DNA from: a bacterium
GTDB taxonomy: Bacteria; Cyanobacteriota; Vampirovibrionia; Gastranaerophilales; Gastranaerophilaceae
Reading direction: 5' to 3'
DNA length: 44,946 nucleotides
Assembly (NCBI GenBank): GCA_017941035.1
Contig: JAGAXG010000016.1
Location: 1 to 44,946, forward strand
The position numbers and the translations under genes were made by a program. Under the pieces are notes generated by a model, which saw only the letters and a list, made by a program, of their open reading frames with translations, made no database searches and had not been told where the DNA came from. Shown one piece after another: positions 1 through 44,946 of the stretch (its first letter is position 1; every line of letters begins with the position of its first letter).

Positions 1-1
1 A

Positions 2-385
2 GGTGTCATAACTTCTGGTATGGCAATTTACGATACTATGAATCTGATAAAAGCGGATGTTGCAACGATTTGTCTTGGGGAAGCAGCTTCTATGGGCGCA
101 TTTTTACTTTGTTCCGGAGCAAAAGGTAAAAGAATGTCACTTCCACGCTCTAGAATTATGATTCACCAACCATTAGGTGGAGCTCAAGGACAGGCAACTG
201 ACATTGAACTTGAAGCAAAAGAAATCCGCAGAATGAAAGATTTATTAATAGGTATTATTGCAGAAAATTCCGGTCAATCTGTTGATAAAGTCAGAGAAGA
301 TTGCGAAAGAGATCATTACCTTTCTGCATATGAAGCAAAAGATTATGGACTCATTGATAAAGTAGTTGAACCTAATTCTTTATGA
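2..385 (+). CDS. clpP: ATP-dependent Clp protease proteolytic subunit, 5' partial
   Basis: C-terminal two thirds of ClpP; the gene starts before the window and the frame is open from base 2. ClpP is the self-compartmentalised serine protease chamber that degrades proteins unfolded by ClpX or ClpC in the cytosol. All three catalytic residues are visible: Ser in GEAASMGA, His in MIHQPLGG and Asp in ERDHYLSA. The remaining C-terminus ([14 protein letters not shown]) matches the family and looks full length at this end. A strong terminator follows directly, so clpP ends its transcription unit, and no clpX follows it here. Identification is certain. Confidence 0.97.
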
Positions 386-414
386 TAGAGCTTTACAAAA
401 CTTAATAAATGTCT

Positions 415-448
415 AAAAACATGCAATTACTTGAGATTGCATGTTTTT
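415..448 (+). terminator. Rho-independent terminator after clpP
   Basis: A perfect 13-bp stem (415-427 with 436-448) around an 8-nt loop. The descending arm ends in five T. It lies 30 nt after the clpP stop. Confidence 0.9.
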
Positions 449-458
449 ATATAATTGT

Positions 459-496
459 AGGTTAGAAAAATTAAAGGTTAGGTTAAAGGTAGGTTA
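459..496 (+). repeat. Short aggtta repeats in the leader of the 502 gene
   Basis: The hexamer AGGTTA occurs at 459-464, 475-480 and 491-496, with a partial GGTTA at 481-485, just before the ATG at 502. The last copy may also serve as the ribosome binding site, since no better Shine-Dalgarno sequence is seen. Function unknown; this could be a small slippage array. Confidence 0.4.
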
Positions 497-501
497 GGAC
501 T

Positions 502-1029
502 ATGGGTATTCTATTATTTAGTGCGCGAGTTCATGACTTGATGCATCGAAAGAGTTCGATACAATATCAACTCGCGAAATTATCGAAAAAATTGAGAGAT
601 ATGCAACAGTATGCAACCATGGTTGGCAACGGGAGTGTCTCAATCGGAGACTTGTTAAGATCACCTGGGTCAATGATGGGAAGATCAATGGCTTATTTGT
701 CATTTGCTCACAACAGTTCGATGCAGTATATGCAGCAAAATGCACCTTATATGCAACAAATGTATATGCAGCAAATGGGCGGGCAGCAAAATCCGCAACA
801 ACAGCAAATGATGAATAATTACATTATGAGAAGTTTATACACTCAAGGAAGAGAACGTGCGGCTCAAATCGAAACTCAAAATTTACACCAAGAGGAAGGC
901 CGTATCGCTCAAGAAAAAGAAAGATTAGAAACAGAACTTCAAGAAGTAACACAAGAACTTAAAGCAGCTAAAGAAGCTCGTGATGCAGACATTAGAGACT
1001 TTGCTCCAAAATACACAGCTTCAGCTTAA
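502..1029 (+). CDS. Gln/Met-rich coiled-coil protein of unknown function
   Basis: I do not recognise this 175-residue protein. Three parts can be seen. Residues 1-65 are a basic, helical N-terminus. Residues 72-108 are a low-complexity block of Met, Gln and Tyr (repeated MQQ units). Residues 115-165 are a charged helix rich in Glu, Lys, Gln and Ala with coiled-coil character. There is no signal peptide or membrane segment, so it is probably cytosolic and oligomeric. It stands alone between the clpP terminator and a convergent terminator, so it is monocistronic. The first 25 codons contain a nested hairpin (524-576) and are richer in CG than the surroundings. It may be lineage-restricted. Confidence 0.75.
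   Translation: MGILLFSARVHDLMHRKSSIQYQLAKLSKKLRDMQQYATMVGNGSVSIGDLLRSPGSMMGRSMAYLSFAHNSSMQYMQQNAPYMQQMYMQQMGGQQNPQQQQMMNNYIMRSLYTQGRERAAQIETQNLHQEEGRIAQEKERLETELQEVTQELKAAKEARDADIRDFAPKYTASA
524..576 (+). other. Nested inverted repeats inside the start of the 502 gene
   Basis: Outer arms CGCGAGTT (524-531) and AACTCGCG (569-576) enclose an inner hairpin ATCGAA (545-550), loop AGAG, TTCGAT (555-560). All arms are perfect. The structure would fold in the mRNA about 20-75 nt after the start codon. It could tune translation or be a binding site; function is not shown. Confidence 0.45.
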
Positions 1030-1074
1030 ATAAATAATAACTTAACTTTATCCTAAATAAACTAACCAACAAAT

Positions 1075-1107
1075 ATTAAGGTCTGAAAAAAATTTTCAGA
1101 CCTTAAT
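1075..1107. terminator. Bidirectional terminator between convergent genes
   Basis: A perfect 15-bp stem (1075-1089 with 1093-1107) with a 3-nt loop and A/T runs on both sides. It serves the plus-strand gene at 502 and the minus-strand fthC. Its right arm overlaps the last codons and stop of fthC, showing how compact the region is. Confidence 0.85.
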
Positions 1108-1599
1108 TATTGTATCAATTTTAATATCAAATTCATCAACCGGCAATTTTTCAATAAAAAGTTCTTTTGGAATAACACAAATTGTTGCAATTTTTGAATT
1201 TTTCAAAAATCTGTCATAATAACCTCCCCCGTAACCAAGACGAAAATTTTGACTATCGGCCATCAAAGCAGGGACAATAATTAAATCCAAAATATCTGAT
1301 TTTACAGGATTAGTACAAGGTTCAAAAATTCCTTGAGATGATTTTACAAAATCTCCATCATTTGGGCAAACTAACAAATTTTCACTTTCAACTCTAGGGA
1401 AATAAAAATTTCTTTTATCTTTTAACAATGGGAGCAAATTTATTTCATATTTTAGAGGGTAATAAAGCATAATATTTTTTGAACTTTGATAAATCATATT
1501 TTCTTTTATTATTTCAATAGCCATTTTAGATTTTTCAAAAGTATTTAATTTTTTTCGAATATTTTTAGCTTTAGCTCGCAAGTCATATTTATTATCCAT
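1096..1599 (-). CDS. fthC: 5-formyltetrahydrofolate cyclo-ligase
   Basis: Converts 5-formyl-THF to 5,10-methenyl-THF with ATP in the folate one-carbon cycle. The frame is open upstream, but I chose the ATG at 1599 (MDNKYDLRAK), giving 167 residues. The upstream extension is hydrophobic, unlike the family, and runs into the divergent cobO. Family signatures: basic N-terminal helix (RAKAKNIRKKL), FYFPRV, IIVPALMAD and the glycine-rich nucleotide loop RLGYGGGYYDRFL. The family usually has 180-200 residues, so this one is slightly short. There is no Shine-Dalgarno sequence. A TATATT box ends 6 nt before the ATG, suggesting a leaderless mRNA. The symbol is also written ygfA/MTHFS. Confidence 0.93.
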   Translation of the reverse strand: MDNKYDLRAKAKNIRKKLNTFEKSKMAIEIIKENMIYQSSKNIMLYYPLKYEINLLPLLKDKRNFYFPRVESENLLVCPNDGDFVKSSQGIFEPCTNPVKSDILDLIIVPALMADSQNFRLGYGGGYYDRFLKNSKIATICVIPKELFIEKLPVDEFDIKIDTIIKV

Positions 1600-1605
1600 G
1601 TTTTT

Positions 1606-1615
1606 AATATATAAT
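1606..1615. promoter_or_regulatory. Shared -10 core of a divergent promoter (fthC / cobO)
   Basis: The 10-mer AATATATAAT reads TATATT on the minus strand (1611-1606), 6 nt before the fthC ATG. It reads TATAAT on the plus strand (1610-1615), 12 nt before the cobO ATG. A minus-strand CTGTCA lies 17 bp upstream of the TATATT as a possible -35. The two start codons are only 28 bp apart, so the -35 elements must lie inside the opposite gene. Confidence 0.5.
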
Positions 1616-1627
1616 AAATTAAGGAAA

Positions 1628-2206
1628 ATGACAGAAAATTCACAAAAAAATTTAATAAATCCTAACTGGGAACAGCACGGATATATACAAGTATACACAG
1701 GTGACGGGAAAGGGAAAACTACTGCTTCGTTAGGACTTGCAATGCGTGCATTGGGACGAGAATGGAAAGTTTTAATAATTATGTTTACAAAAGGCGGAAA
1801 TGATTATGGGGAATTAAATTCTTTTCGCCAGCTTTCAGATAAAATTTCAAATAATCTAACAATTGTTCAAGCGGGTTTAGATAGAATTGTTTATAAAAAC
1901 AATCAATCAGAAGCAGACAATATTGAAATAAAAAAAGGATGGGAACTTGCAAAAAAAGCAATTTTAAATAACGAATATCAACTTATAATTTTGGATGAAG
2001 CTAATATCGCTATTGACATGGGTATTTTAGATATTGATGAAGTCGTTGACACTTTGAAGAAAAAACCTCAAGAACAAGAAATTGTATTAACAGGACGAAA
2101 TGCGCATTCGAAAATTATCAAAATAGCGCATCTCGTTTCTAAAATTGAACCGATTAAACATTATTGGGATATAGGAATTCACGCAAGAAAAGGTATTGAA
2201 TACTAA
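1628..2206 (+). CDS. cobO: Cob(I)yrinic acid a,c-diamide / cob(I)alamin adenosyltransferase
   Basis: Transfers the adenosyl group of ATP to the cobalt of corrinoids to make adenosylcobamide (CobA/CobO/BtuR family). The Walker A loop is GDGKGKTTA near residue 25; further signatures are IILDEAN and the C-terminal VLTGRNAH segment. The first ATG of the open frame is at 1598, overlapping the divergent fthC start. The ATG at 1628, preceded by AAGGA and a TATAAT box, gives MTENSQKN and 192 residues, near the usual 180-200. No other cobamide genes are nearby, so it probably serves salvage. It is tail-to-tail with hpt, with one base between the stops. Confidence 0.95.
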   Translation: MTENSQKNLINPNWEQHGYIQVYTGDGKGKTTASLGLAMRALGREWKVLIIMFTKGGNDYGELNSFRQLSDKISNNLTIVQAGLDRIVYKNNQSEADNIEIKKGWELAKKAILNNEYQLIILDEANIAIDMGILDIDEVVDTLKKKPQEQEIVLTGRNAHSKIIKIAHLVSKIEPIKHYWDIGIHARKGIEY

Positions 2207-2207
2207 T

Positions 2208-2726
2208 TTATCCCGCTATATAAGGTAAATTTCTATATAATTGATCATAATCCAATCCATAACCAACAACAAATTGGTCGCCCACATCAAAACAATAATA
2301 ATCAGGTTTAACATCAACTTTTCTTGTTGTTTTTTTGTCGAGTAAAGAACAAAATTTTAAAGATTTTACATGAAAATTCATATTTATAAAATTTATTAAA
2401 AATTGCGCTGTCAGACCTGTATCGACAATATCCTCAATTATTAAAACATTTTTTTCGTTCAAATCAGGCAATTTAATATCAACGGCATTAACTTTTCCTG
2501 AAGTTACGGTTCCGCCTTCATAACTTGAAAGCCTGATAAACTCTAATTTTACAGGCATATTTAAATGTTTTATAAGATCAGCCGTAAACATTACAGCTCC
2601 TTTTAAAACAGATATTGCAATAACTTCTTCTCCTTTGTATAAATTGTTTAATTCTTTTCCCACTTCGGCAATTCTATTTTGTATTTGTTCTTCACTAAAC
2701 AAAACATTTAAATCTTCAATTTTCAT
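2208..2726 (-). CDS. hpt: Hypoxanthine phosphoribosyltransferase
   Basis: Salvages hypoxanthine and guanine to IMP and GMP using PRPP. The PRPP-binding loop VLIIEDIVDTG (about residues 94-104) is textbook, and the flexible-loop region SSYEGG and C-terminal DVGDQFVVGYGLDYDQLYRNLPYI also match HPRT. Length 172 is typical. Its ATG overlaps the tilS stop by 4 bp (ATGA), implying translational coupling. The tilS-hpt pair is a conserved bacterial gene order. It is the last gene of the minus-strand operon that starts at 7947. Confidence 0.97.
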   Translation of the reverse strand: MKIEDLNVLFSEEQIQNRIAEVGKELNNLYKGEEVIAISVLKGAVMFTADLIKHLNMPVKLEFIRLSSYEGGTVTSGKVNAVDIKLPDLNEKNVLIIEDIVDTGLTAQFLINFINMNFHVKSLKFCSLLDKKTTRKVDVKPDYYCFDVGDQFVVGYGLDYDQLYRNLPYIAG

Positions 2727-4060
2727 TTTTGAATCCTTTCTACTTTAATTATATGCGTTGGTATTGATTTTACTTTTACTTTCTCACTCAAACCAAGCCC
2801 TACGGCCCATAAAATTTCTTTCCCTTGTGCTAAAAATAATAATTCATCTTTCTTATGATTAGGAATTTTCTTTTCATTAAGATATTTTTTTAGCTTTTTA
2901 TGCCCTAACATACCGGCAGGCTGTATAATATCACCATCCCTGCGTGTTCTTAATTCAAAATCAAAATCTAATCCTGAAACATCCACCAAAACAGATTGCC
3001 CATCAGTATCACCCACTCTGTCAGTTTCTGTACTACACTCTGCCACAGTAATAAAAATTCCGTCATCTTCGTATTGCCCTATTTTATTTACATGAATACA
3101 AACTTCTTTTTTTTCTTTTATATTTAACACTTCAATATATTTTGCACTTACAAAAAGCCACTTGTCTGAAGTTATTGAAACAGTTTTACCCGATTTTGAA
3201 TAATTATTTTCTTCAATAAATTTTAAAACTGTCTTAATTCTTTTTTTGTCATAATTTTGAGGAACAAAAGGTGTAATAATATCATACAAAATTTTCATTT
3301 TCATTCCTTTTGAAAGCTGTAAAAATTCAGAGGTCATTATTTTCCCATTTTTGGAAATTTTAAACAAAGTATTTTTCACATATTCATTCAAAAGTTCTGT
3401 TTCATACTTCGCAATTTGAGAAAGAGAATTCAATGAATTAACAATATTTTTATTAATTTCAGCCATATCAGGAAGAATTTTATTTCTTATAAAATTTCTT
3501 TTATGAATATTATCTTTATTCGAACTATCTATATTTGGAATCAAATTATTTTCTTTGCAATAATTTTCAATATCACATCGTTCAATGTCCAAAATTGGGC
3601 GATAATAGATTCCTCGATTTGGAGAAATTCCGCATAATCCCTTTATTCCTGTACCATGCGCAATTCTAAAAATAAGAGTTTCAGCATTATCATTTTTATT
3701 ATGTGCAGTAAAAATAATTTTACTGCCAAATTTTTTAGAACATCTTTCAAAAAATTCATATCTTATATTCCGTGATTCGGTTTCATTTTGAGGAACTGTT
3801 ATTTTTTCACTATAAAATTCTATACCTATGTTTTGACAAAAAATTTTACAATTTTGTTCTTCTCTATCGCTTTCTTCGCCACGCCAATTATGATTTAAGT
3901 GTATCGCAATAATTTTATTTTTTGGACAAATTTTACTCAATGAATGCAAAAGACACATAGAGTCAAACCCGCCTGAAAATGCGACAAGATAAAGTAACTT
4001 AGAATTTTCTAAATCATAATTTCTTAAAAAATTTTTAATACTTAAATGAATTTTATTCAT
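2723..4060 (-). CDS. tilS: tRNA(Ile)-lysidine synthetase
   Basis: Adds lysine to C34 of the CAU-anticodon tRNA-Ile, switching it to AUA decoding; essential in most bacteria. The PP-loop signature SGGFDS is at residues 29-34, followed by IAIHLNHNWRG and FTAHNKNDNAET, which hold ATP and tRNA contacts. A TilS C-terminal domain follows (RRDGDIIQPAGMLGHKKLKKYL). Length 445 fits the long form. ATGA overlaps at both ends (with the Clp N-domain gene upstream and hpt downstream) place it in a coupled operon. It is A-rich, with heavy AUA use expected. Confidence 0.97.
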   Translation of the reverse strand: MNKIHLSIKNFLRNYDLENSKLLYLVAFSGGFDSMCLLHSLSKICPKNKIIAIHLNHNWRGEESDREEQNCKIFCQNIGIEFYSEKITVPQNETESRNIRYEFFERCSKKFGSKIIFTAHNKNDNAETLIFRIAHGTGIKGLCGISPNRGIYYRPILDIERCDIENYCKENNLIPNIDSSNKDNIHKRNFIRNKILPDMAEINKNIVNSLNSLSQIAKYETELLNEYVKNTLFKISKNGKIMTSEFLQLSKGMKMKILYDIITPFVPQNYDKKRIKTVLKFIEENNYSKSGKTVSITSDKWLFVSAKYIEVLNIKEKKEVCIHVNKIGQYEDDGIFITVAECSTETDRVGDTDGQSVLVDVSGLDFDFELRTRRDGDIIQPAGMLGHKKLKKYLNEKKIPNHKKDELLFLAQGKEILWAVGLGLSEKVKVKSIPTHIIKVERIQK

Positions 4061-5409
4061 GAATGTTTTTTTATACCTTCACGAATTTCAAGAACATCAG
4101 TTCCTAATTGTTCTAAAACCTGCATAGCTGTGGATGTTGGTTCCGTAGTAATAGCATAAAGCAAATCCGAAGATTCAATTTTAGTTTTATTAGATTTTTT
4201 AGCATGCTCCCAAGCTGTTTCAAGAACTCGCTTTGCACGTTTAGTAAAAACGACTTCACTGTCAAAATAATCATTGCCTAAACCAATAATTTTTTCTACA
4301 ATAATACGAGCATCGCGTATATTTATTTCAAGCTCTGATAAAACTTGCGCTCCGACACCTGTTGCTTCGCCAATTATACCCAATAAAAACATCTCGGTTC
4401 CAACAACGCCTTTACCTAATCGTCTTGCTTCTTGTTTAGCAAGTCGGAGAATAGTAAGTGTTTCAGGCATTTCTTTTTCAATTGGTTTAATAATTGTATG
4501 TGCAAGATCATCATCACAAATTCCGATATCTTTGAAAATATTATATGCAACACCTTTTTTAGTTTTTAACAGCCCTAAAACCATATGCTCCGGTAAAACT
4601 TCCGAAGATCCGAGTTCTTTAGCAGTCTGCAAAGCTAAACTCATTGCTATAAATGCATTTGGTGTAAAAACTACTTGTCTCCCTTCATATTCAGCACTTC
4701 GAGACTGAACTTTTGAAAGTTTTTCTTCAAAAACTTCCTCTGTTATCCCAAATTGATTAAGGATTGAAGTTAATGATGAAGTTTTGTCCTCTAAAATTGA
4801 TGAAATAATCTGTTCGGTACCAAGAATTTCATAATTCGATGCAGAAAGCTTTGAAACAGCTCGTTCAAAAACTTTAGAAGATTTTTCGTTATCAAACAAC
4901 GAATCCGTTTCTTGAGTCAAGTCAATTTCAGGCTCTTTATTTTCATCAACTTCAGGATGAAAATCTTTTTTAACTTTCCGTTGAACAAGTTTTTCAATTA
5001 ATGGGCGTGATTTATCAATATCAAAACCAAGATTTTCTAAATATTGAGATATTTTTGAATGCTTGTCATTAATAACTGCAAGAACAAGATGTTCATAGTG
5101 AACAGTTGAATCACCTGATACATCAACCAAATTCATAGTACATTGCAAGATTCTTTTGAAATCTTCACTGAAAGGAATTGATGAAGTCATATCCGCTTCT
5201 TCAATATTTAATGTCATGTAAATTTCTTTAGCAAGCCTTTCATAAGTAATGTCATAAGAATTAAAAATCTTAGAACAAAATCCTTTTGTTTCTTTTACCA
5301 CAGCAAGTAAAAGATGCTCTGACAAAACTTTATCAGAATGATCATAAATTGCTATATTTTGAGCTTCTACAATTACATTAAGCGCTTTTTCAGTAAATTT
5401 TTCAAACAA
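4057..5409 (-). CDS. Clp N-terminal repeat-domain protein without an ATPase module
   Basis: Residues 1-145 match the ClpA/ClpC N-terminal substrate and adaptor-binding domain (MFEKFTEKALNVIVEAQ, LSEHLLLAVV, YEHLVLAVI). Similar helical repeats recur at about 180-240, 247-310, 316-375 and 383-445 (GTEQIISSIL, PEHMVLGLLK, GTEMFLLGII, SSDLLYAI). There is no Walker A or B and no AAA+ domain, so it cannot unfold proteins. It may act as an adaptor, decoy or scaffold for Clp. Translation starts at TTG (5409) behind AAGAGGAT, and the opening MFEKFTEKA supports this start. It overlaps tilS by 4 bp. The function is inferred from domains only. Confidence 0.85.
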   Translation of the reverse strand: MFEKFTEKALNVIVEAQNIAIYDHSDKVLSEHLLLAVVKETKGFCSKIFNSYDITYERLAKEIYMTLNIEEADMTSSIPFSEDFKRILQCTMNLVDVSGDSTVHYEHLVLAVINDKHSKISQYLENLGFDIDKSRPLIEKLVQRKVKKDFHPEVDENKEPEIDLTQETDSLFDNEKSSKVFERAVSKLSASNYEILGTEQIISSILEDKTSSLTSILNQFGITEEVFEEKLSKVQSRSAEYEGRQVVFTPNAFIAMSLALQTAKELGSSEVLPEHMVLGLLKTKKGVAYNIFKDIGICDDDLAHTIIKPIEKEMPETLTILRLAKQEARRLGKGVVGTEMFLLGIIGEATGVGAQVLSELEINIRDARIIVEKIIGLGNDYFDSEVVFTKRAKRVLETAWEHAKKSNKTKIESSDLLYAITTEPTSTAMQVLEQLGTDVLEIREGIKKHS

Positions 5410-5421
5410 AACTAAATCCTC

Positions 5422-5694
5422 TTATTCTTCGTCTTCTTCATATTCATCTTCAAGATTTTCGATATAATTTGAAACTCGTTCAAACTCATCATCATCTTCG
5501 ATAGTTTCAAAAATGCTTTCACCGTCTTCTTCGGTATATTTCATAACTGTCATTTCAGAATTATCACTCGCATCTTCTTCAAGCAAAATTGCATACTGAC
5601 TCCCATCGAATTCAATTATATCATATAACTCGCATTTGATAGTATTGCCTTCATCATCAGTAATTTCAATCAAATTGTTTTCTTCTTCTGTCAT
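5422..5694 (-). CDS. DUF1292 family acidic protein (YrzB-like)
   Basis: A 90-residue, strongly acidic protein. The family pattern is seen: ITDDEGNTIKCELYDIIEFDGSQYAILL, i.e. a small beta domain, then an acidic tail ending in EDEYEEDEE. The function of DUF1292 is unknown. It sits directly after ruvX, the same order (RuvX then YrzB-type) found in many Firmicutes, which supports the assignment. A good ribosome binding site (AGGAGA) precedes the ATG. It is part of the overlapping minus-strand operon and likely cytosolic. Confidence 0.85.
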   Translation of the reverse strand: MTEEENNLIEITDDEGNTIKCELYDIIEFDGSQYAILLEEDASDNSEMTVMKYTEEDGESIFETIEDDDEFERVSNYIENLEDEYEEDEE

Positions 5695-5703
5695 AATTAT
5701 CTC

Positions 5704-6108
5704 CTATCTTTTACGTGCTAAATATTGTTCCAGTATAATACAAGCACTCTCAATATCAACAAGTCCTTTATCTTTTCTAAAATCTATTTTTTTATTTCTT
5801 AAATTTTCTTCTGCAGTATCAGATGTAAGCCTTTCATCTTCAAAAATTACTTCATATCCTTTAATTTTAGAAGCAAAAGCCACACAATTATCAGCCTGAA
5901 AACCTTTTGAACCATCCATATTCAAAGGCAATCCGACTACAATTTTTTCTACATGATTTTCTTTAGCTATTTTATCAATAACTTCAAGCGCTTTATTTTC
6001 AGGTTCACGCGATATATAAGAATGACCTGAAGCTAGCATCAAAAGGTAGTCACTTAAAGCGATCCCAATTCTTTTTGTTCCTATATCCAGCGCCATTACC
6101 TTATACAT
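5704..6108 (-). CDS. ruvX: Putative Holliday junction resolvase / pre-16S rRNA nuclease
   Basis: YqgF/RuvX family, RNase H fold. It is known to finish the 5' end of 16S rRNA in E. coli and is annotated as a Holliday junction resolvase. Signatures are ALDIGTKRIGIALSD (first catalytic Asp), VVGLPLNMDGS, FEDERLTS (catalytic Glu) and VDIESACIILEQYL (last Asp). Length 134 is normal. Its ATG lies 1 nt after the stop of the HEAT-like gene, so the two are probably coupled. All catalytic acids appear intact. Confidence 0.95.
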   Translation of the reverse strand: MYKVMALDIGTKRIGIALSDYLLMLASGHSYISREPENKALEVIDKIAKENHVEKIVVGLPLNMDGSKGFQADNCVAFASKIKGYEVIFEDERLTSDTAEENLRNKKIDFRKDKGLVDIESACIILEQYLARKR

Positions 6109-6109
6109 C

Positions 6110-7693
6110 CTATTTCACCCATTTATTTTCTATATAAGAAATTTTATTTAAAATTTCTTCATTTGTAAAATTTAAATTATTCAAATCTTTATTATATTTT
6201 ATTGTTATCAGATATTCATAAATACTTCGTTTTAAAATTTCTACCAGAAATTTTTCAACTAAATTTTCATCAAAAGTAAGCCCGTATATTTTTTCTGCTT
6301 CATCTTCTTTCCCAAGTTCATATTTAATATAGGCGCAATAATATATTTTTTTTATCCAACCGGCTTTTTCTTCAGGATAAAATACAATATCTTTATATTT
6401 TTCGACTATATAATCTAAATCATCTGAATTTTTTAATTCTTCAAGCAATTGTTCAAATTCATCACTATAATTTTTATCTAAAAACCAGTGTGTGGAAATT
6501 TTCATTTTTTGAATTTCATTAAAAATACTTTCATCTGAACTAATTGGAACAAGCTTTTCTTTTAATATTTGTTCTATTAATTTTTCATCATAATCAATAT
6601 CTACTAAAAGATTTTTCCAGCACACATATTCGTAAGGTAATTTCCAATCTTTAGAATGCTGAATTGTAGTAATCTCAGAATTATAAAGAATAGTTTTGAA
6701 AACTTCCGGTTTTAAACTCGCAACTTTCTCATCGCAAAGGAACTTTTCTAAAATTTTATCACATTCAAACTGAGAAATTTCAAAAAAACCAAAACAATCC
6801 TTTATCCCTGTTTCAATATTTATAACAATAGAAATAAATCTTATTTTTTCATTATCAGCTAACCTTGTACATATCATAGCCATATCTCCACGCCCATCCG
6901 GATACGTAAGATAGAATTTATCAGGTTTACTGTTAGACAAAATTTTAGAATAAAATTCTTTTGTATTATCAGTTCTAATTCCGGACATTTTTATAGAAGC
7001 AAGACTCCTTCTAATTTCTTGATTTAGTTCACCTTTAGAAATTTTATTCATTTTCTCAAGAATGTGAAGTGCTAATTGTGATTTTGTATCGGCAAGAAGT
7101 TTAAGAGCTTCTCTACCAACAGCACTGTTAGGAGAACTCACAAAAACAGGAATTAATATATTTGCTAATGCATCATCAGAAAAATCTCTCCCGAAAGAAT
7201 TTATCAAAGTAATTTTATCTTCCACATTTAAAGATGCCATAAAATCCATAAAGTCAATTTGAACTTCAGGATTAATTATTGCCGAGTTTAAAAGTTGGCG
7301 TGTACTTTCATCAAGAATTTCATCTGCATCATCCAAATATTGCGAACATTCCTCGTAAGACCAGTCAGCATCCCATTCTCTTAATAGATTTATTATTGTA
7401 ATTTTAACTTCACTTTGCAAAGATTTATTATTTAGAGCTTCCCACAATTTTGAAATCAATTCTTCCTTAGGTACAAAATGCTCCAACAGAAAACAAATAA
7501 TTGGGATTTTATTAGAAGTTGAATTTATAAGCTCCTTAAATAAAAGTTTTGAAATAACAGTTTTATCCTCTTGAGAATTAAGTATGTCAATCTCAGACAA
7601 ACAACCTTGAATATCTTCCACAGAATTAATCTTAGAAAGCAAAGTCGTCAAAAGAGATTTTAATTCAAAAGGATTTAACTGTTTAATTTTCAT
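6110..7693 (-). CDS. Large helical (HEAT-like) protein of unknown function
   Basis: I do not recognise this 527-residue protein. It is almost entirely helical. Paired helices in the first 270 residues resemble HEAT/ARM repeats (SNKIPIICFLLEHFVPKEEL, GREALKLLADTKSQLALHIL, then LNQEIRRSLASIK). A more globular part follows (KFYLTYPDGRGDMAMICTRL) and a Lys/Glu-rich C-terminus. There is no signal peptide, membrane segment or catalytic motif. Its ATG overlaps the stop of the zinc-finger gene by 4 bp, and ruvX follows after 1 nt. HEAT repeats usually mediate protein binding, so it may be a scaffold working with the two Clp-like proteins of the operon; this is inference. Confidence 0.7.
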   Translation of the reverse strand: MKIKQLNPFELKSLLTTLLSKINSVEDIQGCLSEIDILNSQEDKTVISKLLFKELINSTSNKIPIICFLLEHFVPKEELISKLWEALNNKSLQSEVKITIINLLREWDADWSYEECSQYLDDADEILDESTRQLLNSAIINPEVQIDFMDFMASLNVEDKITLINSFGRDFSDDALANILIPVFVSSPNSAVGREALKLLADTKSQLALHILEKMNKISKGELNQEIRRSLASIKMSGIRTDNTKEFYSKILSNSKPDKFYLTYPDGRGDMAMICTRLADNEKIRFISIVINIETGIKDCFGFFEISQFECDKILEKFLCDEKVASLKPEVFKTILYNSEITTIQHSKDWKLPYEYVCWKNLLVDIDYDEKLIEQILKEKLVPISSDESIFNEIQKMKISTHWFLDKNYSDEFEQLLEELKNSDDLDYIVEKYKDIVFYPEEKAGWIKKIYYCAYIKYELGKEDEAEKIYGLTFDENLVEKFLVEILKRSIYEYLITIKYNKDLNNLNFTNEEILNKISYIENKWVK

Positions 7694-7947
7694 TTCGCCT
7701 TACCCCAAAAAGCGTCAAGGATTTGTCTTGCCTCTGCAGAAGGCATTCTATCTTGAAGAATTAAATATTGAACTGCAATCATAGTACATTCCGAGCAAAT
7801 ATTAACTCCAGGTCCTTGAATCATTTTTATAACCTGAGTATTAGGACGCCCGCAAAAACTACAATATACCAATTCATTAGAAGATTCTTCTTTATGATCA
7901 TTTTGTTTTTTCTTTGAACCAAGACTAACCACTTTTTCTTCTGACAT
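7690..7947 (-). CDS. Stand-alone ClpX-type C4 zinc-finger protein
   Basis: An 85-residue protein. Residues about 28-55 match the N-terminal zinc-binding domain of ClpX: CSFCGRPNTQVIKMIQGP, then ICSECTMIA, giving four cysteines (CxxC...CxxC). The AAA+ part of ClpX is absent and the gene ends normally, so this is not a frameshifted clpX. In ClpX this domain dimerises and binds adaptors and substrates. I chose the ATG at 7947 because AAAAGGAG lies just upstream; the longer frame (8001) would start in the promoter of the divergent gene. It heads the operon that continues to hpt. Confidence 0.88.
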   Translation of the reverse strand: MSEEKVVSLGSKKKQNDHKEESSNELVYCSFCGRPNTQVIKMIQGPGVNICSECTMIAVQYLILQDRMPSAEARQILDAFWGKAK

Positions 7948-7994
7948 ATAATTCTCCTTTTTTACACGACTATTGTAACTTAAATTAATCAAAT

Positions 7995-8023
7995 TTGCCA
8001 TATTTTTATTATTAAATTATAAT
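7995..8023 (+). promoter_or_regulatory. Sigma-70 promoter for the TPR lipoprotein-lgt unit
   Basis: TTGCCA (7995-8000), exactly 17 bp, then TATAAT (8018-8023). The start codon at 8053 follows after a leader with AGAAAGGG. This is close to consensus. Confidence 0.75.
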
Positions 8024-8052
8024 TAGTTAACAACATTTATAGAAAGGGCTAT

Positions 8053-8613
8053 ATGAAAAAGACACTTTTAATTGCAAGTATTTTGCTTGTGGCAGTGATT
8101 TCAACCGCCTGCATAAACAATCTTGCAGTTCAAGATTTGAATAATAAAGCTAAATCATATATGGAACAAGGGGATTATACTCAAGCAATTGAGCGCTTAA
8201 AATCCAGTCTTGATTTAGATTCGTCAGTATTTGAAACTCATTACAATCTCGCAATTGCATACACTGGGGCAGAAGATTATGCTAACGCGGTAGAAGAATA
8301 CAAAAAAGCCCTAAGTATTAGACAAGATGCCGATGTTTATTATTCATTAGCCACTGCAGAAAATAATTTGTCTGTTGATATACAACAGGGTAGAGTAAGA
8401 ATAAATATCGATAATAATCTTTATACTCCAAAAGCTGATGAAATAAGCTTTGACGAAAAATATCAAATGTCTGAGAAAGAAAAACAACTTGTTGAAGATT
8501 TAAACAACTCGGCAGTTCAAAATTATAAAAAGTATCTTGAATTAAATCCTAATGCAAAAGATAAAGAAGATGTAGATAAACTGATTGAAAAGCTCTCTAA
8601 CATTGAGGAGTAA
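8053..8613 (+). CDS. Tetratricopeptide-repeat lipoprotein
   Basis: The N-terminus is a lipoprotein-type signal peptide (Lys-Lys, hydrophobic core, then a Cys in VISTAC at about residue 20). The lipobox is slightly off consensus. Two or three TPR units follow: AKSYMEQGDYTQAIERLKSS, FETHYNLAIAYTGAEDYANA, and a later partial unit NYKKYLELNPNAKDKEDV. It is likely a membrane-anchored scaffold facing outward. Length 186. Only 3 nt separate it from lgt, the enzyme that would lipidate it, so they are probably co-transcribed. The specific partner is unknown. Confidence 0.88.
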   Translation: MKKTLLIASILLVAVISTACINNLAVQDLNNKAKSYMEQGDYTQAIERLKSSLDLDSSVFETHYNLAIAYTGAEDYANAVEEYKKALSIRQDADVYYSLATAENNLSVDIQQGRVRINIDNNLYTPKADEISFDEKYQMSEKEKQLVEDLNNSAVQNYKKYLELNPNAKDKEDVDKLIEKLSNIEE

Positions 8614-8616
8614 ACA

Positions 8617-9408
8617 ATGATTATTCAGTCCCCAAATGATGTAGCATTTAATCTTTTTGGGATTTCAATATATTGGTACGGAATAATTATGGCTTTTGGA
8701 ATTTTTATAGCTATAATTACAGCCAATAATTTATTTAACTTTAAAAACAGCCGGGGAAAAGATATTATTCTTGATTCCGCTCCGATAATAATAATTTTTG
8801 GTATTTTATTTGCGCGAATATATTTTTGTTTATTAAATGCCGATTATTATTTTTCTCACCCAATAAAAATTCTTGATATTCGAGAAGGAGGATTATCTAT
8901 TCATGGAGCAATTCTAGGAGGAATTTTTAGTACAATTCTTATGGTAAAAAAATACAAATTTCCTTTTTTAAAAATAATTGACCCTATTGCCTGTTCAACA
9001 ATTTTGGGACAAGCAATAGGACGCTGGGGAAATTATTTTAACTCTGAAGCATACGGGTATCCCACTTTATCACAAAATTGGGGTCTTTTTATTCCTTCAT
9101 CAAAACGAATTTCCGAATTTTCAAATTATTCTCTGTTTCATCCGACTTTTTTATATGAAAGTATTTTAGATTTATTCGCATTTTTTATTCTTTTATTTAT
9201 ATACAAAAAGACTAATAGTTCAGGTTTGACATTTTTCAGCTATTTAACTATTTACGCAACAATAAGATTTTTTATAGAGAAAATAAGAATAGACAGTGCT
9301 CTTAATGTAGGCTCTATACCTATTGCAGAATTGATTTCAATAATTTTATTCATTACAGGTATTTTAGGATTAATATTTGTACTAAAAAAAGAAAAGGCAG
9401 GTCTATAA
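8617..9408 (+). CDS. lgt: Prolipoprotein diacylglyceryl transferase
   Basis: Integral membrane enzyme that moves diacylglycerol from phosphatidylglycerol onto the lipobox cysteine of prolipoproteins. Family motifs: GGLSIHGAILGG (about 93-104), the Lgt signature GRWGNYFNSEAYG (about 134-146) with its essential residues, and HPTFLYES. About seven hydrophobic segments are visible. Length 263 is typical. It follows the TPR lipoprotein after 3 nt with GAGGAG as ribosome binding site, and ends at a weak hairpin without a clear T run. Confidence 0.96.
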   Translation: MIIQSPNDVAFNLFGISIYWYGIIMAFGIFIAIITANNLFNFKNSRGKDIILDSAPIIIIFGILFARIYFCLLNADYYFSHPIKILDIREGGLSIHGAILGGIFSTILMVKKYKFPFLKIIDPIACSTILGQAIGRWGNYFNSEAYGYPTLSQNWGLFIPSSKRISEFSNYSLFHPTFLYESILDLFAFFILLFIYKKTNSSGLTFFSYLTIYATIRFFIEKIRIDSALNVGSIPIAELISIILFITGILGLIFVLKKEKAGL

Positions 9409-9454
9409 CCTGTCCTGTGATAATCAATTACTAATTTTTATTTATTTTTATATG

Positions 9455-9628
9455 TTAAATTTTTTCTGTTTTTAATACAAATGTATTATCAATTAATTCT
9501 GCCGACATAACCGCAATTTTATTACGGGATATAATCTCTGTGTAGGATTTGCACTTAAATATTCCATATAGCCTGTAAAATAACTAATTGGAACTGAGTA
9601 ATCAAATCCTAGTTTTATTGTTTTACAT
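9455..9628 (-). other. Gap 9409-9640: possible remnant of a small coding sequence
   Basis: No intact gene is visible between lgt and the WecA-like gene. On the minus strand one frame reads protein-like (LGFDYSVPISYFTGYMEYLS) without a good start. A second frame, shifted by one base, continues plausibly (IISRNKIAVMSAELIDNTFV) to a stop at 9455. This looks like a frameshifted remnant, but short AT-rich frames can mislead. Confidence 0.2.
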
Positions 9629-9640
9629 ATTATTATAAAA

Positions 9641-10678
9641 TTATTTTTTTGTCAACAGGCGTCCTAAATTTAATAAAATCATTATTACAACCAGTGCAAG
9701 TGTTAAAAAGAAATCGTATTTTATTGCATTGTGACTTGCAAATAAGCACGCTAAACCTCCTGCAATAATCGCAACAGATGTCAAAATTACGACTGTTTTC
9801 TTTTGAGAAAATCCTGCATGAAGTAATTTATGATGTATATGTTCAGCGTCAGCAACAAAAGGAGACTGACCTTTAAAAATTCTTCTTAAACTTGAATAAG
9901 TAATATCAATAATCGGAACTGCTAAAACAACAAACGGCAATAAGATAGCTAAAGTCGCGACCTTCATTACTCCTGTTATTGAAATTGCAGCGAGCAAAAA
10001 TCCTGAAAATAAAGCTCCGCTATCTCCCATAAATATTTGAGCGGGATTAAAATTAAATGTCAAAAATGCAAGCATTGATCCGGCTAAAATAAATCCGATT
10101 AAAGCGCTTATAGGACTTGACGGAGATAATGTTACCGCTAAAATGCCAAGAGTAATAGCATTGACAGTCACAACAGAACCTGCAAGACCATCAACACCAT
10201 CAATAAAATTGAAAGCATTTGAAATCCCTACAATCCATAACAAAGTAATCGGATAAGACCAAAAACCTAAATCAATACCTCCAAAAAAAGGCACACTGTC
10301 TATTTGAACACCCAAAAGATAAACGACTGTTGCAATAGACAACTGCATAAATAATTTGAATTTTGCACCTAAGCCATAAATATCATCAACAAGTCCAAGC
10401 AAAAACATTAACGAACCACCTAGCAAAATTCCGGATAATAATTTTCCATAAGGATAATAACTCATTAGCACAAGACAAAGGAAAGTAAGCATTGTACTTC
10501 CCCATATAGCTACGCCACCTATACGTGAAATAGGTTTTGTATGGATTTTTCTTGCATTAGGCTCATCAACCAGCCCTTCCTTTTTAGAAAAACTAATTAC
10601 CATTGGAACCAAAAATACCCCAATTATATAGGCTATTATTGTTCCGATTATATGTGCATGTGTAAGTTTAATAATAAT
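9641..10678 (-). CDS. WecA/TagO-type undecaprenyl-phosphate sugar-1-phosphate transferase
   Basis: Multi-pass membrane enzyme that starts polyprenyl-linked glycan synthesis by moving a HexNAc-1-phosphate from UDP-sugar to undecaprenyl phosphate. Motifs: DEPNARKIHTKPISRIGG, LGLVDDIYG, NAFNFIDGVDGLAG, IFMGDSGALFSGF and AEHIHHKLLHAG. The HIHH motif points to WecA/TagO rather than MraY. The first standard start (TTG, 10612) would cut the first membrane helix. The frame continues upstream, encoding HIIGTIIAYIIGVFLVPMVI, back to ATT codons at 10678-10670, 8 nt after AAGGAG inside the glyA end. I therefore propose an ATT start; the conservative gene is 9641-10612. Exact sugar unknown. Confidence 0.9.
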   Translation of the reverse strand: MIIKLTHAHIIGTIIAYIIGVFLVPMVISFSKKEGLVDEPNARKIHTKPISRIGGVAIWGSTMLTFLCLVLMSYYPYGKLLSGILLGGSLMFLLGLVDDIYGLGAKFKLFMQLSIATVVYLLGVQIDSVPFFGGIDLGFWSYPITLLWIVGISNAFNFIDGVDGLAGSVVTVNAITLGILAVTLSPSSPISALIGFILAGSMLAFLTFNFNPAQIFMGDSGALFSGFLLAAISITGVMKVATLAILLPFVVLAVPIIDITYSSLRRIFKGQSPFVADAEHIHHKLLHAGFSQKKTVVILTSVAIIAGGLACLFASHNAIKYDFFLTLALVVIMILLNLGRLLTKK

Positions 10679-10680
10679 AT

Positions 10681-11925
10681 TTAATTCTCCTTATAAAGCG
10701 GGTGCTTTGCACACAATTTCATGCTTCTTGCATGAAGATTATCCAGTGCAATTTCATTATCTGACGAAAATATTGCAGATGCAATAATTTTTGCGACTTC
10801 ATTCATATCTTCTTCTTTAAACCCTCTTGTGGTAACAGCCGGAGTTCCTAGTCTGATTCCTGAAGTTACAAACGGGCTTTGAGGGTCATTCGGAACAGTA
10901 TTTTTATTGGCAGTAATTCCGACTCGTTCTAAAATATTTGCCATATCTTTGCCTGTTTTACCTGTTTTGCGTAAATCTAATGTCATCAAGTGATTTTCAG
11001 TCATACCTCCAACAATATCAAGACCTTCATCCATCAATCCTTTAGCAAGAGCTTTAGCATTTTTTATAATTTGAGACGCATATTCTTTAAACTCAGGCTT
11101 TGAAGCTTCCAACAAAGCCACAGCTTTACCGGCAATAATATGTTCCAAAGGTCCCCCTTGCATTCCTGGAAACACAGCTTTATCTATAGCTTGAGCATAT
11201 TCATCATCACACATAATAATCCCGCCTCTAGGTCCACGCAGAGATTTGTGGGTTGTTGTTGTTACAAATTGTGCATAACCTGCTGGAGAAGGATGCAATC
11301 CGGAAGCAACAAGTCCTGCAATATGAGCAATATCCGCCAATAATAATGCTCCAACCTCATCGGCTATTTCTCTAAATTTTTTAAAATCAATAATTTTCGA
11401 ATAATTACTAGCCCCGCATATAATCAATTTTGGTCTGTGCTCAAGAGCTTTTTGACGAACATCCTCATAATCAATTTCGCCATGCTCATTTATTCCATAG
11501 GATTTAACATCAAAATATAAACCTGAAAAATTAACTGGAGATCCATGGGACAAATGACCTCCGTTAGATAAATCCATACTTAAAACTTTATCTCCTGGTT
11601 TCAAAACTGCCATAAATACAGCCATATTAGCTTGTGCTCCCGAATGCGGCTGAACATTTGCATGATCCATCGAAAAAAGTTTACACGCACGATTTTGTGC
11701 AATTTCTTCAATTACATCAATATGTTCGCAACCGTTATAATAGCGTTTGTGAGGTTTGCCTTCTGCATATTTATTTGTTAAAACACTTCCGCAAGCCTCC
11801 ATCACTGCTAAAGATGTGCAGTTCTCACTTGCTATAAGTTCTATTGTATTCTGTTGTCTTTCTAATTCAGCTTCAATTGCATCAGCAACCTGCGCATCAA
11901 CTTTTTTTATATGCTCCAAATTCAT
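10681..11925 (-). CDS. glyA: Serine hydroxymethyltransferase
   Basis: PLP enzyme interconverting serine plus THF with glycine plus 5,10-methylene-THF, the main one-carbon source. The PLP lysine lies in [14 protein letters not shown] (about residues 220-233). Other signatures are [19 protein letters not shown] and [11 protein letters not shown]. Length 414 is normal. A strong ribosome binding site (GAGGGGAGAG) and a TATAAT box precede it, with an 8-bp dyad upstream. The ribosome binding site of the next gene (WecA-like) lies in its last codons, so the two are coupled. It complements fthC and trmFO, which also use folate. Confidence 0.98.
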
Positions 11926-11944
11926 AGTTTACACTCTCCCCTCT

Positions 11945-11984
11945 ATTATAAATATTGGCATGACAACACCAACCTCTTGTCATG
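11945..11984 (-). promoter_or_regulatory. glyA promoter -10 with an upstream 8-bp dyad
   Basis: Minus-strand TATAAT lies at 11950-11945. Upstream is a perfect inverted repeat CATGACAA (11959-11966), 10-bp spacer, TTGTCATG (11977-11984). It is centred where the -35 should be, as an operator would be. The alternative is an mRNA hairpin ending the nagZ transcript, but no T run follows it. Confidence 0.45.
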
Positions 11985-12005
11985 ATTATATTCACTAAGA
12001 TTATT

Positions 12006-12965
12006 TTAGCAAATTATTAAGTTATTTCTTTTTAGTTTAATAATTTTTTCAAAAGAGAGTTCTATTTTTTCTTGTAATTCGCTATCTTTTAAAGCTAATT
12101 TATAAACATCTTCGATAATTTTTACACTTTCTGAATTTCTATAAATAAACATATTCAAGCCTGCTTTTATTCCCATAACGCATGCTTCAACTTCACCAAA
12201 ATCACTTACGCCTTTCATTATCATATCATCTGAAATCGTCACGCCACTAAATCCGATTGTATTTCGCAGATAATTAATAGCATGCCGGCTAAGTGACGTT
12301 GGAATTGAATCCTTTTCAAAACATGTACAATGCAAATGAGCAATCATAACCATTTCAGCACCGTTTCTAACCGCAGAAGCAAATGGTTTAATATGAAATT
12401 TTTCCATTTCTTCAATTGATAAATCTATTCTTGGAAGGGTTAAATGGCTATCGGAATTAGCATCTCCATGACCTGGATAATGTTTAACACAAGGGATTAT
12501 ACCATTTTTACGATATATATCAGAGACTATTTTTTCGCCTAAAATGACTTTATCAACGTCTGATGAAAATGCTCTTTCTCCGATAATTGGATTATTTGGA
12601 TTTGTATTTACATCAATACAGGGTGCAAAATTTAAATTTATTCCGTAAGATTTTAATTCTCGTGCAATTTCTTCTGTCTGTTCTTTTAATATCCCTTTTT
12701 CAAACGCAAACTTTGCAGAAAGGTATTTTTTCCCGCCATGGATATTTTGTGTACGTTCAACCCTGCCTCCCTCCTGATCAATTGACATAAAAGGAGGTAT
12801 CTCACTTAATACTTTCATATCAGAAATCAGTGATTTAAATTGATTGGCAGAATTTATATCATCACTGAAAAATATAACACCACCTAACCCCTTGGAAAGA
12901 GCATCTTCGCACCTTCCGCCAAGTATAAACATTTGATATAATTTTGTTTTTAAACTAATTGACAT
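12006..12965 (-). CDS. nagZ: Beta-N-acetylhexosaminidase, glycoside hydrolase family 3 (NagZ)
   Basis: Removes GlcNAc from GlcNAc-anhydroMurNAc peptides in cell-wall recycling. Signatures: FMSIDQEGGRVER (about 59-71), NLNFAPCIDVN, the NagZ His/Asp loop CVKHYPGHGDANSDSHL, and the nucleophile Asp in TISDDMIMKG. Length 319 fits the single-domain NagZ form. There is no signal peptide, so it is cytosolic. It has no Shine-Dalgarno sequence of its own and overlaps the upstream unknown gene by 11 bp, so translation is probably coupled. Confidence 0.94.
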   Translation of the reverse strand: MSISLKTKLYQMFILGGRCEDALSKGLGGVIFFSDDINSANQFKSLISDMKVLSEIPPFMSIDQEGGRVERTQNIHGGKKYLSAKFAFEKGILKEQTEEIARELKSYGINLNFAPCIDVNTNPNNPIIGERAFSSDVDKVILGEKIVSDIYRKNGIIPCVKHYPGHGDANSDSHLTLPRIDLSIEEMEKFHIKPFASAVRNGAEMVMIAHLHCTCFEKDSIPTSLSRHAINYLRNTIGFSGVTISDDMIMKGVSDFGEVEACVMGIKAGLNMFIYRNSESVKIIEDVYKLALKDSELQEKIELSFEKIIKLKRNNLIIC

Positions 12966-13542
12966 AACTGAATACTTCTGTTAAATCTAATAATTTTCCT
13001 GATTTAATAACTTCTTCAATTTTAGAATTTATTTGTTCTAATTCTTTTTCAGAAGGTTTTTTAAAACTTTCAGGTAAAATTAAATCATTTGTAGTTTTAG
13101 TATTTACAAAATTTTTATTTTTAATCAAAAATTCTCTATATAAATTCAAAACATCAATATATAAAGGATTTATTTCATAATCAACACCAAGGTAATATTT
13201 AGCATCCTTTTTTAACTGGTTTAAATAATTAATGGAATATTCAATTTCTTCAACTGTTTCAGATTCATTGAAAGTGTCACCGAAACAAGGATTACCTTCA
13301 ATCCCCAAATTCCCAAGCGATTTTATATAAACAGCCCATAGTAAACTCCCCATACAAAAACCGACATTATTATCCACCATATTGATAATTTGCGGATAAT
13401 TCATTTTGAATTTCATTTTTTTTTGCCCTAGATTTTTAAATTTATTTATTCCTTGGTATATATACTCTAAACTTATAGATAAAATTGTTGTATGCTGAGC
13501 AATTCCCGGATCAAATTTTACAATTTTTTCAGTTGTAGTCAT
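12955..13542 (-). CDS. Hypothetical protein upstream of nagZ
   Basis: A 195-residue protein I do not recognise. It is helical and charged, with no signal peptide. The segments DPGIAQHTTILSISLEYI and NVGFCMGSLLWAVYIKSLGN are the most structured-looking parts, and the second is moderately hydrophobic. The Lys/Glu-rich C-terminus looks flexible. A good ribosome binding site (AAAGGGAG) precedes the ATG at 13542. It overlaps nagZ by 11 bp, so the two are co-expressed. No function can be given from the sequence. Confidence 0.75.
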   Translation of the reverse strand: MTTTEKIVKFDPGIAQHTTILSISLEYIYQGINKFKNLGQKKMKFKMNYPQIINMVDNNVGFCMGSLLWAVYIKSLGNLGIEGNPCFGDTFNESETVEEIEYSINYLNQLKKDAKYYLGVDYEINPLYIDVLNLYREFLIKNKNFVNTKTTNDLILPESFKKPSEKELEQINSKIEEVIKSGKLLDLTEVFSYVN

Positions 13543-13587
13543 CTAATTTCTCCCTTTAATAAAATAATATCACAATAATTAGAATTA

Positions 13588-13596
13588 TGCTAAAAT
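13588..13596 (+). promoter_or_regulatory. Extended -10 promoter just before comF
   Basis: TGC-TAAAAT (TGN plus -10) at 13588-13596 ends 7 nt before the GTG start at 13604. No -35 of quality and no Shine-Dalgarno sequence are present. Transcription would begin at or next to the start codon. Confidence 0.5.
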
Positions 13597-13603
13597 ATTA
13601 AAT

Positions 13604-14251
13604 GTGAAAGAATTTATAATCGGACTTTTAGACTGGATTTATAAGAAAAAATGCTATTTTTGCGGTAAATCTAAAGAATGCGTAAAAATGTGTTCTTCCT
13701 GTTTTGAAGAACTCGATTTTTTACCTGCAGCTGTAAATAGAAATTTTAATGGTACAAATATTTATTGCGCAGGGATTTATAACAAAAATCTCCAAAAAAT
13801 GATACGTGGTCTAAAATATCACGGGCAAAAGGATTTAGCATATTATCAGGCTAAATTTATGTGGATTTACTGGCAAAAACTAGACATTAAAAAAGATTTC
13901 CAGATTATACCAGTTCCAATTTTTGAAAAACGTAAAAAACAAAGAAAATACAATCACATGGAACTCGTTGCCGAAGAATTTTCTAAACTTTCCGGATATG
14001 AAACTAATTTTGAACTTATAAAAAGAATTAAAGATACAAAAGCTCAATATAAATTAAAAAAAACTCAAAGAATAATAAATTTAGACAAAGCATTTTCTGT
14101 CGATAAATTTAAAGTAATTGAAAATAAATCAATATTAATAATTGATGATATTTGCACTACAGGTTCTACTTTTGAAGAAATGATTAGAGAATTAAACAAA
14201 GAAGGGATATACGATATCACCTGTTTTGCAACAACTACACCTTTTAATTAA
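13604..14251 (+). CDS. comF: ComF family phosphoribosyltransferase-like protein
   Basis: The N-terminal zinc ribbon has CYFCG and CSSC (residues about 16-37). The phosphoribosyltransferase-like domain has IIPVPIFEKRKKQRKYNH and the PRPP loop ILIIDDICTTGST (about 180-192). ComFC proteins act in DNA uptake with the ComFA helicase in competent bacteria; many lone homologues have uncertain roles. Length 215 is typical. The start is GTG; the overlapping ATG at 13602 is out of frame and stops at once. A TAAAAT box so close to the GTG suggests a leaderless mRNA. The next small gene follows after 22 nt. Confidence 0.9.
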   Translation: MKEFIIGLLDWIYKKKCYFCGKSKECVKMCSSCFEELDFLPAAVNRNFNGTNIYCAGIYNKNLQKMIRGLKYHGQKDLAYYQAKFMWIYWQKLDIKKDFQIIPVPIFEKRKKQRKYNHMELVAEEFSKLSGYETNFELIKRIKDTKAQYKLKKTQRIINLDKAFSVDKFKVIENKSILIIDDICTTGSTFEEMIRELNKEGIYDITCFATTTPFN

Positions 14252-14273
14252 CAGGGCCACATGAGGAATAGAA

Positions 14274-14600
14274 ATGATATTAGCAGAATTTTCAAAATTT
14301 TTACAACAACATAACGATGAGCTTATTACACATAAAACTACTCCCATAAAACTTCTTCATTCATGGCTTTATGCTGTTATCAACAAAAATCCAAAAAACC
14401 ATGCTGAAAAAATTGTTCACAAAGAAATAATGTATGCTCAAAATAAAAATGGCGACTACTTAATAGTCGGCAAGTCAGACTCAGGACGCAAACTTGTTAC
14501 CGCACTAATAAATTTCTGCGAAAGCTATGAGAATTACTACCACGCTAAATGGATAGAAACATTAGAAAAAAATTATAAAACTGAAAATAAAACTATTTAA
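14274..14600 (+). CDS. Small hypothetical protein between comF and gyrA
   Basis: A 108-residue mixed-charge protein I do not recognise. It is rich in Lys, Asn and His. The most ordered-looking part is LLHSWLYAVINKNPKNHA, then IVGKSDSGRKLVTALINFC. There is no signal peptide or known motif. A GAGGA ribosome binding site precedes the ATG. It probably shares the comF transcript. gyrA has its own promoter 58 nt after the stop. Confidence 0.7.
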   Translation: MILAEFSKFLQQHNDELITHKTTPIKLLHSWLYAVINKNPKNHAEKIVHKEIMYAQNKNGDYLIVGKSDSGRKLVTALINFCESYENYYHAKWIETLEKNYKTENKTI

Positions 14601-14657
14601 ATTTTGATATTTTAACTTAACTAAATGTAAAGATATTCACCTAAACAGGTATTTTTG

Positions 14658-14666
14658 TGATATAAT
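14658..14666 (+). promoter_or_regulatory. Extended -10 promoter for gyrA
   Basis: TGA-TATAAT at 14658-14666 matches an extended -10. The upstream TTCACC (14636-14641) is a poor -35 at 19 bp. The leader has GGGGAGGAAAT before the TTG start at 14705. Confidence 0.65.
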
Positions 14667-14704
14667 ATTGTTAAGAATAGAGACTTTTTGGGGAGGAAAT
14701 AGAT

Positions 14705-17257
14705 TTGACAACTCAGCAAAACATGTTCGGGGACGGAAAAATTGTTCCTGTTAATATAAGAGAAGAAATGAAGCGCTCATACATTGATTATGCAATGAGT
14801 GTTATTGTTGGGCGTGCATTACCTGATGTTAGAGATGGTTTAAAACCTGTTCACAGACGTATCTTGTACTCTATGAACGAACTTGGCATGTACCCTGATA
14901 AACCATTTAGAAAATGTGCTCGTATCGTCGGGGAAGTTCTTGGTAAATATCACCCTCATGGAGATAGTTCAGTATACGAGGCTTTAGTACGTATGGCTCA
15001 GGACTTTTCCACCCGTTATTTAATGGTAGATGGGCATGGAAACTTCGGTTCAGTTGATGGTGATGGTGCTGCTGCAATGCGTTATACAGAAGCACGTATG
15101 CATAAAATTACGCAATCCATGTTGGCAGATATTGATTGCGAAACTGTTGAATTTCAGCCAAACTTTGATGGTTCATTACAAGAACCTTCTGTTCTTCCTG
15201 TGAGACTTCCTATGTTGTTATTAAACGGGGTTTCAGGAATTGCAGTCGGTATGGCTACAAACATTCCGCCTCACAACCTTTGTGAAATCGTTGATGGTAC
15301 TATTGCGTTAATTGACAATCCGCAAATTACTATCTCGGAACTTATGGAATATATAAAAGGGCCTGATTTTCCGACAGCTGCAACTATTGTCGGGATGAAC
15401 GATATTAAACAAGCTTATGAAACAGGGAGAGGATCAATCACAATGTCTGCTGTTTCAGGATTTGAAGAAATCGCAGGAGGCGCAGGACGTCAATCCAGAA
15501 CCGCCATTGTTGTTACAGAAATCCCTTATCAAGTTAACAAAGCAATGCTTATACAAAAAATTGCTGAACTTGTTAAAGATCAAAAAATTAACGGTATTTC
15601 TGATATTCGCGACGAATCAGACCGCGACGGGATGAGAATTGTTATTGAACTAAAACGTGATGCTAAACCTGATGTTGTACGTAACAATTTGTACAAATTT
15701 ACTCAATTAGAAACGACGTTTGGTGTTAATATGGTTGCACTTTGCGGACAACAACCTAGGCTTTTGAACTTATATGAAGTTTTGAATGAATTTGTTGAAC
15801 ACAGAATTGAAATTGTTACACGTCGTACAATATTCTTCTTGAAAAAAGCAAAAGTTCGCGCCCATATTTTGGCAGGTTTGATTATTGCATTAGGTTCAAT
15901 TGATGAAGTTATTGAACTCATCAAAAAGTCAAAAACAACTGATATTGCTCGCGAAGGATTGATGAGCAGATTCGGCCTTGATGCAGATCAAGCAAACGCT
16001 ATATTAGAAATGCAATTACGCCGTTTGACAGGTTTAGAACAAGACAAAGTCAAAGCTGAATATGACGAATTATTAAAGAAAATTGAAGAATATGAAAGTA
16101 TTTTGGCAAGTCGTCAAAAAGTTTTGGATATTATTAAAACAGAACTTCGTGAAGATAAAGAAAAATACGGAGATGAAAGAAAAACTCAAATTGTTCCTGA
16201 AAAAGGTGAGGTTACAATAGAGGATTTAACTCCAAATACTCCTATGGCAGTATTTATCACTCATCAGGGATATTTAAAACGTATACCTCTTGATACTTTT
16301 GAACGTCAAAATCGTGCGACTCGCGGAAAATCAGGTATTAAAACAAAAGAAGATGACGACATTCAACATTTCTTCACTGCAATGATGCATGACAAGGTAT
16401 TATTCTTCTCTTCAAAGGGTACTGTATACAGTTTAAATGTTTATGATTTTCCTGAAGGCGGACGTCAATCTAAAGGTTTGCCAATTATAAATGTTCTTCC
16501 TATTGAACAAGACGAAAAAATTACGGCAGTTGTTCCTGTAAGTAATTTTTCTCACGAATCTAATTTAATAATGCTTACTAAAAAAGGAAATATTAAACGT
16601 ATAGAATTGGATAATTTCTCAAATATCAGGAGAAACGGAATAATCGCAATAGGATTAGATGAAGGAGACAGTTTGAATTGGGTAAAACTTGCAACTGCAA
16701 GAGATGAAATCATAATAGGCACATCCTGCGGTATGGCAATAAGATTCCCTATCCAAGATTTAAGACCTTTGGGAAGAAGCGCAAAGGGTGTAATTTCTAT
16801 GAAATTACGTTCTGGCGATGAAATAGTCGGATGCGATATTGTTCCTCAAGATTATGATGCTGATTTACTTGTAGTTACATCTGACGGATTTGGGAAACGA
16901 ACTAAATTATCAGAATTCAGGACTCAGAACAGAGGCGGAATAGGTTTGATTGCGACTAAATTCAAAACATCTGCTTCACGTCTTGTGGCTTTAACTATCG
17001 TAAGAGATTCTGACGATATAATGCTTGTAACAGCTAACGGTGTTGTAACAAGAATTAATGCGGGTTCAATTTCTCAACAGGGGCGTCCTGCAACAGGTGT
17101 AAGAGCTCAAAACTTGAATGACGGAGATAACGTTGTTTCAGTCAATAAAATTATAAATCCTGACGAAGATGATATAACCATAAAATCTTCAACACCTTCA
17201 GAAAATACACCTCAAGATGATGTCCAACAAACCAGTTTACTTGACAACCAAGAGTAA
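14705..17257 (+). CDS. gyrA: DNA gyrase subunit A
   Basis: Breaks and rejoins DNA in gyrase (A2B2), introducing negative supercoils. Translation starts at TTG (14705) behind GGGGAGGAAAT; the [18 protein letters not shown] opening supports this. The N-terminal breakage domain has [20 protein letters not shown] and the quinolone region [15 protein letters not shown] (Ser and Glu at the resistance positions, i.e. sensitive-type). The catalytic Tyr is in AAMRYTEAR (about residue 123). The C-terminal beta-pinwheel begins near residue 510. Its first box reads QNRATRG instead of the usual QxRGGxG, while a later blade has QNRGGIG. Length 850 is normal. The acidic tail is short. No gyrB is nearby. Confidence 0.97.
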
Positions 17258-17358
17258 ACATTTGTAAAGATAATTGGAGAATGTGAAAAAGTCAAAGTCA
17301 AATTATTTTTATTAATATATCAGTTAAAAATACTGACTTTATGTTCATTTTTAGAATG

Positions 17359-17386
17359 GAAAGGGCCGATGAGGCCCTTTTCTTTT
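17359..17386 (+). terminator. Rho-independent terminator after gyrA
   Basis: GC-rich stem GAAAGGGCC (17359-17367) with GGCCCTTTTC (17373-17382), 5-nt loop, followed by T-rich sequence. It lies about 100 nt after the gyrA stop. Confidence 0.9.
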
Positions 17387-17435
17387 ATTTTTAATATATC
17401 TGCTGTAAAATATTATTACAGGAGACACATTAGTT

Positions 17436-20435
17436 ATGGAAATTAAACCAAATACAAAACAGCAAGAATGTATTGAAAATATTAGCGGGAAATATTTAGT
17501 TCTTGCAGGTCCTGGGACAGGAAAAACTTTTACTATTGTAGAACGCATTAAAAACATGCTTGAAAAAGGGATTAAGCCATCTGAAATTTTGTGTTTAACA
17601 TTTTCAGATTCAGCATCATCCGAAATGAAATCAAGAATTAATAATACAGAAATTAATGTTTATACTTATCACAGTTTCTGCAATGAAATAATAAATGAAA
17701 ACTCAGCTGAATTTGGATTAAATGATAATTTTAAAATGATAACACCTGCAATCACTATTTCCATTTTAAAAGAATGTATTGACGAATTTAATCCGGTTTA
17801 TTATCGAGGATTTAAAAATGATCCATATGTTTTTATAAAAGATATTAAAAGCCAAATTGATGCGATTAAAATTAACAGATTAACAAAAGAAAAATATTTA
17901 TATAATCTTGAGCATAATCAAAATTGGATACCGCAATTAAAAAATTTAAAAAATGAATTAGAAGACAAAAATAAAAGCGGTGCAAAAATCACTAAAAAAC
18001 TTGTAAATTCTATTGACTCATTAGAAAAAAAAATTGAAAAAGCAAAAGAATTAATAGAATTATTTAATTTATACAATAAAAAAATGCAAGAACTGCATTT
18101 AATTGACTTCAACGATATGATAAATTATGTTCTTGACAAATTTGAAAGTGAACCGGATTTTTTATACAAAATAACGAACCGCTACAAATATATTCTTGTA
18201 GATGAATACCAAGATACAAATAAAAATCAGAATGATATAGTTTTTCATTTAGTAAAATCTTTAGACAGTGAAAATGTTTTCGTTGTTGGAGATGATGATC
18301 AAATAATCTATACATTTCAAGGTGCAAGATTAGACACAATAGAAAGGTTTTTAAAAGAATTTCCTGATACAAAAGTTATTTGTTTAACTGAAAATATGCG
18401 TTCAACTCAAAGTATTCTTGATACTTCAAACAGTCTTTTAAAATATGATACTAGGCGGTTAGAAAATAATTCTGAATTTTCTCAATATAATATAGATAAA
18501 AGACTTTTTGCAAAAAATAAAAATTTAATTTCAAAAGATAAAAAAGTAAGATTATATATTTATGAGGATATTTTGCAGGAGTATAACGAAATTGTACAAG
18601 AAATAGATACTCTTATTAAATCAAATAATTGTCCCGAAAATTTATCTGAAATAGCTATTTTAACAACTAAAAACAGCGAACTTGAAACTTTTGCACAAAT
18701 GTTAAAAGATCGAAATATCCCATATGAATTAAAAGATGGTAAAAGTATATTTGAAATAAAAGCATCAACAATTTTGTATTATTATATGCAATTATTAGTT
18801 AATCCGGAATTGCATTCAGATAAATTTTTTAAACTCATATTATCAAAACCTTTCAGTTTTCATCCTAAAGATTTTGAAATAATTTATAATAAAAAAGCAC
18901 AGAATAAATGTTTCGCAGACTGTATAAAATTGGTTGATTTTAATGAATTTTACGAACCAGAAAAAGTTAAAAAGTTCATTAAAACTTTTGATTATTTAAC
19001 AGAATATAAAACAAATGAAACCCTTAAAAATATAATTCTTGAAATAGGATATAAAACGGGAATATTTGGATATTATATAAATTCCGAGCTAAACCAGACT
19101 GAAAATATTGCAGGGATAAAGAAAATAATAGATGAAGCGTCAGATTATTCCCAAAAACAAGTTATGCTGGAAGATTTTGTAGAATATCTTGAAATGGCTC
19201 TACTTGATGATATTCCAATAAAAACATCAAAAGCTCCTACTCCTATGAACGCAGTTCAATTATCGACATATCATTCTTCAAAAGGGAGAGAATTTGAATA
19301 TGTATATATGCCAACACTTTTACGTGACAGGTGGGAAAGCGACAGAAAATCTTTAAAACCTATTATTCCTCTTTCTCAATCAGAATACAAAACTGAAGAA
19401 GAATTAAAAGAAATGAAAATTTCTGACAAAATTAAACTCATGTACGTAGGAATGACAAGGGCAAAGCATACATTGAGATTATCTTTTCCAAAAGTTATTA
19501 ATGAAAAGCCGCAAACAGCAACAGAATTTATAACAAACATTAAAGATTATTTTGAAATAAAAAATGCTAAAACATATGATACAAATTCATATTGGAAAGA
19601 AGTCTCAAAATCATTTATAAAAAGAGATTATGATTACAAGCGTGATTTTAATTTAATGACAGATGAAATAATGAAAAATAGAAGTTTTTCTCCAAGCGCT
19701 ATAAATATGTATTTATCCTGCCCGAGAGAATACTTCTATAACTATATTTTGGATTTAAAAGAAAGGGATAGAAACATTGATAGTTTCAGTTTTGGAACAG
19801 CAGTCCACAGGGCATGCGAATTCGCAATAAATTACGCAATAAAAAATAAAAATTATCCTTCTAAAAAAGAATTTATAAATGAGTTTTTAAAATCAATCGA
19901 AAAATTAACTCTTTCTAATTTTCAACAATATGAGATACATAAACAAAGAGGAGAAAAAGCGCTAGAAAAATTTTACTTTCAATTATGCTCAACTCCAATA
20001 GAGAATATTTACAAAACAGAAGCTCCTGTAAATTTTGAGATGGATGGAATTAAATTTTACGGTATTATTGACAGAATAGATAAAAATTCAGACGGTACAT
20101 ATACTATCTACGACTACAAAACCGGTAAAGCAAAAGGATTAAATCAAATATGCGAAAACGGGGAAAATGAAAATTATTATAACCAAATGGGACTATACAA
20201 AAATTATTTTCAAAAATCAACAGGGAATATCGTAAAAGACACGATTTTCATATTCCCTGAAGAATATGAAAATAATTTATCTATAAAATATACAGATGAA
20301 GATTGTTTAAAAATTGAACAAAAATTTAAAGATGCCATTTTGCAAATAAAATCTCATAATTTCGAACCAAAATATGAGAAACGAACTTGTGAAAATTGCA
20401 GATTTAAAGAATTTTGTAATCTTGAAAATATATAA
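17436..20435 (+). CDS. UvrD/Rep-family helicase fused to a Fe-S PD-(D/E)XK nuclease
   Basis: A 999-residue single-chain helicase-nuclease. SF1A helicase motifs: Walker A AGPGTGKT (24-31), motif II ILVDEYQDT (about 253), motif III VVGDDDQIIYTFQGAR, motif V STYHSSKGREFEYVY and motif VI LMYVGMTRAKH (about 668). The C-terminal 240 residues form an AddB/RecB/Cas4-type nuclease: CPREYFYNY, FGTAVHRACEF, GIIDRID and YDYKTGK (catalytic Asp and Lys), then CENCRFKEFC. One early and three late cysteines suit a 4Fe-4S cluster. It probably acts in double-strand-break processing. It has its own ribosome binding site (AGGAG) and stands alone; no AddA or AddB partner is present. Confidence 0.92.
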   Translation: MEIKPNTKQQECIENISGKYLVLAGPGTGKTFTIVERIKNMLEKGIKPSEILCLTFSDSASSEMKSRINNTEINVYTYHSFCNEIINENSAEFGLNDNFKMITPAITISILKECIDEFNPVYYRGFKNDPYVFIKDIKSQIDAIKINRLTKEKYLYNLEHNQNWIPQLKNLKNELEDKNKSGAKITKKLVNSIDSLEKKIEKAKELIELFNLYNKKMQELHLIDFNDMINYVLDKFESEPDFLYKITNRYKYILVDEYQDTNKNQNDIVFHLVKSLDSENVFVVGDDDQIIYTFQGARLDTIERFLKEFPDTKVICLTENMRSTQSILDTSNSLLKYDTRRLENNSEFSQYNIDKRLFAKNKNLISKDKKVRLYIYEDILQEYNEIVQEIDTLIKSNNCPENLSEIAILTTKNSELETFAQMLKDRNIPYELKDGKSIFEIKASTILYYYMQLLVNPELHSDKFFKLILSKPFSFHPKDFEIIYNKKAQNKCFADCIKLVDFNEFYEPEKVKKFIKTFDYLTEYKTNETLKNIILEIGYKTGIFGYYINSELNQTENIAGIKKIIDEASDYSQKQVMLEDFVEYLEMALLDDIPIKTSKAPTPMNAVQLSTYHSSKGREFEYVYMPTLLRDRWESDRKSLKPIIPLSQSEYKTEEELKEMKISDKIKLMYVGMTRAKHTLRLSFPKVINEKPQTATEFITNIKDYFEIKNAKTYDTNSYWKEVSKSFIKRDYDYKRDFNLMTDEIMKNRSFSPSAINMYLSCPREYFYNYILDLKERDRNIDSFSFGTAVHRACEFAINYAIKNKNYPSKKEFINEFLKSIEKLTLSNFQQYEIHKQRGEKALEKFYFQLCSTPIENIYKTEAPVNFEMDGIKFYGIIDRIDKNSDGTYTIYDYKTGKAKGLNQICENGENENYYNQMGLYKNYFQKSTGNIVKDTIFIFPEEYENNLSIKYTDEDCLKIEQKFKDAILQIKSHNFEPKYEKRTCENCRFKEFCNLENI

Positions 20436-20568
20436 ATAACATTTTATAATATAAAAGAGCAAGTCTTTTTTATTTAAATTTTCATCATATATTAATTACC
20501 CAAATAGCTATACCAAACTAAAATTATTTAACATATTCTTAAATTGCAAAAAGTTAATTATAACTTTA

Positions 20569-20605
20569 TATATTCTCAAACACACATTTAAATCTGTTTT
20601 GAGAA
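20569..20605 (+). promoter_or_regulatory. Candidate promoter and inverted repeat upstream of the ferritin-like gene
   Basis: The gap 20436-20651 holds no gene. A weak TTGCAA (20544) and TATATT (20569-20574) are seen. An inverted repeat TTCTCAAA (20573-20580) / TTTGAGAA (20598-20605) overlaps the start of the likely leader. It could be an operator or a leader hairpin. Confidence 0.35.
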
Positions 20606-20651
20606 CAATTTTGCATTGCAATATGAATTTTTAACAGAAAGGAAAGTTATT

Positions 20652-21980
20652 ATGACATTCAATCCATTAAAAGAGAAAGGTATGCCATTAGAAAAACAAT
20701 TAAGAAATTGGCATCAAATCGTAGCAAAACCTTATAAAAAACAATTGGCAGATTGTTATACAAGAACTCGTCAAATATTAATGAACGGAATAGAAGTAGA
20801 AGGATGGGGTTTTAAACACCAATTTAACAGATTTATGTCCGATATTGATTCTGAGGATAAAGCAAATATCTCAAGAATAGGCAGAATAGAAAACCAACAA
20901 CAAATGACATGCAACTGGCTTGGACCTGCAGATCAATCAGTTTTGGAAACAACATTAGGTTACGAACAAGTCGCAGTAGATTTAACTGCATGGCTTGCAC
21001 AAAATGAACCTGATAAATATGTCAAAGAAACCTTTGATTTTGGTTTATTAGAGGACTTTGACCATTTATATAGATATGCGCAATTCGCATATATGACAGA
21101 AGGAGTAGAACCAAATGATATTGTAAAAGATCAAACAGATGTTATTATAGGCAGACCAACTCAACATCACCACAACTGTAACGCTTTAAGAATTCGAAAA
21201 CACTACGATAAAACAACAGCATCTCCTCAAACTAAAGTAAATATTATGACTGTTCTTTCAGGAGAACAACAAACACACAACTTCTATGCAGAGCACGGTT
21301 TTATGTATGGTGATCATGTATTAAGAGAAACCTATGCAGAAATAAAAGATGTAGAAGAAGAACATGTAACTATGTATGAATCACTTATTGACCCATCAGA
21401 AACCATGCTTGAAAAAGCACTAATACATGAATTTACAGAAGTTTGTAATTATTATACATGTTACGAAGACGAAACAGACGGAGAAATTAAAAAATATTGG
21501 GAAATATTTTTTGAAATGGAACTTGGACATTTGCAATTAGTAGCTGATATATTCAAAAAATACGAAAAACGCGATCCTGAAGAAGTTATTGGATCTGAAA
21601 TTGTAATTCCTTGCAGATTCAAAAGCCAAAAAGCATATGTACAAAAAGTACTTGAAAACGAAGTTGATAAGCGTCTTGCTCCTGATGGAGAATTCTACAA
21701 CAGCCTTAACGAAATTCCAAAAGATTGGGCAAGTTATGCTGTACAAGAAAAAGCTGCTGAAATTTCTGCACCTTCTGAAAACTGCATCCAACTTATAGAA
21801 GTTTATCACGATAGAGATCTTGTGGAAGCAAGTGAAAATCTTAAAAATAAAGAAATTGCAATTTTAGAAAAAGGTTTGCAAAAAAAAGGATTAGCACATA
21901 ATACCGTAATGCCAGATAAACTTCAAAAAATGATTAACAATCACGAAAAAAGAAAAGAACTAAAAGAAAAAATTATATAA
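20652..21980 (+). CDS. Ferritin-like diiron-type protein, family unknown
   Basis: A 442-residue soluble protein. I chose the ATG at 20652 (MTFNPLKEKG), which has AGAAAGG before it; an ATG at 20616 has none. The sequence is helical with paired Glu/His motifs typical of carboxylate-bridged diiron bundles: EDFDHLYRY, GEQQTHNFYAEHG, VEEEHVTMYESL (EEEH) and FEMELGHLQLV (ELGH). I infer a four-helix metal site, possibly for oxidative-stress defence or iron handling. The C-terminal third (AVQEKAAEIS to the end) is charged and may be extended. It lies opposite a redox operon containing rubrerythrin. I cannot name the exact family. Confidence 0.7.
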   Translation: MTFNPLKEKGMPLEKQLRNWHQIVAKPYKKQLADCYTRTRQILMNGIEVEGWGFKHQFNRFMSDIDSEDKANISRIGRIENQQQMTCNWLGPADQSVLETTLGYEQVAVDLTAWLAQNEPDKYVKETFDFGLLEDFDHLYRYAQFAYMTEGVEPNDIVKDQTDVIIGRPTQHHHNCNALRIRKHYDKTTASPQTKVNIMTVLSGEQQTHNFYAEHGFMYGDHVLRETYAEIKDVEEEHVTMYESLIDPSETMLEKALIHEFTEVCNYYTCYEDETDGEIKKYWEIFFEMELGHLQLVADIFKKYEKRDPEEVIGSEIVIPCRFKSQKAYVQKVLENEVDKRLAPDGEFYNSLNEIPKDWASYAVQEKAAEISAPSENCIQLIEVYHDRDLVEASENLKNKEIAILEKGLQKKGLAHNTVMPDKLQKMINNHEKRKELKEKII

Positions 21981-22001
21981 TATTTTCTTGAATAAAATAA
22001 T

Positions 22002-22040
22002 AATTCACCCTTGATAAGTTTCTATTATCAAGGGTGAATT
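22002..22040. terminator. Bidirectional terminator between convergent genes
   Basis: A perfect 16-bp inverted repeat (22002-22017 with 22025-22040) and 7-nt loop, T-rich on the minus-strand exit side. It separates the ferritin-like gene from the redox operon. Confidence 0.8.
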
Positions 22041-22136
22041 TATAAAAAATAACAAAACAATTTATTGTTCAACTCATTGTCCTGAAGGATATTTGAATGT
22101 TGAACAGCATAAAATTATGGGATTGTAACTCAACAC

Positions 22137-22988
22137 CTATTTTAATTTGTTGTATTCTTCATCATTGACAGGTTCAAGCCAAACATTATCTGTTTCAATA
22201 CCGTCAACTTCAACCGCAATATGTGAAAACCAAGAATCAGGTGCAGCTCCATGCCAGTGCTTTACATTTGCCGGAATATTAATTACATCTCCAGGTTTCA
22301 TCTCAACAGGCTCTTTATCCCATTCCTGATAATAACCTCTTCCGCCAATTGCAATCAAAATCTGACCACCGCCTGATTTTGCTTTGTGAATATGCCAATT
22401 ATTTCTGCATTTAGGTTCAAAAGTAACATTATACATTTTTACCTGTTCTGTTGATATCGGTGAAATATAACTTTGACCTATAAAATATTTTGCATAAGTA
22501 TTATTTGGTTCACCTATTGGGAAGAAAATTGTTCGTGCGTATCTGTCTTTTTCTGAAATTGCAGGTATTTTTTCGTTCCAAACTTCTTTTGCCAGATTAA
22601 ATGTTGCCCAAGCTTTTGGCCATCCTGCATAGAATGCTGTGTGGGTAATTGCAGCTGCAATTTCTTCGCGTGTTACACCATTATTTTTAGCATTTTGAAG
22701 ATGATACTTAAGAGAATTATCCGTTATCCCCTGTGACATCAGTGCAATTATCGTAATGAGGCATCTCGTTTTAACAGAAAGATCCTTATTATTCCAGTTT
22801 TCACCAAACAAGACATCATCGTTAAAATGTGCAAATTGAGGTGCAAAGTCCCCTAAATTATCTCTGCCTGCAGTTTGAACAATCTTACTCATAGGCTTAT
22901 TTTCTCCTTTATTTTTGTTACTAAGTGCTAAGCAACTGCTTTGTAAGCAAAACGCCAATATCAAAATTGAAAGTATAATCTTTTTCAT
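22137..22988 (-). CDS. Exported carboxymuconolactone decarboxylase-like / cupin fusion protein
   Basis: Residues 1-22 form a signal peptide (Lys-Lys, hydrophobic core, Cys/Ala region). Residues about 60-140 match the CMD/AhpD-like helical fold (RCLITIIALMSQGITDN, NGVTREEIAAAITHTAFYAG), without the AhpD CxxC redox pair. Residues about 190-265 are a cupin with metal-type histidines (NNWHIHKA, KHWHGAAPD). Such fusions are common in gut anaerobes and their substrate is unknown. An internal ATG (Met33, MSKIVQTAGR) has AAGGAG upstream, so a cytosolic form is possible. It is the last gene of the TetR-headed operon. Confidence 0.88.
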   Translation of the reverse strand: MKKIILSILILAFCLQSSCLALSNKNKGENKPMSKIVQTAGRDNLGDFAPQFAHFNDDVLFGENWNNKDLSVKTRCLITIIALMSQGITDNSLKYHLQNAKNNGVTREEIAAAITHTAFYAGWPKAWATFNLAKEVWNEKIPAISEKDRYARTIFFPIGEPNNTYAKYFIGQSYISPISTEQVKMYNVTFEPKCRNNWHIHKAKSGGGQILIAIGGRGYYQEWDKEPVEMKPGDVINIPANVKHWHGAAPDSWFSHIAVEVDGIETDNVWLEPVNDEEYNKLK

Positions 22989-22998
22989 ACTTTATTCC

Positions 22999-23544
22999 TT
23001 ATTTTTTAAATTTTTCCGGATCAAGATACCTGATTACTCTTGCAGGGTTTCCAACTACAACTGCATTATCGGGAACATCTTTTGTAACAACTGCACCTGC
23101 ACCAACTACAGCGTTTTCGCCTATCGTAACCCCAGGCAGAATTGTTACATTTACACCTATCCATACATTTTTCTTGATATGAACAGGTTTGCATGTAATT
23201 ACGTATCTATCATACATATCATGATTGTTTGTAGCAATAGTACAATTTAATGAAATCATTGTGCCGTCTTCTATTGTCAAACCTCCTGCTGACATACATT
23301 GAAAATTATTCAATATAGTAACGTTTTTTCCAATTTTGACCTTATCCGCCAGTATCGTAAACATTGGCGGGTGCAAAACAGTATTTTCACCTAAAGTGTG
23401 GTTAAAAAGTTCATCAATTAACTTCTTACATTCAGGAGTTGTCGGATTTGTGTGATTAATCCTAAAGCATAAATCCGAACTCCTTCTTGCTTCTTCTATC
23501 CTTTCAGGGCTCTGCGTTCTTACATCAATTCTTACTTCTTCCAT
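22999..23544 (-). CDS. Maltose/galactoside-type O-acetyltransferase (left-handed beta-helix)
   Basis: Acetyl-CoA-dependent sugar O-acetyltransferase of the hexapeptide-repeat type. The start at 23544 (MEEVRIDV) is preferred because GAGGG precedes it and the upstream gene stops 1 nt away. Family pattern: INHTNPTTPECKKLIDELF in the N-terminal helical part, then hexapeptide coils with the catalytic His in TIATNNHDMYD, and the C-terminal GVTIGENAVVGAGAVVTKDV and VVGNPARVIRYL. Length 181 is normal. Such genes often accompany aldo/keto reductases in stress operons. The acceptor is unknown. Confidence 0.92.
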   Translation of the reverse strand: MEEVRIDVRTQSPERIEEARRSSDLCFRINHTNPTTPECKKLIDELFNHTLGENTVLHPPMFTILADKVKIGKNVTILNNFQCMSAGGLTIEDGTMISLNCTIATNNHDMYDRYVITCKPVHIKKNVWIGVNVTILPGVTIGENAVVGAGAVVTKDVPDNAVVVGNPARVIRYLDPEKFKK

Positions 23545-23545
23545 T

Positions 23546-24109
23546 TTATCCCTCTTTTTTAAATACACCTTTAGCACATCCGCAAATCGGACATTTGTAA
23601 TCAGCAGGTTCTGCGTCTAAATCTCCAACATATTCAAATCCGCAAACACTACATGTATAAACAGGTTTGTTAGAATTATCTTCACTATCTTTTGGTGCAT
23701 ATTTATCTATAATTGTTTTTGTAACTTCACCGTGGTGTTTTTCTTGCTGCGCAAATTCTCTAACTTGTTCAACAGCATCTTTATCAATACCCAAAGAAGC
23801 AAGCTTGTCTGCTAATTGATTAATATTTGCATCTCCTTTGTATTCAGCTTTTGACAAACCTCTTACCATTTGCCAAAAATACTTTTCATCTGTCGGATAT
23901 CTTCCGTTTAACATTGCATAAAATGCCCCGTGATTAGTTTCTTGATTACCAAGTTCTATAAATTCTTTATAAACTTCATCAAGCCCGAATTGTTTTTTTG
24001 CAATATATGCCAACGCATAATACATAGACCCGCCAATTGCTTCCCCTTGAGCCAATTGCGCTATTGCTTTTTCTAATTCTGTTCCTTTTGTTTTTCCAAA
24101 AATACTCAT
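23546..24109 (-). CDS. rbr: Rubrerythrin
   Basis: Non-haem diiron peroxidase of anaerobes that reduces hydrogen peroxide in the cytosol. Residues 1-140 are the ferritin-like domain, with Glu residues in AQGEAIGGSMYYAL, IELGNQETNHGAFY and FAQQEKHHGEV. Residues 150-187 are a rubredoxin domain with two CxxC pairs (YTCSVCGFEYVGD, YKCPICGC). Length 187 is typical. With flavodoxin and two reductases it supports an oxidative or electrophile-stress role for the operon. One base separates it from the acetyltransferase. Confidence 0.96.
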   Translation of the reverse strand: MSIFGKTKGTELEKAIAQLAQGEAIGGSMYYALAYIAKKQFGLDEVYKEFIELGNQETNHGAFYAMLNGRYPTDEKYFWQMVRGLSKAEYKGDANINQLADKLASLGIDKDAVEQVREFAQQEKHHGEVTKTIIDKYAPKDSEDNSNKPVYTCSVCGFEYVGDLDAEPADYKCPICGCAKGVFKKEG

Positions 24110-24138
24110 AATTTTCCCTCCTTATTAAATATCTATAC

Positions 24139-24993
24139 TTAATCTTCTGGCTTCCATGAACCTAACATTTGTTCTTGCTGTTCTAATGACATATTAAAAA
24201 ATCTTTTACCTGTATCGAGTTTTCTGATTTCATTCATCTCATCTTCAGTTAATTCAAAATCAAATATTTCAAAGTTTTCCCTGATATGAACAGGGTTTGT
24301 AGAACGAGGGAAAATAATTGTACCTTCTTGTATATGCCACCTCAAAATAATTTGGACATTAGTTTTACCGTATTTTTGCCCCAATTTTGTAAATAACGGC
24401 TCATTAATAAGACCTTTATCACCATGCCCTATCGGATACCACGCTTCAATTACCGTACCATATTTTTCAACTCTTTTTTTTAATTCGTTTTGCTGATAAT
24501 ATGGATGACATTCAACCTGCAAAACTGAAGGGTAAATATTAGCAATAGCAAGGACTTCTTCAAGTCTGTCGGATTCAAAATTTGATAAGCCAATAGATTT
24601 CACTCTGCCATCTTTTACTGCGCGCTCCATATCTTTGTACGCTCCTATATAGTCACCAAATTGCTGGTGCAAAAGTAACAAATCAATGTAATCTGTATCA
24701 AGTCTTTCAAGCATTTTGTCTATCGCTTTACTTGTTTTGCTTTCACCGTATTCACTTGGCCAGAGTTTTGTTGTAATCCAAACATCTTTTCTTGGGACAC
24801 CACTTTCTTTAACTGCACGACCAACTCCTTTTTCATTCTGGTAAGCATGAGCCGTATCAATATGGCGAATACCCATATCAAGTGCACTTTTAACCGTATT
24901 TATTGTAACTTCGCCCTCCGGAACCTGAAAAACTCCAATACCAAATTGCGGGATTTCATTACCATCATTCAATTTAATGTAAGTTTGTGTCAT
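24139..24993 (-). CDS. Aldo/keto reductase (2,5-diketogluconate reductase-like)
   Basis: NAD(P)H-dependent carbonyl reductase with a TIM-barrel fold. The catalytic tetrad is complete: Asp and Tyr in HIDTAHAYQNE (about 45-55), Lys in WITTKLWPS and His in IDLLLLHQQ. The C-terminal cofactor loop IIFPRSTNPVHIREN is also typical. Length 284 fits AKR5-type enzymes. The substrate is not predictable; small aldehydes or methylglyoxal are plausible. It lies between the rubrerythrin and flavodoxin genes in the same operon. Confidence 0.95.
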   Translation of the reverse strand: MTQTYIKLNDGNEIPQFGIGVFQVPEGEVTINTVKSALDMGIRHIDTAHAYQNEKGVGRAVKESGVPRKDVWITTKLWPSEYGESKTSKAIDKMLERLDTDYIDLLLLHQQFGDYIGAYKDMERAVKDGRVKSIGLSNFESDRLEEVLAIANIYPSVLQVECHPYYQQNELKKRVEKYGTVIEAWYPIGHGDKGLINEPLFTKLGQKYGKTNVQIILRWHIQEGTIIFPRSTNPVHIRENFEIFDFELTEDEMNEIRKLDTGKRFFNMSLEQQEQMLGSWKPED

Positions 24994-25010
24994 TTTATTC
25001 CCCTAATAAA

Positions 25011-25613
25011 TTAATAACCAATTGCTTTTAACCAATTACTAACCTGTTGTTCAGCTTTTGCTTTCTCGTTTTGCGCAACATGACCATACATTGCAAGCCC
25101 TTTCAGGATTCTTGCACCTGTTTTATCCATACCTTGTGTTCCGCAGAAACCACTTCCTTCATGTGTGCAAAAAGGAACAATATTTTTGTCATTGAAATTG
25201 TAACTGTCTATAAAGGTGTAAACAGGCATTGGTTTATCTCCCCACCAAACAGGGAATCCTATAAAAATAGTGTCATACTGATCAAAATTTTCTACTTCAC
25301 CAATAATTTCCGGTCTCGAATTTTCTTGCATTTCGGTTTTTGCATATTCGGTTAATGCATTATAACCTTCCGGATAATTGTCTTTTACGACTTTTATTTC
25401 AAATAAATCGCCGTTTGTTTTTTCTGCAATTATTTTTGCAACAATTGCTGTGTTGCCTTCTGTTATATTCCCAACACCATACTGTTCACCTGTGCGTGAA
25501 AAATAAACTACCAAAACTTTGTGATTTGTCATATTATTACCCTCACTTTTTAACCTACAACCTGTAACAAAAAATATAAAAACTATTAATAATAGCGATA
25601 AAAATCCTTTCAT
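25011..25613 (-). CDS. Flavodoxin, possibly with lipoprotein and cytosolic forms
   Basis: FMN electron carrier. The phosphate-binding loop is VVYFSRTGEQ (about 35-44); IFIGFPVWWGDKPMPVYTFI and FCTHEGSGFCGT match the flavodoxin_4 type found in gut anaerobes. The first ATG (25613) gives a lipoprotein signal (hydrophobic core then FFVTGC). An internal ATG at 25532 (MTNHKVLVVYF) has a better ribosome binding site (GTGAGGG), which would give a cytosolic flavodoxin. Both could be used. It lies 2 nt after the first aldo/keto reductase gene. Confidence 0.92.
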   Translation of the reverse strand: MKGFLSLLLIVFIFFVTGCRLKSEGNNMTNHKVLVVYFSRTGEQYGVGNITEGNTAIVAKIIAEKTNGDLFEIKVVKDNYPEGYNALTEYAKTEMQENSRPEIIGEVENFDQYDTIFIGFPVWWGDKPMPVYTFIDSYNFNDKNIVPFCTHEGSGFCGTQGMDKTGARILKGLAMYGHVAQNEKAKAEQQVSNWLKAIGY

Positions 25614-25615
25614 AA

Positions 25616-26605
25616 TTAAAATGCCCCTGTTTTAATATGTGGTACATAAGGTGCTTCAAGGCGCTTGATAATATCATCGTTCAATTTAATATCGAGTGCA
25701 GCAACTGCTTCTTCAACATGTTTTACATCAGTAAATCCGACAATAGGAGCTGTAATATAAGGTTTTGACAACATCCAAGCTAAAGAAACTTGTGCCATTG
25801 AGTAACCTAATTCCTTTGAAATTTTTTCTAAATTATCTACGACAATTTTATCTTGTTCTTCTGTCGGCCAAACTGCAGGAGAAACTTCATCTATCATATT
25901 TCTTGCGGTTTTTGTACCCCAAGGATAAGCACACCTTCCGCCGGCTAATGGCGACCAAGGCACAACGGCAATTTTTCTATCTTGACACAATGGCATCATT
26001 TCTCTTTCTTCTTCACGATAAATTAAGTTATATTGATTTTGCATAGATACAAATTTTGTCCAGCCATTGCGTTCTGCAATTTGGTTCAACCTTTCGAATT
26101 CCCAAGCCCACATAACTGATGCACCGATATATCTTGCTTTACCTGCTTTAACTACATCATGCAATGCTTCCATTATTTCTTCCATTGGTGTTTCATGGTC
26201 TAATCTATGAATTTGATATAAATCAACATAGTCAAGCCCTAATCTTTTTAATGAATGGTCGATTTCTGCCATAATATTTTTTCTTGAAGAACCTGCACCG
26301 TTTGGTCTGCCTTCACGCATAGCAAAATGTACTTTTGTTGCAACAACAATTTCATCTCTGTCTAAACCGTATTCTTTAATTAAACGACCTGTAATTTCTT
26401 CTGATGTTCCTAATTGATAAACATTTGCAGTATCAAAATAATTTATACCTAAATCAACTGCTTTTTTAAATATGGGTTTTGCATCTTCATAATCTTTTGC
26501 CCAAGGAAAAACCCCGTTTTCTTTCCCGGGTTTTCCAAAACTCATACAACCTAGACAAATTCTTGAAACATCGACACCTGTATTGCCTAATTTTACATAT
26601 TGCAT
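25616..26605 (-). CDS. Aldo/keto reductase (YajO/Tas-like)
   Basis: NADPH-dependent TIM-barrel carbonyl reductase of the longer KCNAB/YajO type. The tetrad is visible: Asp and Tyr in NYFDTANVYQLG, Lys in VVATKVHF and His in VDLYQIHRLD. The cofactor end IVGFTDVKHVEEAV is typical. Length 329 is normal. It is the first enzyme gene after the TetR regulator (3-nt gap) and is likely its main target. The substrate is unknown. Confidence 0.95.
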   Translation of the reverse strand: MQYVKLGNTGVDVSRICLGCMSFGKPGKENGVFPWAKDYEDAKPIFKKAVDLGINYFDTANVYQLGTSEEITGRLIKEYGLDRDEIVVATKVHFAMREGRPNGAGSSRKNIMAEIDHSLKRLGLDYVDLYQIHRLDHETPMEEIMEALHDVVKAGKARYIGASVMWAWEFERLNQIAERNGWTKFVSMQNQYNLIYREEEREMMPLCQDRKIAVVPWSPLAGGRCAYPWGTKTARNMIDEVSPAVWPTEEQDKIVVDNLEKISKELGYSMAQVSLAWMLSKPYITAPIVGFTDVKHVEEAVAALDIKLNDDIIKRLEAPYVPHIKTGAF

Positions 26606-26608
26606 AAT

Positions 26609-27223
26609 CTATCTCCTTTTATTTTCCATATAATTCCCTATAATTGTTTTTAATTGGATTTCACAAAAATCTTTGACCGCTTTTTCAGGATTAAAATTTC
26701 CATCTGACATACACCAACAAGTAAACATTCCATACATCTGAGTTAATATAATTTCGCACAATGTATTTATTGGTGTATTTGATTTTAATTCTTTATTTTC
26801 AACAGCTTCAAAAAGAATATTTTTCAGCATTTCGTTATCGTATAACCATTTTATTGTCCCCATACTGTCTGAATTCTCTTTCTTTTCAACAATTCCTTTA
26901 AGCCATTCTCTTACAATATGGATTTTGTAACTTTGAACTTCTTTTATAAAACAATCAAAGTATAGACAGAGCTTTTCTATTATATTAGAATCCTTTATTT
27001 CATCTAATTTTAATTGAGTTTCTTTAAATAAATTTTTGCAAATTTCTAAAACAATTTCTTCTTTATGTCTAAAATAAATATAGAAAGTACCTTTAGCAAC
27101 ACCTGCACGTTCTGTAATATCACCAATACTTAATTTATAAAATCCTTTTTCTTTAATAAGTTCATTTGTAACATCAAGTAATTTTTGCCTTGTTTTTAGT
27201 GCATTTTCTTGTCTTGCAGACAT
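26609..27223 (-). CDS. TetR/AcrR family transcriptional regulator
   Basis: Residues about 10-55 form the TetR helix-turn-helix: FYKLSIGDITERAGVAKGTF, then YIYFRHKEEIV. The rest is the helical ligand-binding and dimerisation domain; CLYFDCFIKEVQSYKIHIVR is typical of the class. Length 204 is normal. It heads the operon of two aldo/keto reductases, flavodoxin, rubrerythrin, acetyltransferase and CMD/cupin. Two tandem palindromes just upstream overlap its -35, so autoregulation and control of the whole operon are likely. The inducer is unknown, perhaps an aldehyde or quinone. Confidence 0.94.
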   Translation of the reverse strand: MSARQENALKTRQKLLDVTNELIKEKGFYKLSIGDITERAGVAKGTFYIYFRHKEEIVLEICKNLFKETQLKLDEIKDSNIIEKLCLYFDCFIKEVQSYKIHIVREWLKGIVEKKENSDSMGTIKWLYDNEMLKNILFEAVENKELKSNTPINTLCEIILTQMYGMFTCWCMSDGNFNPEKAVKDFCEIQLKTIIGNYMENKRR

Positions 27224-27249
27224 ATCAAACTCCTCTATAACACAAAATT

Positions 27250-27293
27250 ATCATACCACAAAATAATGAATTTTGTTCATTGAATATTGTTCA
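27250..27293 (-). promoter_or_regulatory. Operon promoter with two tandem TetR-type operators
   Basis: The near-identical 13-mers TGAATTTTGTTCA (27267-27279) and TGAATATTGTTCA (27281-27293) are repeated with a 14-bp period. Each is a TGAA-N5-TTCA palindrome. Minus-strand TATGAT (27255-27250) is the -10. The -35 (TGAACA-like) falls inside the proximal operator. Confidence 0.7.
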
Positions 27294-27456
27294 TTTTATT
27301 TTCCTAACGATAACGCTAATTTGTGATTTTACATTAGTTTCAAACACTAAATCATCAAACATAAACTTTTTGATCAAGTGTAGAAGTTATGCCATAAATA
27401 TAAAACTATTGTAAAATAACAGTCGGTTTGAGAAGAAAGAACATGGATTTTGAGAA

Positions 27457-28008
27457 TTATTCAAAATCTAAATTTTTGATATTTTCTATATCGTTTGGAC
27501 TTCCCCAATTTTTATCATATAATTTGTTTTCAACAAATTTATGAAAAGATGAATATACCCAATCTTTTACACATTTTACATATCCGTGTTTTACAGGATT
27601 GTAATGCACGTAATTAATATGGTTATTCAATTCTTCTTGATTTACAATCGTATGTTCATAAAATCGTCTTTGAAATAACCCCTTTTCTCTTTTATTCTTA
27701 TATCCTATTTTTAAATCATCTTGTGAACAAAGGTAGGTTGGGCATACTTGCCCAACATCATGAGAAAAACTATGTTTAACAGATGATATTATTTTTGAAT
27801 ATTCTTTAATATTTTCAGGATTTAGTATCAAATGTATGTGGTCAGGTAAAACACAAATTGCAACAATTTCAAATTTATAATTTTGCATTGTATTTTTAAA
27901 TGCAGTCCTTAAGATTTCAATGTTATCAATAAAAATATGCTTCCTTTCATAACTTGTGATGATTATGTGAACAAAACTGTTTGGAATATAAACTCTATGA
28001 TAATTCAT
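27457..28008 (-). CDS. REP-associated tyrosine transposase (RAYT)
   Basis: HUH-superfamily Y1 transposase-like protein related to IS200/IS605 TnpA, thought to mobilise REP hairpins. Signatures: VLPDHIHLIL (the HxH metal site), LFQRRFYEHTI and the catalytic-Tyr region INYVHYNPVKHGYV. Length 183 is usual. A full REP hairpin (27732-27757) lies inside the gene and is translated as VGQVCPTYL without breaking the frame. A second REP in the opposite orientation is 25 nt upstream of the start. No terminal inverted repeats or partner genes are seen, as expected for single-copy RAYTs. Confidence 0.93.
   Translation of the reverse strand: MNYHRVYIPNSFVHIIITSYERKHIFIDNIEILRTAFKNTMQNYKFEIVAICVLPDHIHLILNPENIKEYSKIISSVKHSFSHDVGQVCPTYLCSQDDLKIGYKNKREKGLFQRRFYEHTIVNQEELNNHINYVHYNPVKHGYVKCVKDWVYSSFHKFVENKLYDKNWGSPNDIENIKNLDFE
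27732..27757 (+). repeat. REP element copy 1, inside the transposase gene
   Basis: GTAG (27733-27736) followed by a perfect 8-bp hairpin GTTGGGCA / TGCCCAAC with loop TACT. The 5' GTAG plus hairpin is the classical REP architecture recognised by RAYT enzymes. Confidence 0.85.
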
Positions 28009-28032
28009 AGCATTATAATATCATAAAGTTAT

Positions 28033-28058
28033 TGTTGGGCAGGTATGCCCAACCTACC
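28033..28058 (-). repeat. REP element copy 2, upstream of the transposase gene
   Basis: Same 26-bp unit as copy 1, with one mismatch in the loop, on the opposite strand. The GTAG precedes the hairpin when read on the minus strand. It lies 25 nt upstream of the transposase ATG, so the pair forms an inverted REP doublet around the 5' half of the gene. Confidence 0.85.
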
Positions 28059-28111
28059 GACTCAATCTCAGAGACATTTTGACACATATCAAACTAAAAG
28101 ATAAATAATTT

Positions 28112-28237
28112 TTGCACTTTATTGCACTATTTTGCACGGGGTAAATATTCAAATATATTAAAACTTTATGGCATAAAACATGCTGAAAAACAAAAATATC
28201 AGTGCAAGAGAGTGCAAAATTTGTGACAAAAGTGCAA
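28112..28237. repeat. Helically phased TTGCAC / GTGCAA inverted array
   Basis: TTGCAC occurs at 28112, 28122 and 28132, exactly 10 bp apart. After 64 bp, GTGCAA (its complement) occurs at 28202, 28212 and 28232, again in 10-bp phase, with a degenerate GTGACAA at 28223. The outer units share longer arms (TTNTTGCACTTT). The stretch 28059-28387 has no gene. It could be a multimer-binding protein site, a replication or partition remnant, or mobile-element ends. Confidence 0.6.
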
Positions 28238-28352
28238 GAATAGTCCGGCAAATCTCTACACTATAAACTTGCCTCAAATTCCCGACAATTCGGCATCATA
28301 GCCAACAAAAACGCATCTAAACTGTCCTGAAAACCTATAACCACATATAAAA

Positions 28353-28383
28353 TAAAAATGACTACCAAAAGGTAGCCATTTTT
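28353..28383 (-). terminator. Terminator of the tRNA-Ser gene
   Basis: Stem 28354-28366 with 28371-28383 and an AAAA/TTTT loop. On the minus strand the single mismatch becomes a G-U pair and the hairpin is followed by ATTTTAT. It lies 4 nt past the tRNA end. Confidence 0.8.
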
Positions 28384-28387
28384 AATT

Positions 28388-28477
28388 CGGAAACGGTGGG
28401 ATTTGAACCCACGGTGCAGGTAACCCCACACAACACCTTAGCAGGGTGCCGCCTTAAGCCAACTCGGCCACGTTTCC
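28388..28477 (-). tRNA. tRNA-Ser (anticodon GCT)
   Basis: A 90-nt tRNA. The acceptor stem GGAAACG pairs with CGTTTCC, and the discriminator base is G. The D arm, the anticodon loop CTGCTAA giving GCT (reads AGC/AGU), a long class II variable arm and the T arm with GTTCAAATC are all visible. CCA is not encoded. A terminator follows directly. Confidence 0.97.
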
Positions 28478-28545
28478 ACTTTCGGCGGATAATCTACTAA
28501 AGATTACTGTATCATAGTAACACAAACTATTTTTTTTGAAAAGCC

Positions 28546-28574
28546 TTTAAAAAAATTTTTATCTTATGTATAAT
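28546..28574 (+). promoter_or_regulatory. Candidate promoter for the DUF151 gene
   Basis: TTTAAA (28546-28551), 17 bp, TATAAT (28569-28574). The ATG at 28599 follows after a leader with GTGAGG. Confidence 0.5.
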
Positions 28575-28598
28575 AAAAATAACTAAAGTGAGGTTATT

Positions 28599-29114
28599 AT
28601 GATTGAAATGAAAGTTATGGGTATAGCACTTGATACAAGAACAGGTTCTCCTATTGTTGTTCTTCACGATATTGAAAATAGAAGAGCACTGCCTATTTGG
28701 ATAGGCTCAGCAGAAGCAAGTTCTATTATTCGTAAAATTGAAAATCTGTCTGTTGCACGTCCTATGACCCACGATTTAGTTTTAAATATTGTTGAAAAAA
28801 CAGGATTCGAAATTTCGAAAGTAGAAATCAATGATGTAGAAAAAGAAACATACTTCGCAACAATATATTTAACAGGTAAAAATAACGAAGAAGTAGAAAT
28901 AGATTCCCGCCCTTCTGATGCCATTGCGATAGCAATGCGAGCTGATGCACCAATTTATGTAACAGCGAACGTTCTTGCTACCGGTTCTGTTTCAACAGAT
29001 AGTTCCAAAGATGCTCAAGAAGCAGAAGAATTTAAAGATTTTATTCAAAATATAAAACCGTCAGATTTTGCAAAAATGATGAAAAATAACGATCAGCACG
29101 AAAGCGATCAATAA
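28599..29114 (+). CDS. Bifunctional nuclease family protein (DUF151/BFN)
   Basis: DUF151 proteins were described as bifunctional nucleases in plants and are widespread in cyanobacteria and thermophiles. Family pattern: MKVMGIALDTRTGSPIVVLH, RALPIWIGSAEASSI, RPMTHDLVLNIVEKTG, and the conserved IDSRPSDAIAIAMRADAPIY (about 103-122). Length 171, with an acidic, probably flexible C-terminal tail. It is monocistronic between tRNA-Ser and small genes. Biochemical activity in bacteria is not firmly established, so the name is by homology only. Confidence 0.93.
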   Translation: MIEMKVMGIALDTRTGSPIVVLHDIENRRALPIWIGSAEASSIIRKIENLSVARPMTHDLVLNIVEKTGFEISKVEINDVEKETYFATIYLTGKNNEEVEIDSRPSDAIAIAMRADAPIYVTANVLATGSVSTDSSKDAQEAEEFKDFIQNIKPSDFAKMMKNNDQHESDQ

Positions 29115-29201
29115 TGTTAAGTTTGTAACATTTTTTTTATTTTTTAAAATTACAAGTGATTAAATAATTTTATATATATATAAACCTAAGAAAGATTGAT
29201 T

Positions 29202-29405
29202 ATGTTGGATAACAGAATTGACGAAATTCAAAAACAATACATGTACGCAATAAAACCAGTACAATTGTTTGAAACAAAAAATTCAAATCATGCACAAAAA
29301 AGCTCATTCGATTTTATAAATCAAATGAACCAAAACGGTTTTAACCCATTCCACCCGAATGTAAAATCAAATACAATGGCTAAAAATCTAGATTTAACAG
29401 CCTAG
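29202..29405 (+). CDS. Small hypothetical protein (67 aa)
   Basis: I do not recognise it. The ATG at 29202 (MLDNRIDEIQKQY) is preferred over an upstream TTG. AAGAAAG lies just before it. The protein is polar, rich in Asn, Gln and Lys, with PVQLFETKN and FNPFHPNVKSN segments, and lacks a signal peptide. Its stop overlaps the stop of the convergent small gene within a single CTAG palindrome. The real evidence is the start signal and the full-length frame. Confidence 0.5.
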   Translation: MLDNRIDEIQKQYMYAIKPVQLFETKNSNHAQKSSFDFINQMNQNGFNPFHPNVKSNTMAKNLDLTA

Positions 29406-29611
29406 GCTGTCCAAACTCTTGTAGGAGTATCATACCCAGGTAACAAATTTTTTGTAGGTACGGTATCCATAACTTGCGGAGCTCTTTCATAAGGAATTGA
29501 TGCATAACCTGCACTCTTATAAGAAGCAGGACGTACAGCCTCCGAAGGTCTGGCAGATTGCAAAGGTCCCAGCGCTTTAATACCTAATAATTTTGATACA
29601 TTAATTCTCAT
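29402..29611 (-). CDS. Small hypothetical protein (69 aa) with a structured leader
   Basis: Unrecognised 69-residue basic protein, rich in Pro, Ala, Ser and Tyr (RPSEAVRPASYKSAGYASIP, then PTKNLLPGYDTPTRVWTA). There is no signal peptide. The ATG has AGGGAA 5 nt upstream, but that sequence lies in one arm of a hairpin (29617-29656). It ends tail-to-tail with the 29202 gene, sharing CTAG. It may be a lineage-specific small protein. Confidence 0.5.
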   Translation of the reverse strand: MRINVSKLLGIKALGPLQSARPSEAVRPASYKSAGYASIPYERAPQVMDTVPTKNLLPGYDTPTRVWTA

Positions 29612-29616
29612 ACGAT

Positions 29617-29656
29617 TCCCTGATTTCCCTTATATATAAATAAAGGATATCAGGGA
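29617..29656 (-). promoter_or_regulatory. Leader hairpin masking the ribosome binding site
   Basis: Arms TCCCTGAT (29617-29624) and ATCAGGGA (29649-29656) pair perfectly, with further partial pairing inside. On the minus-strand mRNA the start-side arm contains the AGGGA ribosome binding site of the 69-aa gene, which would be hidden when folded. Confidence 0.45.
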
Positions 29657-29672
29657 GAAAAAATTGCTTAAA

Positions 29673-29692
29673 TTTCTTAAAATATTAAGAAA
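29673..29692 (-). terminator. Weak terminator after the 50-aa gene
   Basis: Perfect 8-bp stem TTTCTTAA / TTAAGAAA with loop AATA, just after the stop at 29695. A moderately T-rich stretch follows on the minus strand. The stem is AT-only, so it is weak. Confidence 0.4.
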
Positions 29693-29694
29693 TA

Positions 29695-29847
29695 TTACAA
29701 TAAAAAGAAGTTATTTCCATAATTAGGCTTAAAAATCTGCTTATTGAAATATACAGCTTCATTTTTAGTTTCATCTTTTTCATCTCGAAACGGATTAAGA
29801 CCTACAGCAGGAACTTCATCTTTGAAAAAAATTTTTAACAATTCCAT
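29695..29847 (-). CDS. Small protein of 50 residues, unrecognised
   Basis: A short frame from ATG 29847 to TAA 29695, with AAGGTG upstream as ribosome binding site. The product starts MELLKIFFKDEVPAVGLNPF and continues with a charged middle (RDEKDETKNEA) and an aromatic end (YGNNFFLL). The composition looks like a protein and the spacing to the divergent DUF1858 gene (75 bp) leaves room for promoters. It may share origin with the neighbouring small genes; function unknown. Confidence 0.5.
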   Translation of the reverse strand: MELLKIFFKDEVPAVGLNPFRDEKDETKNEAVYFNKQIFKPNYGNNFFLL

Positions 29848-29922
29848 AATACGCACCTTCTTTTTTTGTGTATAATGTATTTAATAAAATTAAATTAAAA
29901 GTCAAAAAAAAGGAGATGAATT

Positions 29923-30132
29923 ATGGCAGAATTAGTTACAAAAGATATGAACATTATTGAAATCGCACAAAAACATCCAGAAAGTATTGAAATTTTTCAC
30001 AAATACGGTTTAGGATGCTTGGGTTGTGCAGCAGCAAGATTTGAAAATCTTGAAGCAGGTGCTAAAGTTCATGGATTTGATGTTGATGCAATGGTAAATG
30101 ATATTAATGCTGCAATTGAAGCTAATCATTAA
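29923..30132 (+). CDS. DUF1858 domain protein (hydrid-cluster-associated redox disulfide type)
   Basis: A 69-residue protein covering a single DUF1858 domain: VTKDMNIIEIAQKHPESIEI, FHKYGLGCLGCAAARFENLE and a C-terminal helix. The CLGC pair is the conserved redox or metal-binding motif; these domains are often fused to or placed near hybrid cluster and other redox proteins in anaerobes. An excellent ribosome binding site (AAAGGAG) and a TATAAT box at 29871-29876 precede it. A strong terminator follows, so it is monocistronic. Confidence 0.9.
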   Translation: MAELVTKDMNIIEIAQKHPESIEIFHKYGLGCLGCAAARFENLEAGAKVHGFDVDAMVNDINAAIEANH

Positions 30133-30148
30133 ATTTAAATATTTAGCA

Positions 30149-30188
30149 AAAAAAAAATACCTTGTTTTTCAACAAGGTATTTTTTTTG
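30149..30188. terminator. Bidirectional terminator
   Basis: Stem AATACCTTGTT-type (about 30150-30166 with 30171-30187), loop of 4 nt, A run before and T run after. It separates DUF1858 from the convergent 673-aa gene. Confidence 0.9.
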
Positions 30189-30189
30189 A

Positions 30190-32211
30190 CTAATTTTTAT
30201 TTAAAAAGCCTGCCATTGTCGGTTTATCAGTAAGTATTAAAGGAGCTCTTTGTGCTTGTGAAGTAGATAATGCTTTTTCTGCCTTGTCTTTTGCCTGACG
30301 CTTATCAGTCATTTTTTTGCAAAGATCTGTGAGGGAGATAATTAATAAAGGAACAAGAACTAATGTTGATAATGCTCCAAACGCACTGTTGCATGTTTTT
30401 GCTTTGTTCAAAATACCATTAGCACCTTCAAATAATGAATAGAACTCTTTCATTTCAGATGTATTAGAGATATGAGCATTAGTAAGAGCGGATTTTATTT
30501 CTCCAGCTGTAGCAGTATCATATGATTTTCCCAGCATTTTTTCTACAACCGCTTTGATTTTTTTATCATGACCTAATGCTTTTTTAATATTCCCGCCTGA
30601 TTCTTCAATAAAATCGATAAATCCAACTACACCGTCTTTATAATTTTTAATATTAGTATATTTAGATTCCAACTGTTTACTTGAAAGAACTGCATGCCTG
30701 CTATCAGAAGGGTTCAAATAATCCATTATTTTTTGGAATTTAGTCCGTCCTTCAAGATTTTTCTTATTCAAAGCTAATCCGGTTTTATTTGTAAACCAAT
30801 CAGAAAACAATCTTGAAAGTGCTTTTGCGCCAAATAATATTGCTGAAAATGCAGTCATGTCACGTAATACGATTTCACCATAATCATATTTATCTTGAGC
30901 ATGCGCAAGTCTCGGAGGAATACAGAAACCATAAAGCAACGCAGCCATAGCATTTCCTTGAATAATTGGACCATTTAATTCAAAAATATCAGACAAAGAT
31001 TTTAAATTTTTATTATTAAAGACAGTATTACCCATTTTCCCAATAACTTCAGATGCACCGCCTTTAAATGCTATTTCTTTATTATTTTTATTTTTGTTTG
31101 TAACAACATTATTTTTTAGAGCCGGTTCAGAATCAGATTCTTCCAATGCCGGATTACCCTTTAAGCCCATGTTATAAAGTTTAGGGATTTGAGTATAAAA
31201 AAGCGCAACGGTCAAAAATAAACCTATATTAGTTAAAATTCTTGATCCCATTCTACGCTGAGTAAATTTTTGAACAACTTCAGAGATATTGGTGTTGGCA
31301 TCTTTTTCTAAAGATTTTTTCAAAGAACTTACTGCATCAGAATAATAATGCTTCATAGCTTTAGTCAACTCGCCAATACTACCGCCGACCTTGCCTTTAT
31401 TAGAAGAAGTTAATTCAACAGCCATTTCATCAACCGCACCACCAATTCTGGATTTTTTCAAAGCCATAAAATCATCTTCTATAGAACCAATCTGGGCTAA
31501 TTTAGCTTTTTTATCTGCTTTTGATAATTTTTCAGAAATAACTTCTTCGATTTGAATTTGACGATCTGCATAATTCTTTGCAATATTTTTTACTTCATCG
31601 TTCGACAATTTATTTGCCTTAGGATTATTATTTATACTGCTATTTATTGCATCCTCAAACACAGCTTGATAGAATTCTGATTTTGAGGCTTTACCTGATT
31701 TCACAGCATCTATATTATTTTTAGCAAAATCAGCAAATTTTTCATTAAATGAATCAATATAATCTAATCTTATACTATTCGCAGAACCGAATTTTTTATT
31801 GATACCTTTTAATAATAACCAAGGAATTACAAAAGCACTAGGGCCTGTAACAATTTCACGAATACCTTCTTTACGCGCATATGCCCAATTTAATTCCCTT
31901 TTAGGCTGACCATTTTTATCTAAAACAACATTCCCGTTTTCATCTTTTTTTTCTTTTCCCCCGCGAACTAAACCTTTACCAACACGAGGAGCAATGAAAC
32001 CTAATCCGTCTTGTATACAGAATGAAGCAGCATAACCGCCTGCTGCAATAAAATCCATTAATCCTACAACAAAATTTGGGGATTTAAAAGACCCTTTAAA
32101 TGCAACTTTATTATTACCAACAGAAGAGTAAGAATTTTTATTACTTACCCTTACACTATTATTACCGTTAAAATTCTGATTGATTCTTGGTTTAACTGAT
32201 TCTACCGACAT
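30190..32211 (-). CDS. Large membrane-associated protein with FKG motifs, unknown function
   Basis: A 673-residue protein I cannot assign. The N-terminus is Asn/Ser-rich and ends in NNKVAFKGSF (about 33-42). Hydrophobic segments follow near 48-66 (NFVVGLMDFIAAGGYAASFC), 122-138, 325-342 (ILTNIGLFLTVALFYTQI), 425-440 and 628-645 (LSTLVLVPLLIISLTDL), separated by long charged helical regions. A second, similar motif (NKEIAFKGGA) lies near 383, before another hydrophobic half, so the protein may be two related halves. It may be specific to the lineage. It has a minimal ribosome binding site (AGGGA) and is monocistronic. Confidence 0.75.
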   Translation of the reverse strand: MSVESVKPRINQNFNGNNSVRVSNKNSYSSVGNNKVAFKGSFKSPNFVVGLMDFIAAGGYAASFCIQDGLGFIAPRVGKGLVRGGKEKKDENGNVVLDKNGQPKRELNWAYARKEGIREIVTGPSAFVIPWLLLKGINKKFGSANSIRLDYIDSFNEKFADFAKNNIDAVKSGKASKSEFYQAVFEDAINSSINNNPKANKLSNDEVKNIAKNYADRQIQIEEVISEKLSKADKKAKLAQIGSIEDDFMALKKSRIGGAVDEMAVELTSSNKGKVGGSIGELTKAMKHYYSDAVSSLKKSLEKDANTNISEVVQKFTQRRMGSRILTNIGLFLTVALFYTQIPKLYNMGLKGNPALEESDSEPALKNNVVTNKNKNNKEIAFKGGASEVIGKMGNTVFNNKNLKSLSDIFELNGPIIQGNAMAALLYGFCIPPRLAHAQDKYDYGEIVLRDMTAFSAILFGAKALSRLFSDWFTNKTGLALNKKNLEGRTKFQKIMDYLNPSDSRHAVLSSKQLESKYTNIKNYKDGVVGFIDFIEESGGNIKKALGHDKKIKAVVEKMLGKSYDTATAGEIKSALTNAHISNTSEMKEFYSLFEGANGILNKAKTCNSAFGALSTLVLVPLLIISLTDLCKKMTDKRQAKDKAEKALSTSQAQRAPLILTDKPTMAGFLNKN

Positions 32212-32423
32212 ATTCCCTACTAAATATACATGCTACTACTTATTTTTAAAAACAATGTTGTTTGTATAATTGTCATTTTTACGGTTAATGTTTCAAAAAT
32301 TTAACAATTTACTTTTCATGAATAAGTGTACTAATTATACTTAATCATAAAAAAAATTTCAAGAATATTACTACAATTATAACATTTCGTTACAAAATAT
32401 ATGTTATATACAAATAGAGAAGA

Positions 32424-32452
32424 TTGACAATAATTCTTGAATCATTTAAAAT
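32424..32452 (+). promoter_or_regulatory. Near-consensus promoter placing the start of transcription at the trmFO ATG
   Basis: TTGACA (32424-32429), exactly 17 bp, TAAAAT (32447-32452). The ATG begins at 32459, where the first transcribed base is expected. The GAGGA next to the ATG is too close to act as a normal ribosome binding site. Confidence 0.75.
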
Positions 32453-32458
32453 TGAGGA

Positions 32459-33778
32459 ATGGAAGTAAATGTAATAGGTTCAGGATTAGCTGGTTCAGAG
32501 GCTGCACTTCAGTTGGCAAAACGGGGAATAAAAGTAAATCTTTACGAAATGCGACCTAATGTTGAAACAGGAGCACACACAACAGATAAATGCGCAGAAT
32601 TTGTTTGTTCAAATAGTCTTGGTTCATACGATATAAACAGTGCAAGCGGACTTTTAAAACATGAAATGGAAATACTTGACGGGGTATTGATTAACATTGC
32701 CAAAGAGTGTTCAGTACCTGCTGGGAATGCTCTTGCAATAGATAGGAATAAATTTTCACAAACAGTTACAAATATTATTGAAAATGAATCAAATATAAAT
32801 TTTATAAGAGAAGAAGTTACTAATATACCAAACTATCCGACTATTATTGCTTCAGGACCATTAACAAGTGACAAGTTTGCACAAAGCATAAAAGAATTTA
32901 CTAAAAGCGAACACTTACATTTCTTTGATGCGATTGCTCCTATTATTGAAAAAGAGAGTATAAATTTTGATACTGCATTTTGGGGTAGCAGATATGATAA
33001 AGGAGAGGCTTCATACATAAACTGTCCTATGAATAAAGAACAATACGAAAAGTTCTTTGATATATTGATAAATGCGCCTCGGATTGAGCAGCATGATTTT
33101 GAAAAAAATGCAAAATTTTTTGAAAGTTGTCTCCCAATTGAAGTTTTAGCTTCTCGCGGAGTTGATACTTTAAGATTTGGGCCTATGAAACCTGTCGGAC
33201 TTATAGATAAAAGAACCGGAGAAAAAAATTATGCAGTTGTACAATTAAGACAAGATGACTCCGCAAAAACGCTTTATAACCTCGTCGGGTTTCAAACCAA
33301 TTTAAAATGGGGAAGCCAAAAAGAACTTTTGCGATCTATTCCGGGACTTGAGAATTGTAATATAGTAAGATATGGTGTTATGCACAGAAACACATTCATA
33401 AATTCTCCAAATCTGCTAAATCCAACACTTCAAACTCGCAAAAGGGACGATCTTTTCTTTGCTGGACAAATCACAGGAACAGAAGGATATACCGAGTCAA
33501 TTGCTTCAGGTTTATTAGCAGGAATAAACATGGCTAAATATCTAAAAAACGAAAATCTTATCGAATTACCTGAAGAAACAATGCTTGGAGCTTTGACACA
33601 CTATATCACAAACCCTGAAAATAAAAATTTTCAACCCATAAATTCAAACTGGGGTATAGTTCCTTCAATTGAACTTCCCCCAAAAGAACGCAAAAATAAA
33701 AAACTCAAAGGGGAATTGTTATCTAAAAGAGCTATTGAGATTTTGATTCAATATAAAAACAAAAACGGTAAGATTTAA
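32459..33778 (+). CDS. trmFO: Methylene-THF-tRNA-(uracil-54-C5)-methyltransferase, FAD/NAD(P)H type
   Basis: Makes ribothymidine at position 54 of tRNAs using methylene-THF and FADH2, linking to the glyA/fthC folate pool. The FAD Rossmann motif is VIGSGLAGSEAALQLAKRG (residues 5-23). Further family segments: LYEMRP, HTTDKCAEFVCSNSLGS, ETMLGALTHYI and the GTEGYTESIASGLLAGIN region near residue 340. Length 439 is typical. The promoter geometry predicts a leaderless mRNA. It ends at a bidirectional terminator facing the aquaporin gene. Confidence 0.97.
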   Translation: MEVNVIGSGLAGSEAALQLAKRGIKVNLYEMRPNVETGAHTTDKCAEFVCSNSLGSYDINSASGLLKHEMEILDGVLINIAKECSVPAGNALAIDRNKFSQTVTNIIENESNINFIREEVTNIPNYPTIIASGPLTSDKFAQSIKEFTKSEHLHFFDAIAPIIEKESINFDTAFWGSRYDKGEASYINCPMNKEQYEKFFDILINAPRIEQHDFEKNAKFFESCLPIEVLASRGVDTLRFGPMKPVGLIDKRTGEKNYAVVQLRQDDSAKTLYNLVGFQTNLKWGSQKELLRSIPGLENCNIVRYGVMHRNTFINSPNLLNPTLQTRKRDDLFFAGQITGTEGYTESIASGLLAGINMAKYLKNENLIELPEETMLGALTHYITNPENKNFQPINSNWGIVPSIELPPKERKNKKLKGELLSKRAIEILIQYKNKNGKI

Positions 33779-33800
33779 AAATCCTACCGTCTTTGTTTTT
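33765..33800. terminator. Bidirectional terminator between trmFO and the aquaporin gene
   Basis: Imperfect stem (33765-33775 with 33780-33790, one mismatch), with CTTTGTTTTT on the plus exit and TTTTTGTTTTT on the minus exit. It overlaps the end of trmFO. Confidence 0.8.
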
Positions 33801-33810
33801 GTTAATAATT

Positions 33811-34449
33811 CTAATCATTATTAATTATTTTATAAATCCAACCTGCAAAAGCACCTGCAAGAAGATTTATACCGAATGTAATCCATGCAAGTTTTGTACA
33901 GCAAGCAATCCCTAATACCATTGTAGAAATAGCGACTGCAGGATTAAATGCTCCTAAACAGATGCTACCAACTGCAAATGCTCCAACCATAACAGTTGAA
34001 CCAATAGCAAGTCCATAATATGAATTATTTTCAACTTTTGATGATGTTGCGGTAAACAAAACTACGTAGCACAATGCAAATGTAAATAAAAATTCCGCAA
34101 TCATAAGATTTATAATATTAAACTCCGGCGATGCAGTTATAACATATTCTTTAGACATGAATAAAACTAAGCCTGAAGCGCATAAAGCTCCGGCTATCTG
34201 GAATAAGGCATACGGTATATAATCTTTTTCTTCCATTGCTCCACGCACAAGAACAGCAAGCGATACTGCAGGATTATAATGACCACCTGATACATGCCCA
34301 CCTGCATAAACCATAACCATTAATACAAAACCAATTGCCAAAGGAGCTATAACTCCTTCATTCCAAAAAAATGCAATCGCTCCAATAGTAAACACCAGAA
34401 AAAACGTACCAATAAATTCTACCAAATACTTTTTCCAATTTTCTTTCAT
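33811..34449 (-). CDS. Aquaporin-family (MIP) channel lacking the usual selectivity-filter arginine
   Basis: A six-helix membrane channel of 212 residues. The two half-helix motifs are GGHYNPAVS (about 57-65) and GAFNPAVAIS (about 165-174). In classic aquaporins the second NPA is followed by Arg (NPAR), which forms the narrow filter; here it is NPAV. The pore may therefore pass small neutral solutes other than water and glycerol. The first half has EFIGTFFLVF, typical of the family. GGAGAT precedes the ATG and a TATAAT box is upstream at 34486-34481. It is monocistronic. Confidence 0.92.
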   Translation of the reverse strand: MKENWKKYLVEFIGTFFLVFTIGAIAFFWNEGVIAPLAIGFVLMVMVYAGGHVSGGHYNPAVSLAVLVRGAMEEKDYIPYALFQIAGALCASGLVLFMSKEYVITASPEFNIINLMIAEFLFTFALCYVVLFTATSSKVENNSYYGLAIGSTVMVGAFAVGSICLGAFNPAVAISTMVLGIACCTKLAWITFGINLLAGAFAGWIYKIINND

Positions 34450-34518
34450 AATTCATCTCCTTTTATTTAAAACGACCAAAATTATAATACAATATAATTA
34501 AACTTTTTACAATAAGTA

Positions 34519-34559
34519 AAAAAGTTGTACAGCATAACAAATATACTGTACAACTTTTT
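34519..34559 (-). terminator. Terminator of the ribosomal protein cluster after rplR
   Basis: Perfect 14-bp stem (34519-34532 with 34546-34559), 13-nt loop and T5 on the minus exit. It ends the cluster after L18. Confidence 0.85.
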
Positions 34560-34585
34560 ATTTAAATTTAGATTTAAAATACTAA

Positions 34586-34954
34586 CTAAAACATTAAGCC
34601 AGCTTCTCTGGCAGCTTCAGCCAAAGCTGCAACTCTACCATGATATAAGAAACCTCCACGGTCAAATACTACACATTCAACGCCGGCTTTTTTAGCTTTC
34701 TGAGCAATTGCTTCACCAACAACTCTTGCAGCATCAATGTTGCCGCCATTTTTAACCTTTTCCCTAAGATCTTTGTCATTTGAAGAAGCTGATGCTAATG
34801 TTACTTTATTAACATCATCAATCAATTGAGCATAAATATGTTTTGTACTTCTATATACAGCTAATCTTGGGAATTCAGCAGTACCTGATATTTTTACTCT
34901 GATTGATCTGTGTCTTTTTTGTACTATTGGTTTTCTTGTTTTTTGCTTAATCAT
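34586..34954 (-). CDS. rplR: Large ribosomal subunit protein uL18
   Basis: 5S rRNA-binding protein of the central protuberance. I chose the ATG at 34954 ([15 protein letters not shown]), with AAAGGA upstream; the longer frame runs into rplF. Family segments: [18 protein letters not shown] and the C-terminal [20 protein letters not shown]. Length 122 is normal. It is the last gene of the cluster here; rpsE, normally next, is absent and a terminator follows. Confidence 0.98.
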
Positions 34955-35039
34955 TTTTCTTTTCCTTTCATATTTTACCCAAACTTGCTTGAAAAACCAC
35001 TTCAAGAGTCTATATGGGCAAGCTAAATTATATAAAAAT

Positions 35040-35579
35040 CTATTTTTTACCTGCTTTACCGACTTTACGTCTGATGTATTCGCCTGCGTATTTAACACCT
35101 TTTCCTTTATAAACTTCAGGCGGACGTTTTGATCTTATTAAAGCCGCAACATCACCAACGGTTTGTTTATTTGAACCTTTTACAGTAATATTTGTATTAT
35201 TTTCTACAGTGATTGTAATTCCTTCAGGAGGAACAATATCAACAGGATGTGAATAACCAAGAGCCATATTCAACGTTGTTCCTTGCATTTGGGCTCTGTA
35301 ACCAACACCATTGATTTCCAATTTTTTAACAAATCCGTCTTTTACACCAGTTACAGCATTTGCAACTAATGTTCTTGATAATCCGTAAAATGCATCCGTT
35401 TCACGAGATGTACCTACTTTTGTTAATGTTATTGTATTTCCATCTAATTTAACTGCAATTTCCGGACGAACTTCTACTACTTCAGTTCCCAAAGGTCCTT
35501 TCGCAGTAACTGTTTGGCCTTCTACTTTTACCTCTACACCTTGAGGTACTTCAATAGGTTTTTTACCAATTCTTGACAT
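35040..35579 (-). CDS. rplF: Large ribosomal subunit protein uL6
   Basis: Two-domain rRNA-binding protein near the factor-binding site. [17 protein letters not shown] opens it, and the signature [19 protein letters not shown] lies near the C-terminus. Length 179 is normal. AAGGAG precedes the ATG. The spacer to rplR is 85 nt and that to rpsH is 117 nt, both long for this operon. Confidence 0.98.
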
Positions 35580-35696
35580 TTTAATTTTCTCCTTATGGTA
35601 TAAATATGTACTTTTTCGGGATTTTCTACCAATTATTCCCTTTTAAATAATTGTTAAGACATTAAAACTTATCGTCCTAAAATCTTACCAACTTAA

Positions 35697-36095
35697 TTAG
35701 TAAATATAGCAAAGAACTTCTCCGCCGATATTTTCTTTTCTTGCTTTTCTATCAGTCATCAAGCCTTTGCTTGTTGAAACAATAGCAATACCCAAACCGC
35801 CTAAAACTTTTTGCAAATTTTTAGCTTTTGAGTAAGATCTCAAACCTGGTTTTGAAATTCTTTCCATTTTAGTAATTACAGGTTTGTTGTGCGAATCGTA
35901 TTTTAAAGTAACTTTAATTACATTAAATTTGCCTTCCTTTACGATTTCATAATCAGCAATATAACCTTCTGATTTAAGAACTTTTGCTAATTCAATCTTT
36001 AATTTTGAAGAAGGAATAACAACATCAGCATGGGATGCCATTGCTGCATTTCTAATTCTCGTAAGCATATCTGCTATAGGATCTGTAATTGTCAT
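35697..36095 (-). CDS. rpsH: Small ribosomal subunit protein uS8
   Basis: Binds helix 21 of 16S rRNA and, in E. coli, represses the spc operon. Opens with DPIADMLTRIRNAAMASHAD; the C-terminal signature STSKGLMTDRKARKENIGGE is complete. Length 132. A 235-nt spacer with a terminator and folded sequence separates it from rpsN, so it may have its own promoter or leader. Confidence 0.98.
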   Translation of the reverse strand: MTITDPIADMLTRIRNAAMASHADVVIPSSKLKIELAKVLKSEGYIADYEIVKEGKFNVIKVTLKYDSHNKPVITKMERISKPGLRSYSKAKNLQKVLGGLGIAIVSTSKGLMTDRKARKENIGGEVLCYIY

Positions 36096-36268
36096 TTTTG
36101 ACTCCTTTTTGATGAAACTTACCCGCAGTTCATCGGGCAGTATTTCTAAACTATTACACCGCTTACTGAATTAATTTTGTTCAACAAGTGAACTTGTTTC
36201 AGCAGTTCGGAACTGTACAACCAAATTATCATAAAAAAAATATATTTACAAGTAAAATATTACAAATG

Positions 36269-36304
36269 TAAAAGAGAGCAAAGTATATTCTTTGCCCTCT
36301 TTTA
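36269..36304 (-). terminator. Internal terminator or attenuator between rpsN and rpsH
   Basis: Stem 36269-36283 with 36290-36304. On the minus strand the only mismatch becomes a G-U pair. It lies 27 nt after the rpsN stop and is followed by CTCTTTTACATTT. Confidence 0.65.
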
Positions 36305-36330
36305 ATTTCTAATTTTTTGGCAACACAAAC

Positions 36331-36537
36331 TTACCAGCTTGCTTTTGTTACACCAGGTAGCAAACCTTGGTGTGCCATTTTTCTTAAGCAAATTCTGCAA
36401 AGACCGAAATCTCTGTGATAACCGTGAGGTCTTCCACAGATTGAACATCTGTTATGAAGTCTTACTGCAGGATACTTACCGGCAGCAACTAATTGTTCAC
36501 GTTTTGCTTCTTTTTCTATCATCGCTTTTTTAGCCAT
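36331..36537 (-). CDS. rpsN: Small ribosomal subunit protein uS14, zinc-binding form
   Basis: Head protein of the 30S subunit. The type Z form is shown by CSICG and CRIC (about residues 31-50), with the family ending [13 protein letters not shown]. Length 68 is slightly longer than the usual 61, due to a longer N-terminus ([20 protein letters not shown]). Zinc-dependent S14 is common; no zinc-free paralogue is in the window. The gene is flanked by longer spacers than usual. Confidence 0.97.
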
Positions 36538-36609
36538 GAATTTCTCCTTTATGTTTTATTGTGTATTATTTTCTATTTTAACATCAACGTATATAAACGC
36601 CAATCTGCA

Positions 36610-37158
36610 TTATTTTTTAAAAGGCATTCCCAAAAGTCTTAGCAATTCTCTTGCTTCTTCATCTGTTTCAGCAGTTGTAATAACTGATACATTCATACCT
36701 TTTACCAAATCAACTTCTTCATAGCTGATTTCAGGGAACAAAGCCTGTTCTTTCAAACCTAATGTGTAATTCCCTCTTCCATCAAAGCTTTTTGCACTGA
36801 CACCACGGAAGTCACGAATTCTTGGAAGTACAACACAAATAAGTTTTTGCAAGAAATCATACATTCTTTCACCACGCAATGTTGCCATCGCACCAACAGG
36901 CATACCTTCTCTCAATTTGTAAGATGCAATTGATTTTTTAGCTTTTGTAACAACAGCCTTTTGACCTGCTATCTTTGTCAATTGAGCTTCTATAGCTTCT
37001 GCTATTTTTGAATTATGAGAAGCCTCACCTACACCCATGTTCAAAACGATTTTAACAATCTTTGGAACTTGGTGAACATTCTTGTATCCGAACTTTTCTT
37101 TCAAAGCGGGTACTACTTCTTCTGAATATCTTTTTTTCAAATTTTCTGTTACTGTCAT
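36610..37158 (-). CDS. rplE: Large ribosomal subunit protein uL5
   Basis: Binds 5S rRNA and contacts the P-site tRNA. Opens [20 protein letters not shown]; conserved [35 protein letters not shown] and the C-terminal [20 protein letters not shown]. Length 182 is normal. The spacer upstream (106 nt) holds a hairpin-forming CCTCACCC/GGTTGAGG stretch. Confidence 0.98.
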
Positions 37159-37264
37159 TTTCTTTTTCCTTTACTATTGGTATTAATGTCATAATTGCTA
37201 CTAGAGATAGGACAGACCCAGCTCTAACCCTCACCCGAAAGGTTGAGGAAACAGCTTTTACACA

Positions 37265-37603
37265 TTAAGCATCTAGCTGTTCACCGCATTTTTTACAAAT
37301 GCGTACTTTTTTACCATCGATAATTTTTATTGAAGGTCTCGTTGCTTTTTCGCAAGCAGGGCAAACTATCATTACATTTGAAGAATCAATTGGAGCTTCA
37401 ATCTTTATAAGTCCGCCTTGAATACCAGCAGCAGGTTGAGGTTTTTGTGCTTTAGTAACCATATTTAATCCTTCAACGATTACTTTACCTTCACTGCGAT
37501 CAACTTTTCTGATATTACCGATTTTTCCTTTGTCTTTACCTGCTATAACGATAACCCTGTCACCGTTTTTTACATGTAAATCTTTTTTAGTTGTATCTTT
37601 CAT
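37265..37603 (-). CDS. rplX: Large ribosomal subunit protein uL24 with a C-terminal zinc ribbon
   Basis: Assembly-initiator protein near the exit tunnel. The KOW motif is VKNGDRVIVIAGKDKGKIG (about 11-29), followed by VEGLNMVTKAQKP. The C-terminal CPAC...CKKC cysteine pairs form a zinc ribbon, known in many bacterial L24 proteins. Length 112 is normal. It is flanked by a 156-nt spacer toward rplN that holds an 8-bp tandem repeat. Confidence 0.98.
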   Translation of the reverse strand: MKDTTKKDLHVKNGDRVIVIAGKDKGKIGNIRKVDRSEGKVIVEGLNMVTKAQKPQPAAGIQGGLIKIEAPIDSSNVMIVCPACEKATRPSIKIIDGKKVRICKKCGEQLDA

Positions 37604-37705
37604 CTTTCTTTCCTTTTTCTTAAAGTCGATAAGTCTTTAAGTCTATAAGACGTTAAGTTCATATCGCATTTAGTAATTGTATTCTTTACTCATTCTTTAA
37701 CCGAC

Positions 37706-37740
37706 TTAACGTTTTAACGTCTTAACGTCTTAACGTCTTA
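37706..37740. repeat. Tandem 8-bp repeat TTAACGTC in the rplN-rplX spacer
   Basis: TTAACG begins at 37706, 37714, 37722 and 37730 (period 8; three exact TTAACGTC units plus TTAACGTT). Inverted relatives (ACGTTAAG, AAGTCTTTAAGTC) lie at 37630-37657, so the spacer can fold into a long imperfect hairpin. Likely a slippage-prone array. Confidence 0.8.
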
Positions 37741-37759
37741 TCTGTCAATCATCCGGTAA

Positions 37760-38128
37760 TTAAATTACCTCCGGAGCAAGAGAAACTATCTTCATATAAC
37801 CTTTATCACGTAATTCACGAGCTACAGGCCCGAAAACACGAGTTCCTCTAGGATTGCCGTCTTTTGCAATAATAACTGCAGCATTTTCATCAAATCTAAT
37901 AACGGAACCGTCTTGACGTTTAATATCTGCTTTTGTTCTTACTACAACTGCACGTACAACTTCTCCTTTTTTTACGGTCATATTAGGAGATGCATCTTTT
38001 ACTGATGCAACGATTTCATCACCTACTGCCGCAAATTTTTTATTTGAGCTTCCCATAACGCGAATACATAATAATTGCTTTGCACCCGTGTTATCTGCTA
38101 CTTCTAGTCTTGTCTCTTGTTGTATCAT
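37760..38128 (-). CDS. rplN: Large ribosomal subunit protein uL14
   Basis: Binds 23S rRNA and contacts 16S rRNA in bridge B8. The start at 38128 ([18 protein letters not shown]) is the family start; the longer frame is an extension into the spacer. Conserved: [40 protein letters not shown] and [16 protein letters not shown]. Length 122. AAAGGA lies upstream. Confidence 0.98.
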
Positions 38129-38256
38129 TTTTCTTTCCTTTTCTTTGCCGGTAATAAACCGACTTGTATAACTTGTGCCTCTCATTACTCAGTGGTAATG
38201 CTGCTCATAAAATATTAATACAAAATACTTACATGCTTTATAAAAGCGAAAAATAA

Positions 38257-38502
38257 TTATTTTGCTTTTTCAATTACTTCTGCAACACTCCAGCGTTTAT
38301 CTTTAGAAACAGGTTTTGATTCTACTATTCTTACGATATCACCTTCGTTGCAAATATTTTCAGCATCGTGTGCTTTATAGTGTTTATTGGATTCCATAAT
38401 CTTTTTGTATCTTGGATGTGGTTCGTAGTCTGCAACTTTTACAACTACTGTTTTATCCATTTTATTACTGATTACTATTCCTTGTTTTTCTTTTTTAGGC
38501 AT
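38257..38502 (-). CDS. rpsQ: Small ribosomal subunit protein uS17
   Basis: OB-fold 16S rRNA-binding protein. Conserved [32 protein letters not shown] and [18 protein letters not shown]. Length 81 is normal. Its ATG overlaps the end of rpmC by 8 bp, so the two are translated together. Confidence 0.98.
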
Positions 38503-38692
38503 TTTCTTTACCTTTCTCTGTTATTATTGTTTTTGCTTGTGCGATAAGTTTTTTTGTTTTTGAAATTGTTGAAGTATTTTCCAATTTATTAGTTGCAAGT
38601 GATAATCTTGATTCTAATAATTGCTTTTTCCAGTCAACAATCGCATTTTGTAACTCATCGACTGTCTTTTCACGCATTTCACTTAATTTCAT
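38495..38692 (-). CDS. rpmC: Large ribosomal subunit protein uL29
   Basis: Two-helix protein at the tunnel exit and docking site for SRP and trigger factor. Opens [20 protein letters not shown]; the middle has [19 protein letters not shown]. Length 65 is typical. It lies between rplP (20 nt upstream) and rpsQ (8-bp overlap). Confidence 0.97.
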
Positions 38693-38712
38693 TTTTATTT
38701 TCCTTTGTTATT

Positions 38713-39129
38713 TTATGCTTCGTCTGTTTTTACAACTATCTTTGTTTTGATAGGCAACTTTTGTGCAGCTAATTCAAGCGCGTGTGTTGCAACACTTCTG
38801 TCGAAGTATTCTAATTCAAACATAATTCTGTTTGGTTTTACCACTGCAACCCAATATTCTACATTACCTTTTCCTGAACCCATACGAGTTTCAGCAGGTT
38901 TCGCAGTAATTGGTTTATCAGGGAATATTTTAATCCATACATTACCGCCACGTTTGATTTCACGAGTCATAGCACGACGTGCAGCTTCTATCTGACGGCT
39001 GGTAATCCAACCAGGTTCTACTGCTTGCAACCCGTAATGACCGAATTCAAGTTTTGTACCTCTTGTTTCAGTACCTTTCATTCTGCCTTTCATCATCTTG
39101 CGGTATTTTGTCTTTTTAGGCTGTAACAT
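38713..39129 (-). CDS. rplP: Large ribosomal subunit protein uL16
   Basis: Organises the A-site and 5S rRNA region. Opens [18 protein letters not shown]; conserved [20 protein letters not shown] and [20 protein letters not shown]. Length 138 is normal. It follows rpsC by 39 nt and precedes rpmC by 20 nt, the standard order. Confidence 0.98.
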
Positions 39130-39168
39130 TTTATATTTGCTCCTATTATTTTATACCTTTATTTTAAT

Positions 39169-39909
39169 TTACTTTGTTTCTTCAATAGCTGTTGCTCTAG
39201 CACGTCTAGGACGTCTTTGAGAACGCTCTGAATTATTTTCTCTATTAGATTTAACTTTAATGTTTTGATCTGCCATTTCACCAGGCATTAAATTACCTTT
39301 AAAGATCCAAACCTTTACACCGATTTTGCCCATAATAGTATCAGCTTCGGCAAACCCGAAATCAACATCAGCTCTTAGTGTCTGCAAAGGAATTCTACCC
39401 TCTTTTGCCCATTCAGAACGAGCAATTTCTGCTCCGCCCAAACGACCTGATACCATTACCTTGATACCTTGAACCCCGGATCTCATTGTTCTTTGCATAG
39501 CTTGTTTCATTGCACGACGGAAAGCTATACGTTTTTCCAATTGTTGTGCAATATTTTCCGCTACTAATTGAGCATCCGCATCAATTCTGGCAACTTCTAC
39601 AACATTGATGATTACATCTTTACCGATATATTTTGCAACATCTTTACGAAGATCATCAATACCTTGACCGCCTCTACCAACAACGATACCAGGTTTGGCT
39701 GTAACTACAGTAATTGTAATTTTGTCGCCTTTTCTTGCAATCCAAATTTTTGAAATGCCAGCTGCATATAATTTTTTCTTTACAAATTTTCTAATTTTAG
39801 CGTCTTCCGCTACAAATTCTTTGTAGTCTTTCACCTTAGCAAACCACTGGCTTGCCCAATTTTGGATGATTCCTACTCTAAATCCGGTTGGATGTGTTTT
39901 TTGTCCCAT
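39169..39909 (-). CDS. rpsC: Small ribosomal subunit protein uS3
   Basis: KH-domain protein of the mRNA entry tunnel. Opens [20 protein letters not shown]; the KH core is [20 protein letters not shown]; the C-terminal domain has [20 protein letters not shown]. Length 246, with a basic tail ([13 protein letters not shown]) of lineage-variable type. It overlaps nothing and follows rplV by 11 nt. Confidence 0.98.
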
Positions 39910-39920
39910 TTTATTTTTTC

Positions 39921-40262
39921 CTATTTTTTGATTGTATCACTAACTACTAATGTAAGGTGTGATGTACGTTTCATTCTTGAATACATACGACCTTGTGCTC
40001 TTGTTCTTGCGCGTTTGTATGTAGTGCTTTCATCTGCATAAATTTGAGAAATCTTTAAAGACTCAGCAGCAACACCATACTGTTCTCTAGCATTTGCAAT
40101 AGCAACTTTCAAATTCTTTTCTACTACTCTTGCTGCAAAGTACGGCATGAAACGCAACATATCTTGAGCTTCAATAACAGATTTTCCGCGAACTTCGTTG
40201 ATTACTCTGCGTAGTTTTCGTGCTGTCATTTTTATGTCTGTTTGTTTTGCTTTTGCTTCCAT
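39921..40262 (-). CDS. rplV: Large ribosomal subunit protein uL22
   Basis: Lines the exit tunnel with its extended loop. Conserved [40 protein letters not shown] and the loop [20 protein letters not shown]. Length 113. Macrolide-relevant loop residues look ordinary. Confidence 0.98.
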
Positions 40263-40305
40263 TGTTTTTATCCTTTTATTTTTTTATATTACGTTGGATT
40301 CTTGC

Positions 40306-40587
40306 TTATCCTCTTTTAGCAGTCTTATCAGAACCTGCATGACCTTTAAAAAGTCTTGTTGGAGCAAATTCACCTAATTTGTGTCCAACCATTTCTTCTG
40401 TTATATAAACAGGTACGTGAGTTTTACCGTTGTGAACAGCTATTGTATGGTTTAACATATCAGGTACTACCATTGACGCTCTTGACCAAGTTTTGATAAC
40501 TTTCTTTTCAGAGTTAGCATTCATTTTTTCTATTTTCTTTTGTAGAGATTCTTCTACATACGCACCTTTTTTTAATGAACGTGCCAT
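40306..40587 (-). CDS. rpsS: Small ribosomal subunit protein uS19
   Basis: 30S head protein. Opens [20 protein letters not shown]; conserved [20 protein letters not shown] and [20 protein letters not shown]. Length 93 is normal. The spacer to rplB is 83 nt. Confidence 0.98.
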
Positions 40588-40670
40588 TTATTTCTCCTTT
40601 TCTCTATTTTGAGTGTCTTTTATATTAAACAAGATCACTTTAAACTCACTTTCGTTCGTTAAAGATTATC

Positions 40671-41501
40671 TTATTTTTTATTTCTTCTTCTAACAATTAA
40701 CTTGTCAGATGCTTTACCTTTTTTACGTGTCTTATAACCAAGAGCCGGTTTACCCCAAGGTGTTTTAGGGTTTCCACCAGGACCAGTTTTACCTTCACCA
40801 CCACCGTGAGGGTGATCGCAAGGGTTCATTGTAACACCACGTACTGTTGGTCTGATACCCATATAACGTTTTCTTCCGGCTTTACCAATTTTTAAGTTTT
40901 TAAATTCGGAATTACCAAGAACACCTATAGTTGCTAAGCATTCTTTTCTAATCATTCTCATTTCGCCTGAAGGAAGTTTAATTGTTACATAGTTACCTTC
41001 TTTTGCCATTACCTGAGCGCTATTTCCTGCTGCTCTAACTAAAACTCCTCCACGTCCTGGAGTCATTTCAATATTATGTACAAATGTACCTAACGGAATC
41101 AATTCCAACGGAATTGCATTTCCTGTTTGAACAGGTGCTTCAGGTCCTGAAACAATTTTATCTCCTACGCTTAAACCTTCGGGAGTTAAGATATATCTCT
41201 TTTCTCCGTCAGCATAAAAACATAATGAAATTCTTACATTTCTGTTTGGATCGTATTCAATAGTTTTAACTGTTGCTTCTATTCCAAACTTTTCTCTTTT
41301 AAAATCAATTACACGGTAAGTTCTTTTTACTCCGCCTCCTTTGTGACGGCAAGTAATTCTACCTGTATTGTTTCTTCCTGCTTTTTTATTCAATGATTTT
41401 AACAATGATTTTTCAGGAGTTGAAGTAGTGATTTCTTGATAATCACTCTTTGTCATGCCTCTTTGTCCCGGAGACGTCGGATTAATTTTTCTGATTGCCA
41501 T
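40671..41501 (-). CDS. rplB: Large ribosomal subunit protein uL2
   Basis: Peptidyl-transferase-centre protein. Conserved [20 protein letters not shown], the loop [19 protein letters not shown], and the signature [20 protein letters not shown] with its key His. Length 276 is normal. It follows rplW by 53 nt. Confidence 0.98.
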
Positions 41502-41554
41502 TTTTATTTTCTCCTACTACTTTGGCTTTCTTTTGTACTAATTTTGCTTAAATT

Positions 41555-41845
41555 TTATACATTCATAAATTCAAGCGGTTCGCCTTCGATTGTCACGATG
41601 GCTTTCTTTGAAGAATCAGTTCTGCCAAATTTATATCCAAGTCTTTTTGAATGTGAAGGCATATAAACTGTTCTTACTTTTTTAACTTTTCGTCCCGGAA
41701 AAGCTAATTCGACTGCTTTCGCAATTTCAATTTTGTTAGCATCTTTTCTTACTTCAAAAGTGTATTGAGCATTTTCAGTAGCTGATACAGATTTTTCTGT
41801 AATTAAAGATTTTTTTATTACATCATATAAATTTTCGTTACTCAT
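41555..41845 (-). CDS. rplW: Large ribosomal subunit protein uL23
   Basis: Tunnel-exit protein and chaperone docking site. Conserved VIKKSLITEKSVSATENAQY, FEVRKDANKIEIAKAVELAF and VRTVYMPSHSKRLGYKFG. Length 96. Its start codon overlaps the rplD stop by one base (TAATG), giving translational coupling. Confidence 0.98.
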   Translation of the reverse strand: MSNENLYDVIKKSLITEKSVSATENAQYTFEVRKDANKIEIAKAVELAFPGRKVKKVRTVYMPSHSKRLGYKFGRTDSSKKAIVTIEGEPLEFMNV

Positions 41846-42474
41846 TATTTGCTCAACCTTTCTGTGATGTCTTGTACAGCAGATTCAGTCATCACAACAA
41901 AATCAGCTTCCAATAAGTCTTTTACATTTAAGTTAGACGGTAAAATAAGTTTTACACTAGGAATATTTCTTGCTGAAAGTTCTAAATTCTTATTTTCTTC
42001 AGCTTTTAAATCAGCAACTACTAAAACTTTTCCGCTAACATTTAATGATTTTAATGCACTAACCATTAATTTTGTTTTAGGTTCTTCAATAGTTGAGAAG
42101 TCCTTGACTACGACAATTTGAGCTTCTCTTGCAGATAATGCGGAACGTAATGCTAATCTTCTTGCTTTTTGAGGCATATTGAAAGCATAGCTTCTTGGTT
42201 TTGGCCCAAAGATTACACCACCACCTGCAAATAAAGGTGAACGAAGTGATCCTGCTCTTGCACGACCTGTACCTTTTTGTTTCCAAGGTTTTCTTCCACC
42301 GCCAGATACTTCTGATCTTGTTTTTGTACAAGCGTTACCTGAACGTGCATTGTTAAGTTGTCTTCTTAATGCTAAATGCATTATGTGCATATTAGGCTCT
42401 ACACCAAATACTTCTTTAGCTAATGTAATTTCACCTAATTTTTCACCATTTGTGTTTAAAATTTCTTTTGACAT
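41845..42474 (-). CDS. rplD: Large ribosomal subunit protein uL4
   Basis: Tunnel protein and, in E. coli, repressor of the S10 operon. Conserved long loop GGGRKPWKQKGTGRARAGSL and GGGVIFGPKPRSYAFNMPQK. Length 209 is normal. A 218-nt spacer containing a repeat-like element separates it from rplC. Confidence 0.98.
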   Translation of the reverse strand: MSKEILNTNGEKLGEITLAKEVFGVEPNMHIMHLALRRQLNNARSGNACTKTRSEVSGGGRKPWKQKGTGRARAGSLRSPLFAGGGVIFGPKPRSYAFNMPQKARRLALRSALSAREAQIVVVKDFSTIEEPKTKLMVSALKSLNVSGKVLVVADLKAEENKNLELSARNIPSVKLILPSNLNVKDLLEADFVVMTESAVQDITERLSK

Positions 42475-42565
42475 TTCTATTTTTTCCTTTTTGCTTTCCG
42501 TCTACCCCTTTCCCTAAGGGTTTTATATGGTAGAAGCGGGTTATTTTGTATTTCTTTTATTTTTT

Positions 42566-42623
42566 CCGCCTGTACAATCACAGATTGCTTCGTTAGCTTC
42601 ATTTGTATCGCTCACAACGGCGG
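42566..42623. repeat. 58-bp hairpin-like element in the rplC-rplD spacer
   Basis: Bounded by CCGCC (42566-42570) and GGCGG (42619-42623), with further imperfect inner pairing. It contains GATTGCTTCGTTAGCTTC, which resembles dispersed intergenic repeats I know from other bacteria. No second copy is seen in this window. Confidence 0.4.
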
Positions 42624-42692
42624 TAATATAATGTTACGTGCTGTTTGCCTTGCTAACGCAAGCCGATCGGCACTTCACACCGACTCACGAAT

Positions 42693-43328
42693 TTAGTTCC
42701 ACTTAGTTCTTGTAGGAACGATTGTAACCAATCTTCCTTCACAACCAGGAACTGAACCTTTTACTAATACTAAACCGTTTGCTGAATCAACTTTAACAAG
42801 TTTAAGCTTAGTAATTGTAACTCTTTCATTACCCATGTTACCTGCCATTCTTTTGCCTTTGATAACACGTGAAGGAGTTGTACCTGCACCTATTGAACCC
42901 GGTTCTCTGTGATTTTTAGAACCGTGAGCCATAGGTCCTCTGCCAAAGTTCCAGCGTTTTACTGTACCTTGGAAGCCTTTACCTATTGATTTACCGGTAA
43001 CATCTACTTTTTCAACGTTATCTAATACAGATAATTCAACTTTGTCACCTACTTTGAAATCTTGAGGGTTTTCTACTCTGAATTCTTGTAAGTGTCTGTA
43101 GTTTGATAAACTGTTTTTCTTAAAGTGACCCAATTGAGCCTTTGTTAAATGTTTTTCTTTTGCTGCAACAGTACCAACTTGAATAGCATTATAACCATCA
43201 GTTTCAACAGTTTTTACCTGAGTAACAACTGTTTCATCAACTTTGATAACTGTTACAGGAATTGCCAAACCGTTTTCATCAAAGATTTGAGTCATTCCTA
43301 CTTTTTTACCTATTACACCTAGTGTCAT
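42693..43328 (-). CDS. rplC: Large ribosomal subunit protein uL3
   Basis: Early-assembly 23S rRNA-binding protein. Opens TLGVIGKKVGMTQIFDENG; conserved GKGFQGTVKRWNFGRGPMAH and GSIGAGTTPSRVIKGKRMAG. Length 211 is normal. It is separated from rpsJ by 192 nt of sequence with small GC-rich hairpins. Confidence 0.98.
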   Translation of the reverse strand: MTLGVIGKKVGMTQIFDENGLAIPVTVIKVDETVVTQVKTVETDGYNAIQVGTVAAKEKHLTKAQLGHFKKNSLSNYRHLQEFRVENPQDFKVGDKVELSVLDNVEKVDVTGKSIGKGFQGTVKRWNFGRGPMAHGSKNHREPGSIGAGTTPSRVIKGKRMAGNMGNERVTITKLKLVKVDSANGLVLVKGSVPGCEGRLVTIVPTRTKWN

Positions 43329-43520
43329 AATTTTTCCTTTCCATGCTCATCCTACTTGGTGCAGAATAACTCTGCCTCATTTCGAACTTGCACATTGTCG
43401 CTTGCGAGCGCTACTATTACTTTACCTTGAGGATTTTCACCTCCCGCCGTATAGACGTCGTAGATCACATTATATATGCATAATGCTTATTAAATTTTCA
43501 TTACAGGTCAAAAAAGCAAA

Positions 43521-43838
43521 CTATTTTGCTTCAATATCAACACCTGCAGGCAAATCCAATCTACGAAGCTCATCCATTGTAGCTTGAGTTGGTTCGTATA
43601 TATCAATAATACGTTTATGTGTTCTCATTTCAAAATGTTCACGAGATTTTTTATCTACGTGTGGAGAACGTAAAACGCAGTATATACGTCTTTTTGTAGG
43701 TAAAGGAATAGGACCGGCTACTTTAGCGTCTGTTCTTTTTGCTGTTTCAACGATTTTCTCTGCAGATATATCAATCAATTTATGATCATATGCCTTTAAA
43801 GAAACTCGAATTCTGTTTTTCTTTGTGCTGGTTGCCAT
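43521..43838 (-). CDS. rpsJ: Small ribosomal subunit protein uS10
   Basis: 30S head protein that also acts in antitermination with NusB. Conserved [40 protein letters not shown] and the ending [20 protein letters not shown]. Length 105 is normal. It is the first gene of the cluster, downstream of a near-consensus promoter; tuf and fus are not adjacent. Confidence 0.98.
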
Positions 43839-43951
43839 TTTGCATTCCTTTTTCTTTTTATGTACTCACTTAACCGTAAGACCCCGAAAAAGTCTCACTG
43901 CCCGCTCAAAGTAGCTATTCTAATATTTCGGACTATACTTCAAGCATATAA

Positions 43952-43980
43952 ATCGTATTATAAACAAAATTCACTGTCAA
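43952..43980 (-). promoter_or_regulatory. Promoter of the S10-spc ribosomal cluster
   Basis: Minus-strand TTGACA (43980-43975), exactly 17 bp, TACGAT (43957-43952). The leader to rpsJ is about 105 nt and contains short self-complementary segments. The remaining gap 43839-44098 holds no gene. Confidence 0.8.
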
Positions 43981-44043
43981 CAGGGTATTTGCATGTTTGT
44001 GAAGAATTATTAAAATTATTGAATAATAATCTTAAGCACAAAT

Positions 44044-44072
44044 AAGGCGAAGAATATCAAAATCTCCGCCTT
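44044..44072 (-). terminator. Hairpin downstream of the lectin-like gene
   Basis: Stem 44044-44053 with 44063-44072; the one mismatch is G-U on the minus strand. It lies 27 nt past the stop. It is probably a terminator, though diversity-generating retroelements also carry a hairpin just after the variable region. Confidence 0.6.
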
Positions 44073-44098
44073 GTTTTGTTAAATTATCAAACTATTAA

Positions 44099-44944
44099 TC
44101 ACTTCACGCAAACCGCCCTGAAGTCCGCGTCGCGGCGGTCGTCGATCCAGTCCGTGCTCGAACTGTTGAAGGTGCGGTTGTACGCGCCGTATGCGCCGCT
44201 ATCTGAACTAGACCACAATTCGCGCCAGGACGAGTCTAAACCGGCAAAAGTTGTGCCTAGTTTGGAAGTGTTTAATGGTGTTGAGTCGTAATAAGAGGTA
44301 TTTCCGATTTGGCTTGGGGCATCATATAAGTAGGTTGCGATTTTTGCGAGGTCTTTTTCTGTTGCTAGGTGACCGCCTGCTTTTTTACATTCTATCATTG
44401 CGTCTGCCCAGCGGTCTTTACCCAAACCGCTTGATGTACAATTCGTACAACAATTCGTTATTCCTGCATCACTCGCATCTTTATTTAGTTTCCAAGTTCC
44501 ATTCTCTTGGGTACAATAATCACTTAAATATAAGCCATCTGGAACATGCGGTTCAGTTAATAAGGTTAAACCTGCAAATTCTATTCCAGCTTTGGCTAAG
44601 CCGGTTACACCAAATGGTACTATATCTTTATTGAATTTATTAGGTCCTTTGGCACCGTTCAAATCATAAAAACCTGCGATACATCTGGTATTTGTTGAAC
44701 GAGCTTCTTTTTTTTGTCCTTTATATTCCACTGCATCAGGATCACTTATTGGACAATTATCTTTATTCATATAAGTTAGTATCATTGGAGTTCCGTCTGC
44801 TAATACAAATCCCGCTGCATCCAAGTATTTTGTTTTATCTATTCCGGTAAATGCTGCCGTTTCTAAATCTTTTACCTTGAATGGCTCTACTCCATCTTGT
44901 TGGATTGTTTCATATGGTAAGCAATTCTTTAAATTATCTTTTCC
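44099..44944 (-). CDS. Lectin-like surface protein with a retroelement-type variable C-terminus, 5' partial
   Basis: At least 281 residues; the N-terminus lies beyond the window edge. The first visible part (KYLDAAGFVLADGTPMILTY, then DNCPISDP) resembles pilin-like proteins in gut Cyanobacteriota relatives, though no prepilin signal can be seen. A Cys-rich stretch (ITNCCTNCTSSG) precedes a C-type-lectin/DUF1566-like domain: RWADAMIECKKAGGHLATEK, then SWRELWSSSDSGAYGAYNRT and the tail FRAVCVK. From about codon 44233 down to the stop, GC content and codon choice change sharply and NNC codons dominate. This fits a variable region written by a diversity-generating retroelement. No reverse transcriptase is in the window. 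Confidence 0.75.
   Translation of the reverse strand, partial: GKDNLKNCLPYETIQQDGVEPFKVKDLETAAFTGIDKTKYLDAAGFVLADGTPMILTYMNKDNCPISDPDAVEYKGQKKEARSTNTRCIAGFYDLNGAKGPNKFNKDIVPFGVTGLAKAGIEFAGLTLLTEPHVPDGLYLSDYCTQENGTWKLNKDASDAGITNCCTNCTSSGLGKDRWADAMIECKKAGGHLATEKDLAKIATYLYDAPSQIGNTSYYDSTPLNTSKLGTTFAGLDSSWRELWSSSDSGAYGAYNRTFNSSSTDWIDDRRDADFRAVCVK
44102..44233 (-). other. Candidate diversity-generating retroelement variable region (VR)
   Basis: The 60-bp line 44101-44160 is 40/60 G+C and 44161-44220 is 31/60, while the surrounding genome is about one third G+C. Codons at 44120-44146 read TTC GAC GCG GAC CGC CGC (as six) then GAC GAC ATC: eight of nine end in C. That is what AAC codons become when adenines at positions 1 and 2 are randomised. 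The invariant end (AGGGCGGTTTGCGTGAAG, 44102-44119) would be the homing-initiation part. Confidence 0.65.
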
Positions 44945-44946
44945 AC

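Follow-up and report, generated by a model that had tools for sequence, protein, structure and literature searches.

Among the well-known means by which bacteria pre-generate surface variety are diversity-generating retroelements (DGRs) and homopolymer phase variation. In the poly-G contingency loci of Neisseria and Campylobacter a G tract lies within the 5' coding sequence and its lengths give ON and OFF frames; we know of none in which the switched gene is also rewritten by a retroelement. The logic of diversifying silent copies before switching is likewise known from antigen-variation systems. Among DGR targets, the TvpA proteins of Treponema denticola are lipoproteins. DGRs with several targets have been described before (PMC4891356, PMC7517822, PMC10907252), and in the TvpA system as many as seven lectin-fold surface targets at dispersed sites depend on one reverse transcriptase (RT) and one template repeat (TR); these targets are described as FGE-sulfatase/C-type-lectin-fold proteins (PMC4891356). 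Cyanobacterial DGRs have remote variable proteins in which C-type lectin (CLec) domains are joined to signalling and kinase modules (PMC7517822), Bacteroides DGRs diversify type V tip pilins (Macadangdang et al., as cited in PMC12632263), and PilB of Streptococcus sanguinis is a modular type IV pilin that carries a fixed vWA binding module (PMC8179133).

The locus studied here lies in the window, a stretch of 44,946 nucleotides that is the entire contig C7 of the draft genome of an uncultured bacterium (G000; 1.8 Mb, 48 contigs), and the best explanation overall, which we regard as likely to be right, is that it holds a target of a trans-acting DGR that writes type IV prepilin-like proteins, many of them with a poly-G ON/OFF tract. 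Similar to TvpA this would be a multi-target DGR, and some T. denticola isolates also have targets with neither RT nor TR; however, here the targets are prepilin-like proteins, with about 40 paralogous leaders, poly-G tracts and 11-12 variable regions (VRs) per genome. As in the cyanobacterial DGRs, many dispersed CLec paralogues appear to be written in trans, but here the CLec domain sits on a type IV prepilin N terminus behind a poly-G leader. Going by the citing paper's account of the Bacteroides system, both cases concern a gut bacterium with a DGR-diversified pilus adhesin, theirs being type V and using the lipoprotein route whereas ours is type IV prepilin-like. The 5' coding G tract with ON and OFF lengths is shared with the Neisseria and Campylobacter loci, and the grafting of a binding module onto a pilin is shared with PilB, except that the module here has a C-type lectin fold and is hypervariable.

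The window holds the 3' part of the target gene (44099-44946, minus strand; 281 codons and a stop), with its coding sequence at 44102-44944, the stop at 44099-44101 and a reading frame that stays open through the contig end at 44946, beyond which the 5' end lies; the next gene downstream is rpsJ (S10; 43521-43838, minus strand). An earlier note on this DNA had pointed to a jump in composition over the last ~45 codons and to a lectin-like C-terminal form of the protein, and both observations hold: over the last 45 codons GC content is 61% and the share of NNC codons 53%, compared with 38% and 16% in the part of the gene upstream, GC rises to 0.60 at 44120-44239 from a background of 0.26-0.47, and the protein ends in WSSSDSGAYGAYNRTFNSSSTDWIDDRRDADFRAVCVK. 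The VR itself (44102-44233, minus strand) runs from after SSW to the stop, and its variable codons are NNC. Searches with the window protein assigned no domain in Pfam or NCBIfam and gave no convincing sequence match in the PDB. In its AlphaFold model pLDDT is mostly 70-94 over residues about 113-281 (44102-44608, minus strand), and VIA-align matches the model to the C-terminal domain of Bdellovibrio Bd2740 (Z 8.6) and to many CTLDs, Lcl and intimin (Z 5-7.4), from which the C-terminal 170 residues are predicted to adopt a C-type lectin fold. In full-length paralogues the N terminus is a type IV prepilin signal, AFTLAETLIALGVIGIIAALTIPSLL, recognised by the class III signal peptide motif (A/G)FTLxE with a hydrophobic helix, and to this signal the N_methyl/GFxxxE models match weakly, below cut-off; in the window gene this N terminus falls off the contig. 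The natural reading is that the targets are modular minor pilins or pseudopilins with a hypervariable lectin tip, and since they are prepilin-like the lectin domain is probably displayed at the surface.

That the VR stretch is no chance feature follows from its matches to 13 further places in G000 (E 1e-14 or better), in open reading frames of one protein family, the window protein as a whole matching 39 places. Eleven copies, the window's included, share one framework (LWSSSE.SA..AY.R.F.SS.T.R....R..S..RAVCVK) and differ at NNC codons, and the VR 3' end, GGGCGGTTTGCGTGAAGTGATTAAT, is conserved in several copies. The framework is lost in two further copies (C41 and C36:46901) and the target at C39:68603 has an internal deletion; escape or decay has thus affected part of the target set. 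The note had proposed an AAC-bearing template, which we found in the congeners G024 (L120 1215-1354) and G020 (C8:46128-46280) and not in the window's own assembly: the congener TRs are non-coding copies of the VR in which the variable codons read AAC, with avd coming after them, and AAC-rich candidate templates also occur in genomes G007 and G005. When the G024 and G020 templates were laid on the core of 10 G000 VRs, with a column counted as variable at a pairwise diversity of 0.3 or more, 31 of 36 columns at template A were variable as against 12 of 78 elsewhere (Fisher p=3.4e-13, a guide only, because the columns are partly dependent on one another). Since the templates belong to other species, this test is independent of G000's own sequence, and it bears out the earlier proposals of a DGR-type VR in a lectin-like gene and of variation at template adenines. 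At several of the variable non-A columns, e.g. in the codon before RAVC, the G000 template probably differs. In G024, the positive case, one TR explains 12 VRs dispersed over the genome, with mismatches at 206 of 468 A positions and 45 of 1101 non-A positions (p=3e-80); in both genomes, then, the differences at the 3' ends are concentrated at template adenines. That 44102-44233 is a DGR-written VR of a target gene is thus well supported. An ordinary GC-rich lectin domain, horizontally acquired with no retroelement involved, would account for the local GC jump and for that alone; it is refuted by the A-site test, by 11 paralogues with A-specific differences and by the congener templates, and its probability is close to nil. 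Nor do we give much weight to gene conversion among paralogues as the source of the VR differences, in the manner of the Neisseria silent pilin copies and without a retroelement: about 40 paralogous prepilin-like genes with long common stretches, and poly-G tracts that could promote recombination, offer material for it, but a mosaic predicts common blocks rather than independent NNC randomisation, the variable columns coincide with A in congener templates, and G024 has template, RT and Avd, all of which makes it highly improbable.

The mechanism favoured by these data is one in which an adenine-mutagenic DGR RT, together with Avd, would copy a single template RNA into cDNA, and this cDNA would be written over the 3' ends of many genes at dispersed sites. 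The AAC-derived codons of the C-type lectin domain, which presumably make up its binding face, would be randomised and the rest homogenised. All parts of such a system are present in G024, which carries RT, Avd, one template and 12 VRs. G020, G024, G005 and G025 (the last with a partial copy) have RTs in which the motifs IGNLTSQ and YVDD are of DGR type, Avd in the congeners is PF22296 bAvd with a score above cut-off, and among 288 genomes of the family, from 41 genera, the RT family occurs in 39 genomes and 13 genera. Most of the best-scoring named relatives of the RT are Candidatus Gastranaerophilales/Melainabacteria MAGs, a few of these under misleading names (e.g. Fusobacterium sp. CAG:439), and at two of the RT loci inspected (L135 and L145) the RT, a prepilin-type target and a TR/VR pair lie on a single contig. 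A phage-borne core was considered and is not supported: the VR framework is absent from the scanned IMG/VR contigs and phage records, and identity to the RT reaches no more than about 45% in its best viral relatives.

The note had further placed the RT and template of the window gene outside the window, possibly at a remote site. A remote site is supported by analogy with G024; in the G000 assembly, of 98.4% estimated completeness, we found neither RT nor template. Searches of it with PF00078, a congener RT and an RT alignment returned no RT, while the PF00078 and alignment searches do recover the RT in G020 and G024; Avd was likewise not found in G000 by a search that found the congener avd, nor was a template repeat of the kind found in G024 and G020. 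In G020 the order is pgm, RT and target, then on another contig TR, avd and rpsJ; the RT adjoins a target in both G020 and G024, and in both the TR lies past the target gene, adjoining avd. The pgm-rpsJ region of G024 is unbroken and contains a single intervening ORF but nothing of the DGR. In G000 pgm lies at the end of contig C36, with a family-type promoter and leader and then a fold-back after it, and the window target and rpsJ end contig C7, so that the window target most likely sits in the pgm/rpsJ slot; because a family leader directly follows pgm, the RT is probably not between pgm and this target. The fold-back itself (C36:108380-108551; L286, L291) is the reverse complement of the pgm end, begins just after the start of the target-family leader, and is probably an assembly artefact.

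The G000 core would therefore lie elsewhere in an assembly gap, or it has been lost. If the species has lost it, the VRs are leftover targets and in effect fossils, as the absence of RT, Avd and TR alike from the assembly, the family leader directly after pgm at the place where G020 has its RT, and the T. denticola isolates with 2-6 targets and neither RT nor TR (PMC4891356) would allow. Continued overwriting, however, predicts what we observe within G000, where mean VR identity at non-A sites is 0.88, above the 0.76 of the 260 nt upstream, and falls to 0.44 at A sites. Reading frames are open in all 11 VRs, and pairs with 89-91% upstream identity differ at 39-58% of their A sites. Moreover, by our own count about 20-30 of the 96 G000 contig ends lie within members of the target family or their leaders, and the RTs of G020 and G024 adjoin a target, where such gaps occur. 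We consider the loss of the core unlikely. The preferred reading is thus that RT, TR and Avd exist in G000 in unassembled sequence; to judge by its appearance, a template still homogenises the VR framework, and the identity contrast and open frames argue, indirectly, for a core that is still active.

A second layer of variation is suggested by the leaders of the family. Promoter, ribosome-binding site, leader and ATG are near-identical in most copies (40 leader matches in G000), and in most leaders a G tract separates the start codon from the prepilin motif, ~30 nt past the ATG, the distance being 30 nt in nearly all. G000 has 16 tracts of at least 10 G, and every one falls within a family leader. 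Among the G000 copies with ATG and prepilin motif both assembled, two, each with 10 G, have the prepilin frame ON, and 10 that are clearly resolved, with 11-13 G, have it OFF, the lengths being approximate since they come from a metagenome assembly consensus with one genome per species; OFF copies terminate after 15-23 codons, and copy C12 may be ON as well. Short broken tracts are in frame at C9:47094 and C10 (the latter with ATA at the start position) and out of frame at C20:26456 and C36:76784. Complete genes with both poly-G and VR are found at C2 and C39:92444 in G000, beside the RT in G020 and on C6 of G024 (8 G). The paralogues thus combine a long 5' homopolymer, varied lengths, and ON and OFF frames, as expected of slipped-strand switching; the poly-G leader of the window gene, whose 5' end lies beyond the contig, is inferred from the family. 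The poly-G layout is repeated in the congeners G020 and G024 and in other genera (L138, L140, L141, L266) with different flanking sequence, and the poly-G genes of other genera do not always carry a VR of the same kind. At L138, L140 and L141 the prepilin-like genes behind tracts of 11-16 G mostly have C termini with no appearance of DGR writing; the switch may therefore be older or broader than the DGR. In addition, some of the ~40 leaders (e.g. C20:26456, C43:19565, C27:1 and C33:381) precede further genes or fragments, and leader and tract may form a mobile or recombining 5' cassette used on several kinds of prepilin.

The tracts could instead be low-complexity sequence, recombination or G-quadruplex sites or assembly length errors, with the prepilin start downstream of the tract, as suits the many copies that are out of frame from the conserved ATG and the uncertainty of tract lengths in a consensus assembly. 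Their restriction to the family genome-wide, the near-identical promoter, ribosome-binding site and ATG upstream of them, the layout kept in the congeners and other genera despite different flanks, and the in-frame broken tracts at C9:47094 and C10, though not those at C20:26456 and C36:76784, make this distinctly unlikely. Phase-variable switching stacked on DGR hypermutation is our best reading of these sequences: slipped-strand changes in tract length would switch each poly-G gene ON or OFF, and the cell would therefore show a changing subset of a changing repertoire. We lean, with some reserve, towards the fuller model of a two-tier generator in which ~40 type IV prepilin-like genes, most of them poly-G switched, include a dozen whose lectin tips are rewritten by one trans-acting DGR, OFF copies being diversified silently before they are switched on.

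It is unusual for homopolymer switching to be stacked on a trans-acting DGR across so large a repertoire of prepilin-like genes, and here both appear to act on the same genes, in a lineage of which few members have been cultured. Our literature search, run outside subscription papers and preprints, returned no report of a DGR in Gastranaerophilales or Melainabacteria, none of a DGR combined with slipped-strand switching and, judged mainly from titles and abstracts, no cellular DGR target with a poly-G switch. The arrangement suggests that silent copies are hypermutated in a targeted way and switched afterwards, a scheme for which no DGR description was found in the literature searched outside subscription papers. 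Arrays such as that of G000 are missed by surveys in which RT and VR must share a contig, a limit stated in PMC8144416. The large pilin-like repertoires of gut Gastranaerophilales may represent adhesins tuned to host, food or phage ligands.

Elsewhere in the window, an RNA family search gave one tRNA and nothing else. An ORF at 27457-28058 (minus strand) resembles a REP-associated (Y1) transposase (MNYHRVYIPNSFVHIIITSYERKHIFIDN...) and is accompanied by a 26-nt inverted repeat, 96% complementary, of which the first arm lies within the gene (27732-27757) and the other upstream of it (28033-28058). Two unusually long non-coding spacers of about 190-220 nt, at 42475-42692 and 43329-43520, separate ribosomal protein genes in the S10 operon.
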